Positions 1-64,000 of a stretch of 64,000 nt of DNA are shown here, in pieces (position 1 is the stretch's first letter; the number at the start of each line of letters is the position of its first letter). The translations under genes and the position numbers were made by a program. The notes under the pieces are model-generated. The model saw nothing but the letters and a program-made list of their open reading frames with translations. It did no database searches and had not been told where the DNA came from. The stretch comes from Stenotrophomonas acidaminiphila (GTDB lineage: Bacteria > Pseudomonadota > Gammaproteobacteria > Xanthomonadales > Xanthomonadaceae): contig CP019797.1 in NCBI GenBank assembly GCA_002951995.1, forward strand, positions 3,332,501 through 3,396,500, read 5' to 3'.

Positions 1-931
1 CGATGTCGTAGGCATCGCGGTGGATGTACTCGCCGGCGATTGGCAGGCGTTCGAAACCGGTGAGCAGCTGGCGCCGCAGCGCGGTGAGGCTGTCGGTGCG
101 GTTGCTGCCGATGTAGAAGACCTCGGCCGGCTCCTTCTCGAAGGTATCCAGGCGCACCGCGAACACCGCCAGCTTGCCGGCCGAGCCGGCTGCCTCGTGC
201 AGCCGTGCCGGGTCGGCGTTGAAGCGCGCCGGGGTGCCGGCATCCACCTGCCGCACCTGCGTGGCGTAATGCGGGTCGGAGGCCACGCGGCCGCCACCAC
301 TGCCGACGTCGGCCGGCGTGTAGTCGCCGGCCTGCAGGCGCGTCAGGATCTCCTCCGGGCTGTCGCCCAGCGCGATGCCAAGGTGGTTGACCAGGTGCAG
401 CCGGCCATCGGCATCGACCTGCGCGAACAGCGCCAGCTCGGTATAGGCCGGCCCGCGCCGCACCAGCGCGCCGCCGGAGTTGTTGCAGATGCCGCCCAGC
501 ACCGAGGCGCCGATGCACGAGGAGCCGATCACCGAGTGCGGCTCGCGCCCGAGCGGTGCCAGCACCTGTTCCAGCCGGTCGAGGGTAGCGCCCGGCAGGC
601 ACAGCACCTGGCGGCCGCCGTCCAGCAGCTGGATGCCGTGCAGGCGCAGCGTGCTGACCAGCACCACCGGGCGGCCATAGCCATCGCCATCGGGCGTGGA
701 GCCACCGGTGAGCCCGGTGTTGGCCGCCTGCAGGATGATCGCCGCGCCGCCCTGCACCGCCGCCTGCAGCACCTGCCACAGCTCAAGCAGCGTGCCCGGC
801 CGCACCACCGCCAGCACCGGGCCCTCGCCGAAGCGGTAGCCCCGGCGGAAGCGGCGCGTGGCCCGGTCGCCGGTCAGCACGTGGCGCTGGCCGACGACCG
901 CGCGCAGGCGCCCCAGCAGCGCCGCGCTCAC
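1..931 (-). CDS. dld: Respiratory D-lactate dehydrogenase (quinone), N-terminal ~310 residues
   Basis: FAD-dependent, membrane-associated D-lactate dehydrogenase that oxidises D-lactate to pyruvate and feeds electrons to quinone. The frame reads leftward off the window edge, so only about 310 residues of an expected ~570 are seen. The FAD-binding signature [12 protein letters not shown], the block [15 protein letters not shown] with ICNNSGG, and [12 protein letters not shown] and FNADPARL all match E. coli-type Dld closely. The start is a GTG whose last two bases overlap the lldD stop (GTGA), so the genes are translationally coupled. It is the last visible gene of lldR-lldD-dld; together the two enzymes oxidise both lactate isomers. 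The 3' end cannot be judged here. Confidence 0.95.
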
Positions 932-2067
932 GGCAGCCGCACCAGCGAATCACGGCCGATGTCGGCAATGCGGCGCGCACCGGTCAGGGTCATCGCCACC
1001 CGCATCTCGCTGGCGACCAGGTCCAGCAGGTGGGCGACGCCGGCCTGGCCGCGCGCCGCCAGCGCGTAGACGAAGGCGCGGCCCAGCAGCACGGCATCGG
1101 CGCCGAGGGCGAGCATGCGCACCACGTCCAGGCCGCTGCGGATGCCCGAATCGGCCAGGATCTTCAGCTCGCCCTGCACCGCATCGGCGATCGCCGGCAG
1201 CGCGCGTGCGGTGGACGGCACGCCGTCGAGCTGGCGCCCGCCGTGATTGGACACGACGATGCCATCGGCGCCGAACTTCACCGCGTCGCGCGCGTCGTCC
1301 GGGTCGAGGATGCCCTTGATCAGCATCGGCCCCTTCCAGAACGCACGGATCCACTCCAGGTCCTTCCACGAGATCGACGGGTCGAAGTTGCTGCCGAGCC
1401 AGCCGATGTAGTCCTCCAGCCCGGTCGGGTGGCCACGGTAGGCGGAGATGTTGCCCAGGTCGTGCGGCCGCCCGCGCAGGCCCACGTCGAAAGCCCAGCG
1501 CGGATGGGTCACGGCCTGCAGGTAGCGGCGCAGCGCCGCGTTGGGCCCGCTCATGCCCGAATGCGCATCGCGGTAGCGCGCGCCCGGCACCGGCATGTCC
1601 ACGGTGAACACCAGGGTGGTGACGCCCGCCGCCTGCGCCCGCTCCAGCGCGTTGCGCATGAAACCGCGGTCACGCAGCACGTACAGCTGGAACCACATCG
1701 GCCGCCGGAGCGCCGGCGCCACTTCCTCGATCGGGCAGACCGAAACGGTGGACAGGGTGAACGGGACGCCGCGGCTGTCGGCCGCGCGCGCGGCCTGCAC
1801 CTCGCCGCGACGCGCATACATGCCGGTCAGCCCGACCGGCGCCAGCGCCACCGGCATCGCCAGCTTTTCGCCGAACAGCTCGGTCTCCAGGCCCAGGTCG
1901 GCCATGTCGCGCAGCACGCGCTGGCGCAGGGCCACGTCGGCCAGGTCGGACACGTTGCGGCGCAGCGTGTGCTCGGCGTAGGCGCCGCCATCGATGTAGT
2001 GGAACAGGAACGGCGGCAGGCGGCGGCGTGCGGCCGCGCGGTAGTCGGTGGAAGCGGAGATGATCAT
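928..2067 (-). CDS. lldD: FMN-dependent L-lactate dehydrogenase (quinone)
   Basis: 379-residue member of the FMN alpha-hydroxy-acid dehydrogenase family; oxidises L-lactate to pyruvate at the inner membrane and reduces quinone. The active-site block [10 protein letters not shown] places the catalytic His at residue 275, the position known for E. coli LldD. The N-terminal FHYIDGGA, the [15 protein letters not shown] flavin region and the C-terminal [12 protein letters not shown] phosphate-binding segment are all present. The ATG overlaps the upstream lldR stop (ATGA) and the stop overlaps the dld GTG, so the three genes form one coupled unit. Length is normal and nothing is missing. Confidence 0.97.
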
Positions 2068-2849
2068 GGGTCGGCCGTGGCGGAAGGCAGGCGCGAGGCC
2101 CGCGCGCGCCGGGCCTCGTTCTCGTCGAGCGTGCGCAGCGTGGTGTGCACGAACTCCAGGTGGGACAGCGCGGCGGCGCGCGCACGCTGCGGGTCACCGG
2201 CCAGCACCGCGTCCATCATCCGGCGATGCTGCTCGGACAACGGCGCGAAGGTGCGCGGCGAGGTGTACAGCCGCTCGCGGCTCTGCGAGATGTTGGTCTG
2301 CAGCAGGTCGAACAGGCCGCGCATCACCTGCAGCAGCACCAGGTTGTGCGACGCCTCGGCGATGGACAGGTGGAAGTCGGCGTCGGCGCGGGCTTCGCCG
2401 GCGGGGTCGTCCCTGCCGTGCGCATCCAGCATCGCGGCGTAGGCGCCGGCGATGCGCGCGCGGTCCTCGGCGGTGGCGCGCAGCGCGGCATGCCAAGCCG
2501 CGGCGCCTTCCAGCGCATGGCGGATCTCCAGCACGTCGAAGCGGTACTCCGGGTCGCCCTGGAACAGCGGCAGGTACGGCGCCAGCGGCTCTTCGATGGC
2601 CTGCCGCGCGCGTGCCGCCGGTTCGGCCACGAAGGTGCCGCCGCCCACGCGCGCGACCAGCAGGCCCTGGCTGCCCAGGCGGGCGATGGCCTCGCGCAGC
2701 GCGGTGCGCGATACGCCCAGCTGCGCCGCCAGCAGGCGCTCGGCCGGCAGCCGGTCGCCGGGCCGCAGCCGCCGCTCGCGCACCAGCGCTTGCAGTTGTT
2801 CGGCGACCCTGTCCGACACCCGCTGTGGCGGGCGGCGCGGCACGTTCAC
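2064..2849 (-). CDS. lldR: GntR/FadR-family lactate-responsive repressor LldR
   Basis: 261-residue GntR-family regulator. An N-terminal winged helix (roughly residues 8-75, with [14 protein letters not shown] and [18 protein letters not shown]) is followed by an FCD ligand-binding domain ([32 protein letters not shown]). By family knowledge it represses lactate genes and is released by lactate. The GTG at 2849 is chosen because the protein then begins just before the helix-turn-helix; upstream codons in frame give a low-complexity extension. It heads the operon, and two operator-like palindromes lie 145-255 bp upstream (2994-3009 and 3090-3104). Confidence 0.92.
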
Positions 2850-2993
2850 CGGCGCCGCTCCCCGGGCCGCGCGCAGGCGGCCGGGCGCGGCACCCCGGCA
2901 CGGCGCGCCCGCCCATGGCGCTGTGACGAATGCTCCATGTCCACTCCGGTCGCACGCGGCCTGCGCTGTCTTGCCGGCCCCGCCACGGTCACG

Positions 2994-3009
2994 ATTGGTA
3001 TTACCAAAT
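2994..3009. promoter_or_regulatory. LldR-type operator, proximal copy
   Basis: ATTGGTATTACCAAAT contains the 13-bp palindrome TTGGTATTACCAA. This fits the TTGGT-N3-ACCAA half-site arrangement known for LldR/PdhR-type FadR regulators. It lies about 145 bp upstream of lldR. Confidence 0.85.
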
Positions 3010-3089
3010 GATCCATATCTGCCGGTTCCGGGCCGCACGGCAGGGACGGGCCCCGCGAAGAGCCCATTAAATCATGGCAGCGCCCATGT

Positions 3090-3104
3090 ATTGGACAGAC
3101 CAAT
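3090..3104. promoter_or_regulatory. LldR-type operator, distal copy
   Basis: ATTGGACAGACCAAT is a second 13-bp-core palindrome (TTGG-N5-CCAA) with the same outer arms. It is centred 96 bp (about nine helical turns) from the proximal copy. Two operators flanking the promoter are also described for E. coli lldPRD, where looping is proposed. I cannot place the -10/-35 boxes between them with confidence. Confidence 0.7.
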
Positions 3105-3131
3105 TCTGATGCAGAAACGCGTCGGCACCTG

Positions 3132-3761
3132 CTACAGCGGCCGCCAGGCCGGGCCGCTGCCCCGCCGCCAGTACACCGCCCGCGCCCTGCCATACACCGC
3201 GTCGGCATCCACCAGGCCGAAGAAGCGGCCATCGAGGCTGTTGCCGCGGTGATCGCCGAGCACCAGCAGCTTGCCGGCGGGGATGAGGATGCCGTCGATG
3301 TCGGGGCCTCCGCCGGCTGCCAGGTCCAGCGTCACCTGCCGCTCGCCGAAGCGCTCCTGGCGCGGCACGCGGCTCAGCCGCTGGCCGTTGATGCGCAGGT
3401 AGCCGTCGTGCAGTTCCACCCGGTCGCCCGCCACCGCCACCACGCGCTTGATTAGCCGCGTGCCATCGACCGGCGAGTCGAACACGGCGACGTCGCCGCG
3501 CCGCGGGTGGCCGGTATCGAGCAGGCGCAGTCCGGTGAACGGCAGGCGCAGCCCGTACGCGCGCATGTCCACCATGACCCGGTCACCGGGCTGCAGCGTG
3601 GGCTGCATCGAGCCGCTGGGCACCTGGTAGTGATTGGCCAGCGTGTCGCGCGCGGCGCACAGCAACAGCAGCATCAGCGCCAGCGGCGGCGCCTCCCTGC
3701 GCAGCCACTGCCACGGCCTCCGTGGCACGTGGCCGGGACGGGCGGACGAATCGACATGCAT
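3132..3761 (-). CDS. lepB: Signal peptidase I (S26A), short paralogue
   Basis: 209-residue type I signal peptidase that cleaves Sec/Tat signal peptides at the outer face of the inner membrane. One N-terminal membrane segment (about residues 25-42) is followed by box B PSGSMQPTLQ with nucleophile Ser51, box D TRLIKRVVAVAGD with general base Lys105, and box E GDHRGNSLDGR. The ATG at 3761 is favoured by a GGAGGG site 8 nt upstream; a longer frame to 3830 lacks one. It is shorter than E. coli LepB, so it is probably a secondary paralogue and not the essential copy beside lepA/rnc. It lies upstream of, and on the same strand as, the lld operon, but the operators in the gap argue for separate transcription. 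Confidence 0.9.
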   Translation of the reverse strand: MHVDSSARPGHVPRRPWQWLRREAPPLALMLLLLCAARDTLANHYQVPSGSMQPTLQPGDRVMVDMRAYGLRLPFTGLRLLDTGHPRRGDVAVFDSPVDGTRLIKRVVAVAGDRVELHDGYLRINGQRLSRVPRQERFGERQVTLDLAAGGGPDIDGILIPAGKLLVLGDHRGNSLDGRFFGLVDADAVYGRARAVYWRRGSGPAWRPL

Positions 3762-3926
3762 GGCGCGCTCCCTCCGGATACTGCCGCATGCGACCCCGGC
3801 GGCGACCGGCAAGTTCCCGAAGCTACGCATTGTTTACGCCGCCAGCGGCCTGGCTGCATGGCGGTTTTACGCGCCGGCGGCGCATCGTGGCGTCACCGCG
3901 CTTCCCGCGCCTGACATCCAGCCATC

Positions 3927-4424
3927 ATGCCTCGTCCCTGCCTGCACCCCACCCCCGCGCCGGCCCACAGGCCGCAGTCGGTCTTCCTGCTGCGCGGGCC
4001 CGACCTGCCCGGCAACGCGCCCCACATGCCCGCCCCGCTGCCCGCCGCGGTGCTGCAGTCGGTGGTCAGCCGTGCGCTCGACGCCGACACCACGCTGGCC
4101 CTGCGCGACTGCCGCTCCGAACAGGAACTCATCGAGGCCCTGTGCGTTGCCGACCACGACCCGGCCGACGTCGTGCTGCTGGCGCCCGGCGCCTGCGTCT
4201 CAAGCGAGCGGCTGCGGCGGCTGTTGCCGCGCCTGCGCAACGCCTATGTCGAAGTACATGACACCGCCGCCGATGCCAACCCAGCGCAGCTGCCGGAAAA
4301 CGCGGGCCACCGCCTTGCGGTCGCCCACGGGTGCGGCGCGCAGAGCTACGTGCTGGCGCTGGAGGTGGCATTGGAGCACCTGGCCTGCAACGACGCCGGT
4401 GAGCGGGTGCATGTCGGCACCTGA
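3927..4424 (+). CDS. Degenerate type II dehydroquinase (AroQ)-like protein, probably non-catalytic
   Basis: 165 residues with the layout of type II 3-dehydroquinate dehydratase, but the key residues have changed. The first strand and loop read SVFLLRGPDLPGNAP where active enzymes have GPNLNxLG followed by a catalytic Arg and Tyr. LLAPGA replaces the NPGA loop that carries the substrate-binding Asn. AYVEVHDTAADANPA keeps only the outline of the IEVHLSN segment, and CGAQSYVLALEVALEHL keeps the C-terminal G-x-x-Y-x-L-A-L helix. The lid Tyr and general-base region are not recognisable. The whole frame stays alignable, so this is drift, not a frameshift. The function of such a pseudo-enzyme is unknown. 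It overlaps the next small gene by 14 bp. Confidence 0.65.
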   Translation: MPRPCLHPTPAPAHRPQSVFLLRGPDLPGNAPHMPAPLPAAVLQSVVSRALDADTTLALRDCRSEQELIEALCVADHDPADVVLLAPGACVSSERLRRLLPRLRNAYVEVHDTAADANPAQLPENAGHRLAVAHGCGAQSYVLALEVALEHLACNDAGERVHVGT

Positions 4425-4632
4425 CGGCGGCACCCGCCACTACGCGGCCGGCTACGAGATCATCGCCGACGGTCACCCCCGCTGGTGGGGCCAGATCGGC
4501 GTCAGCGTCGGCGCCGGCGATCTGCCGGACGACGATCCGCAGGCGCTGCTGCAGCACATCTGCGGGTTGGCGGCGCACCGGCACGACGCGCTGCCGGCGC
4601 AGGTACGCCTGTTGCTGCTGGTGCGCCTGTGA
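4411..4632 (+). CDS. Small hypothetical protein overlapping the AroQ-like gene
   Basis: 73-residue frame starting at an ATG inside the end of the AroQ-like gene (14-bp overlap) and ending just before a strong bidirectional hairpin. The sequence (GYEIIADGHPRWWGQIGVSV, then a Leu-rich tail QVRLLLLVRL) contains Trp and Asn/Ile content unlike the Arg/Ala-rich translations of false frames nearby. No family recognised. The coupling suggests it is co-expressed with the AroQ-like protein. Confidence 0.5.
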   Translation: MSAPDGGTRHYAAGYEIIADGHPRWWGQIGVSVGAGDLPDDDPQALLQHICGLAAHRHDALPAQVRLLLLVRL

Positions 4633-4654
4633 GCGCGCCGCCGGCGGCACGGGC

Positions 4655-4684
4655 ACGAACGGCAGGGTCGCCCCTGCCGTTCGT
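4655..4684. terminator. Bidirectional hairpin terminator candidate
   Basis: Perfect 13-bp arms (ACGAACGGCAGGG and its complement) around a TCGC loop. It sits between the convergent + strand small gene and the - strand peptidase. There is no long T-run, so intrinsic termination would be weak. Confidence 0.6.
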
Positions 4685-4711
4685 CCAGCCGGCGGACGCC
4701 GGATCGAGCGC

Positions 4712-6868
4712 TTACTTCAGCCCGCGGTGCTTCAGCAGCGGCTCCACGCTCGGATCCTTGCCGCGGAACTCGCGGTAGGCGGTGGCCAGGTCGCGGGTAT
4801 TGCCGATGGACAGGATCCGGTCGCGGAACACCTGGCCGTTCTCGCGGGTCAGGCCGCCGTGCTCCTTGAACCACTCGAAAGCGTCATGGTCGATCATCTC
4901 CGCCCAAAAGTAGGCGTAGTAGCCGGCCGAATAACCGCCGCCCCAGATGTGGTCGAAGTAGCTGCTGCGGTAACGCGGCGGTACCTGCGGCAGGTCGACC
5001 CGGTACTGCTTCAGCGCAGCGGCCTCGAACGCATCCACGTCCTGCCGCGGGGCATCGGCGCCCTGCGTGTGCCAGGCCAGGTCGAGCAGCGCCGCGGCCA
5101 GGTACTCGGTGGTGGCGTAGCCCTGGTTGAAGGTCCTGGCCCTGGCGATCCGGTCCACCAGCGCCTGCGGCATGGGTTCCCCGCTCTGGTAGTGCTTGGC
5201 GTAGTTGGCGAACACCTTCGGGTCCGACGCCCAGTGCTCGTTGAACTGCGACGGGAACTCGACGAAATCGCGCGGCACCGCGGTACCGGCCACGCTCGGG
5301 TACTTCGTATTGGAGAACATGCCGTGCAGGGCGTGGCCGAACTCATGGAACATCGTGGTGACGTCGTCCCAGCTCAGCAGCGCCGGTTGCCCGGCGGCGG
5401 GCTTGGTGAAGTTGCACACGTTGTAGACCACCGGGCGGGTACCGGCCAGGCCGTCCTGCTCGACGAACACGTCCATCCACGCGCCACCGGACTTGCTGTC
5501 GCGCTTGTAGAAGTCGGCGTAGAACAGCGCCAGCGGCTGGCCGTTGGCATCGGTGACCTCGAACACGCGCACATCCGGGTGGTAGACCGGGATGTCCTTG
5601 CGTTCCTTGAAGGTCAGCCCATAGAGCTGGTTGGCGGCGAAGAACACGCCGTTCTGCAGCACGTTGTCGAGCTCGAAGTACGGCTTGATCTGCGCCTCGT
5701 CCAGGTCGTACTTCGCCTTACGTACCTGCTCGGCATAGAAATCCCAGTCCGAGGCCGCGGCCTTGAAGCCGCCGTTCTGGGCGTCAATGACCTTCTGGAT
5801 CTCGGCCAGTTCACCGCGCGCCTTGGCGGTGGCCGCCGGCACGGTGTCGGTCAGCAGTTTCAGCGCGTTGGCCGGGGTCTGCGCCATCTGGTCGCCGAGG
5901 TTGTAGGCGGCGTAGTTGGGGAAGCCCAGCAGTTTCGCCTTGGCCGCGCGCAGCTGCGCCAGGCGCTGGATGATCGCGCGGGTGTCGTTGCCGTCGCCCT
6001 GCTCGGTGCGGGTCTCCGACGCCTGCAGCACCCGTGCGCGCAGGTCGCGGTCGCGCAGCGAGGCCAGCACCGGCTGCTGGGTGGTGTTCTGCAGCGCCAG
6101 CACCCACTTGCCGTCGAGCTTGCGGCTCTTGGCCGCCTCCCCGGCGGCGGCGATGTCGCCGTCGGACAGGCCGGCCAGTTTCGCCTTGTCCTCGACCACC
6201 ACCGCGCCGGCGGCGGTGGCCGCGACCAGCTTGTTGTGGAAGTCGTTGGCGAGCGTGGCTTCCTCGGCGTTGTACTGCTTGAGCGTTTCCTTGTCGGCGT
6301 CGTTGAGCTGGGCGCCGGCCTTGACGAAGCCCTTGTAGGTTTCCTCGACCACGCGCAGCTGCTCCGGATCCAGCCCGGCGCCGGCGCGCGCGTCATAGAC
6401 CGCCTTCACCCGCGCGAACAGCCTGGGGTCCAGGTGGATGGCGTCGCTGTGCGCGGCCAGCTTCGGGATCACCTGTTCCTGGATCTTCTGCCGTTCCGGA
6501 TTGGTGTCGGCCTGCACCACGCCGAAGAACACGCGGCTGGTGCGGTCGAGGATGGCGCCGGACTTCTCCAGCGGCAGCAAAGTGTTGTCGAACGTGGCCG
6601 GCTCGGCGTTGGCGGTGATCCGGGCGATCTCGGCCAGCTGCTGGCGCATGCCTTCCTCGAACGCCGGCAGGTAGTCGCTGTCCTTGATGCGGTCGAACGC
6701 CGGCGCCTGGAACGGCAGCGTGCTGGCGCTCATGAACGGGTTGGTCGACGCGGCGGCGGGATGCGCGGTGGTAGCGGTTTCGGCGGTCACGGGGGCAGTG
6801 GACTCCTTGCCGGAACAGGCCGCCAGCGCGAGGCTGATGGCGGCGGCCAGAGTGAGGGTACGCGACAT
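4712..6868 (-). CDS. M3-family peptidyl-dipeptidase, lipoprotein form (Dcp-like)
   Basis: 718-residue zinc metallopeptidase of family M3 (thimet oligopeptidase/Dcp type), which cleaves short peptides. The zinc site HEFGHALH is at about residues 508-515, with the downstream NEHWASDP and DHIWGGGYSAGYYAYFWAEM blocks typical of the family. The chosen ATG (6868) gives a lipoprotein signal peptide with lipobox LALAAC (Cys18), so the enzyme is predicted to be anchored in the periplasm or outer membrane. The usual E. coli Dcp is not lipidated. A GGAGC site precedes the ATG. The gene is alone on its strand; the next gene upstream, phrB, ends about 110 bp away. Confidence 0.93.
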   Translation of the reverse strand: MSRTLTLAAAISLALAACSGKESTAPVTAETATTAHPAAASTNPFMSASTLPFQAPAFDRIKDSDYLPAFEEGMRQQLAEIARITANAEPATFDNTLLPLEKSGAILDRTSRVFFGVVQADTNPERQKIQEQVIPKLAAHSDAIHLDPRLFARVKAVYDARAGAGLDPEQLRVVEETYKGFVKAGAQLNDADKETLKQYNAEEATLANDFHNKLVAATAAGAVVVEDKAKLAGLSDGDIAAAGEAAKSRKLDGKWVLALQNTTQQPVLASLRDRDLRARVLQASETRTEQGDGNDTRAIIQRLAQLRAAKAKLLGFPNYAAYNLGDQMAQTPANALKLLTDTVPAATAKARGELAEIQKVIDAQNGGFKAAASDWDFYAEQVRKAKYDLDEAQIKPYFELDNVLQNGVFFAANQLYGLTFKERKDIPVYHPDVRVFEVTDANGQPLALFYADFYKRDSKSGGAWMDVFVEQDGLAGTRPVVYNVCNFTKPAAGQPALLSWDDVTTMFHEFGHALHGMFSNTKYPSVAGTAVPRDFVEFPSQFNEHWASDPKVFANYAKHYQSGEPMPQALVDRIARARTFNQGYATTEYLAAALLDLAWHTQGADAPRQDVDAFEAAALKQYRVDLPQVPPRYRSSYFDHIWGGGYSAGYYAYFWAEMIDHDAFEWFKEHGGLTRENGQVFRDRILSIGNTRDLATAYREFRGKDPSVEPLLKHRGLK

Positions 6869-6979
6869 GTGATGTGCTCCTGCGGAACGGGGATGCGTGC
6901 GATCACGCACCCTACTCCGTCGGCCGCGCGCTGGCATGTGCCGGTGGTGGCGCCTGGGTGTGCCGCCGCTGCCGGCTGC

Positions 6980-8416
6980 TCAGCCCGTCCGCCCGCCGCG
7001 CAGCGCGGCGAAGGCGGCCAGTGCATCGGCGCGGCCCGCGGCCAGGTCCACCTGCGGCCGCGCCGGGTAGCCCGGCGCCAGCCGGCGGGCCAGCTCCGGG
7101 TGCTCCCAGGGCGCGAACCGCGCCGGCAGCGGCAGCCGCGCCAGTTCCGGCACCCAGCGCGCGACATAGGCGCCCTCCGGGTCGAACCGGCGCGCCTGGC
7201 TGACCGGGTTGAACACGCGGAAATACGGTGCGGCGTCGGCGCCGGTGCCGGCGGTCCACTGCCAGCCCTGGGTGTTGTTGGCCAGGTTGGCATCCAGCAG
7301 CGTGTCCCAGAACCAGCGCGCGCCGTGCAGCCAGTGCTGGCGCAGGTGCTTGGTCAGCCAGCTGGCCACCACCATGCGCACGCGGTTGTGCATCCAGCCG
7401 GTATGCCACAGCTCGCGCATCCCGGCATCGACGATCGGCACCCCGGTGCGCCCGCGCCGCCACGCCTCCAGCCGCGGCTCGTCGGCCGCCGCCCACGGGA
7501 AATCGTCGAAGCGCGGGTCGAGGTTGTGCTCCGGCACCCGCGGGTAGTGGTGCAGCACGTGGTGGGCGAACTCGCGCCAGCCCAGCTCGGCGAGGAAGCG
7601 GTCGCGGTCCGGTTCGGCGATGGCATCGCCGGCATCCAGCACCGCCGCGGCGATCCGGCGTACCGACAGCTCGCCATGGTGCAGGTGCGGCGAGAGCCGC
7701 GAGGTACCGGCCTCGGCGGCGAAATCACGGCGCTGCGCGTAGCCGTGCACGGCACCGTCGAGGAACGCCTGCATGGCCGCGCGGGCACCGGCCTCGCCGG
7801 GGGTGAAGTGCTCCCAGAAGCCCGTATCCCAGCCCGGCACCGGCGCCGGCAGCAGGTCGTCCAGGCGCTCGCCGGGGGGCAGGCCGGGGACGTCCGCCGA
7901 CGGCAGCCGTGCCGGCGCATCCCAGGTCGACAGCGGCCGCCACTGCGCGCGCGCCGATTTCCAGAACGGGGTGAACACCCGGTACGGGTCGCCCTGGCGG
8001 GTGGCCAGCTCCCACGGCTCGAACAGCAGCGCGCCGTTGAAGCTCTCCGCGTGCAGGCCGGCCTGGCGCAGGCTGCGCTTGATGTGCGCGTCGCGCTGCT
8101 CGATGGCCGGCTCGTAGCGGCGCGTCCACAGCACCGCCTCGGCACCGGTGCGCGCGGCCAGCGCCTGCAGGGTGGCGAGCGTCGGCCCGCGCGCCAGCAG
8201 CAGCCGCGAACCGCGCCGCTGCAGTTCTTCGGCGAGCGCCGCCAGGGCGCGCCGGCGCCACGCGCGCGACGCCGCGCCGGGCGCCCAGTCGCCTTCCTCT
8301 TGCGGGGCGTGGATGTAGACCGGCAGCGGCCGCAGGCCGCGGTCCAGCGCCGCACGCAGCGCCGGGTGGTCATCCAGGCGCAGGTCGTCGCGCAGCCAGA
8401 TCAGTGCGATGCCCAT
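6980..8416 (-). CDS. phrB: Deoxyribodipyrimidine photolyase (class I CPD photolyase)
   Basis: 478-residue FAD-dependent DNA repair enzyme that splits cyclobutane pyrimidine dimers with blue light. It opens with the Rossmann-like antenna domain (MGIALIWLRDDLRLDDHPAL). The FAD-binding helical domain includes TSRLSPHLHHGELS, ELGWREFAHHVLHHYP and MHNRVRMVVASWLTKHL, and the diagnostic WFWDTLLDANLANNTQGWQW follows. Length matches the family. It begins 3 bp after the stop of the acyltransferase gene, suggesting co-transcription with arfB and the acyltransferase. Confidence 0.96.
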   Translation of the reverse strand: MGIALIWLRDDLRLDDHPALRAALDRGLRPLPVYIHAPQEEGDWAPGAASRAWRRRALAALAEELQRRGSRLLLARGPTLATLQALAARTGAEAVLWTRRYEPAIEQRDAHIKRSLRQAGLHAESFNGALLFEPWELATRQGDPYRVFTPFWKSARAQWRPLSTWDAPARLPSADVPGLPPGERLDDLLPAPVPGWDTGFWEHFTPGEAGARAAMQAFLDGAVHGYAQRRDFAAEAGTSRLSPHLHHGELSVRRIAAAVLDAGDAIAEPDRDRFLAELGWREFAHHVLHHYPRVPEHNLDPRFDDFPWAAADEPRLEAWRRGRTGVPIVDAGMRELWHTGWMHNRVRMVVASWLTKHLRQHWLHGARWFWDTLLDANLANNTQGWQWTAGTGADAAPYFRVFNPVSQARRFDPEGAYVARWVPELARLPLPARFAPWEHPELARRLAPGYPARPQVDLAAGRADALAAFAALRGGRTG

Positions 8417-8419
8417 GGC

Positions 8420-9037
8420 CTACACCGTGCCGCGGTTGCGGCCGATCCACGGCCGGTACCAGTGGCGCACCGCCACCATGTCCGCGTTGTCGTCGCCGCT
8501 GGTATGGAACGGCGGGCCGAAGCCGATGACCTTGTCCGGGTAGTGGAAGTACGCCGGCACGATCGGCACCTGCGCCATGCGCGCGATGCGGATGAAGCCG
8601 CTCTTCCATTCCTTCACCGGCTTGCGCGTGCCTTCCGGCGCCAGCGCGAACCAGATGCGTTCGCTGCCCTGGATCATCGCCACCGCCTGCCCCACCGTGC
8701 CCTGCGGCGAACTGCGGTCCAGCGGCACCACGCCCAGCCGCCGCAGCACCGTGCCCAGCGGCCACCAGAACAGTTTGTCCTTGCCGAGGATGCGCGCCTC
8801 GATGCCCAGCGCCATCTTCGCCGCCAGGCCCCACAGGCCGTCCCAGTTGGACGAATGCGGCGCGGCGATGACCACGGCCTTGCGCAGGTCGGGGATCGGC
8901 CCGACCACGCGCCAGCCGCCCAGGCGCAGGACCGTGCGCCCGAGCCAGCGCACGAAGCCGCTGCCGCCCACGTGCGGCACGTTCGCGGGAACGGGCGGAA
9001 CCACCGGCCCCCGGGCCGGCGAGGAAGGGTTGTCCAA
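8420..9037 (-). CDS. 1-acyl-glycerol-3-phosphate acyltransferase family protein
   Basis: 205-residue PlsC-superfamily acyltransferase. The HX4D catalytic box is seen as HSSNWD and the acceptor/phosphate box as APEGTR; KLFWWPLGTVLRRLGVVPLDR lies between them. These proteins move acyl chains onto lysophospholipids or related acceptors at the inner membrane. It is shorter than PlsC and resembles the small stand-alone acyltransferases of xanthomonads, so the real substrate is uncertain. The start is a TTG 3 bp after the arfB stop with a GGGAG site overlapping that stop; it would be translated together with arfB. Confidence 0.85.
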   Translation of the reverse strand: MDNPSSPARGPVVPPVPANVPHVGGSGFVRWLGRTVLRLGGWRVVGPIPDLRKAVVIAAPHSSNWDGLWGLAAKMALGIEARILGKDKLFWWPLGTVLRRLGVVPLDRSSPQGTVGQAVAMIQGSERIWFALAPEGTRKPVKEWKSGFIRIARMAQVPIVPAYFHYPDKVIGFGPPFHTSGDDNADMVAVRHWYRPWIGRNRGTV

Positions 9038-9040
9038 GCG

Positions 9041-9471
9041 TTACTCCCAGTTGCGTTGCGAGCGGCCGCGCTTGACCTGCGCGCGCTCCTTCTTCTGTTC
9101 CAGCCGGCGCATCCTGGAGCCGTGGGTGGGCTTGGTCGCGACCCGCGCCTTGGGACCACCATCCCGGCGCGGATGAACTCCGCCAGGCGCTCGCGCGCAT
9201 CGGCGCGGTTGCGCTCCTGGGTACGGAAGCGCTGCGCGTCGATCACCAGCACGCCGCCCTCGGTGAGCCGCCGGTCGCGCCGCGCCAGCAGGCGCGCGCG
9301 CAGCGGCTCCGGCAGCGACGGCGAGCCGGCCACGTCGAAACGCAGCTCGACCGCGCTGGACACCTTGTTCACGTTCTGCCCGCCGGCGCCACTGGCGCGC
9401 ACGAAGCGCTCGACGATCTCCGCTTCCGGAATCGCCAGCCGCGCCGAGACCTGTAGGGCTTCACTGACCAT
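9041..9471 (-). pseudogene. arfB: Peptidyl-tRNA hydrolase ArfB (ribosome rescue), frameshifted as read
   Basis: Codon-independent peptidyl-tRNA hydrolase that frees stalled ribosomes. The catalytic domain is intact with the GGQ motif (ASGAGGQNVNKVSSAVELRF) and RTQERNRADARERLAEFIRAG. Just after GMVVP the frame is lost: one extra base in the CCC run (+ strand ggg at 9152-9154) restores PKARVATKPTHGSRMRRLEQ and a Lys/Arg-rich tail ending RSQRNWE, exactly the ArfB tail that enters the mRNA channel. The span is 431 bp, one short of 144 codons. The loss is probably a base-calling error, since six other genes here show the same defect. Confidence 0.85.
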
Positions 9472-9527
9472 CGGCGCATTGTAAGCGCGTCGCCGGCCGC
9501 CGCGAGGGGGCACGGCGGCCGCGCGGG

Positions 9528-10472
9528 CTACAGGTCGGGCCAGTCGCGGGCGGCCCAGCGCCGGTACGCTCGGTAGTGGTGGATGGCGAAGCCGGCGAAC
9601 GACGGTTCGGCACCCAGCGCCTGCTCGACCTTGCGCACCTCGCGCTCGAACACCCTGGGGCCTTCCTCGTGGAAGGTGACCTTGTCGATGTCGTTGGAGG
9701 ACACCTCCAGCCCGATCACCACCTGCTTGCCGACGCGGTTGGCGTAGGCGATCTCCTCGGCCGCGTGCGAGAGGATGCTGTCGCGGCCCTCGGCGCGGTC
9801 GCGGTAGTCCATCAGCGCGACGTAGTCGTAGGTGTCGATGGCATGCTCGCTGACCGGGCGCACCCTGCCCTTCCATTCCAGGGTGATGCCGTCCAGCCAG
9901 AACGGGATCGCCGGGCCCACCTGCAACTGGGCGCCGGACGCGCGCTTGATCCGCATCAGCGCGTCGCTCATGTCCAGGAAGCCGACCAGCAGGCGCTCGC
10001 GGGTTTGGTCGTTCCATTCGTCGAGGATGTGCGGCTCGATGTCGAGGTTGACGCCGTCGAAGCGCGCCGCCACCGGCGCCGCGGCGTTGTACTCGACCAC
10101 CCGCCGGAACATGGCCTCGGCCTCGGCGCGGTAGGCCGGCAGCACGTAGTTCTCGGTGTTGAGGTAGGCCGAGCCCAGCAGCGCGTACACCTTCATGCGC
10201 TGCCCGTGCAGGCGCTCGATGAAGGCACGGTACAGCTGCGGCTGGTCGACGATGAGGTTGCGGCCGCGGTAGGCGTCGGCGTACAGGTACACCGTGTCGA
10301 TGTGCTGCGACTTGAGGTAGGCCACCGCCTCCTCGGCCACGGCCGGATCCTCGACCATCGCGTAGGACTCCGCCTCCCAGGTCCAGATCGCGCGGCTGGC
10401 ACCGGCGGATGCCGCCAGCGGCAGGACGCACAGAACCAACAGCAGGCCCAGACTGATGCGCAGGTGTGTCAC
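9528..10472 (-). CDS. Secreted TIM-barrel protein, glycoside-hydrolase-like, in surface-polymer locus
   Basis: 314 residues with a cleavable signal peptide (ISLGLLLVLCVLPLAASAGA). The mature part looks like a (beta/alpha)8 barrel: alternating strands such as VYLYADAYRG, MKVYALLGSAYL, the acidic strand FDGVNLDIEPH, YVALMDYRDRA and VVIGLEVSSND. The D-G-V-N-L-D-I-E-P strand recalls the DxxDxDxE strand of GH18-type enzymes, but I cannot assign a family. The GTG start overlaps the stop of the LtaS-like gene (GTGA), so it is the last gene of the five-gene locus. It could trim or process the exported polymer, as the C-terminal hydrolase domain of PgaB does in PNAG systems (inference). Confidence 0.75.
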   Translation of the reverse strand: MTHLRISLGLLLVLCVLPLAASAGASRAIWTWEAESYAMVEDPAVAEEAVAYLKSQHIDTVYLYADAYRGRNLIVDQPQLYRAFIERLHGQRMKVYALLGSAYLNTENYVLPAYRAEAEAMFRRVVEYNAAAPVAARFDGVNLDIEPHILDEWNDQTRERLLVGFLDMSDALMRIKRASGAQLQVGPAIPFWLDGITLEWKGRVRPVSEHAIDTYDYVALMDYRDRAEGRDSILSHAAEEIAYANRVGKQVVIGLEVSSNDIDKVTFHEEGPRVFEREVRKVEQALGAEPSFAGFAIHHYRAYRRWAARDWPDL

Positions 10473-12841
10473 GGCGAGGTTCCCGTTGCGTTGACCGCGT
10501 CCACCGGCAGGCGATAGCGCCCCTGCCCGATGGCCTTGCCGGTGTCCGGATCGGACGGAAACACGGAGACATAGCAGCGCGCGCTGCAGGCGTCGGGCCG
10601 CGGCAGCTGCAGCTGCACCTGCTGCCGTCCGCCCGCGGGCAAGGCCAGCGCCTGGCCGTACACTTCGTGCAGTTCGCTGCCGTCGGCGGCGGTCAGCACC
10701 GCCAGCGGCACGAACGTGCGGCTGGGTGCGCCGTCGCCATTGCCGAACACCATCGACAGGCGCAGGCCGTTGCCGGCCGGCACCACCTGCGCCGATTCCA
10801 TGGACAGCCCGGCCATGGCCGGGCCCGCCGGTGCCTGCACCTGTATCTGCGGCGCGGCCTGGTAGGCCACCAGCGCCGGTCTGGCCGCGTCCGGGTCCAG
10901 CGCCTGCTGTTGCATGAAGCTCGCATTGGCCTGCGTGTAGCGCTGCAGGCGCGCATTGGCCCACGCCAGCAGCGACGCATCATCGACTTCGGCCAGGTGC
11001 ATGCCCTCCTGCAGCTGGTAGAGCTTGCCGTCGTACAGCCACCAGCGGTCGGCCAGGTACTCCACCGCGCTGGTCTTGGTCTGCTTCAGCGGCAGCGCGT
11101 GGATGTTGCGGAACGTGTCGGCCATGTCCAGGCCGGTGCCGAGCCACGGCGTCCGCGCCGGCCGCTTCAGCCCATAGGTGTTCGACAACAGGGCCAGCAG
11201 CGACGGCGTCACGTCCAGCTGCGACGAAACCGCGCGGATGCGCGCGGCGCGCTTGAGCAGCGGCGAGAAGATGATCAGCGGCACGTGGTAGCGATCGACG
11301 TGCTCGCCCATCGGGATTTCCGGCAGGCGATGGTCGCCGGTGATCAGGAACACGGTGTTGGCATACCACGGCGCTTTGGCCACTTCGTCGAAGTAGCGGC
11401 GCAGCTGGTCGTCGGTGTAGAGGATGCTGCTGTAGATGTCCGCCTGCGCCTGGTAGGACGGCAGCTGCGCCTCGGGAATCCGCAGCTGGGCCAGGCGCTG
11501 GGCGAACTGCGCGCGGTAGGCGTCCTGGCCGGGGAAGCGGTAGCTGGTGTGCATGGTGATGGTCTGCATCGCCAGCAGGAACGGCGGCTGCAGGCGGCCA
11601 CTGTCGGCCAGCACCCGCGACACCAGCTCCTTGTCCGGGTAGCCCCAGGTACTGAACGGGTTGCGCGCGTAGCCCGGACCGAAGGAGTTCATGTCCACCA
11701 GCGTCTGCACCTGCTGCAGGCGCATGTAACCGCTCTCGTTGTCGAAGCCGGTGTCGGTGCCGTTGTAGAAGGCGGTGTGGTAGCCCTGCTGGCCGAGCAC
11801 GCTGAACAGGCCCGGATGCGGCGGCATGCGGTCGCCCAGCGCGGTGAACCCCTGGTCGGCGAACGGCGCCGAGCCCAGCAGGCTGGGCAGCACGCCGAAG
11901 GTACGGCCCTGGTTGGCCAGGAAATTGTCGAAGTACAGGCTGCGCGTCGCCAGCTCGTCGAGGAACGGGGTGAAGCTGCCCAGCGTGGCCTCCGGGCCGG
12001 AGAACGAGCGCCCCAGCCCCTCCACCACGATGACCACCACGTTCGGCGGGCGGCCGTCGGCGGTGGGCGAGAACCAGGGACCGAGCGTGTCCGGCGTGCG
12101 TTCGTCGTGCAGGAACGGGTAGTGCGGATCCAGCGCCGGCTCGCCGGGGTCGGCGGCCGCGCCCGCGCCGCCGGCCGCGGCAGGCGCGGCACTGTCCTGC
12201 CATCGCCATACGTCGGCGCCGAACCAGGCCAGCTTGTTGCTGGCCAGTCCGCGCGCCGGTTCGTCCTTCAGTGCCGCGGCGCCGGCCGGCAGCGGTACCA
12301 GCCAGGCCAGCAACCCGGCCACCAGCAGCAGCGTGGTCCACAGCACCGAGCCACGCGCATCGCGCCGCACCCACCACCACAGCCCGGCCCACAGCGCCAG
12401 CAGCGGCAGGCCGATGGCCAGCACGGTGCCGGCATCCAGCGGCGCCCCGTCGCCAAGCGCGGTGCGTATTTCGGCCAGGCTGTAGCCGAACAGGTCCGCG
12501 CCCAGCGGCACGCGCGCCACCTGGTAGTACTGGTCGAGCATGCCCTGCACGATGATCAGCAGCGACCAGGGCACGGCCACCGCCACCGCGCGCAGCAGCG
12601 GCCGCCGCAGCGCCAGCAGCGGCAGCGACAGCAGCAGCAGTACCGGCACCGTGCGCAACAGCACCAGCAGCGCCTGCGCCAGCGCGACCCCGGCGACCGT
12701 CCACTTTTCCCCGCTGCTCCACGCCATGCCGGCGCTGCCGCCGATCACGCTGGCCGCGACCAGTACGCACTGCGCCAGCAGCAGCGCCCGGAAGCCGGAG
12801 GAGAACCGCGGGTACGCACTGCCCTGGCGTCCGGTGTTCAT
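10469..12841 (-). CDS. LTA synthase-like membrane sulfatase-fold transferase
   Basis: 790-residue inner-membrane protein. About five N-terminal membrane segments (residues ~15-195) precede a periplasmic alkaline-phosphatase/sulfatase domain: NVVVIVVEGLGRSFSG at the start, NQGRTFGVLPSLLGSAPF, FLLAMQTITMHTSY, then the metal site VFLITGDHRLPEI and HVPLIIFSP. About 170 further residues follow. Such enzymes (LtaS, OpgB, EptA groups) transfer phosphoglycerol or phosphoethanolamine to glycans; the donor here cannot be told from sequence. The ATG at 12841 has GGGAG 8 nt upstream. Thirteen bases separate it from the YaiO-like gene, and it is coupled to the TIM-barrel gene. Confidence 0.85.
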   Translation of the reverse strand: MNTGRQGSAYPRFSSGFRALLLAQCVLVAASVIGGSAGMAWSSGEKWTVAGVALAQALLVLLRTVPVLLLLSLPLLALRRPLLRAVAVAVPWSLLIIVQGMLDQYYQVARVPLGADLFGYSLAEIRTALGDGAPLDAGTVLAIGLPLLALWAGLWWWVRRDARGSVLWTTLLLVAGLLAWLVPLPAGAAALKDEPARGLASNKLAWFGADVWRWQDSAAPAAAGGAGAAADPGEPALDPHYPFLHDERTPDTLGPWFSPTADGRPPNVVVIVVEGLGRSFSGPEATLGSFTPFLDELATRSLYFDNFLANQGRTFGVLPSLLGSAPFADQGFTALGDRMPPHPGLFSVLGQQGYHTAFYNGTDTGFDNESGYMRLQQVQTLVDMNSFGPGYARNPFSTWGYPDKELVSRVLADSGRLQPPFLLAMQTITMHTSYRFPGQDAYRAQFAQRLAQLRIPEAQLPSYQAQADIYSSILYTDDQLRRYFDEVAKAPWYANTVFLITGDHRLPEIPMGEHVDRYHVPLIIFSPLLKRAARIRAVSSQLDVTPSLLALLSNTYGLKRPARTPWLGTGLDMADTFRNIHALPLKQTKTSAVEYLADRWWLYDGKLYQLQEGMHLAEVDDASLLAWANARLQRYTQANASFMQQQALDPDAARPALVAYQAAPQIQVQAPAGPAMAGLSMESAQVVPAGNGLRLSMVFGNGDGAPSRTFVPLAVLTAADGSELHEVYGQALALPAGGRQQVQLQLPRPDACSARCYVSVFPSDPDTGKAIGQGRYRLPVDAVNATGTSP

Positions 12842-12854
12842 CGATGCACTCCCG

Positions 12855-14156
12855 TCACCAGCGCGAATAGACCGACAGCGACAGCCGCTTCTCGGCAAAG
12901 CCACCGTCGTCGTCTGCATAGCCGGCGCCGAGCTTGAGGCCCCAGTGCGGCGCGAAATAGTGCATCCAGGCAACACCGACCGCGGCATTGCTGTTGCGCA
13001 CCACGGTGCCGAAACGGTCCATGTCGGTGCTGCGGCCGGTGCCGGCGTTCACCTCCCAGTAGTCGTCCGCATCGCCGCGGTAGTAGTTGCGCAGCAGCAC
13101 CCGGTGGCTCCAGCTGCCCGAGCCCACGCCCGGCACGTGCTGCAGTTTGTAGCGGCCATACCAGTTGCCGACGTAGCGGCCCACGCCGATGCCGTAGAAC
13201 TCGGTGTTGCCGGAGAAGCGCAGGTGGTCGACGCTGGCCGACAGCTCCCAGCCACTGCCCACGCCCTGGAACACCTCGGCGCGCCAGGCCTGCTTCGGCA
13301 GCACGCCGGCCGACGGCCCCTGCTGGTAGCGCAGGTTGGCGTAGGCGCGGGTCCACAACGGCACGTAGCCATCCAGCGCCCAGGCGGTGTCGTTGCGGCC
13401 GAAATGGTCGGCGCGCAGCAGTTCCAGGCCCAGCGAACCACGCTCGAAGTAGCGGCGCAGCGTCAGGTTGGCGTCGTTCCAGCTCTGCCGCCCGCCACTG
13501 AAGCCGGTGTGGTCCCAACCGGCATTGGCGCCCCACCTGTAGCCGCCGGCGATCATCGCGTCGGGGTTGGCCGTGCGCGGCAGCAGGCTCTGCCGCAGCG
13601 AATCGACCTCGGCCGGGTCCGCACCCATCGCCAGCGCGGCATCGAAGTCGGCGCGCGCCGCCGCCGGCTGGCCGGCGTCGCGCAGCGCACGGCCACGCGC
13701 GATCCGCGCCTGCGGGTCCTGCGGCGCCAGTTCCACCCAGTTCGCGTAGGCGTCCACGGCCTGCTGCGGGCGGTCGCTCCAGCGGTACAGGTCGCCCAGT
13801 GCCGACCACGCGTCGGCGTAGCCGGGGCTGGTGCGTACCACGGTGCCCAGGTCCGCCTCGGCGGCCGCGTACTGGCCGTCCCAGGCATAGGTGCGGCCGC
13901 GCGCCAGCAGCAGGTCGCCGTTGCCGGGGTGTTCGGCCAGCAGCGCGGTGTAGCGCTCGATCGCCTCGGCGCGCTGCCCGCCGGTGGCCAGGCCGCGGAT
14001 CTGCGCCATCTGCGCGGTGAGGCTGTCCGGCGCGCCGTCCTGCGCCAGCGCCGGGCCGGCCATGACGGCCAACGCCAATGCCAGGCCCTGCGCCAGCAAC
14101 CGGTGGGTGGATTGGAAACGCGATGACTCGGCCACGGGAATGTTCCTGTTGGTCAC
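12855..14156 (-). CDS. TPR + YaiO-family outer-membrane beta-barrel protein
   Basis: 433 residues. After a signal peptide (GLALALAVMAGPALAQDG) come about four TPR-like helical repeats (residues ~45-190: ERYTALLAEHPGNGDLLLAR, ADLGTVVRTSPGYADAWSAL, and so on). The C-terminal ~230 residues are rich in alternating aromatic strands and end in RLSLSVYSRW, a typical barrel-terminal aromatic. This architecture matches YaiO-type proteins and resembles PgaA, which exports PNAG through a TPR-capped barrel. The GTG start overlaps the glycosyltransferase stop (GTGA). Likely role: outer-membrane export or docking of the polymer made by the GT2 enzyme. Confidence 0.82.
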   Translation of the reverse strand: MTNRNIPVAESSRFQSTHRLLAQGLALALAVMAGPALAQDGAPDSLTAQMAQIRGLATGGQRAEAIERYTALLAEHPGNGDLLLARGRTYAWDGQYAAAEADLGTVVRTSPGYADAWSALGDLYRWSDRPQQAVDAYANWVELAPQDPQARIARGRALRDAGQPAAARADFDAALAMGADPAEVDSLRQSLLPRTANPDAMIAGGYRWGANAGWDHTGFSGGRQSWNDANLTLRRYFERGSLGLELLRADHFGRNDTAWALDGYVPLWTRAYANLRYQQGPSAGVLPKQAWRAEVFQGVGSGWELSASVDHLRFSGNTEFYGIGVGRYVGNWYGRYKLQHVPGVGSGSWSHRVLLRNYYRGDADDYWEVNAGTGRSTDMDRFGTVVRNSNAAVGVAWMHYFAPHWGLKLGAGYADDDGGFAEKRLSLSVYSRW

Positions 14157-15679
14157 GGGGTGGGTCCGCCACGGTCCGGGCGGAGGGGGCCTGCCGGCAC
14201 CGCGGCCGGCGGCAGGTCGTCTTCCGGCAGCTGCTGCCAGGAGCCGTCGCGCTGGATACGGCCCCAGCCATGGCGCTTGCGCGGCCGCAGCAGCCAGTTG
14301 ACGGTGCCGGCCAGGCGCCACAGCGAGTTGATCTGGCGGTAGCCGAAGTTCTCCAGCACCGCCACCACGAACAGCCGCAGTTGCTGGCGCGGGCGCGCAT
14401 ACAGGCCGAAGGAGAGCTCCTCCAGCAGCATGGCGTTGACCGACAGCAGCACGCCCATGCCCACCGCCGCGACCAGGAACACCAGGAACACATCCAGCGG
14501 CACCAGGCCGAGGATGGCCAGCGAGATCATCGCCACGTAGCCGATGACCTCGATCGCCGGCCCGAAGAACTCGAACAGCAGCATGAACGGGAAGGCGATC
14601 CAGCCGACGACGCCGCCGCGGCGGTTGAACATCAGCGACAGGTTCGACCACAGGCTTTCGGCCAGGCCGTACTGCCAGCGCATGCGCTGGCTGCGCAGCG
14701 ACTTCAGGTCGGCCGGCACCTCGGTCCAGCACACCGGGTCGGGCACGAACACGATGCGGTAGTCGCGGCCTTCCCTGCGCAGGCTGCGGTGCATGCGCAC
14801 TACCAGGTCCATGTCCTCGCCCACGGTGTCGGCGCGGTAGCCGCCGACCGCGACCACGCGCTCCTTGTAGAACACCCCGAACGCGCCGGAGATGATCAGC
14901 AGCGCGTTCATCGGCGACCAGCCCACGCGCCCGAACAGGAACGCGCGCAGGTACTCGACCAACTGGAAGCTGGGCAGCCAGCGGTCGGGCAGGCCGATCC
15001 GCGACAGCTGCCCGTCGCTGACGGTGCAGCCGTTGAGCACGCGCACCACGCCACCGCTGGCCACCACCCGGCGGTCCTCGAGGAACGGCCGCACCACCCG
15101 CGACAGGCTCTCCGGCTGCAGGATGCTGTCGGCATCCATCACGCAGAACAGCGGATAGCGCGCGCAGTTGATGCCGGCGTTGATCGCATCGGCCTTGCCG
15201 CCGTTGGCCTTGTCCACCATGCGCACGCGCGGATGGGTCGGCGACGCGTAGACGCCCTTCACCGCCTCGGTCTTCAGCCGCGCGCGGTAGGCCTCGGGCA
15301 CCATCACCAGGCCGAACGCCTGGATCAGCGCCTCGCGGGTACCGTCGGTGGAGCCGTCGTTGATCACCACGATCTCGTAGTCCGGGTAGCAGGTCTTGAG
15401 CAGCGAGCGCACCGAGGACACCACCGATTTTTCCTCGTTGTGCGCCGGCAGCAGCACGCTCACCGGCGGCTGGTACTCGCGCAGCGCCTCCGGCAGGTAG
15501 TTGGCGCGGTGCTCGCGCATGTAGCGCACGATCTGGTACGCCGAGATGTAGTTCAGTACCAGGTACGCCAGGTTGATGGCCACGAAGTAGGCCATGAAGA
15601 ACCATTGCAGCGAGACCATCAGGTGCACCCACGGCACCTGGTAGAAATGATCGAGGACCATCTGCCAGTAGGTGTTCAT
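14153..15679 (-). CDS. Processive GT2 glycosyltransferase (PgaC/HAS-like)
   Basis: 508-residue membrane glycosyltransferase of family 2. N-terminal membrane helices (~20-50) precede the GT-A domain: LLPAHNEE, INDGSTDG (107-113), CVMDADS (181-184) and GEDMD (287-291), then the processivity motif QRMRW (331-335). C-terminal helices follow (IAFPFMLLFEFFGP, VFLVFLVAAVGMGVLL). All catalytic motifs of a polymerising synthase are intact. The sugar is not readable from sequence; the closest architecture is PgaC-like poly-N-acetylglucosamine synthase. It is coupled by ATGA to the upstream HEAT-repeat gene and by GTGA to the downstream barrel gene. The set recalls the Clp-controlled xag glycosyltransferase cluster of Xanthomonas (from memory, not verified). 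Confidence 0.9.
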   Translation of the reverse strand: MNTYWQMVLDHFYQVPWVHLMVSLQWFFMAYFVAINLAYLVLNYISAYQIVRYMREHRANYLPEALREYQPPVSVLLPAHNEEKSVVSSVRSLLKTCYPDYEIVVINDGSTDGTREALIQAFGLVMVPEAYRARLKTEAVKGVYASPTHPRVRMVDKANGGKADAINAGINCARYPLFCVMDADSILQPESLSRVVRPFLEDRRVVASGGVVRVLNGCTVSDGQLSRIGLPDRWLPSFQLVEYLRAFLFGRVGWSPMNALLIISGAFGVFYKERVVAVGGYRADTVGEDMDLVVRMHRSLRREGRDYRIVFVPDPVCWTEVPADLKSLRSQRMRWQYGLAESLWSNLSLMFNRRGGVVGWIAFPFMLLFEFFGPAIEVIGYVAMISLAILGLVPLDVFLVFLVAAVGMGVLLSVNAMLLEELSFGLYARPRQQLRLFVVAVLENFGYRQINSLWRLAGTVNWLLRPRKRHGWGRIQRDGSWQQLPEDDLPPAAVPAGPLRPDRGGPTP

Positions 15680-16736
15680 GCCTTGATCCCCAGGCGGTGC
15701 TCGGACAGCACGTGGTCGATGATGTCGCGGCCATAGGCGTCGGCCAGCCGCTCCTTGATCTGCAGCAGCGCCTGCTGGCCCGCGCCGGGCAGCGCCAGCA
15801 ACGCCTGCGCGGTGCGGTAGCGCACCCACCAGACACTGTCCGCCAGCAGCGGTTCCAGCAGGCCGCGGTCGCCCGGCTCGCCCATGCGCCCGAGCGCCGC
15901 GGCCGCGTGCATGCGTACGTGCCAGCGCGGCGAATCGAGGAAGCGCTTGGCCCGCTCGCGGTCCTGCGGGTCATTGAGCAGCTGCAGGCACACCGAGATG
16001 ACGTGGTCGTCCACCTGCGCGTCGAGCAGCTGCCGCACCACCCCGGCCGCCTGCGCGGGGCGATGCGCGCCAGCAGGCGCACCAGGGTGGCGGCCGTGTC
16101 GCTGTTGGCGCGCAACAGCACGCTGGACAGCTCGCGCGCCGCGCTGCCGTCGTGGTTGTCGGTGAGGATCCGCGCCACGCTGCCCGGGAACCAGTCCTCG
16201 CGCGAGGCGATCATCGGCACGAACAGCGCCATCGCCCGCGGCGGGTCGATCTGCGCCAGCGCGCGCGCGGCGCACAGCGACACGATCGGGCTGGGGTTCT
16301 CGAGGAAGCCGGACAGCTCGTCGAACAGCCGCGGGTCGCGCAGGTGGCCGAGGGCGATGATCGCCATCGCGCGGTCGTGGTAGCGTCCATCGAGTTGCCG
16401 GCGCGCGGCCTCGACCAGTCCGACCCGCTCGCCCAGCGCCGCCAGCCGGCGCGAATCGGCCTCGGGCAGCGATTCATGGATCGTGTTCCACGCCTCGATG
16501 AACCCGTGCGCCTGGCGCGCGTCGAGCCGGCGCAACGGCGGGGAGGCGCCGGCCAGCTCCTGATTCAGTACCTGCATCCAGTGCTCGCGCTCGCGGAAAT
16601 CGCGCTTTTCCCGCCGCAACGCGCGCATCCTCAGCAGCACGACCCCGGCCAGCAGCAGACAGGACATCGTGATGGTCAGCACCGCAACCCAGAATGCAAT
16701 CACCACTACCGGCGAACCGTGCAAAAGACTGTCCAT
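15676..16736 (-). pseudogene. Membrane-anchored HEAT-repeat protein, frameshifted as read
   Basis: First gene of the surface-polymer locus. One N-terminal membrane helix (VVVIAFWVAVLTITMSCLLL) is followed by cytoplasmic HEAT-like repeats (AMAIIALGHLRDPRLFDELS, SLCAARALAQIDPPRAMALF). After LVRLLARIAP the frame is lost; adding one base to the CCCC run (+ strand gggg 16057-16060) restores AQAAGVVRQLLDAQVDDHVI, then repeats such as HVRMHAAAALGRMGE and WVRYRTAQALLALPG, and the stop that overlaps the GT2 ATG. The intended product is 353 residues. ATG at 16736 has GGGAGAA upstream. Probably an accessory or regulatory partner of the synthase. The break looks like a base-calling error. Confidence 0.8.
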
Positions 16737-16820
16737 GTTCTTCTCCCTGTCACAGAAGCGGCATCCATGTCCGCGTTGGAATATCTCTAGGCTAATACCG
16801 GCAAAAAGATGCAAAGTTTT

Positions 16821-16836
16821 TGTGACTTGAGTCACA
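16821..16836. promoter_or_regulatory. Perfect Clp/CRP-type binding site
   Basis: TGTGACTTGAGTCACA is an exact TGTGA-N6-TCACA CRP consensus with 7-bp symmetric arms. It lies in the 147-bp gap between the divergent polymer locus (starts 16736, - strand) and the phosphatase-TPR gene (starts 16884, + strand), so one bound dimer could affect both. In xanthomonads the CRP homologue Clp uses this consensus and responds to c-di-GMP. Confidence 0.85.
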
Positions 16837-16883
16837 ATAATCACACATGCTCACCAACGTGCAACTGCATCGGGAGTGGGAAG

Positions 16884-17867
16884 ATGAAGAAATCGTTAAG
16901 AAACAAGGTGCTGATCCTCGGCGCATGCCTGGCGCTGCTCGGCGGTGCCGCCGGCGTCTGGGTCCTGCTGCACCCGGCCAGCTTCGTGGTGCAGCCGTGG
17001 CGCGCCCAGCAATCGGTGACCGGTGCGCGCTTCGTGTTCGGTCCCTACCCGGTGGATGCGGACATGCACCGGCTCAAGGCCGAGGGCATCACCACCATCA
17101 TCAGCCTGCTCAACCCGCAACTGCCCTACGAGGCGGCGTTGCTCGACGATGAAAAGGAACGTGCCGCGCGCCTGGGCATGCGGGTACTCAATTTCCCGAT
17201 GGGCAGCATCCTCGGGCAGCGCTTCGGCGCCGACTACGAACGCAATTCGCGCGCCGCGGCCGACGCCGCCATCGCCAGCCCGGGCACGGTCTACATCCAC
17301 TGCTATCTGGGACTGCACCGCGCCGCCAGCGTGCGCGATTACCTGGAGCAGCACGCCGGCCAGGCCGCCACCAGCGAGTTCGACGGCTCGCTCGAACACG
17401 GGCGCAGCGATCGACAGCTGGCCAACGAACGCGCCCAGGGCCTGTACGAGCAGGACGACTATGCGGGCGCCCTGCGCGAACTGGCCACCGTGCAGCCGAT
17501 GGACTATGCCGCGTACGTGCTCACCGGCTGGGTCCAGCTGCGCCGCGGCGAGAACGTGCTGGCGCGCGATGCGTTCCGGCGGGCCACGCTGATGCCCGAT
17601 CCCAAGGCCGACGCCTGGGGTGGCCTGGGCTTCGCGCTGCTGCGCCTGGACGACCTGGAGGGCGCGTCCACCGCGTTCGAGCAGGCGCTCAGGCTCTCGC
17701 CCGACGACAACGACGCGATGCAGGGCATGGCCCAGGTGCTCTACCGGCAGGACCGGACGGAGCAGGCGCGCGCCCTGCTCGAGCGGCTGCACGCCCAGGC
17801 CCCGGACAACGCCGAGGTCAACGCGCTGCTGGAGCGGCTGAAGCAACCGGCGGACGCTTCCCGCTAG
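16884..17867 (+). CDS. Membrane-anchored PTP/DSP-like phosphatase with C-terminal TPR repeats
   Basis: 327 residues. An N-terminal membrane anchor (residues 9-30) is followed by a dual-specificity phosphatase-like domain with the signature HCYLGLHRA (Cys130, Arg136; C-x5-R), preceded by GITTIISLLNP. TPR-type repeats fill residues ~170-320 (YAAYVLTGWVQLRRGENVLA, DAWGGLGFALLRLDDLEGAS, DNDAMQGMAQVLYRQDRTEQ). The Ser/Thr that normally follows the loop Arg is Ala, and no clear general-acid Asp loop is seen, so activity may be altered. The ATG at 16884 follows GGGAGTGGGAAG. It is divergent from the polymer locus and shares its Clp-box region, which suggests it tunes polymer production, as Wzb-type phosphatases do elsewhere (inference). 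Confidence 0.8.
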   Translation: MKKSLRNKVLILGACLALLGGAAGVWVLLHPASFVVQPWRAQQSVTGARFVFGPYPVDADMHRLKAEGITTIISLLNPQLPYEAALLDDEKERAARLGMRVLNFPMGSILGQRFGADYERNSRAAADAAIASPGTVYIHCYLGLHRAASVRDYLEQHAGQAATSEFDGSLEHGRSDRQLANERAQGLYEQDDYAGALRELATVQPMDYAAYVLTGWVQLRRGENVLARDAFRRATLMPDPKADAWGGLGFALLRLDDLEGASTAFEQALRLSPDDNDAMQGMAQVLYRQDRTEQARALLERLHAQAPDNAEVNALLERLKQPADASR

Positions 17868-17935
17868 GCCGGGCGGGGAGCCGACAACGGGCGGCGGCAT
17901 CGGCTAGGCTGCACCTTTCCCGGAAGGAGCAGCCC

Positions 17936-18325
17936 ATGTCGACCGCTTACTGGTGTGTGTTGATCGCCGCGATCCTGCCTTACGTCTGGGTGGCGGTGGC
18001 CAAGATGCGGCCCGGCTACAACAACCGCAATCCACGCGCCTGGGTCGCCAAAAGCGACAACTACCTCGTGCAGCGCGCCAACGGCGCGCACCTGAACGCG
18101 TTCGAGAACTTCGCCCCGTTCGCCGCCGGCGTGATCCTGGCGCAGCTGGCCGGCGTGGACCCGGCGACGGTCAATCCGCTGGCCATCGCCTTCGTGGTGT
18201 TCCGCGTCCTGCATGGCGTGCTCTATGTTGGCGACAAGCCGTTGCCGCGCAGCCTGGCGTGGCTGGGCGGCTTCGCCTGCAGCGTGGCGCTGATCGTGCT
18301 GGCCGCGCTGGCCGCCGGCCGCTGA
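17936..18325 (+). CDS. MAPEG-family membrane protein
   Basis: 129-residue integral membrane protein with about four hydrophobic helices (YWCVLIAAILPYVWVAVA; FAPFAAGVILAQLAG; LAIAFVVFRVLHGVLYV; LGGFACSVALIVLAALAAG). The conserved R-x-x-N-A-H-x-N-x-x-E-N-F block (RANGAHLNAFENF) is diagnostic of MAPEG proteins, eicosanoid/glutathione enzyme relatives. The bacterial members have no settled substrate. An AGGAGC site lies just before the ATG. It lies 68 bp after the phosphatase-TPR gene on the same strand and could share its transcript. Confidence 0.88.
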   Translation: MSTAYWCVLIAAILPYVWVAVAKMRPGYNNRNPRAWVAKSDNYLVQRANGAHLNAFENFAPFAAGVILAQLAGVDPATVNPLAIAFVVFRVLHGVLYVGDKPLPRSLAWLGGFACSVALIVLAALAAGR

Positions 18326-18425
18326 TCCAGCGGCGCTTGCCGGCCACCGGCAGAGGCATCCAGCGCCGCCGCGGAAGGCCGCTTTGCCGGCTCGCGGCTG
18401 GGCGCACGCGCGGCGGCTTGCCGGA

Positions 18426-19175
18426 TCAGTCGCGCCGCGGGTCCAGCGCGTCCTGGTCCCAGCCCAGCAGCGCGAACGCCTTGCGGAACTCCGCGTCCAG
18501 CGGCGCGCTCACCTCGATGCGGCGCCCGTCCTGCGGGTGCGGGAACGACAGCCGCTGCGCGTGCAGCAGCATACGGTGCACGCCGTGCATGCGGAACGTG
18601 CGGTTGTGGCGGCCGTCGCCGTGGCTGGTGTCGCCGATCAGGTGGTGGAACACGTGTTTCAGGTGGCGGCGGATCTGGCGGAAGCGCCCGGTCCGCGGCT
18701 GGCAGCGCAGCAGCGCGTAGCGCGAGGTCGGGAAGCCGTTGGACGGCACCGGCAACTCGCCGGTCAGCAGTTTCTGGAAGTGGGTGACGGCCGGCTTCTT
18801 CAGCGGCTTGCCGGGGCCGCCGTCGAGGTCGTGGTCGACGCTGAAGGCGTCCTCCGCCGGCCAGCCGCGGCACACGGCCAGGTAGTGCTTGCCGACGTCG
18901 CCGCCCATCAGCGTCTTGCCCAGCGCACTGGCGGTGTCGCGGTCGAAGGCCAGCAGCAGGCAGCCGCTGGTGGCACGGTCCAGGCGATGGATCAGGAAGA
19001 TCGGCCGGCCCAGCTGTTCGCGCAGGCGGTCGGCGAGGAAGTCGTCCTCGCCGCGCGCCAGCTTGCTGTCGTGGACCATCAGCCCGGCCGGCTTGTCGAC
19101 CACCGCCAGCCAGTCGTCGGCATACAGCACCGGCAACGTCCGGTCGGGCAGCGATGGCGTGGTGTCGTGGTCCAT
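18426..19175 (-). CDS. truC: tRNA pseudouridine(65) synthase TruC (RluA family)
   Basis: 249-residue pseudouridine synthase of the RluA/RluC/TruC group. The catalytic Asp lies in FLIHRLDRATSGCLLLA; WLAVVDKPAGLMVHDS precedes it. The C-terminal HLIGDTSHGDGRHNRTFR is a TruC-like signature and separates it from RluA/C/D. Expected role: converts U65 of tRNA to pseudouridine. No S4 domain is present, as expected for TruC. The ATG at 19175 has only a weak ribosome site, so the exact start is slightly uncertain. It follows the qnr-like gene on the same strand after an 83-bp gap. Confidence 0.88.
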   Translation of the reverse strand: MDHDTTPSLPDRTLPVLYADDWLAVVDKPAGLMVHDSKLARGEDDFLADRLREQLGRPIFLIHRLDRATSGCLLLAFDRDTASALGKTLMGGDVGKHYLAVCRGWPAEDAFSVDHDLDGGPGKPLKKPAVTHFQKLLTGELPVPSNGFPTSRYALLRCQPRTGRFRQIRRHLKHVFHHLIGDTSHGDGRHNRTFRMHGVHRMLLHAQRLSFPHPQDGRRIEVSAPLDAEFRKAFALLGWDQDALDPRRD

Positions 19176-19258
19176 GGTTCGGCATACCTGCTCGGGCACG
19201 CCGTGCGCGCCCGGTTCGTGGAAGCCCCGTTGCAGCGGAGCGGGGAAGACGCCGGGCG

Positions 19259-19933
19259 TCAGGACTTCATCGGCGCGACGGTGATGCCCATGCGCAGCAT
19301 CAGCTGCGCGACCTGCAGGGTGTCCAGCCGCGCACCTTCCAGGTCGACCACGCGCAGGTCCAGGTCGCCCAGTTCCGAGGCGGTCAGGTCGCAGTGGGTG
19401 AAGTCGGCCGAGCACCAGTCCAGCGCCGAGAAATCCCCGCCGGACAGGTCCGAGCCGCTGAAGCTCGCACCGGCGACGTTGGCGCCGGTCCAGCGGTTGT
19501 CCGGCAGCGCGCACTTCTCCAGCGTCACCCCGGAAAAATCGGCATAGGCAAGATTGGACTGGCGGATCACCGCGCTGCAGAACCAGCTGCGCGCGGTGAT
19601 CTGGTTCATGAAGCTGGCCCTGGAGAAATCCGCGCCCTGCGCCCGGCATTCCACGATCTCCAGCCCGAGCGCCTTGGCGAAGGCGAAACCGCACAGGCTC
19701 AGGTCGCACTGGTGGAAACGGGCTTCCTTGAGCTGGGCGCCGTTGAAGCGGCAACCGGCCTGGGTGTCCGCATCGTAGAAAACGCAGTTCACGAACGTCG
19801 TGCCGGTCAGGTCGGCACCGGAGAAATCGCAGTTGCGGAAATGCGTGCTGGCAACCGTGGCACCGGTGAAGCGGTCCCGGTCGATGCGCGCGTTGCTGAC
19901 GACCGTGGCTGCCGTGGCGGCGCCGGCGCTCAT
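19259..19933 (-). CDS. qnr: Qnr-type pentapeptide-repeat protein (quinolone protection)
   Basis: 224-residue right-handed quadrilateral beta-helix protein with A(D/N)LXX repeats. Segments such as [46 protein letters not shown] and [15 protein letters not shown] [31 protein letters not shown] are nearly the same as in QnrB. The single Gly hinge and loop regions are at expected places. Such proteins bind DNA gyrase and topoisomerase IV and reduce fluoroquinolone action; chromosomal Smqnr is characteristic of S. maltophilia. The ATG overlaps the ubiB stop (ATGA), so it appears translationally coupled to ubiB-ubiJ, and I see no own promoter or divergent regulator next to it. Confidence 0.9.
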
Positions 19934-21597
19934 CGCCGCAGCCATGCCGAGGCCAGCGCCAGCGCACCCACGCCGCCGCTGATCCACGACCACAGCGGCA
20001 CCGTGGCCCACTGCGGGCCGCCGGCATGCAGGCCGTGCAGCAGCGCCGCCACCACCAGCAGGCCGGCACCGGCCACCGCGGTGACCACGCGCCGCTGCAT
20101 GCGCTGCAGGGTGTGGTCGAGGTTGACGATGTCGCGCGAGCGCATCGACAAGGCATGCTGGCCCTCGACCTGCTGGCGCAGCCAGGCATGCACCAGCACC
20201 GGCATGTCCGGGGTGCGGGTCATGATCTCCGGCAACCGGCGGCGCAGCTCCCGCAGCGCGCGGCGCGGGCTGTAGCGCTCGCGCAGGATGCGCTCGAGCA
20301 CCGGCCGGGCCACCGCCCAGATGTCGATCTGCGGGTCGAGCTGGCGGCCCACGCCCTCGATGTTGAGCAGGGTCTTCTGCAGCAGGATCAGCTGCGGCTG
20401 CAGGGTCAGCTGGTAGCGCTGCGCGGTGCGGAACAGCTTGAGCAGCACTTCGGCCAGCGAGATCTGCGACAGCGGGCGGGTGAAGTACGGCTCGCACACC
20501 GCGCGCACCGCCGCCTCCAGGTCGTCGATGCGCACGGTGGCCGGCATCCAGCGCGCCTGCACGTGCAGTTCGGCGATGCGCCGGTAGTCGCGGTTGAAGA
20601 TGGCCATGAAGTTCTCGGCCAGGTAGTACTGGTCCTCTTCCGAGAGCTGGCCCATGATGCCGAAATCCAGCGCGATGAAGCGCGGGTTGTCGCGCCGCGC
20701 CGGGTCGGTATCGACCCAGATGTTGCCGGCGTGCGCGTCGGCATGGAAGAAGTTGTCGCGGAACACCTGCGTGTAGAACACGCGCACGCCCTTGGCGGCC
20801 AGCGCGCTGCGGTCGATGCCGGCCGCGTCCAGCGCGGCGATGTCGTCCGAGGGAATGCCCCAGACCCGCTCCAGGGTCAGCGCGCGCTCGGCGGTGTGGC
20901 TCCAGATCACCTCGGGCACGTACAGGTCGTCCGAGTCCTGCCAGAAGCGGCGCAGCACGCTGGCGTTGGCGCCCTCGCGCTGCAGGTCCAGCTCCGCGGC
21001 CAAGGTGGTTTCGATTTCCGCCACCACCTCGCGCGGGCGGATCTTGTCCGCACGCGGGTGGGTGCGCTCGACCAGCGCGGCCAGCGAACGCAGCAGCGCG
21101 ATGTCGGCGTCGATCTGCCGTTCGATGTCCGGGCGCAGCACCTTGACCACCACCTGGCGGCCGCCGGCCAGGGTGGCCGCGTGCACCTGCGCAATCGAGG
21201 CCGACGCCAGCGGCACGGTGTCGAAGCTGGCGAACGCCTCGGCAACCGGCCGGCCCAGCGCCTGCTCGACGATCTGCCGCGCGCGCTCGCCGTCAAACGG
21301 CTGCACCCGGTCCTGCAACAGGGTGAGTTCGACCGCCACGTCCGGCGGCACCAGATCACGGCGGGTGGACAGGATCTGCCCGAACTTGACGAAGATCGGC
21401 CCCAGCTCCTGCAGCGCCAGGCGCAGGCGCGCGCCGCGCGGCAACGAGGCGATGTCGCCGCGCGCGCGCGGCACGAATGGCCTGGCGATGCGCAGCCAGC
21501 GTTCGGCCGGGGTACCGTCGAACAGGTCGTCGAGCCGGTAGCGCAGCATCACCCGGCCGATGCGGCTGGCGCGGAACATCGCGCGGGTCGCCTTCAT
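19930..21597 (-). CDS. ubiB: UbiB/ABC1 atypical kinase-like protein of ubiquinone biosynthesis
   Basis: 555-residue ABC1/ADCK protein. The KxGQ signature is [17 protein letters not shown]. The Ala-rich nucleotide loop is [14 protein letters not shown]. The invariant Lys and Glu are in [13 protein letters not shown] and [13 protein letters not shown], the catalytic loop is [15 protein letters not shown], and the metal motif is [11 protein letters not shown]. Two C-terminal membrane helices ([33 protein letters not shown]) anchor it, as in E. coli UbiB. It supports coenzyme Q synthesis at the membrane, probably as an ATPase. It overlaps ubiJ upstream and qnr downstream by ATGA. Confidence 0.95.
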
Positions 21598-22241
21598 GCC
21601 CGGCCCCCGCTGCGCAGCCTGGCCACGCGCGCGGCCAGGCGTTCGACGTCGTCGCGGATCGCATCGACGTCATCGTGGAAGGCATCCAGTTCGGCCCGCG
21701 GCACCACGTCGCGCGATTCCTCGGTCACGTATTCGGCCGCGGTCCGGGCCAGGTCGGTGGCGCTGCGACGGGCCTGCGCCAGCGCCGCGCGCAGGGTCTG
21801 CGCCACCTGTGCCCCCAGCACCTCGCCGAACACCGCCACGAACGGCTGCTGCCAGTCCGGATCAAAACGCGTGGCCAGCTGCTGCAGGCGCCGCGCCAGT
21901 TCGGCGTCGCCGGATACCTTCACCCGCCCGGCCGGTGCCGCGCCGGCGCTGCGCCGCGCGTTGGCCAGCAGCGGCAGCTGCGCCAACACCCCGCCCAGGG
22001 TGCTGCGCACGGCCAGGTCCGGCTCCTGCGCGGCGTTCACCGGGCCGACCGTCAGGCGCTGCCCGGCCACCCCGATCTGCAGTGCCAGCGCGGGCGACTC
22101 CAGGGTCAGGGCGATGCGCCGGCCGTCCAGAGGCGCCAGCGCGGCGCGGGTATCGGGGTCCAGTGCCAGCGCACGGTTGAGCGCCGTTTCCAGCGCGCGG
22201 CCGGCCAGCGGCTTGATGAACTTGAAGGGGGATGCAGGCAT
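21594..22241 (-). CDS. ubiJ: UbiJ, SCP2-domain ubiquinone biosynthesis accessory factor
   Basis: 215-residue SCP2-type lipid-carrier protein: a helical N-terminus ([19 protein letters not shown]) and the SCP2 sheet ([39 protein letters not shown]). A coiled C-terminus with [20 protein letters not shown] is typical of UbiJ and mediates contact with UbiK. It organises the soluble Ubi metabolon around hydrophobic intermediates. ubiJ-ubiB is the usual order; ubiE is not adjacent here. ATG at 22241 is chosen; an ATG 9 bp upstream is a close alternative. It is divergent from ddl. Confidence 0.9.
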
Positions 22242-22449
22242 GCGCGGCATTCTACCGAAGCGGGAACGCGGGAATGGCGAACGCGGACTGCCCGGTCGCG
22301 GCGGATGGGGGGGTGCCGCGCACCGGGGCGGGCAGGTGAACGCGCCGGGCACCGGCGAGCCCGTCCGCGCCTTTGCCTGTTCCCCATTCCCGGCCATTCC
22401 CCCATGCTATGCACACCCGCATCAGTGCAATCGGCAGGAGCAACAGGCA

Positions 22450-23553
22450 ATGGGCAAGACCCGGGTCGGCATCATCTTCGGCGGTCGTTCGGCCGAACAC
22501 GAGGTCTCGCTGCAGTCGGCGAAGAACATCCTCGACGCGCTGGACAAGGAGCGCTTCGACGTCAGCCTGATCGGCATCGACAAGCAGGGCCACTGGCACC
22601 TGAGCGACCCGCAGCAGTTCCTGCTCAACCCCGGCGACCCGGCGAAGATCGCGCTGAACCGCTCCGGCAACGCGCTGGCGGTGCTGCCCGGCCGCGAGCA
22701 GGCGCAGCTGGTGCCCAGCGACCCGGCCACGGCGCTGGCGCAGATCGACGTGGTGTTCCCGATCGTGCACGGCACGCTGGGCGAGGATGGCTCGCTGCAG
22801 GGCCTGCTGCGCATGGCCAACCTGCCCTTCGTCGGCTCCGGCGTGCTCGGCTCGGCGGTGGCGATGGACAAGGACGTGGCCAAGCGCCTGCTGCGCGATG
22901 CCGGCCTGCCGGTGGCGCCGTTCGTGTGCTTCAGCCGCGCCACCGCGGCCAGCGCCGACTACGACACGCTGGTCGCGCGGCTGGGCACCCCGCTGTTCGT
23001 CAAACCGGCCAACCAGGGTTCGTCGGTGGGCGTGAGCAAGGTGCGCGATGCCGGCGAGTTCGCCCGTGCGATGGCGCTGGCGCTGTCCTTCGACCACAAG
23101 GTACTGGTGGAATCGGCCATCGTCGGCCGCGAGATCGAGTGCGCGGTGCTCGGCAACGACCACCCCGAGGCCAGCGTCTGCGGCGAGGTGGTGGTGCACG
23201 ACGACTTCTACGCCTACGACACCAAGTACATCAGCGCCAACGGCGCCGAGACGGTGATCCCGGCCGACATCCCGGCCGAAGCGCAGGAACGCATCCGCGC
23301 CATCGCCATCCGTGCCTACCAGGCGCTGGACTGCGCCGGCATGGCCCGGGTGGACGTGTTCCTGACCCCGGCCGGCGAGGTGGTCATCAACGAGATCAAC
23401 ACCCTGCCCGGCTTCACCCGCATCAGCATGTATCCCAAGCTGTGGGGCGCAAGCGGGCTGGACTACACCGCGCTGATCACCCGCCTGGTGGAGCTGGCGC
23501 TGGAGCGCCACGCCGCCGACAAGGCGCTGCGCAGCTCGATCACTGGCGCCTGA
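22450..23553 (+). CDS. ddl: D-alanine--D-alanine ligase (DdlA-type)
   Basis: 367-residue ATP-grasp ligase making D-Ala-D-Ala for peptidoglycan. The N-terminal [19 protein letters not shown], the central [15 protein letters not shown], the omega-loop [11 protein letters not shown] and the Mg-binding [12 protein letters not shown] are all conserved. Tyr in the omega-loop indicates D-Ala rather than D-lactate specificity. The longer DdlA-like length and the absence of mur/fts neighbours suggest a second ligase separate from a mur-cluster ddlB. An AGGAG site precedes the ATG. It is divergent from ubiJ. Confidence 0.95.
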
Positions 23554-23615
23554 TGATGGCCGCCCGCGCCGCCGGCCATCGCGCGCCGCGGGCCTGACCG
23601 GGAGCCGTTGCGCGC

Positions 23616-24827
23616 ATGGCCGCCCGGCCCCCACGCCCATTGCCGCGCATCCCGGCCATGGTCTGGGCGTTGGGCCTGGTCAGCCTGCTGACCGACATCT
23701 CCTCGGAGATGATCCACAGCCTGCTGCCGATGTTCATGGTCGGCACGCTCGGCCTCACGGCGCTGGCGGTCGGCCTGATTGAAGGGCTGGCCGAGGCCAC
23801 CGCGCTGATCGTCAAGGTGTTCTCCGGCGTGCTCAGCGACTGGCTGGGCAGGCGCAAGGCGCTGGCGCTGCTGGGCTATGCGCTGGGCGCTCTCAGCAAA
23901 CCGCTGTTCGCCCTCGCCCCCGGCGCCGGGCTCATCGTGGCCGCGCGCCTCACCGACCGGGTCGGCAAGGGCATCCGCGGTGCACCGCGCGATGCGCTGA
24001 TCGCCGACATCACCCCGGCCGCGATCCGCGGCGCCGCGTTCGGGCTGCGGCAGTCGCTCGACACCGTCGGTGCGTTCGTCGGGCCGTTGCTGGCGGTGGG
24101 ACTGATGCTGCTGTGGGCCAACGATTTCCGCGCGGTGTTCTGGGTGGCGGTGATTCCCGGGCTGCTCGCGGTGGCGGTGCTGGCGCTGGGCGTGCGCGAG
24201 CCGCCGCGCCAGGACGGCGTGCGGCGCGGCAATCCGATCCGCCGCGACAATCTGCGCCGGTTGCACGGGACGTACTGGTGGGTGGTGGCACTGGGCGCGG
24301 TCTTCACCCTGGCCCGTTTCAGCGAAGCGTTCCTGGTGCTGCGCGCCCAACAGGTGGGCATCGCGGTGGCGCTGGTGCCGCTGGTGATGGTGGCGATGAA
24401 CCTGGTCTATGCCGCCAGCGCCTACCCGTTCGGCAGGCTTTCCGACCGGCTGAGCCATGTCCACCTGCTGGGCGGGGGCCTGGCCGTGCTCATCGTGTCC
24501 GACGTGCTGCTGGCGACGGCGCGGCACTGGGGCATGGTGATGGCCGGCGTCGCGCTGTGGGGCATCCACATGGGCATGACCCAGGGGCTGTTGTCGGTGA
24601 TGGTCGCCAACACCGCGCCGGCCGACCTGCGCGGGACCGCCTACGGCATGTTCAACCTGGTCAGCGGCGTCGCCCTGCTCGCGGCCAGCCTCATCGCCGG
24701 CGCGCTGTGGGATGCCTGGGGGCCGTCGGCGACCTTCTGGGCCGGGGGCGTGTTCGCGGCCCTGTGCCTGGCCGGGCTGCCCGTCCTCCAGCGCATGCTG
24801 CCGCAGGAAACTGGCCCCACGCCCTGA
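23616..24827 (+). CDS. MFS transporter
   Basis: 403-residue major facilitator protein with about 12 hydrophobic helices. The loop 2-3 signature is SDWLGRRKALALLGYALG, and a second DRVGKGIRGAPRDALIAD block follows helix 4. The opening motif SLLTDISSEMIHSLLPMFMV is characteristic of a bacterial MFS subgroup often annotated as multidrug or sugar efflux. The substrate cannot be read from sequence. GGGAG lies 10 nt before the ATG. Sixty-two bases follow ddl on the same strand. It converges with the DUF1328 gene. Confidence 0.88.
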   Translation: MAARPPRPLPRIPAMVWALGLVSLLTDISSEMIHSLLPMFMVGTLGLTALAVGLIEGLAEATALIVKVFSGVLSDWLGRRKALALLGYALGALSKPLFALAPGAGLIVAARLTDRVGKGIRGAPRDALIADITPAAIRGAAFGLRQSLDTVGAFVGPLLAVGLMLLWANDFRAVFWVAVIPGLLAVAVLALGVREPPRQDGVRRGNPIRRDNLRRLHGTYWWVVALGAVFTLARFSEAFLVLRAQQVGIAVALVPLVMVAMNLVYAASAYPFGRLSDRLSHVHLLGGGLAVLIVSDVLLATARHWGMVMAGVALWGIHMGMTQGLLSVMVANTAPADLRGTAYGMFNLVSGVALLAASLIAGALWDAWGPSATFWAGGVFAALCLAGLPVLQRMLPQETGPTP

Positions 24828-24854
24828 GCGGGGGCCATCCCTGCGCCTGCGGGG

Positions 24855-25010
24855 TCATCCCTTTTTGCGGAACAGCGAGATCACCGCCAGGATCAGGAAC
24901 ACCACGAACAGGATCCAGGCGATGTTGCTGGCGGCACCGGCAATGCCGGAAAAACCCAGCAGCGCGGCGATGATGGCGATGACGAAGAACACGACGGCGT
25001 AGTGGAGCAT
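24855..25010 (-). CDS. DUF1328/YtjA-family small membrane protein
   Basis: 51-residue protein with two helices separated by a Gly/Ala turn ([40 protein letters not shown]), ending RKKG. This is the DUF1328 (YtjA) family, often induced by stress; molecular function unknown. Of two ATGs, the one at 25010 is chosen because GGGAG stands six bases upstream of it and would abut the other. Confidence 0.85.
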
Positions 25011-25113
25011 CAGCATCTCCCTTTGTGTGAGAACCCGGGCTCCATCCTCGGCAAAGCGCGGTGGCGGCACGGTGACGGGGACGTGATCGCCAGATGATGG
25101 GCGCCGGCGCGCC

Positions 25114-26112
25114 TCAGCCGGCCGCCCGTACGCTGTCGCGCAGCCGGCGCAGGCCCTCCTCGATCGATACCCGCGGCACGTAACCGAAATCGCGGCGCGC
25201 CGGTTCCATCGAATACCAGTGCGGCGTGCACAGCTGTTCGGCGAGGAAGCGCGTCATCGGCGGCTCTCCGCGCAGGCGCAGCAGCGGCCACAGTTTTTCG
25301 CAGACCGCACCGATGCGGTAGGCCGCCTTGAACGAGATCGACTTCTCCACCGGCGGCGCGCCCATCGCCGCGAGTAGCTTGTTGAGCAGCTCGCGCATCG
25401 GCAACGGCTCGCCGTTGGAGATGAAATAGGCCTTGCCGGCGCAGGCCGCGCCCGCCACCAGGTGGTCGAAGGCGTCGAAGTGCGCCTGCGCGGCGTTGTC
25501 GATGTAGGTGGTGTCGACTTTGTTCAGGCCGTCGCCGACGAAGCGCAGGCGTCCGGCGCGGGCGCGCTCGGCCAGGCGCGGCACCAGCTGGTTGTCGCCC
25601 GGGCCCCAGATCAACCGCGGGCGCAATGCCACGGTCGCCAGCTCCGGGCCGTTGGCGGCCAGCACTTCCTGTTCGGCGATGGCCTTGGTGGCCGCATACG
25701 GTGCCTGGAAATCCTCGCCGTAGGGCACCTGGTCCGCGCCCAGCCCCTCCACCGGATGGGTGGCGCGGTGGGTCACGCTCGGCGTGGAGGTGTACACCAG
25801 CCGGCCGATGCCATGCGCGCGGCAGGCATCGAGGACGTTGCGGGTACCCACCACGTTGGCCTGGAAGTAACTGTCGTAGCTGCCCCACGCGCCGGCCTTG
25901 GCGGCGTTGTGGAACACCGCATCCACGCCCGCGGCGGCATGGCGCACGGCGCTGGCATCGGCCAGGTCGCCGCGGATCTGGCCCACCCCCAGCGTGGCCA
26001 GCGCCGGGTAATGGCCGCGGTTGAAGCTGAGCACCTCGTGTCCGCGCTCGACCAGCCCGCGGCACAGCGCCTGCCCGAGGAAACCGCCGCCACCGGTGAC
26101 CAGGATCTTCAT
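25114..26112 (-). CDS. oleD: OleD, 2-alkyl-3-ketoalkanoate reductase
   Basis: 332-residue extended SDR enzyme. NAD(P) motif GGGGFLG at residues 7-13 and active-site pair Tyr139/Lys143 (PYAATK) are intact, with Ser/Thr in LVYTSTPSV. It resembles 3-beta-hydroxysteroid dehydrogenases but belongs with OleD by context: it overlaps oleC (ATGA), and oleB and oleA lie just upstream. In the known pathway OleD reduces the beta-keto acid made by OleA to a beta-hydroxy acid using NADPH. Confidence 0.93.
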
Positions 26113-27761
26113 GCGTGTTCCTTCAGTTGCGTGGCGGCCCAGGCGGCGAGTTTCTCGCGGCCGATCTTGGCGTTGTGGCGGATATCGACCGGGAACCCGG
26201 CATGGCGCAGGAAATGGCCGATGCCAGCCAGGTGCGGGTGGCGTGCGGCCAGTGTGCGCAGCTGTGGCTCGACCGTGGCCGCATCGGCGCCGGGCAGCAG
26301 TTCATAGCACAGCACCGGCAACTGTCTGCCGAACTCGCCGACGCCGACCAGCGCGGTGCGGCGCACGCCGGGTACGGTGTTGAACACCGGCTCGGCCTGT
26401 TCGGTGTACAGCGGCCCGGTGGCGGTTTCCACGCGCTGGGTCTTGCGCCCGCAGAACCACAGCCGGCCGTGGTCGTCGAACCAGCCGACATCGCCCATGC
26501 GGTGCACGATGCGTTCGCCGCCATCGCCCAGCACCTCGCGGATCTTGGCCGCGGCGGTGGCCTGCGGGCGGTTGTAGTAGCTGTCGGTGGTGGTGGGGCC
26601 GGCGACGGTGATCTCGCCCACCTGCCCGGCGGGCAGTTCGCGTACGCCGCTCCAGTCGGGGATCGGCGCGTCGTCGATGGCGATGATGCGCACCACGTTC
26701 GGCGCCACCACGCGGCCGACGCAGGTGCCGGCGCCGGCTTCGGTCGCCTCGCGGGTGTCCTCCAGCTCGCGGCCTTCGATGACCGCCACCGGCAGGCATT
26801 CGGTGGCGCCGTAGGGCGTCCAGAACTGCGCGTGCGCCGGCAGCAGTCCGCGCATCCTGGCCACGATCTGCGGGGGTACCGGCGCGCCGGCCGAGGTCAC
26901 CCGGGTCACCGTCGGCAGCGGCTGGCCGTGCTCGGCCAGCACCCGCATCAGCGCCGGCGAGCCGAACAGCTGGGTCACGCCGAAGCGGGCGATGGCGTCG
27001 TGCAGCCGGCGCGGGTCGGCGCTGCCCGGCCGGGTCGGGTCCATGTCCGGAATCACGCTGGTCAGCCCCAGCGCCGGGTCGAACAACGCGAACGGCGGGA
27101 AGGTCGGCAGATCCACGCCGCCGGCCTCGATGCCGAAGGCATTGCGCAGCAGTTCCACCTGGCCCAGGAAATGGCGGTGGCGGTAGACCACGCCCTTGGG
27201 CACCCCCGTCGAACCGCTGGTGAACAGGATCGCGGCGACGTCGTCGGGCGCGGTGTCGGCCAGCTGGCTGCCGGCACCGGCGCCGGCCGCCTCGATCTTC
27301 GCCAGGGTGGTGCCACCCCAGCCCCAGCGGCTGCCGACCGTGACCAGCCGGGTGGCCGATTTCGCCCAGCCCAGCAGCAGCCGCGCCACGTGCGCCAGGC
27401 CGATGCCGACGAAGGCCTGCGGCTGCGCCTCGTCCAGGCACTGGCGCAGCGCGCGGCGGTCGATGCCGGGGTCGACCAGCACCGGCACCGCGCCGATCTT
27501 GAACAGGGCGAACATCAGCAGGAAGAACGCCGGCCCCGGGCGCACCATCACCACCGTGCGCACGCCACGGCCGATGCCATGGGCGGCCAGGCCGGCGGCG
27601 ATGGCGTCGCTGCGGGCATCCAGGGTGCGGTAGTCCAGGGCCACGTCGTAGGCGGCCATGCCGCCGGCGCCGGGCCGGCCGGGGCAGCGGATGGCGATCT
27701 GGTCGGGCCGTTCGCGCGCCAGTTGCGGCAGGCGCGCGGCGATGTTGCACGGTTCGTTCAT
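26109..27761 (-). CDS. oleC: OleC, beta-lactone synthetase (AMP-forming family)
   Basis: 550-residue adenylate-forming enzyme. The phosphate-binding loop is [13 protein letters not shown]; further cores are [31 protein letters not shown] and the C-terminal hinge/lysine region [14 protein letters not shown]. By family knowledge OleC activates the beta-hydroxy acid with ATP and closes it to a beta-lactone instead of forming a CoA ester. ATG at 27761 has AGGA close by. It is coupled to oleD; oleB lies upstream on the same strand, separated by a + strand ykgJ-like gene. Confidence 0.93.
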
Positions 27762-27863
27762 CTTCCTATTGTCGCCGCTGAAGAAAATTCTTGCGCGTGG
27801 CCCGGCCGCGTGGAAAATTTTCCACCTCCTCCCGCCCGCACCGCCGCCCGAAGGCCGGCCGCC

Positions 27864-28280
27864 ATGCTCCATCCCTGCCTCACCTGCGGCGCCTGCTGCA
27901 CCCAGTACCGCGTCGCCTTCCACTGGATGGAATCGGACGAGGTCACCGAAGGCGGCGTGCCGCACCAGCTGACCGAACGCCTGGATGCGCACCGGCTGTG
28001 TATGCGCGGCACCTATTCGGACCCGATCCGCTGCGTGGCGCTGGATTCGGAGATCGGCGTGTATTCGCGCTGCAGCATCCACCCCAACCGCCCCAGCGTA
28101 TGCCGCGAGGTCGATGCCTCGTGGGAATACGGCAAGGCCAGTTCGCAGTGCGACCGCGCGCGCATCGCCCATGGCATGGCGCCGCTGACCCTGGCCGACT
28201 GGCGCTGGCGCGACGACGCCGACAACGACGACCATCCGGACGACAGCGGCAACAGCCCGTCCTCGCCACGCGCGGCTTGA
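27864..28280 (+). CDS. YkgJ-family cysteine-cluster protein
   Basis: 138-residue protein with the N-terminal Cys cluster CLTCGACCTQYRV and further Cys in RCSIHPNRPSVCREVDASW, the pattern of the YkgJ (zinc or iron-sulfur cluster-binding) family. The C-terminal 30 residues are acidic and low complexity. Function unknown. It is encoded on the opposite strand between oleC and oleB, so it is not part of the ole transcript. Its downstream end converges with oleB. Confidence 0.87.
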   Translation: MLHPCLTCGACCTQYRVAFHWMESDEVTEGGVPHQLTERLDAHRLCMRGTYSDPIRCVALDSEIGVYSRCSIHPNRPSVCREVDASWEYGKASSQCDRARIAHGMAPLTLADWRWRDDADNDDHPDDSGNSPSSPRAA

Positions 28281-28307
28281 GCGCGGATTCGCGCTGCGCC
28301 ACCCCAC

Positions 28308-28326
28308 GGTTTGCATTGCAAACCGC
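28308..28326. repeat. Palindrome in the ykgJ/oleB convergent gap
   Basis: CGGTTTGCATTGCAAACCG is a perfect palindrome about a central base, lying between converging genes. It may act as a termination hairpin or a protein-binding site. No T-run follows. Nothing else is evident in the 178-bp gap. Confidence 0.4.
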
Positions 28327-28458
28327 GGGCCCCGGCTCACCCTTTTCCAGATCCCCCGCGCCTGTCGGCGCGCGCCCTTGACCCAAGGGGGCGCTTCGTT
28401 GGTCGCAGATGGCGCCAGGCCGTCGCGTTGCAGGAGCAGGGCAGGGGCACGCCGAGGC

Positions 28459-29349
28459 TCAGTCGAGCGGGTTGCGCTCCAGGAAGGCCCGCACCGCCGG
28501 CACGATGACGACGTGCTTGTCTTCGAGCACGTAGTGGTTGGCGTCCTCGAAGGCCATCACTTCGGCCTGCGGCAACGCCTTGCGGAAGCCGGCAAGGAAG
28601 TGGTGGTCGAAGCAGATGTCGCGCAGGCCCCAGGCGATGAATGCCGGGCGGTCGGCGAAGGACGGCAGCGCCGCGGCGGCGCGCTCCAGCAGCGGCCAGG
28701 CCTTGTCGGCGGGGGACAGCGGGATGTCCTGCATGAAACGGATGGTGGCGATGCGGTTGGCCCAGCTGTCATAGGGCGCCACGTAGGCGCGGCGCACGTC
28801 GGCCGGCATGCGCCGCGACACGCCCAGCCACGAGGCGCCGGCCGAGAACGCATTGAAGGTGCGGATGAACCACTCGCCCGGTTTCCAGTGCCGGCCCATG
28901 GCGATCTGCCACGGCATCGGCTTCTCCGCCGGCAGCGGGAACGCCGCGGTGTTGGTGATGACCAGCCGCCTGACCTGGGCATGGTGGGCCAGCGCCCAGC
29001 CGAAGCCGATCATGCCGCCCCAGTCATGCACCGCCAGCGTCACCGGGCCGCGGATGCCGAGGTGGTCGAGCAGCGCGGTGAGGTCGTCCACCCGCGACTG
29101 CAGGGTGTAGTCGTAGCGGCTGTCGTCCGGTTTGTCGGACAGGCCCATGCCGATGTGGTCGGGGACGATGCAGCGATATTTATCGCTCAGGCCGTTGACC
29201 AGGTGCCGCCACAGGTAGCTCCACGACGGATTGCCGTGCAGCATCACGACCACCTCGCCGTCGCGCGGGCCTTCGTCGATGTAGTTCATCGACAGGCCGG
29301 GGCGGACATCGAAACGGTGGCGGGTGGCGGGGTAACCGGGAAAGTTCAA
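28459..29349 (-). CDS. oleB: OleB, beta-lactone decarboxylase (alpha/beta hydrolase, haloalkane dehalogenase-like)
   Basis: About 296 residues. The oxyanion segment HGNPSWSYLWR, nucleophile Asp109 in VHDWGGMIG (not Ser), acid in WGLRDICFD, and catalytic His in DANHYVLED define a haloalkane-dehalogenase-type hydrolase. In ole clusters it is the beta-lactone decarboxylase that releases the cis-olefin and CO2. There is no ATG before residue 21; a TTG at 29349, giving the family-like N-terminus NFPGYPATRHRF, is chosen, and longer TTG starts exist. It lies upstream of oleC with the + strand ykgJ-like gene between them. Confidence 0.9.
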   Translation of the reverse strand: MNFPGYPATRHRFDVRPGLSMNYIDEGPRDGEVVVMLHGNPSWSYLWRHLVNGLSDKYRCIVPDHIGMGLSDKPDDSRYDYTLQSRVDDLTALLDHLGIRGPVTLAVHDWGGMIGFGWALAHHAQVRRLVITNTAAFPLPAEKPMPWQIAMGRHWKPGEWFIRTFNAFSAGASWLGVSRRMPADVRRAYVAPYDSWANRIATIRFMQDIPLSPADKAWPLLERAAAALPSFADRPAFIAWGLRDICFDHHFLAGFRKALPQAEVMAFEDANHYVLEDKHVVIVPAVRAFLERNPLD

Positions 29350-29479
29350 GCGCGGACCTGTCTGGATCGGATACGTCCGCCGCGGACGCTGCCGGCGGCG
29401 GACGATGGACGGATGGCCCGTTGCGGGCGCGTCAGATTGTCGTGCCAAACCGCCGGATTGACCAGTTCGGACGCGCCGC

Positions 29480-30157
29480 TCAGCCGCAGCTCGTCTTGAA
29501 CGACGCCGACGAGGCGGACCCGATCGACAGCAGGATCACCCGGCAACTCTGCCCGGCCGCGCTCTGGTAGGCGATGGAATCCCCGCTTTTCAGCCACCTG
29601 GTCTGGTCGTCCTGCCCACCCGCGCTGATGCTGACCTGGGCGCTGGAGGAGCGGATCATCTGCACGCCCAGCACCGACGACGCGTCCAGCGCCATCCCCG
29701 TGTTCTCGGACAGGATGATGTCGTAACCGCCCTGGACCCCCGACTGCCGGCCGGCCACCTGCGACAGCCGCTCGTTCTCCTGCCTGGCCAGCGACAGCTG
29801 GGCGAACAGGCCCGCGTTCATGGCCTTCATCTCCCCGACCGCCCCCTTCACCTCGGCCAGCGCCGCGCGTCCGCCGCCGTCCACCGAACTGCCGAGCGCG
29901 CCCAGGCTGTCCTGCAGTTTCTTGAACGCGGCGTCCTGGTCTTCCTTCATGCGCACCAGATAGGCGTCCGGATCGCGGAACTTGTCGCGCACATGGCCAT
30001 AGGCCTCGCTGCCCGCCACGCCCACCGCGAGCAGGGCCAGCGCCACCAGCGTGCGCTTGACCGGTTCGCCCTTGCTCGCGCTGTCGCGTTGTCCCCAGTA
30101 CCAGCCCAGCGCGCGCCGGACCATCCCCTGCCGTGCCGGCGGATCGCTCTTCTCCAC
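29480..30157 (-). CDS. Hypothetical membrane/coiled-coil protein, start uncertain at an A10 tract
   Basis: About 225 residues from a GTG at 30157. One membrane helix (RTLVALALLAVGVAGSEAYG) is followed by a heptad-like helical region (residues ~65-130, with QDAAFKKLQDSLGAL and LARQENERLSQVAGRQ) and a C-terminal beta-rich domain ending SASFKTSCG. No family recognised. An ATG at 30194 with AGGGGG upstream is followed directly by ten A residues; in the frame as read it gives a nonsense protein, but with one A fewer it gives MEKKRDNDKGAAVEKSD and joins this frame. Expression may depend on slippage, or the count is wrong. An ATG at 30124 is also possible. Confidence 0.6.
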   Translation of the reverse strand: MEKSDPPARQGMVRRALGWYWGQRDSASKGEPVKRTLVALALLAVGVAGSEAYGHVRDKFRDPDAYLVRMKEDQDAAFKKLQDSLGALGSSVDGGGRAALAEVKGAVGEMKAMNAGLFAQLSLARQENERLSQVAGRQSGVQGGYDIILSENTGMALDASSVLGVQMIRSSSAQVSISAGGQDDQTRWLKSGDSIAYQSAAGQSCRVILLSIGSASSASFKTSCG

Positions 30158-30180
30158 CGCAGCACCCTTGTCGTTGTCCC

Positions 30181-30190
30181 TTTTTTTTTT
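30181..30190 (-). repeat. A10 homopolymer directly after a possible start codon
   Basis: Ten T on the + strand (ten A in the mRNA sense) directly follow ATGG at 30194-30191. Ten A put the ATG out of frame with the downstream gene; nine would put it in frame. It is a candidate contingency/slippage tract or a read-length error. Confidence 0.6.
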
Positions 30191-30312
30191 CCATGACGCC
30201 CCCTGATGGCTCGATAGCGCGAAGCCGGCAAGCGCGCTTCGCGCTCCGAGCATAATCCAGGCACAGGCGTACCGCCCGCGCATGCCTCCAGCCATGGGAG
30301 AGGAAGAAGGAC

Positions 30313-30900
30313 ATGCACGACTTCGATGCGCTGATGGCACGCATCCGCGCCTGCCGGCTCTGCCAGGCGCAGTTGCCGCTGGGCTGCCGTCCGGTGCTGC
30401 AGGCCTCGCCGGGCACGCGCCTGCTGATCGTCAGCCAGGCGCCGGGGCGCAAGGTGCACGAGACCGGCATTCCCTTCAACGATCCCAGCGGCGAGCGCCT
30501 GCGCGGCTGGCTGGGGATCGACTGGCCGACGTTCTACGACGCCGCCAGGGTCGCCATCGTGCCGATGGGCTTCTGCTTCCCCGGCACCGGCAGCAACGGC
30601 GACCTGCCGCCGCGCCCCGAATGCGCCCCCACGTGGCATCCGCAGTTGCTGCCACGGCTGGAACAACTGCGCCTCACGCTGGCGATCGGCCAGTACGCAC
30701 AGGCCGGCCTGCTCGGCGACCGACGCGGCCGCACGCTCACCGGGACCGTGCAGGCCTGGCGCCAGCACCTGCAGCGCGGCGTGCTGCCGCTGCCCCACCC
30801 CAGCCCGCGCAACCGGCTGTGGCTGGTGCGCAACCCGTGGTTCGAAAGCGACCTGCTGCCGGTACTGCGCGCGCGGGTGGCCGACGCGCTGGCCGGCTGA
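30313..30900 (+). CDS. Uracil-DNA glycosylase superfamily protein
   Basis: 195-residue UDG-superfamily protein. Motif 1 is LLIVSQAPGRKVHETGIPF, with NDPSGERLRGWLGI after it, and motif 2 is LPLPHPSPRN with the expected His. RIRACRLCQAQ holds a C-x2-C pair near the N-terminus, as in iron-sulfur UDG families, but the remaining cluster Cys are not clear. It probably removes damaged bases; the substrate class cannot be settled. It lies on the + strand between oleA and oleB, with the SEC-C gene. Confidence 0.85.
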   Translation: MHDFDALMARIRACRLCQAQLPLGCRPVLQASPGTRLLIVSQAPGRKVHETGIPFNDPSGERLRGWLGIDWPTFYDAARVAIVPMGFCFPGTGSNGDLPPRPECAPTWHPQLLPRLEQLRLTLAIGQYAQAGLLGDRRGRTLTGTVQAWRQHLQRGVLPLPHPSPRNRLWLVRNPWFESDLLPVLRARVADALAG

Positions 30901-31054
30901 GCCGGCCGAGCACCGCGATCCCCATGCCGACCAGCGCCGGATACAGCTAAAGCGGAACGTCGCGCCTGCCGGCCCGATCCGCTGCGATCCGCGCGGATGC
31001 GGGATCCAGGCCCGCAGCGACTACCATGCACGCCCACCCCACCGAGCGGCCGCC

Positions 31055-31782
31055 ATGTCCACGCCTCCCAGTTTCCTCGACGACCACCAGATCGAACGGC
31101 TGTCCAGCCTGCTCGAACAGCGCGCGGTGCCCTTCAAGGGCCTCAACCTCGAAGCGCTGGACGGCTTCCTGTCGGCCCTGGTCGTCGCGCCGGTGGCTGC
31201 ACCGCCGGGCCAATGGCAGCCGCAGGTCTGGGGCGGCCAGGCACCGCGCTGGAACGACGAGGACGAAGCCCTGCAGGTACAGGACCTGCTGATGGGCCAC
31301 TGGAACATGTGCGCCGCGCGCGCGCGGTTCGAGGGCGACGACCTGCCCGACCATCTCGCGCCGCTGATGTGGTTGCCGGAGGACCCGGAGCAGGCCGAGG
31401 AAGCCCTGGACGAATCCGAGCTGGATGTCGGCCGGGACTGGGCGATGGGCTTTTTCACCGCGGTCATGCTGCATGAAGCGCAATGGGACGCGTGGCTGGA
31501 CGAACACGCATGGATCGAGGAGATCTTCGACCTGCTCGACCAGCTGGCCAGCGGCGAACGGATCGATCCGGAGAACCCCGACGCCCCGCCGGCCAGGGTC
31601 AGCTATCGCGAACGCCTGGATATCTGCATGGAACTGCCGGCGATGCTGGCCGACCTCAACCACCACCGCGTGGATACCCTGACCCGCGCGTGCCGATCCG
31701 CCGCGACGCCGGACCCGGCCGCAACGACGACTGCCCCTGCGGCAGCGGAAAGAAATACAAGAAGTGCTGCGGGCTGAACTGA
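31055..31782 (+). pseudogene. YecA/UPF0149-family protein with C-terminal SEC-C motif, frameshifted as read
   Basis: N-terminal ~205 residues are a YecA/UPF0149 domain ([53 protein letters not shown]). The frame then reads into junk after VDTLTR. Adding one base to the CCC run at 31683-31685 continues with [20 protein letters not shown] and the SEC-C zinc motif [14 protein letters not shown], ending GLN at 31782. That motif matches SecA-type tails, so the intact gene is about 242 residues. Function not established; SEC-C proteins are often linked to protein quality control. The defect is likely a base-calling error. Confidence 0.8.
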
Positions 31783-31962
31783 GCGCGCCCGGCAAGCCTG
31801 CCCAGCCGGTCGCTGCCGGGCGACGGAGCCACGACCAGCCCGGACGCGGGACACCGGGCCGGGGATCGCGCCACGCGCTCCCGCCCCGGTAGTGCGGGCC
31901 GCGGGCCCCGCCTCCGCCAGGCGCCTGGCTGGCGCCGACCTGCGCGGCGGGTGCTGTCACGT

Positions 31963-31994
31963 AAAACGCCCGCAAGTGCGGCTTGCGGGCGTTT
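31963..31994. terminator. Terminator between the yecA-like gene and oleA
   Basis: Perfect 13-bp arms AAACGCCCGCAAG / CTTGCGGGCGTTT around TGCGG, with a TTTT run on the - strand side. It serves oleA (reading left) and possibly the converging + strand gene. The rest of 31783-32049 shows nothing else. Confidence 0.75.
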
Positions 31995-32049
31995 CAGGGG
32001 CTCACACCGGTACGGCCGGGCGGGCCATTGCGGCAACGCAGCCGCTGGC

Positions 32050-33066
32050 TTACCAGACCACCTCGGCCATGGTGCAGTTCAGGCCCGAGCCGATGCCCAT
32101 CAGCGCCACGCGGTCGCCCTTCTTCAGCTTGCCCAGCTGGCGCAGCTTGCTCAGCACGATCGGCACCGACGCCGGGCCCACGTTGCCGTGCTCGCCGAAG
32201 ATGGTCATCACCTTCTTCGGGTCGATGCCGAACGCCTTGATGAAGGCGTTGGTATGCGGCTGGCTGACTTGGTGGATGACGAACTGGTCGATCTCGTCCA
32301 CCGCCCAGCCCAGCGCCTGGCGGGTGGCCTCGAAGGTCTTGGTGGCCAGCTTGATGCCTTCGATCAGCAGCAGCCGGGTGTCGGTGACCATGCGGTCCAG
32401 GTTGCCCACGCACAGCTTGTTCCACTGGTTGGCCGCGCGGGTCACGCCGCCCTTGTAGCGCGGCGCGTCGGGCACCAGCTCGGCGCGGGCCAGCACCATG
32501 GCGGCGGCACCGGAGCCGGTGGTCAGCGCGGCGAACTCGTCGCGCAGCTGCTGCGCGGTGACGTCGGGCGCGCTCATCCGCTCCAGGGTCTTTTCATAGA
32601 CCAGGTTGGAGCTTTCGCCGTCGACGATCAGCGCATAGTCGATGTCGCCGCGCTCGATCATGCGCGCGGCCACGTCCATGCCGTTGATGAAGGCCAGGCA
32701 GGCGTTGGCGATGTCGAAGGTGACGCAGTCCTCGCCGATGCCCAGGTTGCCCGAGACGATCGACGCGGTGGACGGCTCCAGGTAGTCGCGGCTGACCGAG
32801 GTGTTGACCAGCAGGCCGATACGGTCCGGCGACACGCCGGCGTCCTCCAGCGCCTTGCGCCCGGCCAGGGTGGCCGCGTCGGACGCCTGCGTACCCGGGT
32901 CCCACAGGCGGCGCGCATGGATGCCGGCGACATCGCCCAGCATGTCCGCACGGATGCCCAGACGGTCCAGCGTCGGCTGCAGACGCTCGTTGATTTCCTT
33001 GGAGGTCAGGGTATGCGGCGCGTCGACATGCGCCAGTCCCGCGATGGAGACATTCTGGAAGGGCAT
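32050..33066 (-). CDS. oleA: OleA, head-to-head acyl-CoA condensing thiolase
   Basis: 338 residues, the length known for Xanthomonas OleA, and near-identical over long stretches as I recall it (FQNVSIAGLAHVDAPHTLTS, GDVAGIHARRLWD, SRDYLEPSTASIVSGNLG). The catalytic Cys is Cys123 in IANACLAFING; the His is in FVIHQVSQPH and the Asn in IFGEHGNVGP. It condenses two fatty acyl-CoAs without decarboxylation to a beta-keto acid, the first step of olefin synthesis. It looks like FabH but the long-substrate OleA signature is clear. The ATG at 33066 has a poor ribosome site. It is 2.7 kb from oleB, with three unrelated genes between. Confidence 0.96.
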   Translation of the reverse strand: MPFQNVSIAGLAHVDAPHTLTSKEINERLQPTLDRLGIRADMLGDVAGIHARRLWDPGTQASDAATLAGRKALEDAGVSPDRIGLLVNTSVSRDYLEPSTASIVSGNLGIGEDCVTFDIANACLAFINGMDVAARMIERGDIDYALIVDGESSNLVYEKTLERMSAPDVTAQQLRDEFAALTTGSGAAAMVLARAELVPDAPRYKGGVTRAANQWNKLCVGNLDRMVTDTRLLLIEGIKLATKTFEATRQALGWAVDEIDQFVIHQVSQPHTNAFIKAFGIDPKKVMTIFGEHGNVGPASVPIVLSKLRQLGKLKKGDRVALMGIGSGLNCTMAEVVW

Positions 33067-33283
33067 CGGAAGGCGCCAGGACTCAGGCGAAGGGGGCGCC
33101 ATTCTAGCGGCTGCCCGGGTTTGACGCATCTTTAACGGTTTGCGGCCGCTGCGTATGGGGAGCGGACCGGCACCCGATCGGCCCGATGCCCGGCAGCGGG
33201 CGTGCTTCCGGGCGCCGCGTACGCCGGTGGCGGCCCCGCCCAACGCGGGCGGGCGACGCTGGCGCGGGCCCGCGCGCGTCGCG

Positions 33284-33595
33284 TCAGCGGCACTGCCAGG
33301 CGGCGTAGCGCTGGCTGCCGTCGGCCGGCGCGGCCAGGGCCTGGATCGCGTTGGCACCGGCACTGGGCGCCTCGTTGCGCGCCAGGGTTTCCAGCTCTTC
33401 CTGCACGCGCAGCGGGTTGCGGTTGTAGAAGCCGACCTTGCTCTTGACCGAGACCACGATCTCGCCCTTGGCCACGCAGCCCGGCGCCACCGGACCGGCC
33501 GGCAGCACGCGCACCGCCTTGCCACCGCTTTCGATCGGCACCCAGGTGCAGGCGGCGGTGCTGGCAATCAGGGCGGTAAGGAGCAGAGCGCGCAT
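33284..33595 (-). CDS. DUF4156-type small lipoprotein
   Basis: 103 residues. Lipoprotein signal LLTALIASTAAC (Cys16) followed by a small domain with VAPGCVAKGEIVVSVKSKVGFYNRN and EELETLARNEAPSAGANAIQAL, the pattern of DUF4156 proteins. Function unknown; likely outer-membrane or periplasmic. It lies downstream of the M16 protease gene on the same strand but is separated from it by a strong hairpin (33657-33686). The 217-bp gap to oleA holds no gene I can support. Confidence 0.85.
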   Translation of the reverse strand: MRALLLTALIASTAACTWVPIESGGKAVRVLPAGPVAPGCVAKGEIVVSVKSKVGFYNRNPLRVQEELETLARNEAPSAGANAIQALAAPADGSQRYAAWQCR

Positions 33596-33656
33596 GGACA
33601 GGTCCTTGTTGGAATCGGAACGGATTGTGCCGGGTATGGATGAATCGGTGATGATC

Positions 33657-33686
33657 CGCGGCCCGCTCCCGGGGGAGCGGGCCGCG
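33657..33686. terminator. Hairpin after the M16 protease gene
   Basis: CGCGGCCCGCTCCC and its exact complement GGGAGCGGGCCGCG separated by GG. Very stable stem just past the protease stop, without a T-run. Confidence 0.55.
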
Positions 33687-33697
33687 ATGGTGCTGCA

Positions 33698-36556
33698 TCA
33701 CTTGGCGGCCGGCACCGGGTTGCCGTCGCTGTCGATCACGGTCACCTCGCCCAGGCCCAACGCACGCACCGGTGCCTCGGTCTGCTTGAGGTCGCCGACC
33801 ACCACCCAGGTCAGCCGCGCCGGGTCCAGCGTCCGCGCCGCTTCGGCCACCTGCGCCGGGGTCATCGCCTCGATCTCGGCCTTGCGCTTGAACACGTAGT
33901 CGTCCGGGCGCTGGTAGCGCACGATGCCGCCGATGGTGTTCATCACCGCCGAGGCGGTCTCGTAGGCGCCCGGCAGGCTCAGCGTCTGGATGTTGCGGAT
34001 GCGGGCGACTTCGTCCGTCGTCGGCGGCCGCTGGCCGCTGGCGAACTGGCTGATCTCGGCCTGCATTTCCTTCATCGCGTCGCCGGTCTTGTCGATCTGC
34101 ACCGGCGCCACCGCCATCCACGGCCGCTGCCCCAGCGCGCCGCTGGCGCTGGAACGGGCACCGTAGGACCAGTGCTTGTCCTCGCGCAGGTTCATGTTCA
34201 GGCGCGAGGTGAAATCGCCGCCCAGCACGCCGTTGGCGATGTCGAAACGGGTCGCCCCGGCGTCCATGGTGGAGGGCACCACCTGGCCGGCGAACAGGTT
34301 GGCCTGCACCGCGCCGGGCTGGTCGATCAGGTACACGCGGGCCTTGTCCGGGCGCGCGACCGCAGCCGGTGCGGCCACCTTGGGCGCCGGGCCCTCGCCC
34401 TTCCAGTCGCCGAGCTGGCGGTCCAGCAGCGGCACGATCTCCTTCAGCGTGGTGTCGCCGACCACGACCAGGGTGGCGTTCTCCGGGCGCACCCAGTCCT
34501 TGTGGAAGGACAGCAGGTCGTCGCGGCCCAGCGCCTGGATCGCCGCCTCGTCGCCGCTGCCGGTGAACGGGATGGCGTACGGATGGCCCTTGCCGTACAG
34601 CAGCGGCGGCAACACCCGCATCGCCACCGCGTTCGGGTTGACCTTCTCCTGCTTGATGCCGGCGATCCAGGTGGCCTTGATGCGGTCGATCTCGCTCTGG
34701 TCGAAGCGCGGCGCGCGCAGCGCGTCGGCATACAGCGCCAGCGACGGCGCCAGGTTCTCCTTCAGTGCCGACAGGTAGACATTGGCGCCGTCGAGCGAGG
34801 CGCCGGCGCCGATGCGCGCACCCAGCGCGTCGGCGGCATCGGCGAAGGCCAGCGAGCCGAGCTTGCCGGCGCCTTCGTCGAGCATGCCCATGGTGAAGTT
34901 GGCGGTGCCCGGCTTGCGGCCCTGGTCGGCGGTGAATCCGCCCGGGAACTCGTAGCTGAACTGCACCACCGGGATGTCATGGCGTTCGGCCAGCACCACC
35001 CGCGTGCCGTTCTTCAGCGTGGCACGCTGCAGCTGCGGGAACTTCAGCTCCGGGAAGGTCGCGGTCTGCGGCACGCCGGCGCTGCGGTCCACCTGCGAGG
35101 GCAGCACGCGGTACTTGGGGTCGACCGCCGGCACGTTGAACGGCGCGGGCTTGCCCGAGGGCAGCTCGGCCAGCGCCACGCGCTCGCCCGGCTCGACCAC
35201 CAGGGTGTGGTCGCCCACCCCCAGCCACTTGGCGCCGACCGCCTTGAGGTCGGCGACGCTGGCGTTCTGGATGTTGGACAGCGAGGCGCGGAAGCAGCCC
35301 GGGTCGCCCTCGTACACGGCGCACTCGGCCAGCGCATCGGCCTTGCCGCCGAAGCCGCCGATGCGCTCGATGCCGCGGATGAAGCCGGCACGGAACGCGG
35401 TCTTGGCGCGCGCCAGCTCCTCGGCGCTGGGGCCGTCGGCCACCAGCCGCTTCAGTTCCTCGTCGATGACCGCCTCGACCTTGGCCGGGTCCACGCCCTG
35501 CTTGACCGTGGCCATGATGATGAAGTTCGAGCCCAGCTGCGACGGGCCGACCATGGTGCCGATGTTGTCCACCAGCTTGTCCTGGTGCAGCAGCCGCTGG
35601 TCCAGGCGCGAGGACTTGGCGCCACCGAGCACCTGCGCGAACAGCTGCAGCTGGTCGATGTCGGTGGTGCCGACCTGGGCCACGTTCCAGGCGCGGTAGA
35701 TGCGTGCCTGCGGCACCTTGTCGGTCATCACCTCGCGGGTGGAGGCGGCGCGCTTGGCCACGTCCACCTTCGGCTGGGCCATGGTCGGGCCGGCCGGGAT
35801 GTCGCCGAAGTAACGGGCGACCTTTTCCTTGGCGGTGGCCACGTCGATGTCGCCGGCCAGCACCAGCACCGCGTTGTTCGGACCGTACCAGGTGCGGAAC
35901 CAGGTCTTGACGTCTTCCAGCGAGGCGGCGTTGAGGTCGTTCATCGAACCGATCACGCCGTGGTGGTACGGATGGCCGGCCGGGTACAGCGCACGGGTCA
36001 GCTTGTCCCACACCTGGCCATAGGGCTGGTTCTCGCCCTGGCGCTTCTCGTTCTGCACCACGCCGCGCTGCTCGTCGAGCGCGGCCTGGTCGATCGCGCC
36101 GAGCAGGTGGCCCATGCGGTCGGACTCCATCCACAGCGCCATGTCCAGGGCGGTGGTGGGCACGTTCTGGAAGTAGTTGGTGCGGTCGGTGTTGGTGGTG
36201 CCGTTCTGGTCGGTGGCGCCGACCTGCTTGAAGGGCTCGAAGAACTCGCCGTGGTGGTTCTCGCTGCCCTGGAACATCAGGTGCTCGAACAGGTGGGCGA
36301 AACCGGTGCGGCCGGACGGCTCGTCCTTGGCGCCGACGTGGTACCAGATGTTGACCGCCACGATCGGCGCCTTGCGGTCGGTGTGCACCACCACGCGCAG
36401 GCCGTTGGGCAGGGTGAACTCCTCGAACGGGATGTCCACGGCCGTGGCCGGGGCGGGTGCCTTGGCGGCGGCCGGCAGGGGCAGGCCGGCGAATCCGCCC
36501 AGGGCAAGGCCGAGCGCGGTGGCGAGAAGCGCGGTCCGGGGTGTTGCTGCGTTCAT
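33698..36556 (-). CDS. Periplasmic M16 (pitrilysin-type) zinc protease, two-domain
   Basis: 952 residues. A signal peptide (residues ~1-33, LLATALGLALGGFAGLPLPAAA) precedes the catalytic M16 domain with inverted zinc motif HLFEH at 88-92 and the distal Glu region RGVVQNEKR. A second, inactive M16-like half from ~residue 520 (RVVLAERHDIPVVQFSYEFP, GTANFTMGMLDEGAGKLGSL) completes the clamshell. Such exported proteases degrade peptides in the periplasm. ATG at 36556 has AAGGA eight bases upstream. Alone on its strand; divergent from the small VRP-repeat protein. Confidence 0.93.
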   Translation of the reverse strand: MNAATPRTALLATALGLALGGFAGLPLPAAAKAPAPATAVDIPFEEFTLPNGLRVVVHTDRKAPIVAVNIWYHVGAKDEPSGRTGFAHLFEHLMFQGSENHHGEFFEPFKQVGATDQNGTTNTDRTNYFQNVPTTALDMALWMESDRMGHLLGAIDQAALDEQRGVVQNEKRQGENQPYGQVWDKLTRALYPAGHPYHHGVIGSMNDLNAASLEDVKTWFRTWYGPNNAVLVLAGDIDVATAKEKVARYFGDIPAGPTMAQPKVDVAKRAASTREVMTDKVPQARIYRAWNVAQVGTTDIDQLQLFAQVLGGAKSSRLDQRLLHQDKLVDNIGTMVGPSQLGSNFIIMATVKQGVDPAKVEAVIDEELKRLVADGPSAEELARAKTAFRAGFIRGIERIGGFGGKADALAECAVYEGDPGCFRASLSNIQNASVADLKAVGAKWLGVGDHTLVVEPGERVALAELPSGKPAPFNVPAVDPKYRVLPSQVDRSAGVPQTATFPELKFPQLQRATLKNGTRVVLAERHDIPVVQFSYEFPGGFTADQGRKPGTANFTMGMLDEGAGKLGSLAFADAADALGARIGAGASLDGANVYLSALKENLAPSLALYADALRAPRFDQSEIDRIKATWIAGIKQEKVNPNAVAMRVLPPLLYGKGHPYAIPFTGSGDEAAIQALGRDDLLSFHKDWVRPENATLVVVGDTTLKEIVPLLDRQLGDWKGEGPAPKVAAPAAVARPDKARVYLIDQPGAVQANLFAGQVVPSTMDAGATRFDIANGVLGGDFTSRLNMNLREDKHWSYGARSSASGALGQRPWMAVAPVQIDKTGDAMKEMQAEISQFASGQRPPTTDEVARIRNIQTLSLPGAYETASAVMNTIGGIVRYQRPDDYVFKRKAEIEAMTPAQVAEAARTLDPARLTWVVVGDLKQTEAPVRALGLGEVTVIDSDGNPVPAAK

Positions 36557-36930
36557 CCCACTTTCCTTGAGCAATGAATATGAACGCCGATCCTAACCGC
36601 CCGGGCCGGCCGGCCGCATACGCCATGGGTCATGGGGGGTGATCGGCACGGGGGCGGTCCTGTCGCGCCGCGTCTCCCATCCGCGCGGCCTGCGTGGGTC
36701 ATGACCGCTGCGGCATTCACGGCCGCGCGGATGTCCGCGGACGCCGGTCACCGGCGCCGCCGTCCGGACAGCGGACACCGCGCATCGACATAAAACACAT
36801 AGTAATCAACAAGATAAATGTGGCACGTATCCTGCTTCATGGTTACCTGCAGCGCAGCCGGATCAACCAAAACATGACTGGGCGCTGAACAAATCAACGG
36901 AAAGCAAAAAATCACTTGCGCCCCGAGATT

Positions 36931-36956
36931 TGGTGTACTACCTTACTACCACACCA
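36931..36956. promoter_or_regulatory. Operator-like palindrome upstream of the VRP-repeat gene
   Basis: Outer arms TGGTGT and ACACCA enclose ACTACC-TT-ACTACC, a direct repeat. It ends 28 bp before the ATG at 36985, inside a 428-bp divergent gap whose last 170 bp are A/T-rich relative to the genome. The arms resemble YtrA-subfamily GntR operators (from memory). No clear -10/-35 pair. Confidence 0.4.
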
Positions 36957-36984
36957 CCGCTCAAACACACCAAACAGGCCCGCC

Positions 36985-37380
36985 ATGAACACCAAATCCA
37001 TCGCCATCGCCTTCGCGCTTGCCGCCGGCTTCGCCACCTCCGCGCATGCCTCCAACATCGTCACCCTGGAAACCGTGCAGGTGCGTCCGTCCGCCGACCA
37101 GCTGGCCCAGGCCGAGCACGAACGTTCCAGCGCCATCCCGACCCTGTCGTCGGTGCAGGTGCGCCCGACCGCCGGCCAGATCGTCGAACTGGCCGCCGAG
37201 CAGGCCGCCGCCCAGCTGGCCGCACACACCCCGGTGGCGATCGGCGCCAGCATCGGCCAGTGGATGGTCTCGTTGCCGGCCATCACCGTCCGCCCGGACG
37301 CCCAGCAGGTCAAGGCGCTGGCTACCGAGCTGGCCAGCGATACCCTGGGCCAGGTCGCCAACGGGATGGTCGCCAAGTGA
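36985..37380 (+). CDS. Small exported protein with three VRP-x-A-x-Q repeats
   Basis: 131 residues with a Sec signal peptide (IAIAFALAAGFATSAHAS). The mature protein contains three copies of a motif: LETVQVRPSADQL, LSSVQVRPTAGQI, LPAITVRPDAQQV, at about 29, 54 and 98, each followed by a helix-prone stretch rich in Ala and Glu. No known family recognised. The gene has its own promoter region with an operator-like palindrome and is followed by a long inverted repeat, so it appears monocistronic. Confidence 0.8.
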   Translation: MNTKSIAIAFALAAGFATSAHASNIVTLETVQVRPSADQLAQAEHERSSAIPTLSSVQVRPTAGQIVELAAEQAAAQLAAHTPVAIGASIGQWMVSLPAITVRPDAQQVKALATELASDTLGQVANGMVAK

Positions 37381-37396
37381 GTCGTCATCGCGATCC

Positions 37397-37475
37397 GGAC
37401 CTGTCCGTGCCACGGCGGTACCCGGCACGCGGCACCGCTTCGCCCGCGGCAGGCTGCAGCGGCGCGGACAGGTCC
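37397..37475. repeat. 11-bp inverted repeat enclosing 57 bp
   Basis: GGACCTGTCCG and its exact complement CGGACAGGTCC lie 57 bp apart, filling most of the gap between the VRP-repeat gene and trmL. The inner part is GC-rich and can fold further. It could be a structured 3' end or RNA element. Confidence 0.4.
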
Positions 37476-37506
37476 TAGCCGGATTGCCACGGCGTAAACT
37501 GCGCCG

Positions 37507-37986
37507 ATGACCGTCGCCCCCGTTTTCCATGTACTGCTGTACCAGCCCGAGATCCCGCCCAATACCGGCAACGTGATCCGGCTCTGCGCCAACACCGGCG
37601 CGCGGCTCCACCTGATCGAACCGCTCGGCTTCGACCTCAGCGACAGGCAGCTCAAGCGGGCCGGCCTGGATTACCACGAATACGCGCGCCTGCAGGTCCA
37701 TCCGGACCTGGACACCGCGCTGGCGCGGATCGCGCCCAGCCGCCTGTTCGCCATGAGTACCCGCGCCAGCGTGCGCTACGACACGGTGCGCTTTGCCGAC
37801 GGCGACGCCTTCCTGTTCGGCCCGGAAACGCGCGGCCTGCCACAGGCACTGCTCGACGCCCTGCCCGCCGGCCATCGCCTGCGCCTGCCGATGCAGCCGG
37901 ACAACCGCAGCCTCAACCTGTCCAACTCGGTCGCCGTGGTGGTGTTCGAGGCCTGGCGCCAGCACGGCTTCGCCGGCGGCCAGTAA
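37507..37986 (+). CDS. trmL: tRNA (cytidine/uridine-2'-O)-methyltransferase TrmL
   Basis: 159-residue SPOUT methyltransferase. Knot motifs are intact: IPPNTGNVIRLCANTGARLH, FLFGPETRGLP and LRLPMQPDNRSLNLSNSVAV. Expected to methylate the 2'-O of position 34 in tRNA-Leu anticodons using SAM. Short length without extra domains fits TrmL and not TrmJ/TrmH. The ATG at 37507 follows the inverted-repeat gap. Confidence 0.95.
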   Translation: MTVAPVFHVLLYQPEIPPNTGNVIRLCANTGARLHLIEPLGFDLSDRQLKRAGLDYHEYARLQVHPDLDTALARIAPSRLFAMSTRASVRYDTVRFADGDAFLFGPETRGLPQALLDALPAGHRLRLPMQPDNRSLNLSNSVAVVVFEAWRQHGFAGGQ

Positions 37987-38074
37987 CCGCAGCGCCCGGC
38001 AACGACGAAAGGCGGCGCCGCTCCGGTATGCTCGCCGGTCCCGCATACCCATGCGCCAATCAATGGAAGGATCA

Positions 38075-38542
38075 ATGCAGCGCATCGCAATTGCCATCGG
38101 GCTGATCGGCCTGGTGGCCCTGGGCCCGCTCCGCGCCTCGGCGAACCCGGTCATCGACACCACCCGGCCCACGGCCGCGCAGATCGAGCGCATCCAGGCC
38201 GAGCTGGCCGGACACAAGATCTACAGCGAACTGAAACCGGCCGACCATGCGCAGGTGGTCAATGCGCTGTCGCGCATCCAGGAAAAGCTGGGCAGCGACG
38301 GCGTCCTGTCCGGCCTGCATCCGGCCGCGCAGGCGGACGTGGTCAACGACCAGGAACTGGTCAACACCCTGCTTGCCAAGGCCAGGGCGGACAGCCGCCT
38401 GGTGTGCCGCCGGGAAATGCCAACCGGCAGCAATCGCCCGCAGACCATCTGCATGACGGTCGCCGAACGCGCCGCCGCGCGCGAGCGCAGCAAGGACGTC
38501 ATGCGCAAGACCGGCATCAGCCGGCCGGAAATAATTCCCTGA
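38075..38542 (+). CDS. Exported hypothetical protein
   Basis: 155 residues with a signal peptide (IAIAIGLIGLVALGPLRASA) and a helical mature domain: TAAQIERIQAELAGHKIYSE, NALSRIQEKLGSDGVLSGLH, DQELVNTLLAKARADSRLVC. A possible disulphide pair is LVCRREMPTGSNRPQTICMT. The C-x-R-x-x-P-T-G-S-x-R-x-x-x-x-C motif recurs in small exported proteins of xanthomonads (from memory), function unknown. GGAAGG precedes the ATG at 38075 by five bases. It converges with the CoA transferase gene. Confidence 0.75.
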   Translation: MQRIAIAIGLIGLVALGPLRASANPVIDTTRPTAAQIERIQAELAGHKIYSELKPADHAQVVNALSRIQEKLGSDGVLSGLHPAAQADVVNDQELVNTLLAKARADSRLVCRREMPTGSNRPQTICMTVAERAAARERSKDVMRKTGISRPEIIP

Positions 38543-38560
38543 CCCCGGGTGGCGGCGGAC

Positions 38561-39790
38561 TCACCCGCCGCCCACCACGCCCGCCGCCCGCAACGCCCGC
38601 AGGCGGACGGCATCGAGCGACAGCACCTCTTCGAGCACCTGCGCGGTGTGCTGCCCCAGCACCGGGGCGGCCTGCCGGTACTGCAGTGGCGTAGCCGAGA
38701 ACCGCACCGGGTTGCGCACCCCCGGCACGCTGCCGCCCGCCGCATGCGGCAGGTCGATGCGCAGTCCGCGCGCGCAGACCTGTGGATCGTCGAAGACCTG
38801 GTCGATGCGGTTGACCGGGCTGGCCGGCACCTGCGCCCGTTCCAGCTCCTGCAGCCATTCGCCGGCGCTGCGCGTGCGCAGCCGCTGCTGCAGCAGCGGC
38901 ACCAGTACGGCGCGATGCGCCACCCGCCCGCTGTTGGTCGCATAGCGGGCATCGGCGGCCAGCTCCGGGGTGCCGATCACCGCGCACAGGCGCGCGAACT
39001 GCGCGTCGTTGCCCACCGCCAGCATGAAATGGCCATCGGCCGCCGGCATCACCTGGTACGGCACGATGTTCGGATGCGCGGTGCCCTGGCGGCCCGGCAC
39101 CTGGCCGCCGACCAGCCAGTTGGACGCCTGGTTGGCCAGCCACGCCACCTGCGTGTCCAGCAGCGCCAGGTCGATCTGCTGGCCCTGGCCGGTGCGTTCG
39201 GCATGGCGCAGCGCCGCCAGGATCGCGGTGGCCGCGTACATGCCGGTCATCAGGTCGGTCGCGGCCACGCCCACCTTCTGCGGGCCACCGCCGGGCGCGT
39301 CGTCGGGTTCACCGGTCACGCTCATCAATCCGCCGATGGCCTGGATGGCGGCGTCGTAGCCGGCGCGCCGCGCGTAAGGCCCGTCCTGGCCGTAACCGGT
39401 GATCGAGCAGTACACCAGCGCCGGGTTGTGCGCGCGCAGGCTGGCGTAGTCCAGCCCGTACTTCGCCAGCCCGCCGACCTTGTAGTTTTCCACCAGTACC
39501 TGGCAGCGCGCGGCCAGCGCGCGGATCAGCGCCTGCCCCTGCGGCTGGGTGAAGTCGATGGCGACCGAACGCTTGCCGCGGTTGGCGCACAGGTAGTACG
39601 CCGACTCGGCGGTGTCGTTGCCCGCGGCGTCCCTGAGGAACGGCGGCCCCCAGCCACGGGTGTCGTCGCCCACGCCCGGGCGCTCGACCTTGATGACATC
39701 GGCGCCGAAATCGGCCAGCACCTGGGTGGCCCACGGCCCGGCCAGGATGCGCGACAGGTCGAGCACGCGCACGCCGTCGAGCAGGTTCAT
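38561..39790 (-). CDS. CaiB/BaiF family CoA transferase, probably glutarate CoA-transferase
   Basis: 409-residue class III CoA transferase. N-terminal LLDGVRVLDLSRILAGPWAT, CoA region ANRGKRSVAIDF, and YGQDGPYARRAGYDAAIQAI are typical; the catalytic Asp is in VAATDLMTGMYAATAI. It follows gcdH on the same strand; family III transferases next to glutaryl-CoA dehydrogenase commonly move CoA from succinyl-CoA to glutarate, supporting lysine/tryptophan breakdown. ATG at 39790 is chosen because GGGGAA precedes it; the ATG at 39805 would sit right against a hairpin. Confidence 0.87.
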   Translation of the reverse strand: MNLLDGVRVLDLSRILAGPWATQVLADFGADVIKVERPGVGDDTRGWGPPFLRDAAGNDTAESAYYLCANRGKRSVAIDFTQPQGQALIRALAARCQVLVENYKVGGLAKYGLDYASLRAHNPALVYCSITGYGQDGPYARRAGYDAAIQAIGGLMSVTGEPDDAPGGGPQKVGVAATDLMTGMYAATAILAALRHAERTGQGQQIDLALLDTQVAWLANQASNWLVGGQVPGRQGTAHPNIVPYQVMPAADGHFMLAVGNDAQFARLCAVIGTPELAADARYATNSGRVAHRAVLVPLLQQRLRTRSAGEWLQELERAQVPASPVNRIDQVFDDPQVCARGLRIDLPHAAGGSVPGVRNPVRFSATPLQYRQAAPVLGQHTAQVLEEVLSLDAVRLRALRAAGVVGGG

Positions 39791-39807
39791 CGCGGTGTTC
39801 CCCATTG

Positions 39808-39834
39808 CGCCCCGGAAGCGCGGCTTCCGGGGCG
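39808..39834. terminator. Hairpin between gcdH and the CoA transferase gene
   Basis: Perfect 12-bp arms CGCCCCGGAAGC / GCTTCCGGGGCG with a GCG loop. It lies in the 67-bp gap between two genes expected to work together, so it may attenuate or set their ratio rather than fully terminate. Confidence 0.5.
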
Positions 39835-39857
39835 TCCAGCGTTCGTCGCGATACCGC

Positions 39858-41029
39858 TCAGAACGCGTTGATGCCGGTCAGTTCGCGGCCGACCACCAGC
39901 TGGTGCACGGTTTCGGTGCCTTCATAGGTGATCACCGACTCCAGGTTCAGCGCATGGCGGATGGCCGCGTGCTCGGTGGTGATGCCGGCGCCGCCCAGCA
40001 GGTCGCGGCACTCGCGGGCGATGTCGATGGCCAGGCGGCAGTTGTTCCACTTGGCCAGCGACACCTGCTGCGGCTGCATTTCCCCGGCATCCTTCAGGCG
40101 GCCCAGCTGCAGCACCAGCAGCTGGCCGGCGGTGATGCGCCGGGCCATGTCGGCCATCTTGATCTGCGCGCTCTGGGTGGCCGCCACCGGACGCCCGAAC
40201 AGGATGCGCTCCTTGGTGTAGGCCAGCACTTCGTCCAGGCAGGCGATGGCCGCGCCGATCGGGCCCCAGGTGATGCCGTAGCGGGCCTGGGTCAGGCAGC
40301 CCAGCGGGCCCTTGAGCCCCTTGACGTTGGGCAGCCGGTTGGCGTCGGGTACGCGCACGTTGTCGAAGAACAGCGCGCCCGTCACCGAGGCGCGCAGGCT
40401 CATCTTGTGCTTGATCTCCTGCGCGGTGAAGCCCGGGGTGCCCTTCTCGATGACGAAGCCCTGCACGCCCTCGTCGGTGTTGGCCCAGACGATGGCGATG
40501 TCGGCCACCGAGCCGTTGGTGATCCACATCTTGGAGCCGTTGATGATCCAGTCACCGCCGTCCTTGACCGCGCGGGTCTTCATGCTGGCCGGGTCCGAGC
40601 CGCCATGCGCCTCGGTCAGGCCGAAGCAGCCGATGACCTTGCCGCGCGCCATGTCCGGCAGCCAGCGCATGCGCTGCTCTTCCGAGCCGTAGGCGTAGAT
40701 CGGGTACATGCACAGCGAGCTCTGCACCGAGACGAAGCTGCGCAGGCCGGAATCGCCGCGCTCCAGCTCCTGGCAGATCAGGCCGTAGCTGACGCCATTG
40801 AGGCCGGCGCCGCCGTACTGCTCCGGCAGCGTGCTGCCCAGCAGGCCCATGTCGGCGATCTCGGGATCAGCTCGTCGGGGAAGCGGCCCTGGTCGAAACA
40901 GTCGCCGATGATCGGCAGCACGCGTTCGTCGGTGAAGCGGGCAACGGAGTCCTGCACGGCGCGCTCTTCCTCGCTCAGCAGCGAACGCACATCGAACAGG
41001 TCGAAGGGGTTGAGGGTCTTCAAAGTCAT
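39858..41029 (-). pseudogene. gcdH: Glutaryl-CoA dehydrogenase, frameshifted as read
   Basis: Acyl-CoA dehydrogenase that oxidises and decarboxylates glutaryl-CoA to crotonyl-CoA. Clear GcdH sequence: LNPFDLFDVRSLLSEEERAV, CFGLTEAHGGSDPASMKTRA, MWITNGSVADIAIVWA, the ARYGITWGPIGAA helix, and the active-site Glu region LESVITYEGTETVHQLVVGR. The frame breaks after FPDELIP; adding one base to the CCC run (+ strand ggg 40863-40865) continues EIADMGLLGSTLPEQYGGAG. Intended length 390 residues. ATG at 41029 is preferred over one 21 bp upstream. The break is likely a base-calling error. Confidence 0.9.
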
Positions 41030-41260
41030 TGCTGTCTCGGAAAGTGCCATCACGGCCGGGAAGGTGGATGAATAAGGTAGTCCATCCGCACGGGGAAAGT
41101 CGCTGCGAGCGCACGTGGACCCGGGGCTGGCCGCCGCCGGCGGCCCGGCAACGGCCTCCATACTGCCCCGCCGGGCGCGGGCCGGCCCAACCAACGGAAC
41201 AGGCACGGCACGCGGCCGACGCGGTATGGTGTCGCCCTTTCCGCCCTCCGAAGCCCGCCG

Positions 41261-42639
41261 ATGCCCGCCAATCCGTCCGTCGCCGCCCCGGCTCCGCCGT
41301 CGCAGAAACTGGAACGCGCGCTCAAACCGCGCCAGCTGATCATGATGGGCCTGGGCAGCGCGATCGGCGCCGGCCTGTTCCTGGGCTCGGGGTGGGCATC
41401 CACGCCGCCGGCCCGGCGGTGCTGCTGTCCTACCTGGTCGCCGGCACGCTGGTGATCATCATGATGCACGCCATGGGCGAAATGGCCGCCGCGCGCCCGG
41501 CCAGCGGCGCGTTCTCGGTGTATGCCGCCGACGCGCTGGGCGCCACCGCCGGCGCCACCATCGGCTGGCTGTGGTGGGTGCAGCTGGTGATCGTGATCGC
41601 GGCCGAGTCGGTCGGCGCCGCCGGCCTGCTGGCCACGCTGTGGCCGCAGCTGTCGGTGCCGCTGACCTCGCTGGCATTCATGGTGGCCTTCACCGTCATC
41701 AACCTGATGGGCGTGCGCAACTACGGCGAGTTCGAATTCTGGTTCGCCATCCTCAAGGTCGCCGCGATCGTCGCCTTCATCGTGATCGGCATCGCGCTGC
41801 TGTGCGGGCTGCTGCCCGGCGTGCCCTCGCCCGGCCTGTCCAACCTGTTCGGGCATGGCGGCTTCGCGCCCAATGGCCTGGCCGGCATCGGCGCGGCACT
41901 GCTGGTGGTGGTGTTCGCCTTCGGCGGCACCGAGATCGTGGCCGTCGCCGCGGCCGAGACCCAGGACCCGGAACGCAGCCTGGCGCGCGCGATCCGCACC
42001 GTGGCCTGGCGCATCCTGGTGTTCTACATCGGCTCGATCGGGGTGATCATCGCGGTGGTGCCGTGGACCAGCGAATCGCTGAAGTCGCCGTTCGCGGCGG
42101 TGCTGCAGGTCGCCAACATCCCCGGCGCGGCCACCGCCATCACCCTGATCGCGGTGATCGCCCTGCTGTCGGCGCTCAACGCCAATCTCTACGGCGCCTC
42201 GCGCATGATCCATTCGCTGGCGGCGCGCGGCGAGGCGCCACGCGGGCTGGCCCGGGTCAGCCGCCGCCAGGTTCCGGTGCTGGCGGTGCTGGCCAGCGTG
42301 CTGTTCGGCTTCGCCGCCACCGTGCTGGAGCTGCTGTATCCGGACCGGGTGCTGCCGGTGCTGCTGAACGTGGTCGGCTCCACCTGCCTGCTGGTGTGGA
42401 CCATCACCCTGGTCTCGCAGCTGGTGCTGCGGCGCCGCGCCGAGCGCCTGGGCACGCCGCTGCCGTTCCGCATGGCCGGCTTCCCCTACCTGACGGTACT
42501 GGCGCTGGCGATCCTGGTGCTGATCTTCGCGCTGCTGCTGTCGGCGCCCGAGACCCGCCTGCAGTTCCTGTCGATGGCCGCCCTGACCGCCGCCATCGCC
42601 GTGTTCAACGCGCTGGCGCGGCGCTTCCGCAGCGGCTGA
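41261..42639 (+). pseudogene. APC-family amino-acid permease, frameshifted as read
   Basis: Amino-acid transporter of the AroP/GABA-permease type: opening RQLIMMGLGSAIGAGLFLGS, then helices including MAAARPASGAFSVYAADALG, VAAAETQDPERSLARAIRTV and LNANLYGASRMIHSLAARGE. The frame is lost at residue ~44; one more G in the gggg run at 41389-41392 gives GVGIHAAGPAVLLSYLVAGT and restores about 12 helices, total 459 residues. It is divergent from gcdH; uptake of lysine-related or other amino acids would fit but is not shown. Probably intact in the real genome. Confidence 0.87.
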
Positions 42640-42733
42640 CGACGCCACCGGGACCGCGCAAACCAGGCCCGTCCAGGCCAGGCTTGTATTGGCGCGCGGG
42701 GGCGGCAGGCTCCGCCCATCCGAGACCCGCGCC

Positions 42734-43321
42734 ATGCCCCCGCCCGATCCCCGTGTCGACGCCTACATCGCCCGCGCCGCCGCCTTCGCGCAGCCGATCC
42801 TGCATGAGATCCGCCAGCGCGTGCACGCGGCCTGCCCCGGGGTGGAAGAAGCCATCAGATGGGGCATGCCGGCCTTCCTGCACCGTGGCCGGCTGCTGTG
42901 CGGAATGGCCGCGTTCAAGGCGCACGCCGCGCTGAACCTGTGGGCGCGGGACGCCGGGGACAGCGGTGCCGGCGGCGGCATGGGCCAGTACGGGCGGCTG
43001 CGCTCGGTGGCCGACCTGCCCGCCAGGCGCGGGTTCGCCGCCCAGCTGCGCCAGGCCATGCAGCGCATCGAGGGCGGCGCGCCCGTCCTCAAGCGCGCGC
43101 CGCGGCCGCCGCTACCCATGCTGCCGGCGTTCGCCCAGGCGCTGGCCGCGGCGCCACAGGCCAGGGCCACGTTCGACGGCTTCGCGCCCGGCGCCCGCCG
43201 CGATTACCTGGAATGGATCGGCCAGGCCAGGCGCGAAACCACCCGCCAGCAGCGCATCGCCCAGGCCATCGAATGGCTGGCCCAGGGCAAGCGCCGCCAC
43301 TGGAAACACGAAAGGCATTGA
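42734..43321 (+). CDS. DUF1801/YdeI-like protein
   Basis: 195 residues. The N-terminal DUF1801 fold (VDAYIARAAAFAQPILHEIR, GVEEAIRWGMPAFLHRGRLL, MAAFKAHAALNLWARDAG) is followed by a YdeI-type helical C-terminus (FDGFAPGARRDYLEWIGQAR, ETTRQQRIAQAIEWLAQGKR). Function is unknown for the family; small iron- or stress-linked proteins of this type are common in proteobacteria. ATG at 42734 is chosen at the start of the recognisable domain. Confidence 0.85.
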   Translation: MPPPDPRVDAYIARAAAFAQPILHEIRQRVHAACPGVEEAIRWGMPAFLHRGRLLCGMAAFKAHAALNLWARDAGDSGAGGGMGQYGRLRSVADLPARRGFAAQLRQAMQRIEGGAPVLKRAPRPPLPMLPAFAQALAAAPQARATFDGFAPGARRDYLEWIGQARRETTRQQRIAQAIEWLAQGKRRHWKHERH

Positions 43322-43383
43322 CGCCGGCCCCGCCAACGATTCCACTTGCCCCGAAAGTACGACACGACTCCCCACGCAACGCC

Positions 43384-43647
43384 ATGACCGACCTCGAAGA
43401 CCTCATCCAGCGCGCCATAGACCCGTCATCCGTCAAGCTGGAAGGCACCCTCACCAATCCCCCTTCCTTCGGCGTCTACCTGGTCCAGGACACCGACAAC
43501 GACAGCCAGCACTACCGGTTCGGCAGCCACCCGGTGCGCATGCAGGAGCTGGAGGACAGGTTCGGCGGCTGCGAGCTGGAATACCTGTTCCTGTCGCGCG
43601 AGGACGCCGCGGCAGTGACCTCGGCGCTGAACAAGCGCGAGGAATGA
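43384..43647 (+). CDS. Small hypothetical protein
   Basis: 87 residues, acidic, no signal peptide or membrane segment (MTDLEDLIQRAIDPSSVKLE; FGVYLVQDTDNDSQHYRFGS; CELEYLFLSREDAAAVTSAL). The composition is that of a real soluble protein, unlike nearby shadow frames. No family recognised. It starts 62 bp after the DUF1801 gene on the same strand. Confidence 0.65.
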   Translation: MTDLEDLIQRAIDPSSVKLEGTLTNPPSFGVYLVQDTDNDSQHYRFGSHPVRMQELEDRFGGCELEYLFLSREDAAAVTSALNKREE

Positions 43648-43710
43648 AGCACGCCCTTCGCGGCGCCGCGCCGGTGCCGCCGAAGCGGCGCCGGCACGCG
43701 GCCGGCGGCG

Positions 43711-45810
43711 TCAGCCGATCACCCGCCTGAACGGCGGCAGCGCGTCGATGATGCGCTTGCCGTAGCGGCGCGTGAGCAGCCGCGAATCGAGGATGACCAC
43801 GCGCCCGGTATCGGTGGAGGTGCGGATCAGGCGCCCGGCGAACTGGGTCAGCGTGCGCAGCGCATGCGGGATCGCGATCAGGTTGAAGGAATTCAACCCG
43901 CGGCTCTCGAACCACTCGCTCAACGTCGAGGTCTGCGGATCGGTCGGCACCGCGAACGGCACCTGGGTGATGACCACCGTGGTACAGGCCTCGCCCGGCA
44001 GGTCAAGGCCCTCGCCGAAGGAATTGAGCCCGAACAGCACCGAGCCCTCGCCGGCGGCGGTGCGGCGCAGGTGCTCGTCGATCATCTTCTGCTTGGCGCC
44101 TTCGCCCTGCACCAGCACCTTCCGGCGCAGCGTGGCCGGCATCAGCTCGGCCACCTTCTCCATCTTCCAGCGCGAGGTGAACAGCACGATGCTGCCCTTG
44201 TCCCAGTCCAGCTCGGCGGCCAGGTACTTCGCCACCTCCCTCGGGTGGCGCTCGCGGTCGTCCGGCGTCACCGGGAACGGCGGCACCACCAACTGCGCCT
44301 GGTTGGGCAGGTCGAACGGCGAGGCCAGCGACACCATTTCCGCCTCGGCCGGAATGCCGTTGTCGATGGCCAGCGCCTGGAAATCGCCGCCGCCGGTGAG
44401 CGTGGCCGAGGTCATCACCACCGAATCCACTTCGTCCCACAACAGCTTGCGCAGCACCATCGCCGCCGACACCGGCGAGCAGTGCAGCACATGTTCGCCG
44501 TCGCGGGTCAGGGTGATCCAGCGCGCCATCGGCGGCTGGCCTTCCTTGTCCTCGCGGCGCCAGCCGGCCCACAGGTCGTACTGCTGCTGGATCATCTCCA
44601 GTGCCATGCCCAGGCTGCGCTGCAGGCGCTCGTGGGCGGCGTCCTCGGGCTTGCCCTTGGCCACTTGCGCGGCCGCGGCCGTGGCCCAGTTGAGCAGGGT
44701 CCGGGTCTCGTCGGCCAGTTCCTCGACCGGCTGCCGCCACGCCTCCGGCAGGCGGCCGTTGGCGGCGCGCCACAGCGGCTCGCGTTCGTCCGCTGCCGGC
44801 GTCCACACCTGCGCGATGCCGTCGGCGAACGCCTTGAGCAGCTTGGCCACGCGCGCCGCGGCGTCGATCGCCTCGTTCGGCAGCAGGTTGCCGATCCTGT
44901 CCTTGTCCACCGCACGGTAGGCGCCGGCGATGATGATCTGCAGGCGCCCGGTGCGCCGCGCCATGTCGTCCAGCGGCAGGCTGGCCGCGCCCTGGTCGAT
45001 GGCGACGTTGCCGATGTGGTGGCCTTCGTCCAGCACCAGCAGCATGTCGGCGGGCGCGGCGATCAGCGGCTGGCCGTTGTCGGATTCGCCGATGGACAGC
45101 GCCGACAGCAGCAGCGCGTGGTTGGTCACCACGATCTGCGCCTCGCGCACCTCGTTGCGCGCGCGCAGCACCGGGCACTGGGTCGAATAGGCACAGCGGC
45201 GCCCGGCGCAGCCCGAGGCCGGGGTAGTGATGCGCAGGCGCAGGCCGGGCGTGACCGCCTCCGGTGCGTTGTCCAGGTCGCCGTTCCAGCGCCCTTCGAT
45301 GAAAGCGCGCATCAGCTTGCCGGCCACGTCCATTTCGATCGGCGCCAGCGGCCGCTCGTAGAGCAGCACTTCGTCGCCGAACATGCCCTCCTGCGCGCCC
45401 TCGCCCTGCGCTTCGGCGGCATTGCGCGTGCACAGGTAGCGGGTGCGGCCCTTGGCCAGCGCCACCGTGGCCTGCAGGCCGGTGGCCTTGAGGAAACTGG
45501 GAATGTCGCGCTCGACCAGCTGCGACTGCAGCGCCACCGTGCCGGTGCTGATCACCAGCTTCTTCTTCGAGGCCAGCGCGATGGGCACGCCGGCGGTCAG
45601 GTAGCCCAGGCTCTTGCCGACCCCGGTCGGCGCCTCGACCACGCCCACGCCACCGCTGGCCAGCGCGCGCGAGACCACGCCGATCATCTGGCTCTGCGAG
45701 CGCCGCGTGCTGAAGCCGGGCGTGTTGGCCTGCAGCTTCGCGTAGGCGTCGCGGATGGCCGTCTTCACTTCCTCGGTCAACGCACGCGGCGCTTCCACTT
45801 TCTCCGTCAC
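43711..45810 (-). CDS. dinG: ATP-dependent DNA helicase DinG
   Basis: 699-residue XPD-like superfamily 2 helicase. Walker A is EAPTGVGKSLGYL, and the iron-sulfur cluster Cys are in RYLCTRN and SGCAGRRCAYSTQCP (four in all). Walker B is LVLDEGHHIGN, with motif VVMTSATLT and the C-terminal AGRLIRTSTDTGRVVILDSR arginine-finger region. DinG unwinds R-loops and other structured DNA in 5'-3' direction. The GTG at 45810 begins the recognisable protein (TEKVEAPRALTEEVK). REP palindromes lie just upstream. Confidence 0.95.
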   Translation of the reverse strand: MTEKVEAPRALTEEVKTAIRDAYAKLQANTPGFSTRRSQSQMIGVVSRALASGGVGVVEAPTGVGKSLGYLTAGVPIALASKKKLVISTGTVALQSQLVERDIPSFLKATGLQATVALAKGRTRYLCTRNAAEAQGEGAQEGMFGDEVLLYERPLAPIEMDVAGKLMRAFIEGRWNGDLDNAPEAVTPGLRLRITTPASGCAGRRCAYSTQCPVLRARNEVREAQIVVTNHALLLSALSIGESDNGQPLIAAPADMLLVLDEGHHIGNVAIDQGAASLPLDDMARRTGRLQIIIAGAYRAVDKDRIGNLLPNEAIDAAARVAKLLKAFADGIAQVWTPAADEREPLWRAANGRLPEAWRQPVEELADETRTLLNWATAAAAQVAKGKPEDAAHERLQRSLGMALEMIQQQYDLWAGWRREDKEGQPPMARWITLTRDGEHVLHCSPVSAAMVLRKLLWDEVDSVVMTSATLTGGGDFQALAIDNGIPAEAEMVSLASPFDLPNQAQLVVPPFPVTPDDRERHPREVAKYLAAELDWDKGSIVLFTSRWKMEKVAELMPATLRRKVLVQGEGAKQKMIDEHLRRTAAGEGSVLFGLNSFGEGLDLPGEACTTVVITQVPFAVPTDPQTSTLSEWFESRGLNSFNLIAIPHALRTLTQFAGRLIRTSTDTGRVVILDSRLLTRRYGKRIIDALPPFRRVIG

Positions 45811-45873
45811 GCCGACCTGCCGCCTGCTACCTTCATACCCGGCATTTTCCCATACCGGCGCGGCACATGCCCC

Positions 45874-45944
45874 GTAGGTGCCGGGCTTGCCCGGCACGGG
45901 GGCTTCAACGGCGCAGCTTCATGCGGGGCAAGCCCCGCATCTAC
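45874..45944. repeat. Inverted pair of GTAG REP palindromes (SMAG-like)
   Basis: A + strand unit GTAGGTGCCGGGCTTGCCCG at 45874-45898 (arms GTGCCGGGC / GCCCGGCAC) faces a - strand unit at 45920-45944, which reads GTAGATGCGGGGCTTGCCCC on the - strand. GTAG-headed palindromes are the REP class described in Stenotrophomonas. They fill the gap upstream of dinG. Confidence 0.85.
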
Positions 45945-46027
45945 GGCAGGGCATGGATTCCGGCAGGAAACACGCCGCCCCCGGCCATGGATTTCGGTAT
46001 GAAACACCCCGACCCCGACACGCGCCC

Positions 46028-46055
46028 GTAGGTGCCGGGCTTGCCCGGCACAGGG
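46028..46055 (+). repeat. Single GTAG REP palindrome
   Basis: Third copy of the GTAGGTGCCGGGCTTGCCCG unit, 130 bp from the pair. Partly repeated arm sequence (TTTGCCCGGCAC) follows it. Confidence 0.8.
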
Positions 46056-46092
46056 CTTTGCCCGGCACGGGTTCGCGGCCATGCGTGGCAGC

Positions 46093-46440
46093 TCAGGCTT
46101 TCGCCGGCCCGCGCAGGGCCCTGGCCAGCGCCCAGGCCAGCAGCACGAAGCCGCCGGCTTCCAGCAGCGACACCGCGAAGTGGCCGACGCCCAGCGCGGT
46201 ATTGAGCGCGGCGATGCCATCGAAGTTGCCCGCGGCGATCAGCAGCAGCGGCAACACCGCCAGCACCGCGCCGGACAGCGTGCTCGCCATCAGGATCGCC
46301 AGCGCCCACAGCGCGGCGCTGCGCGCCACCGCCTTCGGCGCCCCCAGCAGCAGGACCAGTGCCACGCCCAGCGCGATCATCACCGGCAGGCGGTAGCCCA
46401 CCGATACCAGCAGCGAGCCCAGCAATTGCGTCTGGTCCAC
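46093..46440 (-). CDS. Small integral membrane protein downstream of aroE
   Basis: 115 residues, almost all hydrophobic, about four helices (VGYRLPVMIALGVALVLLLG; AALWALAILMASTLSGAVLA; VLPLLLIAAGNFDGIAALNT; SLLEAGGFVLLAWALARAL). No family recognised. GTG start at 46440 lies 5 bp after the aroE stop, so it should be co-translated with aroE. Its end is followed by a REP palindrome. Confidence 0.65.
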   Translation of the reverse strand: MDQTQLLGSLLVSVGYRLPVMIALGVALVLLLGAPKAVARSAALWALAILMASTLSGAVLAVLPLLLIAAGNFDGIAALNTALGVGHFAVSLLEAGGFVLLAWALARALRGPAKA

Positions 46441-46445
46441 GCCGC

Positions 46446-47294
46446 TCAGTCCGCGGTGACCAGGGTGGCGGCGCGTGCGCGCAGCGCGGCGTAGACCGCG
46501 TCGGTCTCCGGGCGCACCCCGTGCCACTGCTGGAAGCTCTCCGCCGCCTGCTCCACCAGCATGCCCAGGCCATCGAACTCATTGCGGCACCCGGCCGCGC
46601 GGGCCCAGGCCAGGAACGGGATCGCCGCCTCGCCGTAGTTCAGGTCGACCGCGGTGGTCAGGCTGTTGACCAGCGACAGCGGCAGGGTGAAGGCCTCACC
46701 CTCGCCCTGGCCGGCCGAGGTGGCGTTGATGATCAGCTCGAAGTCGCCCTGCTCGCGCAGTGCGTCCCAATAGGCCGAGATGACGCGGCCCGGTTCGCTC
46801 ATCGCGTCCACCAGCGCATCGGCGCGCTCCGGGGTGCGGTTGGCCACCACCAGTTCGAGGATGCCGGCGTCGAGCAGCGCGGGGGCCACGCCGCGCGCGG
46901 CGCCACCGGCGCCGAGCAGCAGCACGCGGCGACCGCGCAGGTCCAGCCCGTTGCGGCCGGTGAGGTCGCGCACCAGGCCGATGCCGTCGGTGTTGTCGCC
47001 ATGCCAGCGCTCGCCCTTGCGCAGCAGGGTGTTGACCGCGCCGGCACGCTGCGCGCGCGAAGTGGTGGTGGCGCACAGCGCGAACGCCGCTTCCTTGTGC
47101 GGCAGGGTCACGTTGGCGCCCACCCCGCCGTCGGCGGCGAACGCGTCCAGCGCCGCGGTGAAATCCTGCGCGGTGGCATCGATGGCGCGGTAATCGATCT
47201 CGATCCCCTGCGCCCTGGCGAAGGCGGCGTGGATGTGCGGCGACTGCGAATGGGCGATGGGGTGGCCAAAGACGGCGTAGCGGGCGACGCTCAT
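46446..47294 (-). CDS. aroE: Shikimate dehydrogenase (NADP)
   Basis: 282-residue AroE. Substrate site [20 protein letters not shown] and [12 protein letters not shown] (catalytic Lys), with NTDGIGLV for shikimate, the nucleotide loop [12 protein letters not shown] and ANRTPERA (NADP preference). Reduces 3-dehydroshikimate to shikimate in aromatic amino-acid synthesis. ATG at 47294 has GAGG six bases upstream. Divergent from the PD40 protein. Confidence 0.96.
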
Positions 47295-47347
47295 GGTGAT
47301 CCTCTGCATGACCTAGACTGGCGCGATCCCTGGCTTGCGGAACCTCC

Positions 47348-48229
47348 ATGCGGACCCGATCGCTGCTGCTCGCGCTGTCCATGAGTCTACTCTTTGCACC
47401 GCGGGTGACGGCACTGGCGGAGTTCGGCATCGAAGGCATCGGCGTGGTGTCCACCCGTGCCGACGAGCTGCGCGCCACGCGCTCGGCCGATGGCCGGCGC
47501 CTGGTCTGGGCCAGCAACCGCGACGGTGGCGCCGGCGGCTGGGACCTGTGGCAGGCCACCTGGCAGGACGCGCGCTGGAGCGACCCGCGCCCGCTGCCAC
47601 TGGACACCGCGGCCGATGAGGTCGATCCGTTCCTGGATGCCGCCGGCCGCTGGCTGTACTTCGCCTCCGACCGCAAGGGCGGCCATGGCGGCTTCGACCT
47701 GTACCGCGCGGCGCTGCGCGACGACGGCGGCTTCGGCCCGGCGCAGAACCTGGGCGCGGCCATCAATGGCGCCGACCACGAACGCTCGCCGGCCGTGCAC
47801 GACCACGACGGCAGCCTGCTGCTGGCCAGCGACCGCGCGGGCGGCGCCGGCGGCTGGGACCTGTGGCGCGCGCACCGTGCCGGCGACGGGTTCGCCGCGC
47901 CGCAGCCGATGACCGGCCTCAACGGTGCCGACGACGAACTGGACGGCGCTTGGCTGGCCGGTGGGCGCGCGGTGGTGTTCGCACGCGGCAAGGGCGAAAG
48001 GCGCGCGCAGCTGCAGCTGTCGCACTGCCACCAGGGACAGTGGAGCGCGGCGCAACCGCTGGCGCTGTCGTTCAACAGCGCCGAGGGCGATACCCGGGCG
48101 GCGCTGGTCGACGCCAGTACCCCGGGCGAACTGCTGGTCAGCGGCCATGCGCGCGCGCCGCGTGCCGGCGGCTTCGACCTGTACCGGATGCGGGCGCCGG
48201 CCAGCGACGGCAGCGGCGACTGCCGCTAG
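47348..48229 (+). CDS. Exported PD40/TolB-like beta-propeller protein
   Basis: 293 residues. Signal peptide (LLLALSMSLLFAPRVTALA), then repeated PD40-type blades with the pattern ASNRDGGAGGWDLWQA, ASDRKGGHGGFDLYRA, ASDRAGGAGGWDLWRA, ending SGHARAPRAGGFDLYRM. The regular S-[DN]-R-x-G-G-x-G-G-[WF]-D-L-[WY] repeat suggests a periplasmic propeller, as in TolB-type or OmpA-peptidoglycan-linked proteins. Partner unknown. Divergent from aroE; REPs follow its stop. Confidence 0.83.
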   Translation: MRTRSLLLALSMSLLFAPRVTALAEFGIEGIGVVSTRADELRATRSADGRRLVWASNRDGGAGGWDLWQATWQDARWSDPRPLPLDTAADEVDPFLDAAGRWLYFASDRKGGHGGFDLYRAALRDDGGFGPAQNLGAAINGADHERSPAVHDHDGSLLLASDRAGGAGGWDLWRAHRAGDGFAAPQPMTGLNGADDELDGAWLAGGRAVVFARGKGERRAQLQLSHCHQGQWSAAQPLALSFNSAEGDTRAALVDASTPGELLVSGHARAPRAGGFDLYRMRAPASDGSGDCR

Positions 48230-48295
48230 CGGGAGCCAACGCGCCGGCACCGCGCATGCGTCGTGCGGCGCGCGGCGGTGAGGACGGTCAAGGTT

Positions 48296-48418
48296 CATGC
48301 GGGGCAAGCCCCGCATCTACGCAGTGCATGGATTGGGGCAGCAGGCCCCGTAGGTGCCGGGCTCGCCCGGCACGGGCCTCACCGGGAAAGCCACCTGCGC
48401 GGCAAGCCCCGCCTCTAC
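48296..48418. repeat. Cluster of three GTAG REP palindromes
   Basis: Units at 48296-48320 (- orientation), 48350-48373 (+ orientation) and a degraded one at about 48396-48418 (- orientation). The last unit supplies the TAG stop of the following - strand gene (48415-48417). Confidence 0.8.
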
Positions 48419-48716
48419 GGTTGGGAGTCGCTACCGGGAGCCGGGTTGCCGGCAAGCACTTCGGCGCGCCGCCGCTCGTACTCCACTTCACCGATGCGCC
48501 CGGCCTGCCGCAGGCCGGCCAGTTCGCGCAGCTGTGCCTCGACCTCCGGTGGCAGCGGTGATTGCCGCTGCAGCCGTTGCGCGGCCGACGGCAGCTCCGG
48601 CGGTCGCCGCGCGGCGCGGACAACCGCGGCGATCACCAACCCGATCACCACCGCGAACGCGGTCACCCCGACCACCCACACCACCCATTGCCAGGGCTGC
48701 ATGCCGGGCGCGTCCA

Positions 48717-48717
<1 letters not shown>
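48415..48717 (-). CDS. Small membrane protein with SHOCT-like tail, downstream of hemB
   Basis: 100 residues. One membrane helix (WQWVVWVVGVTAFAVVIGLV) and a cytoplasmic helical tail LRELAGLRQAGRIGEVEYER, which resembles a SHOCT domain. The ATG overlaps the hemB stop by one base, so it is coupled to hemB. Its stop codon TAG is the reversed GTAG head of a REP element, suggesting the REP insertion set or shortened the C-terminus. Confidence 0.72.
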
Positions 48718-49733
<1,016 letters not shown>

Positions 49734-50647
49734 CTATTGCAGCAGGTAGCCCTGCGGTTGCAGCGGTTCGGGCAGCGGGTGCTCGCCCAGTGCGTCGAGC
49801 ACGTCGATCTCGAGGGTGCGCACCATGGCGTCCAGCGGCAGGTCGTTGGGTTCCAGGCCGAACGGCTCTTCCAGCTCCTCGCCGAGCTGGTCCAGGCCGA
49901 AGAACGCGTAGGCCAGCAGCATCGACACCACCGGCGTGGCCCAGCCGAGCGCGCCAGCCAGGCCGAACGGCAGCAGCACGCAGAACAGCCACGCGCAGCG
50001 GTGCAGCAGCAGGGTGTAGGCGAACGGCAGTGGCGTGCCGGCGATGCGCTCGCACGCCGCCTGCACCGAGGACAGCGCATGCAGCCGCTGTTCGAAGCAG
50101 GCGTACAGGTAAGGGTCGAGGCGGCCGGCGCGCAGCGGCACCGCCAGTTCGGCGGCGACCAGCGCCAGCAGGCCGTCGGGGATGTTCTGCCGCTGCAGCA
50201 GCGCCTGCTGCCCCGGCGCCAGCCACGGCGCGGCCGCGGCGGCGGCGTCGCGGCCGCGCAGGCGCGCGGCCAGGGCATGGGCAAAACCGACCAGCAGCCG
50301 CGACACCCGCCGGCGCAGCGGCGCGTCGTCGGCCAGCAGCGCGTTGGCCTGGCGCACGAAGCTGCGGGTCTCGACCAGCAGCTGCCCCCACTGCTTTCGG
50401 CCTTCCCACCAGCGCTCGTGGCAGGCGTTGTTGCGGAAGCTCAGGAAGATCGACAGCACCAGCCCCAGCAGGGTGAACGGCGCCACCGCCAGGCCATTGG
50501 CGGCGAATGGATGATGCAGCTTGGCCAGCAGTGCCACGGCCACCGCCAGCACCCCGATCGCCAGCACCCGCGGGGCGATGGCCGGCACGATCGAACCGCG
50601 CAGGATGTACAGCAGCTGCCAGCCGCGGGGCGGGGTCGGATGATCAT
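49734..50647 (-). pseudogene. Bestrophin-family anion channel, frameshifted as read
   Basis: Bestrophin/UPF0187 membrane protein. From PAIAPRVLAIGVLAVAVALL onward the family features are intact: LSFRNNACHERWWEGRKQWG, FVRQANALL, LLPFGLAGALGWATPVVSM and FGLDQLGEELEEPFGLEPND. The natural start MIIRPRP (ATG 50647) is in another frame; adding one base to the CCCC run (+ strand gggg 50627-50630) links them as RGWQLLYILRGSIVPAIAP, total 304 residues, the family size. Likely a base-calling error. It lies 27 bp upstream of hemB. Confidence 0.85.
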
Positions 50648-50724
50648 CGGTGGGGGTCGCGCCGGCTGCGGGCCCTGGGCGCCGGATCGTCAGCCGGCAG
50701 GGTCCACCATTCTACGCCCCGCGG

Positions 50725-50973
50725 TCAGACCAGGCCGCCACCCAGGCCCAGGCGGATCACCCCGACCACGATCACCACCACGTTGAGCAGCAGCCCGGCC
50801 TTGGCGCGGCCGCGGTTGCCCTCACGGGTGAACAGCAGGCCGATGGCGGCGATGACCGCGCCGACCGCGGCGAACGGGATCAGGAACCAGTTGCCCCAGC
50901 CCAGCAGCGGGATGAAGGCCAACACCATCCACAGCAGCGCCACGATGCCCCAGACTAGGCTGATCAGTCCCAT
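50725..50973 (-). CDS. Small membrane protein
   Basis: 82 residues, two or three helices (LISLVWGIVALLWMVLAFIP; FLIPFAAVGAVIAAIGLLFT; AGLLLNVVVIVVGVIRLGLG) with a charged REGNRGRAKA loop. GGAGGGAACGAC precedes the ATG. No function known; similar small DUF-type proteins are common in xanthomonads. Confidence 0.75.
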   Translation of the reverse strand: MGLISLVWGIVALLWMVLAFIPLLGWGNWFLIPFAAVGAVIAAIGLLFTREGNRGRAKAGLLLNVVVIVVGVIRLGLGGGLV

Positions 50974-51104
50974 GTCGTTCCCTCCGCTGGTTGATGCGCG
51001 CAAGATAGCCCGGAAATCCCCGCGATCAAACGTTCCACGCGGTTCGCGGCCGATTCACGCGGGCGCGCCGATGATCCCGCCATTACCCACCCGGGAGTGA
51101 ACCC

Positions 51105-51524
51105 ATGAAACTACCGCTCGCCATCGCATTGGGCGTCGCCCTGGCCACCGGCGGCTGCGCCAGCACCTCACGGGTCATGCTCGGCCAGGCGCGCGCGCCG
51201 GTGGACCCGGCCAGCGTGCAGATCTATTCCACGCCACCGGCCGGCGCGGTGGAGATCGCCCAGCTGGAGGCCTCCAGCGCGGTCGGCTTCGGCACCCAGG
51301 GCCAGACCGATGCGGCCATTGCCCGGCTCAAGCGCGAGGCCGCGGCGCTGGGCGCCAACGGCGTGATCCTGATGGGGGTGGGCGCCGGCGGCTCGCCGGT
51401 GGGCATGTCGGTCGGCGGCGGCAGCTACGGCCGACATGGTGGCGGGGGCCTGAGCGTGGGCATCCCCACCCAGCAGAAGCGCGCCGCCGGCGTGGCGATC
51501 TGGGTGCCGCCGGGCGCCAGGTAG
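51105..51524 (+). CDS. Small Gly-rich lipoprotein
   Basis: 139 residues. Lipobox ATGGC (Cys18) after a short hydrophobic stretch. The mature part has a compact domain (VQIYSTPPAGAVEIAQLEAS; DAAIARLKREAAALGANGVI) and a Gly/Ser-rich loop before VAIWVPPGAR. The I-Y-x-x-P-P-x-x-x-x-x-I/V start and A-x-x-x-L-K-x-x-A-A-x-x-G-A-N-G/A-V-I helix resemble DUF4156-like lipoproteins. Function unknown. Confidence 0.72.
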   Translation: MKLPLAIALGVALATGGCASTSRVMLGQARAPVDPASVQIYSTPPAGAVEIAQLEASSAVGFGTQGQTDAAIARLKREAAALGANGVILMGVGAGGSPVGMSVGGGSYGRHGGGGLSVGIPTQQKRAAGVAIWVPPGAR

Positions 51525-51591
51525 GCGCTGCTGCGCCGGTCAGGTGTCGCGGCTGGCGCCGCCGCCACTTGGGCAGCGGCGCCGATGACGC

Positions 51592-53382
51592 TTACCTGCG
51601 GCGCTGCGCCGGGATGAACACCTCGTCCACGGCGGTGGCCAGCTGGTCCGGCGGCAGCAGCCCCTGGTCGAGCAGGAAGTTGTTGAACGCCAGGCGGTCG
51701 AAGCGGTCGCCCAGCGCCAGCTCGGTGCGCATGCGCAGTTCCATGATCCGGGTATAGCCGTAGAAGTAGCTGCAGGCCTGGCCCGGCGCCCGCACGGTGT
51801 AGCGGTCCAGTTCCTGGGTGGCCATGGCCTCGGACAGGCCGACGCCTTCCACCAGCACCTTGCGCGCCTGCTCGCGGTCGGTCAGGCCGAGGTTGAGCAT
51901 CGGGTCGAGCATGGCGCGGGCGGCGCGCAGCAGCCGGAACTGCAGCGCGATCATCTGCCCGTCCAGCGGCTCGAACGGCACCAGCTCGGCCTCGGCGTAC
52001 AGCGCCCAGCCCTCGACGTTGACTGAGTTGAACGCGAACAGCGTGCGCGCCAGCGAGATGCCGCGCTCGACCATCGCCGCGAACTGCAGGTCATGGCCCG
52101 GGCGGCCTTCGTGCGCGCTCAGCGTCCATGCCGCCGAACCGAAGTTGAAATCGTCGTACTGCGCCTTGCCGCCCGAGGCCGGGTTGCCCAGCGGCAGCAC
52201 GAAGGTGCCCTGCTGCCCGGTGTTGCCGACCAGCGGCGGCGGCAGGTAATGCGGCGCCGGCGACGCGGCGCTCTCGGCCGCGCTGCCCAGGCGCATCTGC
52301 AGCGGGCGCTGCGGCACGTCGACGATGCGCTGGCGGCGGATGATCGGGTCGATGGCGTCGATGATGCCGCGGTAGTGCGCCTCCAGGCGGTCGTTGCCGA
52401 TCGTGTCCTGCTTCAGCGCGCGGATCACCGCGGCGTAGTCGTTGGCATCATCCACCTTCAGGCCCTTGGCCTGCACCACCAGCGGCGCCAGCTGGCGCAT
52501 CATCGCGCGGGTTTCCATGTATTCCAGCTGCGCGCGCTGCACCAGCAGCGCCGGGTCGATGTCCACGCCCACGTCCTTGAGCTGGAAGGCATACAACTCG
52601 GCCGGCAGGCGGGTGTCGGTGCGCGCTTGTGGCAACACGTCCCGGCGCGTCCATGCGATGTACTCCTTCATCTGCGTGGCCAGGGTGGCCAGCGCGGCGT
52701 CCGCGCCCTTGATGTCGTACTTTGCGAACAGCTTGCCGATGCCGTCGATGTAGGTATCGACATTGGCGATGGCCTGTTCGACCTCGATCCGGGTCGGCTG
52801 CAGCAGGCCCGGGGTACCGCTCTTCTCGGCGTAGCGCTGCCGCGCCAGGGTGGCCAGCGGCTGGCTGCCCGGGGCCTGGCCGATATAGGCCTTGAGCCGG
52901 TCCAGCGCCCTGGCCCGGCGCTCCGCCGGCACCTGGTCGGACAGCAGCCCGTTGAGGCCACCGAACACGCTCTGCGGCACGTCCACCCACGGCATCAGGT
53001 GCTGCTCCTCGAGCGCGCTGCCCTCGATGCCGCGGCCGGCCGCGGCGATCATGATCTCCAGGTCCTGGCGCACGTTGGGGTCGCGTTCGAGCTGGAGCTT
53101 TTCGCGCAGCTGGGTACGCGCCTGCTCCAGCGCGGCGCGGTAGCGCGCGGCGTTGTCCGGGCCGAGGTCGACGACCTTGTCGTCGTAGCCCGGGACGCCG
53201 AAGAAGCTGGCCATCTCCGGCCGGAACGGTGCCTGCGCGCGCAGCAGGATCTGCGCCAGCGCGTTGCTGTGCGCCACCCAGGCCGGCGCGGATGTGGCCG
53301 CCGGGGACGACGGCGTGGTGGCCGCGGCCAGCGGCAAGGGCGTGGCCAGGGCAAGGGCGACGGCGAGGACGATCGGTTTCAT
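51592..53382 (-). CDS. DUF885 family exported protein (putative metallopeptidase)
   Basis: 596 residues with a signal peptide (VLAVALALATPLPLAAATT). All-helical DUF885 protein. The conserved site is AHEGRPGHDLQ (424-430 HEGRPGH), a near HExxH metal motif, followed by NVEGWALYAE and, later, GQACSYFYGYTRIMELR. Related proteins are annotated as metallocarboxypeptidases, but activity is not firmly shown. It follows the Coa1-like and DPP IV genes on the same strand, in a group of exported peptidases. Confidence 0.87.
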   Translation of the reverse strand: MKPIVLAVALALATPLPLAAATTPSSPAATSAPAWVAHSNALAQILLRAQAPFRPEMASFFGVPGYDDKVVDLGPDNAARYRAALEQARTQLREKLQLERDPNVRQDLEIMIAAAGRGIEGSALEEQHLMPWVDVPQSVFGGLNGLLSDQVPAERRARALDRLKAYIGQAPGSQPLATLARQRYAEKSGTPGLLQPTRIEVEQAIANVDTYIDGIGKLFAKYDIKGADAALATLATQMKEYIAWTRRDVLPQARTDTRLPAELYAFQLKDVGVDIDPALLVQRAQLEYMETRAMMRQLAPLVVQAKGLKVDDANDYAAVIRALKQDTIGNDRLEAHYRGIIDAIDPIIRRQRIVDVPQRPLQMRLGSAAESAASPAPHYLPPPLVGNTGQQGTFVLPLGNPASGGKAQYDDFNFGSAAWTLSAHEGRPGHDLQFAAMVERGISLARTLFAFNSVNVEGWALYAEAELVPFEPLDGQMIALQFRLLRAARAMLDPMLNLGLTDREQARKVLVEGVGLSEAMATQELDRYTVRAPGQACSYFYGYTRIMELRMRTELALGDRFDRLAFNNFLLDQGLLPPDQLATAVDEVFIPAQRRR

Positions 53383-53420
53383 GCGCGCGGCTCCGGGGGT
53401 GGAGCCGTGACCCTACGCAG

Positions 53421-53909
53421 TCAGCGGCAACCGGGCAAGATCGCGCAGTCGCGGTCGCGTTCGTCGCGCAGGTCCACCGGCGCATGCCGGCCCGGCAGTT
53501 CCGCCTGCAGCCGCGGGTAGGACCAGCGCCCCTGGCGGCGTTGCGCGCGCACGTCGAGCTTGCCGCTGCCATGCGGTCCCTGGATGCGGATCACCATGTC
53601 GGCGCCGCCGTCATCACCGAACTGGTTGATGCTGCCGAACGGGAACGGCTTGGCCCGCAGCGGCCGCCCGAGCGCGGCGGCCACTTCCGGGTCGCGGCCG
53701 ACGCGCGCCAGCGCCTCGCGGTAGGGCTCGCTGCGCTCCAGCGGCGCGGCCATCTGCCGCAGGCCCATCCACGAGGTCAGCGACCAGCCACCGACGATCA
53801 GCAGCACGAACAGCGGCAACGCCCACTTGAGGTTGCGTTGCAGCCAGTTGCGCGGCGGCCGCTGGCCCGGCGTGCGGGCGCCCGGCAAGGGAGGGGGCGG
53901 TGACGACAT
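53421..53909 (-). CDS. Coa1-like (cytochrome oxidase assembly factor 1 family) membrane protein
   Basis: 162 residues. A Pro-rich N-terminus, one membrane helix (WALPLFVLLIVGGWSLTSWM), and a periplasmic domain SEPYREALARVGRDPEVAAA-LGRPLRAKPFPFGSINQFG that resembles the Coa1 domain (S-x-P-Y-x-x-A-L ... V-x-x-x-L-G-x-P). Bacterial members are of unknown role. AGGAGG precedes the ATG at 53909. It lies 19 bp after the DPP IV stop on the same strand, so it may share its transcript. Confidence 0.6.
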   Translation of the reverse strand: MSSPPPPLPGARTPGQRPPRNWLQRNLKWALPLFVLLIVGGWSLTSWMGLRQMAAPLERSEPYREALARVGRDPEVAAALGRPLRAKPFPFGSINQFGDDGGADMVIRIQGPHGSGKLDVRAQRRQGRWSYPRLQAELPGRHAPVDLRDERDRDCAILPGCR

Positions 53910-53928
53910 CCGTGTCCTCCTGTCCGGC

Positions 53929-56190
<2,262 letters not shown>

Positions 56191-56240
56191 CTAGCCGAGC
56201 CCGCCCGCGCCTGCCCCCTGCCGTCAGTCCCGCCCGCGGC

Positions 56241-56384
56241 TCAGCGCTGGTTGCGCTGCTCCTCGCGCAGCCGGCGGCGGATGAAGAACACCGTGAAAAC
56301 CGGAATCCCCAGGATGATCAACGCCCCGCAGATCGTCAGCCAACCCACCGGTTGCGTCAGCATGTCGCGCAGTATCGGATGCAT
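56241..56384 (-). CDS. DUF3149 small membrane protein
   Basis: 47 residues: a short N-terminus (MHPILRDMLTQPVGWLT), one helix (ICGALIILGIPVFTVFFI) and a basic tail RRRLREEQRNQR. The pattern fits the DUF3149 family of tiny membrane proteins. GGGGAGGGG precedes the ATG. It is the last conserved chromosomal gene before the Rhs accessory region. Confidence 0.8.
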   Translation of the reverse strand: MHPILRDMLTQPVGWLTICGALIILGIPVFTVFFIRRRLREEQRNQR

Positions 56385-56582
56385 CGTCCCCTCCCCGTGC
56401 CGTTTGTCGATGCACGCAGCGTAGGGGTACCGTCCGCGGCCGGCCTTGCGCAGGATCAATCGGCGGGATCGCACCGGCCGGGATCGCCGATGCCTGCCCC
56501 CGATCAGCGCCCGCCTCGATGCCACCAGTGCGCGACCGGGTAAACGTGCCGGGGCGCGCAGGCCGAGTTGCCCGGCGCGCTG

Positions 56583-56675
56583 CTACAACAGCTTGCCGTC
56601 CAGGCTGCGCCTTTCGTAAGGCAGCCCATCCGGGCCGGCCGTGCGCACCCGACGCTCCTGCGCGTCGTAGCGGGA
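56583..56675 (-). pseudogene. Rhs core scrap 1
   Basis: Reads RYDAQERRVRTAGPDGLPYE then RRSLDGKLL and stop. It matches the intact rhs core segment YRYDAQGRRVRTAGSDGLLY at about 60.06-60.15 kb, same strand. Both ends are abrupt; the upstream end abuts junction copy A. Together with the XRE remnant this is what the 551-bp gap 56385-56935 holds. Confidence 0.8.
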
Positions 56676-56701
56676 TGTTTAATTGCCTCCGTCCCCTTTA
56701 A
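56674..56701 (-). repeat. Junction repeat, copy A
   Basis: On the - strand: TTAAAGGGGACGGAGGCAAT followed by TAAACATC. The same sequence recurs at 57895-57920 (copy B) and, inverted, at 58411-58434 (copy C). It marks the break between rhs scrap 1 and unrelated DNA. Confidence 0.75.
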
Positions 56702-56754
56702 GGTCCGGTGCATTGCCGACCCTAGCCGATCAATTCGGCGTTAACGTTGAATTG

Positions 56755-56901
56755 TTAGTTGGCTTGCAGCCCAAGCGCAGCATCAATAAACGCGGCCCCA
56801 AGGGCAAGATCGAGCGAGAGCTGGAACAGATCAGTCAACTACCGTAGGCGCGCCAACGCATCGTCAGTGAAGTCCTCGAATCGCTTCTTGCGCAGTCGTA
56901 A
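56755..56901 (+). pseudogene. C-terminal remnant of an XRE-type regulator
   Basis: The frame reads LQPKRSINKRGPKGKIEREL, then EQISQLP-stop-ARQRIVSEVLESLLAQS and a final stop. K-R-G-P-x-x-K-x-E-x-x-x-x-Q-I-S-x-L-P followed by Q-x-x-V-x-E-x-L-x-x-x-L-A-Q is a common tail of Cro/CI-type regulators (from memory). No DNA-binding half is present and the tail carries an internal TAG. Confidence 0.55.
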
Positions 56902-56935
56902 TGTCCAAAGTGGCTACCAAGGCGGAAAATCGACG

Positions 56936-57382
56936 ATGATTCCCAAGCCCCACTACAGTCTAATCAACACATCAATCGGCGGTGACCCTGCCGTCGTTGT
57001 CGTTAATGCGGCACTGCGAACCTTCACTGATCGTCAAGCGCTTCCTTGGCACCTAAGAATCAGCATCGATTGCAAACAGCTGAGCGCTAACGGCATGCCA
57101 ACCATAGAAGAGGACGATATCCTGCAAGTGCAAGAGGCAATCATCGCACCTCTCTTGCAATCCAATCAAAATTCCGTTTTCCTGGCCCGCATTACATCCA
57201 GAGGCGAGCGCGTCCTGCTGTACCGTGTTTATGATCCGGAAGTCGCAGACAATACGCTGCAAAAACTAATCTCGGAACCATCTCCGTTACGCGAGTGGGA
57301 CTATCGAATGGAAGAAGACCCCGACTGGGAACTTGCCCAGCCGGAGCTTAAACTGCTTGCGCATGACCTTCGCTACAACTAG
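56936..57382 (+). CDS. DUF695-like protein, candidate orphan immunity protein
   Basis: 148 residues, AT-richer than the flanking chromosome. Features: YSLINTSIGGDPAVVVVNAA, LRISIDCKQLSANGMPTIEE, VFLARITSRGERVLLYRVYD, and a C-terminal REWDYRMEEDPDWELAQPEL that fits the DUF695 pattern. Such proteins occur as stand-alone genes beside Rhs/CdiA toxins. It lies between rhs core scraps, which suggests a captured immunity gene whose toxin tip has been lost. Function is inferred from context only. The start is ATG at 56936. Confidence 0.7.
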   Translation: MIPKPHYSLINTSIGGDPAVVVVNAALRTFTDRQALPWHLRISIDCKQLSANGMPTIEEDDILQVQEAIIAPLLQSNQNSVFLARITSRGERVLLYRVYDPEVADNTLQKLISEPSPLREWDYRMEEDPDWELAQPELKLLAHDLRYN

Positions 57383-57445
57383 CTACACCCAAACTCCTTG
57401 CTCGCAGTGCGAGCCTTGTACCTCATGGGCGGGTTAGGTGTGCAG

Positions 57446-57673
57446 CTAATCGCCCAAGAGAATCTGGTCGGGATCGAACGACTCCAGTCCGACATCTGAA
57501 GGATCAATTTCGAATGCCATAAGTTGATCACCGAGAAGCGATAAAGCTTCGTATAAACCGAACAATCTTCCCTTCTCGAAGTCTACACAAGCTCCTTCAG
57601 CCTTTATCTGAGCTCGTTTCTCAAGAAGCAGCGTTACGTAATCACGCAAAAAGTCATCGCGCTCATTGTTCAT
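57446..57673 (-). CDS. Small acidic hypothetical protein in the Rhs array
   Basis: 75 residues (MNNERDDFLRDYVTLLLEKR; FEKGRLFGLYEALSLLGDQL; DPSDVGLESFDPDQILLGD). Acidic, soluble, no signal peptide, low GC relative to the chromosome, as is usual for immunity proteins. No family recognised. It follows rhs core scrap 2 by 49 bp on the same strand, the position an immunity gene would take. Confidence 0.6.
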   Translation of the reverse strand: MNNERDDFLRDYVTLLLEKRAQIKAEGACVDFEKGRLFGLYEALSLLGDQLMAFEIDPSDVGLESFDPDQILLGD

Positions 57674-57722
57674 TTAAGAATGACCTCGCAAAACCTCAAC
57701 CTGCTCTATCTGCCGTTCGATA

Positions 57723-57896
57723 TCAGATGGCCACTTCGTTGTTCAGCCGGTTGCTGGCGTCGTACCAGTACACGTGGTCGCGGCCGGCCACCGTCGCCCG
57801 GGTGATGTTGTCCAGCACGTCATAGGCATACGTCGCCCCGCCCGGATACAGCGGCGAGGTCACGCTCTTCAGCCGGTCGCGGCCGTCGTAGCCCAT
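57723..57896 (-). pseudogene. Rhs core scrap 2 (57-residue open frame)
   Basis: MGYDGRDRLKSVTSPLYPGG ... HVYWYDASNRLNNEVAI-stop. It matches the intact rhs core around 60.28-60.44 kb (MGYDERDRLTSVSSLLYPGG) but stops after N-R-L-N. GGAGG lies nine bases before the ATG inside junction copy B, so it could be translated. It is a recombination remnant of a former rhs 3' end. Confidence 0.75.
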
Positions 57897-57920
57897 GTTT
57901 AATTGCCTCCCCCCCTTTAA
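57895..57920 (-). repeat. Junction repeat, copy B
   Basis: On the - strand: TTAAAGGGGGGGAGGCAATT then AAACAT, running into the ATG of rhs scrap 2. Direct repeat of copy A (56674-56701). Confidence 0.75.
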
Positions 57921-57923
57921 TCC

Positions 57924-58367
57924 CTACCTCCGCCCCGGCTTTTCCGGACCCGGCTTTTCGAACGCCGCAAATTCGTTGGCGATCATCCTATTCTTCTCAA
58001 CACCAAAGCCCCAATAGAACATCCTATGCAGCTCTTCGGCTGCTGATTCATCACCACAACGCAATGCACGGAGGTAAAACGCCGCAGCCTTCGACAGATC
58101 CTTCCTTACGCCCTCTCCTTTCTCATAACAAACCGCGAGATCGAACGCAGCTTCCGCCACATCATTCTCAGCAGCTTGCCTGAACAGACTTACGGCCTGT
58201 TTGCTACTTGCCTTTACGTGTCGACCGTAGAGATACCAAGTGCCCAGAGCGTAGTGCGCTCGATAATCGCCCGCATCCATGGCTTCTAAGAGCAATGGAT
58301 AGACCTTATCTGGCGAGGCGCCTTTATTAATCAACGCAAGTGCCTTGTCATAGAGCTTGCCGTTCAT
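57924..58367 (-). CDS. Sel1-repeat protein, candidate immunity protein
   Basis: 147 residues with Sel1/TPR-like repeats: DYRAHYALGTWYLYGRHVKA, KQAVSLFRQAAENDVAEAAF, DLAVCYEKGEGVRKDLSKAA. No signal peptide. Small Sel1 proteins are frequent next to Rhs and other polymorphic toxins. It lies between junction copies B and C. Its cognate toxin is not intact here. Confidence 0.7.
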   Translation of the reverse strand: MNGKLYDKALALINKGASPDKVYPLLLEAMDAGDYRAHYALGTWYLYGRHVKASSKQAVSLFRQAAENDVAEAAFDLAVCYEKGEGVRKDLSKAAAFYLRALRCGDESAAEELHRMFYWGFGVEKNRMIANEFAAFEKPGPEKPGRR

Positions 58368-58744
58368 AGGCCGTCACCTCCCCATCTTATCGTCTGGCGG
58401 CGGAACAACTGAAAGGGTACGGAGGTAATTAAACCGGCTTGGACCTGGGCCGTCCACGGTTACGGCATCCGGCAGGCCGGCCCAATGCCTTCTCGACCAT
58501 AGCCTGAAATCGTGTACAACCAAACGCCCGCTACTTGGCAATGTAGTTGCGTATCGTAGAGATTTCCTCATCTTCCATCCCGGAACGCAGCCACCTGCCA
58601 TATTCGATGGCCCGCTCTTCCCACGTAGCGCCAAGCGCTCCTTAAATCGCCCCCTTAAATCCGCCAGGCATTGAAGATGATGACCTCAGACGCGGCCTAT
58701 GCCGCAACATTAACCGCATGATCTGAGCAGGAATCGGCGGGCCA
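58368..58744 (-). pseudogene. Degenerate toxin/orphan remnants
   Basis: No intact gene. A - strand frame reads GALGATWEERAIEYGRWLRS, then GMEDEEISTIRNYIAK and stop near 58.53 kb, which looks like a genuine protein tail. Further on, another frame ends GPGPSRFNYLRTLSVVPP across junction copy C. These appear to be pieces of former tips. About 100 bp next to 58745 shows nothing recognisable. Confidence 0.45.
58411..58434 (+). repeat. Junction repeat, copy C (inverted)
   Basis: GAAAGGGTACGGAGGTAATT followed by AAAC on the + strand, inverted relative to copies A and B and slightly diverged. Confidence 0.6.
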
Positions 58745-59104
58745 TTACATCAACAACCACGGCCTGAACCGCCTCATCAAAGTTCCGCGAAGAGCAAGAA
58801 AAAAGCGCTCAAATCTTCCTATTGAAAACAACGTAAATCCAAGATTACACGCATGCTTATCTTCAACCAGACCTGACTCAACCTCCCAGATATTCCGAAT
58901 CACATAGTAGGTCGAAAACAACCCGACTGATTGCTGAACTATTTCGTGCCGAACCATTCTTTCCCGCATCAACTGCTCCGCACGGTTAACCGCGTTACGA
59001 GCGTTGTTCGCATATGTATAGAAGGTTCCATGAAACCCAAACGCCGGGCATGAGCCGCGCACGCACACAAAGACGCCCTCAACAACAATTTGATACGGAA
59101 TCAT
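58745..59104 (-). CDS. Candidate immunity protein for the Rhs toxin tip
   Basis: 119 residues: IVVEGVFVCVRGSCPAFGFH, NARNAVNRAEQLMRERMVRH, IVQQSVGLFSTYYVIRNIWE, then a hydrophobic C-terminus. No signal peptide; no family recognised. The ATG overlaps the stop of the toxin-tip frame (ATGA), the standard coupling of an immunity gene to its Rhs toxin. Confidence 0.7.
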   Translation of the reverse strand: MIPYQIVVEGVFVCVRGSCPAFGFHGTFYTYANNARNAVNRAEQLMRERMVRHEIVQQSVGLFSTYYVIRNIWEVESGLVEDKHACNLGFTLFSIGRFERFFLALRGTLMRRFRPWLLM

Positions 59105-59361
59105 CTCTTCTTGAGCTCTTCATCAAGACGCTTTGAGTCAAGGCGACCTTCGACGCGGAATACGCCTTGGAAGCCACCATCCTGCTCCATTTTCACGCTA
59201 GGCATAGGAAGCCCCGTTGCTCCGCTAATAGCGCCCATTGCGTTATTGAATCTCAAAATATCTGCTTGCTCCGCCGGGCGTGGCGCAGGGTCTGGAATAT
59301 ACTCCGCCGCCTCAGCCACTTGATCGAGAGCCGCCGCTGCTGATGCCGCCGCTACACTCAA
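59101..59361 (-). CDS. Rhs C-terminal toxin tip continuation (separate frame as read)
   Basis: 86-residue frame (from TTG 59361) directly overlapping the rhs stop: SVAAASAAAALDQVAEAAEY, IPDPAPRPAEQADILRFNNA, MGAISGATGLPMPSVKMEQD. It is a natural continuation of the Rhs C-terminus: one more base in the GGGG run (+ strand cccc 59365-59368) reads HTFWGKLSVAAASAAAALDQ without a stop. So it is probably the last part of the toxin, not an independent gene. Confidence 0.65.
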   Translation of the reverse strand: MSVAAASAAAALDQVAEAAEYIPDPAPRPAEQADILRFNNAMGAISGATGLPMPSVKMEQDGGFQGVFRVEGRLDSKRLDEELKKR

Positions 59362-62207
59362 CTTCCCCAGAACGTATGTCCTCGCACGCCGTCTGTTTGA
59401 TAATGAGGCAATCCTTTACCAGAGCCATCTTTTAGATCATGAGCAACATCACGGCGTGCGCGTCCGGAATTTGCTGCATTCTCAATCTGATGTGAAAGCT
59501 GCCGGCGGTTTGTCCCAATGTCGAGCTCTTGGCCGCCTTGCCTACGCAACTCGACTGCTCTTTCCTTTGAAATTCTCGCGACCTTCTCCACCCCGCCTTG
59601 CACCCGTCTGACTATCCATACAGCCGCCTTAGCACGGCCGTCGGGATCGACGAAGCTGTACGGGTTGTTGTCAGCATACGAGTATCGATTAAACGCCCCC
59701 ACCGGGTTGCTGTAGGCGGTAATGGGATCCACACTCAGGAAGCGCGGGATCAGCGGATCGTAGTAGCGCTGTTGCATGTAGACCAGGCCGGTGGCCTTGT
59801 CCATCATGTGCCCGGTGTAGCCCGGACGGTTGTCGTTGGTCCGGTTGAGCATTTTTCCGTACGGCTCATGCTCGGTCGTCTGCAGCGTATTGCCCAGTTC
59901 GTCCGTCGCCGCAATCGGGCTGCCCAGCGCGTCGGTATGCCGGTAGATCGTTCCGTATACCGTCTCCCCGATCGGCATCCGTCGCGACGCCACCAGGCTG
60001 CCACCCAGGTAGATGTGCTGGAAGCGCAGACCGAGCTGCTCATCGCGCTGCCACAGCAGCTTGCCGTCCAAGCTGTACATCTCGTACAGCAGTCCGTCCG
60101 AGCCGGCCGTACGCACCCGGCGCCCCTGCGCGTCGTAACGGTAGGTGTCCGTCCCCTGTGCCGTGCGCAGCCGGTTGCCGTGGTCGAACACGAACAGGTT
60201 GCCGTTCTTGTTGATCACGTTGCCGCGGACGTCATAGCCCAGCCCGATGATGCTCGGACCACCGGGGCCGTTGAGCACATTGGTCAGGCGATTGTTCGCG
60301 TCATACCAGTACACATGGTCCCGGCTGCCCACCGTGGCCCGGGTGACGTTGTCCAGCACATCGTAGGTATAGCTGGCCCCGCCCGGGTACAGCAGCGAGC
60401 TCACCGAGGTCAGCCGGTCGCGCTCGTCGTAGCCCATGCTGCGCGTCTGCCGCGCCGCCGACGTATAGTCGGTGATCGACGAGACGTTGCCGTTGGCATC
60501 GTACGCATAGGCCAGATCCAGCACGCCGCCGCTGTCGGTGCTGCGTGCCGGCAGCTGCCGCGTGTTCTGCGACATCGTGTGCACCAGGCCGTTGCCATAG
60601 GTGAACCGCTTGATCGCCCCGTTCGGGTAGTACTGCACCCCGGTGGCGAAGGTGCCCGCCTGGGTCGGCTGGCCCAGCGCATTGGGCAGGTAGTCCACCG
60701 TCAGGTTCTGCGGATACACCAGGCTGGCCAGGTGACCGTTGCCGTTGTAGCCATAACCGATCGACCACACGCCCTGCCCGGCCGTCTGCGACTGGCTCTC
60801 CCCGGTCAGCAGCCGCCGCTTGTTGTACGCGTAGCTGTTGGACACATAGGTACTGCCGCCCTCGTTCCAGGTCGTGACCGTGTCCGGCAGGCCGTCGGCT
60901 GTATAGGTCCAGCCCTGGTTACCATTACCCCCGGGGAACGTCAGGGTCACCAACCGGTTACGTGCGTCGTAGCTGCGGCTCACCTTCTGGCTGCCCGCCA
61001 CGCTGGCCGTATCGCAGCTGCTGGCCGAGGGCAGGGCCTGGCCGCTGGCCGACCAGGCCAGGTTGCCGGCGTTGTCGTAAGCCATCACCGTGCTGCCGGT
61101 CTCCGGCTCGATGCTCTTGCACAGCTGCTGGTAGCCGTCATACACGTAGCGCCGCGTCACCGACACGCCGCCGGAGCTGTTGCGCTGGGTGATCGCGGTG
61201 GGCTTGCCGAACACGTCGCGGGCGATGTCGGTGTACACCCCGCCCGGCTGCTCCACCGCCACCGGATAATCGGTTGTCGGCTGGTCCCAGGCCATGTAGT
61301 GGGTGACGGTCTGGTACCCACGCGGGTTGGTGATGCGGGTACGGAAGCCGGTCAGGTACTCGGTGGTCGTGGTCAACACGCCGGATTCGGCGTTCTGCGA
61401 CACCGCGACCGGGCGGCCCAGCGCGTCATAGCTGGTCCGGGTGCCATTGGTGAGCGCATCGCTGCTGCCCGGATACGAGGCGAAGGTGACCCGGCCCTCA
61501 TGGTCGTAGGTGAAGCGCTGGAAGCGCTGGGTACCGCTTACGTTGGCGGTGTCGTACTCGTGGGTGAGCAGTGGCCGCCACAGTGCGTCGTAGTAGGTCA
61601 GCTTGCGCGCGTTGCCGGTGCTTACCGTCTGCCGCCAGTGCCCGGCCGGGATCCCGTATTCGGCCACGTTCACCGATTGGAACACCTGCGTGGTGCTGTT
61701 CCACGCGGTACTGTCGCCGCTCGGGTAGGCGATGCTGGCCAGCCGGCCCATCGCATCGTAGCTGTAGCTGGTCGCGTAGCCGTTTTCGTCGGTAACCTGG
61801 GTGATCCAGCCGCTGTCGTTGACCACCGCCGAGCGGCTCTTGCCATCCGGATACCCGATGGACTGCGGAATGCCTCGTTTCCACGAGGACAGTGTGGTCT
61901 GGTAGTTGTTGCCGTCCTTGACCGTGGCCACGGTGCCGTCGGCGTTGTAGGTCAGGGTCTGCTGCAGCTTGCCGTAGGACGAGTACGTCAGCGGCTGCGC
62001 GGTGGTGGCGCTGAAGGTCGTCGATTCGACAACCGTACCGTTGATCGCGCGGCTGGCTACCTGGCCCAGCACCCATTTATTGGTGTTGTCATGGTAGGTG
62101 ATGACTTCCGTGCGGCTGTAGCTCTGTGCCGATACGGCTGCTGGCAACAGGGCGGTCAATAGCGCCGCCAGGGGAAGCGGACGGAAACAGATCCTTTGTT
62201 TTCTCAT
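59358..62207 (-). CDS. Rhs/YD-repeat polymorphic toxin, C-terminus probably frameshifted
   Basis: 949 residues as read, ~1035 if joined to 59101-59361. Signal peptide (PLPLAALLTALLPAAVSAQS), then many YD repeats (YSYDAMGRLASIAYPSG, RYVYDGYQQLCKSIEPE, YAYDANGNVSSITDYTS), which form the shell. The hyperconserved core end is PGYTGHMMDKATGLVYMQQR, YYDPLIPRFLSVDPI and YADNNPYSFVDPDGR. After that comes the variable tip with DVAHDLKDGSGKGLPHYQTD and GHTFWG; the toxin family is unknown. It is 12 bp after the YD partner gene and followed by overlapping immunity. Probably exported by Sec, unlike T6SS-loaded Rhs with a PAAR domain. Confidence 0.92.
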   Translation of the reverse strand: MRKQRICFRPLPLAALLTALLPAAVSAQSYSRTEVITYHDNTNKWVLGQVASRAINGTVVESTTFSATTAQPLTYSSYGKLQQTLTYNADGTVATVKDGNNYQTTLSSWKRGIPQSIGYPDGKSRSAVVNDSGWITQVTDENGYATSYSYDAMGRLASIAYPSGDSTAWNSTTQVFQSVNVAEYGIPAGHWRQTVSTGNARKLTYYDALWRPLLTHEYDTANVSGTQRFQRFTYDHEGRVTFASYPGSSDALTNGTRTSYDALGRPVAVSQNAESGVLTTTTEYLTGFRTRITNPRGYQTVTHYMAWDQPTTDYPVAVEQPGGVYTDIARDVFGKPTAITQRNSSGGVSVTRRYVYDGYQQLCKSIEPETGSTVMAYDNAGNLAWSASGQALPSASSCDTASVAGSQKVSRSYDARNRLVTLTFPGGNGNQGWTYTADGLPDTVTTWNEGGSTYVSNSYAYNKRRLLTGESQSQTAGQGVWSIGYGYNGNGHLASLVYPQNLTVDYLPNALGQPTQAGTFATGVQYYPNGAIKRFTYGNGLVHTMSQNTRQLPARSTDSGGVLDLAYAYDANGNVSSITDYTSAARQTRSMGYDERDRLTSVSSLLYPGGASYTYDVLDNVTRATVGSRDHVYWYDANNRLTNVLNGPGGPSIIGLGYDVRGNVINKNGNLFVFDHGNRLRTAQGTDTYRYDAQGRRVRTAGSDGLLYEMYSLDGKLLWQRDEQLGLRFQHIYLGGSLVASRRMPIGETVYGTIYRHTDALGSPIAATDELGNTLQTTEHEPYGKMLNRTNDNRPGYTGHMMDKATGLVYMQQRYYDPLIPRFLSVDPITAYSNPVGAFNRYSYADNNPYSFVDPDGRAKAAVWIVRRVQGGVEKVARISKERAVELRRQGGQELDIGTNRRQLSHQIENAANSGRARRDVAHDLKDGSGKGLPHYQTDGVRGHTFWGS

Positions 62208-62219
62208 GTCCTGGGTCCT

Positions 62220-63980
62220 TTAGGGCGATGGGGCGCTGGACTGCGTGACGTTTACCGGGCGGGCAAAAGCATCGAACACCGTCGCCTCCCAGATGAATCC
62301 GAAGCCATTCTCGATTGTTTCCCTTCGGCGTAGCGGCCTTACCAGCACCGATGATTCGTCATTGCCTCCCCACAACGAACCGTATCTATCCGGAAACGGA
62401 GCCGAGGCTGCTTCGGCATTGGATACATAACTCAGGTACTCGGAACGGAGTATGGTACCCGTTGCCGAAACGTGCCGCTTGCTCAGCAGACGCCCCTCAT
62501 TGTGCGAGAAAACGATACCGAACTCTTCCTCCACCCTGCTCCCATCCGGTTGCACGATCCGGACTCGCTTCGACTGCGTGCAGGTCATGCAAGGTGGGAC
62601 TATTCCTGACCAGAGCCCCTGGTAGCTACCAAGGTCGAAATAGCTCCAGAGCTGCCCGGCGGGGATGCCCGGACCCGTGATCCTCTTCGTGGAGAGGCCC
62701 AGTACATCGAAGTAATTTGGCAAAGCCAGCCTGTGCACGATCGATGTGCCGCCAACCGTCTCGGCCTCGCAGTAAGTGGATGGAATACCTGCACGGTAAA
62801 GCCGTTGATGAACGAATTCGAACTCACCTAGCGCACCAGAGGGATGACGCAACTGCAGCGTGTAGTTCTTCAACGCCAACGGCGCGGTGGTTCCGCATCC
62901 AACACCGGGATCCTCGGTCCAACGTTCATAACGAATCCGCCTGTCAGACAGATGTGTGAACTCCCAGTAGGACTGATCCGGCAGGGTTACCCGCTGGAGG
63001 GTCGACCCGTTGTATGCATAGCTCCAACTCTGGCCGTGGGCAGTTGCACCGGAAAGGCGGCCATCACTGTATGTCAATGAAATAAGACGCCCATCGCTGC
63101 TGCTGATACTCACAGGATGGCCCGCAGAATTATAGGAATACTCCACCCAGTTTCCGAACCGGTCTTCGACCCTGCTCGCCAGCAACGACACCTCCAGACG
63201 CAACCGCGAAGCTGGACCAGCATTGTCCCTTCCCATCTTACCCGCGGACCGCTGGGTTCCGACATTGAAGGTGTAAACCAGTCCAGCCGTCGTTTCCACG
63301 ACGAAACCCTCACCGGGATATCCCCAGATCATCGGCGTGCAGGACACCGCATCCAGGGCCGTGGTGGTCCACAAGCGGGTCTTGGAGTCGGGCTTCTTGA
63401 ACTGATTTGGCGGAAGGCCCACCAAACTGCGGCTACCCTGGCCCGGAATACTCAAAACATAGCCGGACCATATCTCGGAGATGTCATGCGGCGGATCTGT
63501 CCGGGGGAAAAAGCTGCTCGAGCAACGGGGCGCATTTCCGCCATAACTGATGTTCCACCCATACATCGAGTCGAACACTCCTGATATGCGTGGAACATCC
63601 ACATCCCAGTCTCCTGCACCCCCATATACTTCAGGGGGAGTTCCGTAGTAGGGAACCGGCCTGACGGCAAGACTGCGCGACAATCGTACCGGCAGCCCGT
63701 TCGATCCGGGAATGTCCACATCCACGTGATGAAAAGCCACCGTCTGGTCGTAAAGGCTCACCGCTTCACCAAACAGATCGGAAGTCAATGCGGGCACGAG
63801 CTCCGCCGCCTTTATTTTCTTGTCGTACTCCTGATAAGGCTGCATTGCATCACTGGCAAGAGCCGCCAAAGCCCCATTGGACTCGGGCTGCATGCCATCC
63901 GGCTCTTGAGCAAAAGCCAGATGCCACATCAAAAGCAGCGGAAAAATTGAACAAAATGGTAAAACCCTGCGTACCGACAT
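62220..63980 (-). CDS. Secreted YD-repeat partner protein (Rhs N-terminal half encoded separately)
   Basis: 586 residues. Signal peptide (LPFCSIFPLLLMWHLAFAQE), then a domain with DIPGSNGLPVRLSRSLAVRP, as in the N-terminal region of many Rhs/wall-associated proteins, and YD-like repeats (NWVEYSYNSAGHPVSISSSD, YSDGRLSGATAHGQSWSYAY). It ends VFDAFARPVNVTQSSAPSP with a normal stop; 12 bp later the second YD protein starts with its own signal peptide. The ATG at 63980 follows GGGAGGTGATT. The two together look like a split Rhs shell. Only 20 bases lie upstream, so the promoter is outside the window. Confidence 0.85.
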   Translation of the reverse strand: MSVRRVLPFCSIFPLLLMWHLAFAQEPDGMQPESNGALAALASDAMQPYQEYDKKIKAAELVPALTSDLFGEAVSLYDQTVAFHHVDVDIPGSNGLPVRLSRSLAVRPVPYYGTPPEVYGGAGDWDVDVPRISGVFDSMYGWNISYGGNAPRCSSSFFPRTDPPHDISEIWSGYVLSIPGQGSRSLVGLPPNQFKKPDSKTRLWTTTALDAVSCTPMIWGYPGEGFVVETTAGLVYTFNVGTQRSAGKMGRDNAGPASRLRLEVSLLASRVEDRFGNWVEYSYNSAGHPVSISSSDGRLISLTYSDGRLSGATAHGQSWSYAYNGSTLQRVTLPDQSYWEFTHLSDRRIRYERWTEDPGVGCGTTAPLALKNYTLQLRHPSGALGEFEFVHQRLYRAGIPSTYCEAETVGGTSIVHRLALPNYFDVLGLSTKRITGPGIPAGQLWSYFDLGSYQGLWSGIVPPCMTCTQSKRVRIVQPDGSRVEEEFGIVFSHNEGRLLSKRHVSATGTILRSEYLSYVSNAEAASAPFPDRYGSLWGGNDESSVLVRPLRRRETIENGFGFIWEATVFDAFARPVNVTQSSAPSP

Positions 63981-64000
63981 AATCACCTCCCTGTGTGACG

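Follow-up and report, generated by a model that had tools for sequence, protein, structure and literature searches.

What do six neighbouring genes make, if one of them encodes a processive polysaccharide synthase and another a membrane transferase related to lipoteichoic acid synthase (LtaS)? The genes lie at positions 9528-17867 of the window, which is the whole 64,000-nt stretch of DNA that was analysed (3,332,501-3,396,500 on one contig of 3.66 Mb). They had been described in an initial annotation as a coupled surface-polymer locus, and all six were found there, five of them packed end to end. The features are as follows.

9528-10472, minus strand: TIM gene, with the GTG start of the database copy P0001; secreted (beta/alpha)8-barrel protein
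10469-12841, minus strand: LtaS-like gene; LtaS-type membrane transferase of 790 aa with an extra C-terminal beta domain
12855-14156, minus strand: YaiO gene, GTG start; hydrophobic N-terminus, TPR and YaiO outer-membrane beta-barrel
14153-15679, minus strand: GT2 gene; processive GT2 polysaccharide synthase with TM segments
15676-16080, minus strand: C-terminal piece of the HEAT gene, in a second frame; HEAT_2, 39.4 bits
16053-16736, minus strand: N-terminal piece of the HEAT gene, with one N-terminal TM segment; HEAT_2, 40.3 bits
16737-16883, no strand: divergent intergenic region (promoter region), 147 bases
16821-16836, plus strand: candidate CRP/Clp-type operator TGTGACTTGAGTCACA, a perfect palindrome 84 bases upstream of the HEAT start
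16884-17867, plus strand: phosphatase-TPR gene; membrane-anchored, predicted periplasmic protein with a C-x5-R motif and C-terminal TPR

Between 16736 and 9528, read in minus-strand direction, the genes follow one another in the order HEAT, GT2, YaiO, LtaS-like and TIM. The HEAT and GT2 genes and the GT2 and YaiO genes overlap by 4 bases, as do the LtaS-like and TIM genes with the GTG start of P0001. The YaiO and LtaS-like genes are spaced by 13 bases, and 147 bases separate the HEAT start from the phosphatase-TPR gene on the plus strand. The genes, we propose, belong to a conserved and modular set that serves to synthesise, decorate, trim and export a surface polysaccharide with an LtaS-type glycerol phosphate decoration, a reading that we regard as about equally likely to be right or wrong.

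The HEAT protein named in the initial annotation is present, in that both pieces match HEAT_2, but its gene spans two frames instead of the single one assumed. The nearest intact relative obtained by protein search (P0121, 353 aa) is 95% identical over the N-terminal piece and represents a 90%-identity cluster with 84 member sequences. HEAT matches were obtained in 22 of 38 chosen loci, every one a single frame of 1056-1071 bases. The split in the window is either a lesion or an assembly error, and this copy of the locus may thus be inactive. A decaying locus, in which the HEAT gene is broken and the remaining genes persist without polymer production, would agree with the two frames. However, the remaining genes are open and retain catalytic-type residues, intact near relatives of the HEAT gene are known, and an assembly error may also explain the frames; decay appears rather unlikely. 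A single TM segment lies at the N-terminus of the HEAT protein, and a stretch of positive charge comes after it; with this topology, the HEAT repeats would be cytosolic and next to the active site of GT2.

The LtaS-like protein matches the Sulfatase family (PF00884) with 113.7 bits (cut-off 25). Glu274, Thr314, His431, Asp503 and His504 are conserved in 72 of 72 rows of an alignment that leaves out one short copy and counts some genomes twice. We take Thr314 to be the nucleophile, and Glu274, Asp503 and His504 the metal residues, of the LtaS/alkaline phosphatase superfamily, to which the protein belongs by its sulfatase-fold domain with Thr and metal-type residues. In the AF2 model (pLDDT 84.6), five long helices form the N-terminal part, next to a sulfatase-fold domain, and a beta domain forms the C-terminus. 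Its best Foldseek matches are Listeria LtaS structures, with a glycerol-phosphate complex at the top. Among the first 16 matches by structure, 11 are LtaS, LtaP or B. subtilis LtaS2 chains; VP1736 and PbgA also belong to these 16, and MCR-1 stands at rank 32. The profile matches in the PDB (E<=1e-4) were VP1736, LtaS, LtaS2, LtaP and two weaker sulfatases, none of them named as a phosphoethanolamine (pEtN) transferase. By model prediction, Foldseek ranks and PDB profile matches, the enzyme is thus nearer to LtaS than to the pEtN transferases, and its assignment as an LtaS-type transferase stands.

As for the transferred group, our best guess is phosphoglycerol from phosphatidylglycerol, favoured by the fold match to LtaS with glycerol phosphate and by a diacylglycerol kinase (DgkA) in some of the related loci described below. 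The donor is less certain because the scores against the curated models for lipoteichoic acid synthase (NF053595, 36.4 bits, cut-off 970) and phosphoglycerol transferase I (OpgB; NF009027, 37.7 bits, cut-off 572) lie far below the cut-offs. BcsG attaches phosphoethanolamine to cellulose, and the enzyme of the locus, as a member of the same superfamily, could move this group instead of glycerol phosphate; transfer from phosphatidylethanolamine (PE) would likewise yield diacylglycerol for DgkA. The PDB profile matches, the low rank of MCR-1 and the lack of any match to an NCBIfam pEtN transferase at E<=0.01 argue against phosphoethanolamine, which we consider improbable. The enzyme might also act as a polymerase that builds a teichoic-acid-like polyglycerolphosphate chain on the polysaccharide rather than adding single groups. 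Its nearest fold is that of LtaS with glycerol phosphate and the Thr and metal-type residues are conserved, but the LtaS cut-off is far from reached and the data do not separate single from multiple additions. We hold such a chain to be very unlikely, and phosphoglycerol transfer is retained as the preferred reading.

The TIM protein has a hydrophobic N-terminus and no match in Pfam or NCBIfam at E<=0.01. Its nearest named relative is from Stenotrophomonas acidaminiphila JCM 13310 (96% over 311 aa), which suggests that the strain belongs to this species or stands near it. The AF2 model (pLDDT 90.7) is a (beta/alpha)8 barrel, and the first 10 Foldseek matches comprise three Cwp19, one E. coli PgaB, five GH18 chitinase and one GH5 structure, all with TM-scores of <=0.6 (0.4-0.6 for GH18 and PgaB). 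The barrel in the model and the glycosidase matches by Foldseek agree with the secreted TIM-barrel protein of glycosidase fold that had been annotated. In a second structural look, GH5/GH1 enzymes outnumbered GH18. The GH18 signature is DxxDxDxE on strand 4. The window protein has FDGVNLDIEPH (family form on strand 4, FDG[VA]NxDIEPH) and departs from the signature in DGVNLDIE, where the second Asp is replaced by a nearly invariant Asn (Asn/Gln in the family) and the last Asp and the Glu are invariant. Asp136, Asp141, Glu143 and Tyr220 are invariant in 24/24 rows. The GH18 family (PF00704) was not matched by the window protein and was matched weakly by 3 of 24 family members (best E 0.0013). 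With this partial likeness to GH18, the protein is likely a GH18-like hydrolase that trims the polymer. Its only sequence relative in the PDB is entry 10yv, labelled 'Putative GH97', in which the stretch aligned with NxDIEP of the TIM family reads QLDVEP.

The GT2 protein matches PF00535 and PF13641 (Glycos_transf_2, 90.4 bits, cut-off 23.3). Asp108, Asp182/Asp184, Glu288-Asp289 and Gln331-Arg332-x-Arg334-Trp335 are invariant in 21 aligned rows, including Elusimicrobial members, and presumably have the roles of the corresponding GT2 motifs (the last being QRxRW). The score against cellulose synthase CelA (TIGR03030) is 36.3 bits, below the cut-off of 699.1, and no hyaluronan synthase family is among the Pfam and NCBIfam matches. 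The YaiO protein of the window exceeds both YaiO cut-offs (PF19413, 94.8 against 23.9 bits; TIGR04390, 125.2 against 32 bits) and is likely the exporter.

The same annotation had called the locus PNAG-like. This description is sound for the overall plan and fails at the family level. The best NCBIfam match of GT2 is PgaC, at 125.1 bits against a cut-off of 422.3 (TIGR03937), and the barrel reaches 27.6 bits against the PgaA cut-off of 366.65 (TIGR03939). A polysaccharide deacetylase domain of the PgaB type was absent from the TIM protein (Pfam and NCBIfam, E<=0.01) and from the five families matched at E<=1 by 24 TIM-family members, and none of the seven locus proteins scanned matched PgaD. 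PNAG was accordingly rejected at the family level, since GT2, barrel and hydrolase all miss the Pga definitions. One could still envisage a variant of the PNAG type (poly-beta-1,6-GlcNAc) in which an LtaS-like modification takes the place of deacetylation. A TPR barrel, a GT2 and a barrel hydrolase form the same plan, PgaC is the best match of GT2, E. coli PgaB is third among the matches of the TIM model, and the own genome has no GT2 above the PgaC cut-off. Weighed against the distance of GT2 and barrel from the Pga cut-offs, the lack of a deacetylase domain and the lack of a PgaD match, we judge this variant unlikely. In the preferred reading, the locus is one of the synthase-dependent exopolysaccharide systems, neither PNAG nor cellulose, and its sugar is perhaps of the GlcNAc type, as suggested by the GH18-like and PgaC-like relatives.

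The recurrence of the set was examined in relatives. Among 119 genomes of the same family, eight encode the TIM protein, and these eight are also the ones with full-length LtaS (E<1e-190); 26 further genomes gave weaker matches of the LtaS superfamily only. GT2 (E<1e-60) was present in 7 of the 8 genomes with TIM versus 9 of the 111 others (Fisher p 1.5e-6, ignoring kinship). In the family of Massilia (145 genomes), TIM (E<1e-100) was found in 2 and GT2 (E<1e-90) in 16 including both (p 0.011, again ignoring kinship). At the class level (369 genomes), 17 genomes have GT2 (E<1e-80), and the 3 with TIM are all among them (p 8e-5, likewise ignoring kinship). The order HEAT-GT2-YaiO-LtaS-TIM is present in 6/6 same-family loci with enough flank, and the phosphatase adjoins it in three of them. 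Of the two loci left, one (G024) is a short contig of 3.4 kb that carries LtaS-TIM, and the other is that of the window.

When genome contigs were scanned with the TIM alignment, 69 named loci were obtained. They come from Stenotrophomonas, Dyella, Rhodanobacter, Thermomonas, Lysobacter, Pseudoxanthomonas, Massilia and Pseudoduganella, from a Comamonas and further proteobacterial MAGs, from MAGs of Elusimicrobia, from two MAGs titled 'bacterium' and, as a weak match, from one MAG of Bacillota. LtaS was found in 66 loci, a YaiO-type barrel in 53, GT2 in 42, HEAT in 41, the phosphatase in 14, a stand-alone receiver (REC) in 11 and DgkA in 7, many of the GT2 and HEAT absences being due to short contigs. 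In 10 further loci of Elusimicrobial origin or arrangement, a match came from Elusimicrobial queries only, to a TPR protein of 511-549 aa; no YaiO model matched in the four of these proteins tested, so that an exporter barrel is uncertain there. LtaS is missing in L153 and L159, where TIM lies near the locus end or the match is weak. No LtaS-like gene was detected in the Elusimicrobial set of L158, which has the remaining parts. Near Elusimicrobial-type sets, at L111:3953-5860 and L150:6442-8349, lies a second gene of the sulfatase family (635 aa, PF00884 136-138 bits), and that of L150 (137.7 bits) sits near the usual LtaS position.

Among the 47 loci with long flanks, the five-gene order is present in 23: it is bare in 17, joined by the phosphatase in 5 and accompanied by a distant REC in 1. 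Another 15 are limited to YaiO-LtaS-TIM, and the remaining 9, of which 6 carry Elusimicrobia in their titles, are arranged otherwise; 15 of the 47 have no GT2 nearby. The search for the five-gene order in relatives was thus successful, and its presence in 6/6 same-family and 23/47 long-flank loci indicates that the grouping is not due to chance. Lack of co-occurrence in relatives and a GT2 of the cellulose or hyaluronan type had been named as grounds against the initial reading; the genes co-occur, and GT2 is of neither type by family matches.

The 15 loci with YaiO-LtaS-TIM only are from Massilia/Pseudoduganella. One strong GT2 homologue, placed elsewhere, was found in 16/16 genomes of this group (those 15 and that of L126). 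All five Massilia-type GT2 loci fetched (L176-L180) have REC-HEAT-GT2 followed by a second, TIM-related protein of 551-598 aa or a longer frame (motif QFDIEP in the one read), and HEAT and REC were confirmed with Pfam in one of them. Strong GT2-HEAT sets were also found without LtaS and TIM. Thirteen GT2 loci were fetched from Xanthomonadaceae with no LtaS/TIM nearby, some with YaiO-like matches. A REC gene lies near 8 of the 9 with clear HEAT-GT2 (L078-L084 and L086); the other four have a weaker GT2 with a weak HEAT match (L087) or a weak GT2 only (L088-L090). In L081, one upstream gene encodes a hybrid histidine kinase. Together with L176-L180, a stand-alone receiver is near HEAT-GT2 in 13/14 loci without LtaS nearby. 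Four Elusimicrobial loci have the arrangement REC-HEAT-GT2-phosphatase-DgkA(-)-LtaS-TIM-TPR protein(-), while L130 and L156, of the same type, are without phosphatase and DgkA. In Elusimicrobial-type loci, HEAT was confirmed with Pfam in 4, REC in 1 and DgkA in 3. These three, tested among the seven DgkA loci, match PF01219 with 108-116 bits (L137:7098-7472, L111:10880-11239 and L158:10828-11217). DgkA beside LtaS-TIM would recycle the diacylglycerol left by a transfer dependent on phosphatidylglycerol or PE. The joining of the same parts in different orders suggests that they work together.

The divergent phosphatase-TPR gene had also been counted with the set. Its product has an N-terminal TM segment, then the C-x5-R motif (HCYLGLHR in the window) and then TPR, for which TPR families were matched in Pfam. 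Of 19 aligned rows, in which two genomes are counted twice, 18 contain the form HCYLG[LK][HD]R; the odd row, L130, is a TPR-only match. The motif and a homologue in Elusimicrobial loci support the association. The gene occurs in both proteobacteria and Elusimicrobia, and is missing from most of the 69 loci. The phosphatase is the least certain member, and its role is the weakest step of the scheme below.

Two levels of control are suggested. The stand-alone receiver that accompanies HEAT-GT2 in Massilia, Elusimicrobia and LtaS-less Xanthomonadaceae leads us to propose, from gene content, that the synthase is likely under phosphorelay control through HEAT. At the promoter, a candidate CRP/Clp-type site (<=1 mismatch) lies within 400 bases upstream of HEAT in 8 of 29 relatives and is absent in the other 21; dinucleotide shuffles (60 sets) gave on average 0.22 and never more than 1 site-bearing relatives versus the 8 observed. 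Among the proteins of the own genome is one of 233 aa (L182:1387-2088) that carries a cNMP-binding domain and that we take to be Clp-like. A cNMP-binding protein running into a GGDEF-like stretch was also observed about 7.4 kb before the window start (L181; G000:C1:3324820-3325071). According to a study on Xanthomonas campestris, xag is repressed by Clp, the putative site is TGTGA-N6-TCGAT, and c-di-GMP inhibits Clp binding (PMC3528676). By analogy, transcription of the locus may be controlled by Clp in the lineage of the window. What the analysis adds to the initial annotation is the CRP/Clp-type site, the frame split in HEAT, the occurrence of REC-HEAT-GT2 units elsewhere, the divided form in Massilia and the Elusimicrobial form with DgkA.

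From gene content, order, overlaps, recurrence and conserved catalytic-type residues, and from the predicted folds, we infer the following scheme. GT2 would polymerise the sugar chain and translocate it across the inner membrane, with HEAT as a membrane partner that may hold and gate the synthase. The LtaS-like enzyme would attach glycerol phosphate drawn from phosphatidylglycerol, and in loci with DgkA this kinase would recycle the diacylglycerol. The chain would be cut or trimmed by the GH18-like TIM protein and exported through the YaiO barrel, and the periplasmic phosphatase might have as its substrate phosphate groups on the polymer or on the donor lipid. More tentatively, and with some doubt on our part, the locus may be a Gram-negative counterpart of teichoic acid decoration. 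It would combine a synthase-dependent exopolysaccharide carrying LtaS-type glycerol phosphate (or short polyglycerolphosphate) with a receiver-HEAT post-translational switch instead of c-di-GMP, in a kit movable across Gammaproteobacteria, Betaproteobacteria and Elusimicrobia. If true, a synthase-dependent polysaccharide system with LtaS-type decoration would be added to Gram-negative bacteria, a conserved barrel protein unnamed in Pfam and NCBIfam would gain a function, and control of a polysaccharide synthase through a receiver domain and HEAT scaffold would become open to testing. The locus is compact and found in named environmental isolates, so that deletion and composition tests would be direct.

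No description of such a gene set was found among the titles and abstract starts of the open-access papers listed, which is a weak sign that the set is undescribed. The Pga plan places a processive GT2, a TPR outer-membrane barrel and a secreted barrel-fold hydrolase in one operon. The locus shares this plan with PgaABCD, but it is without a deacetylase domain or PgaD match and adds HEAT, the LtaS-type transferase and the phosphatase. In E. coli yaiO-yaiP-yaiS, a YaiO barrel is likewise encoded beside a GT2, whereas HEAT, LtaS-like and TIM proteins are not known to be part of that system. LtaS, OpgB and GacH are phosphoglycerol transferases. The locus enzyme resembles them in its LtaS fold, its Thr and metal-type residues and the DgkA companion in some loci, and differs in its 790-aa length with an added beta domain, its place in a Gram-negative GT2 polysaccharide locus and its scores below the curated LtaS and OpgB cut-offs. 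The Bcs system also has an alkaline-phosphatase-superfamily enzyme (BcsG) that decorates a GT2 polymer, but the present GT2 is distant from CelA (36.3 versus 699.1 bits) and the present transferase is nearer to LtaS. Xanthomonas xagABCD, with which the initial annotation had tentatively compared the locus, resembles it as a biofilm glycosyltransferase operon of the same bacterial family with a putative Clp site in its promoter (PMC3528676).
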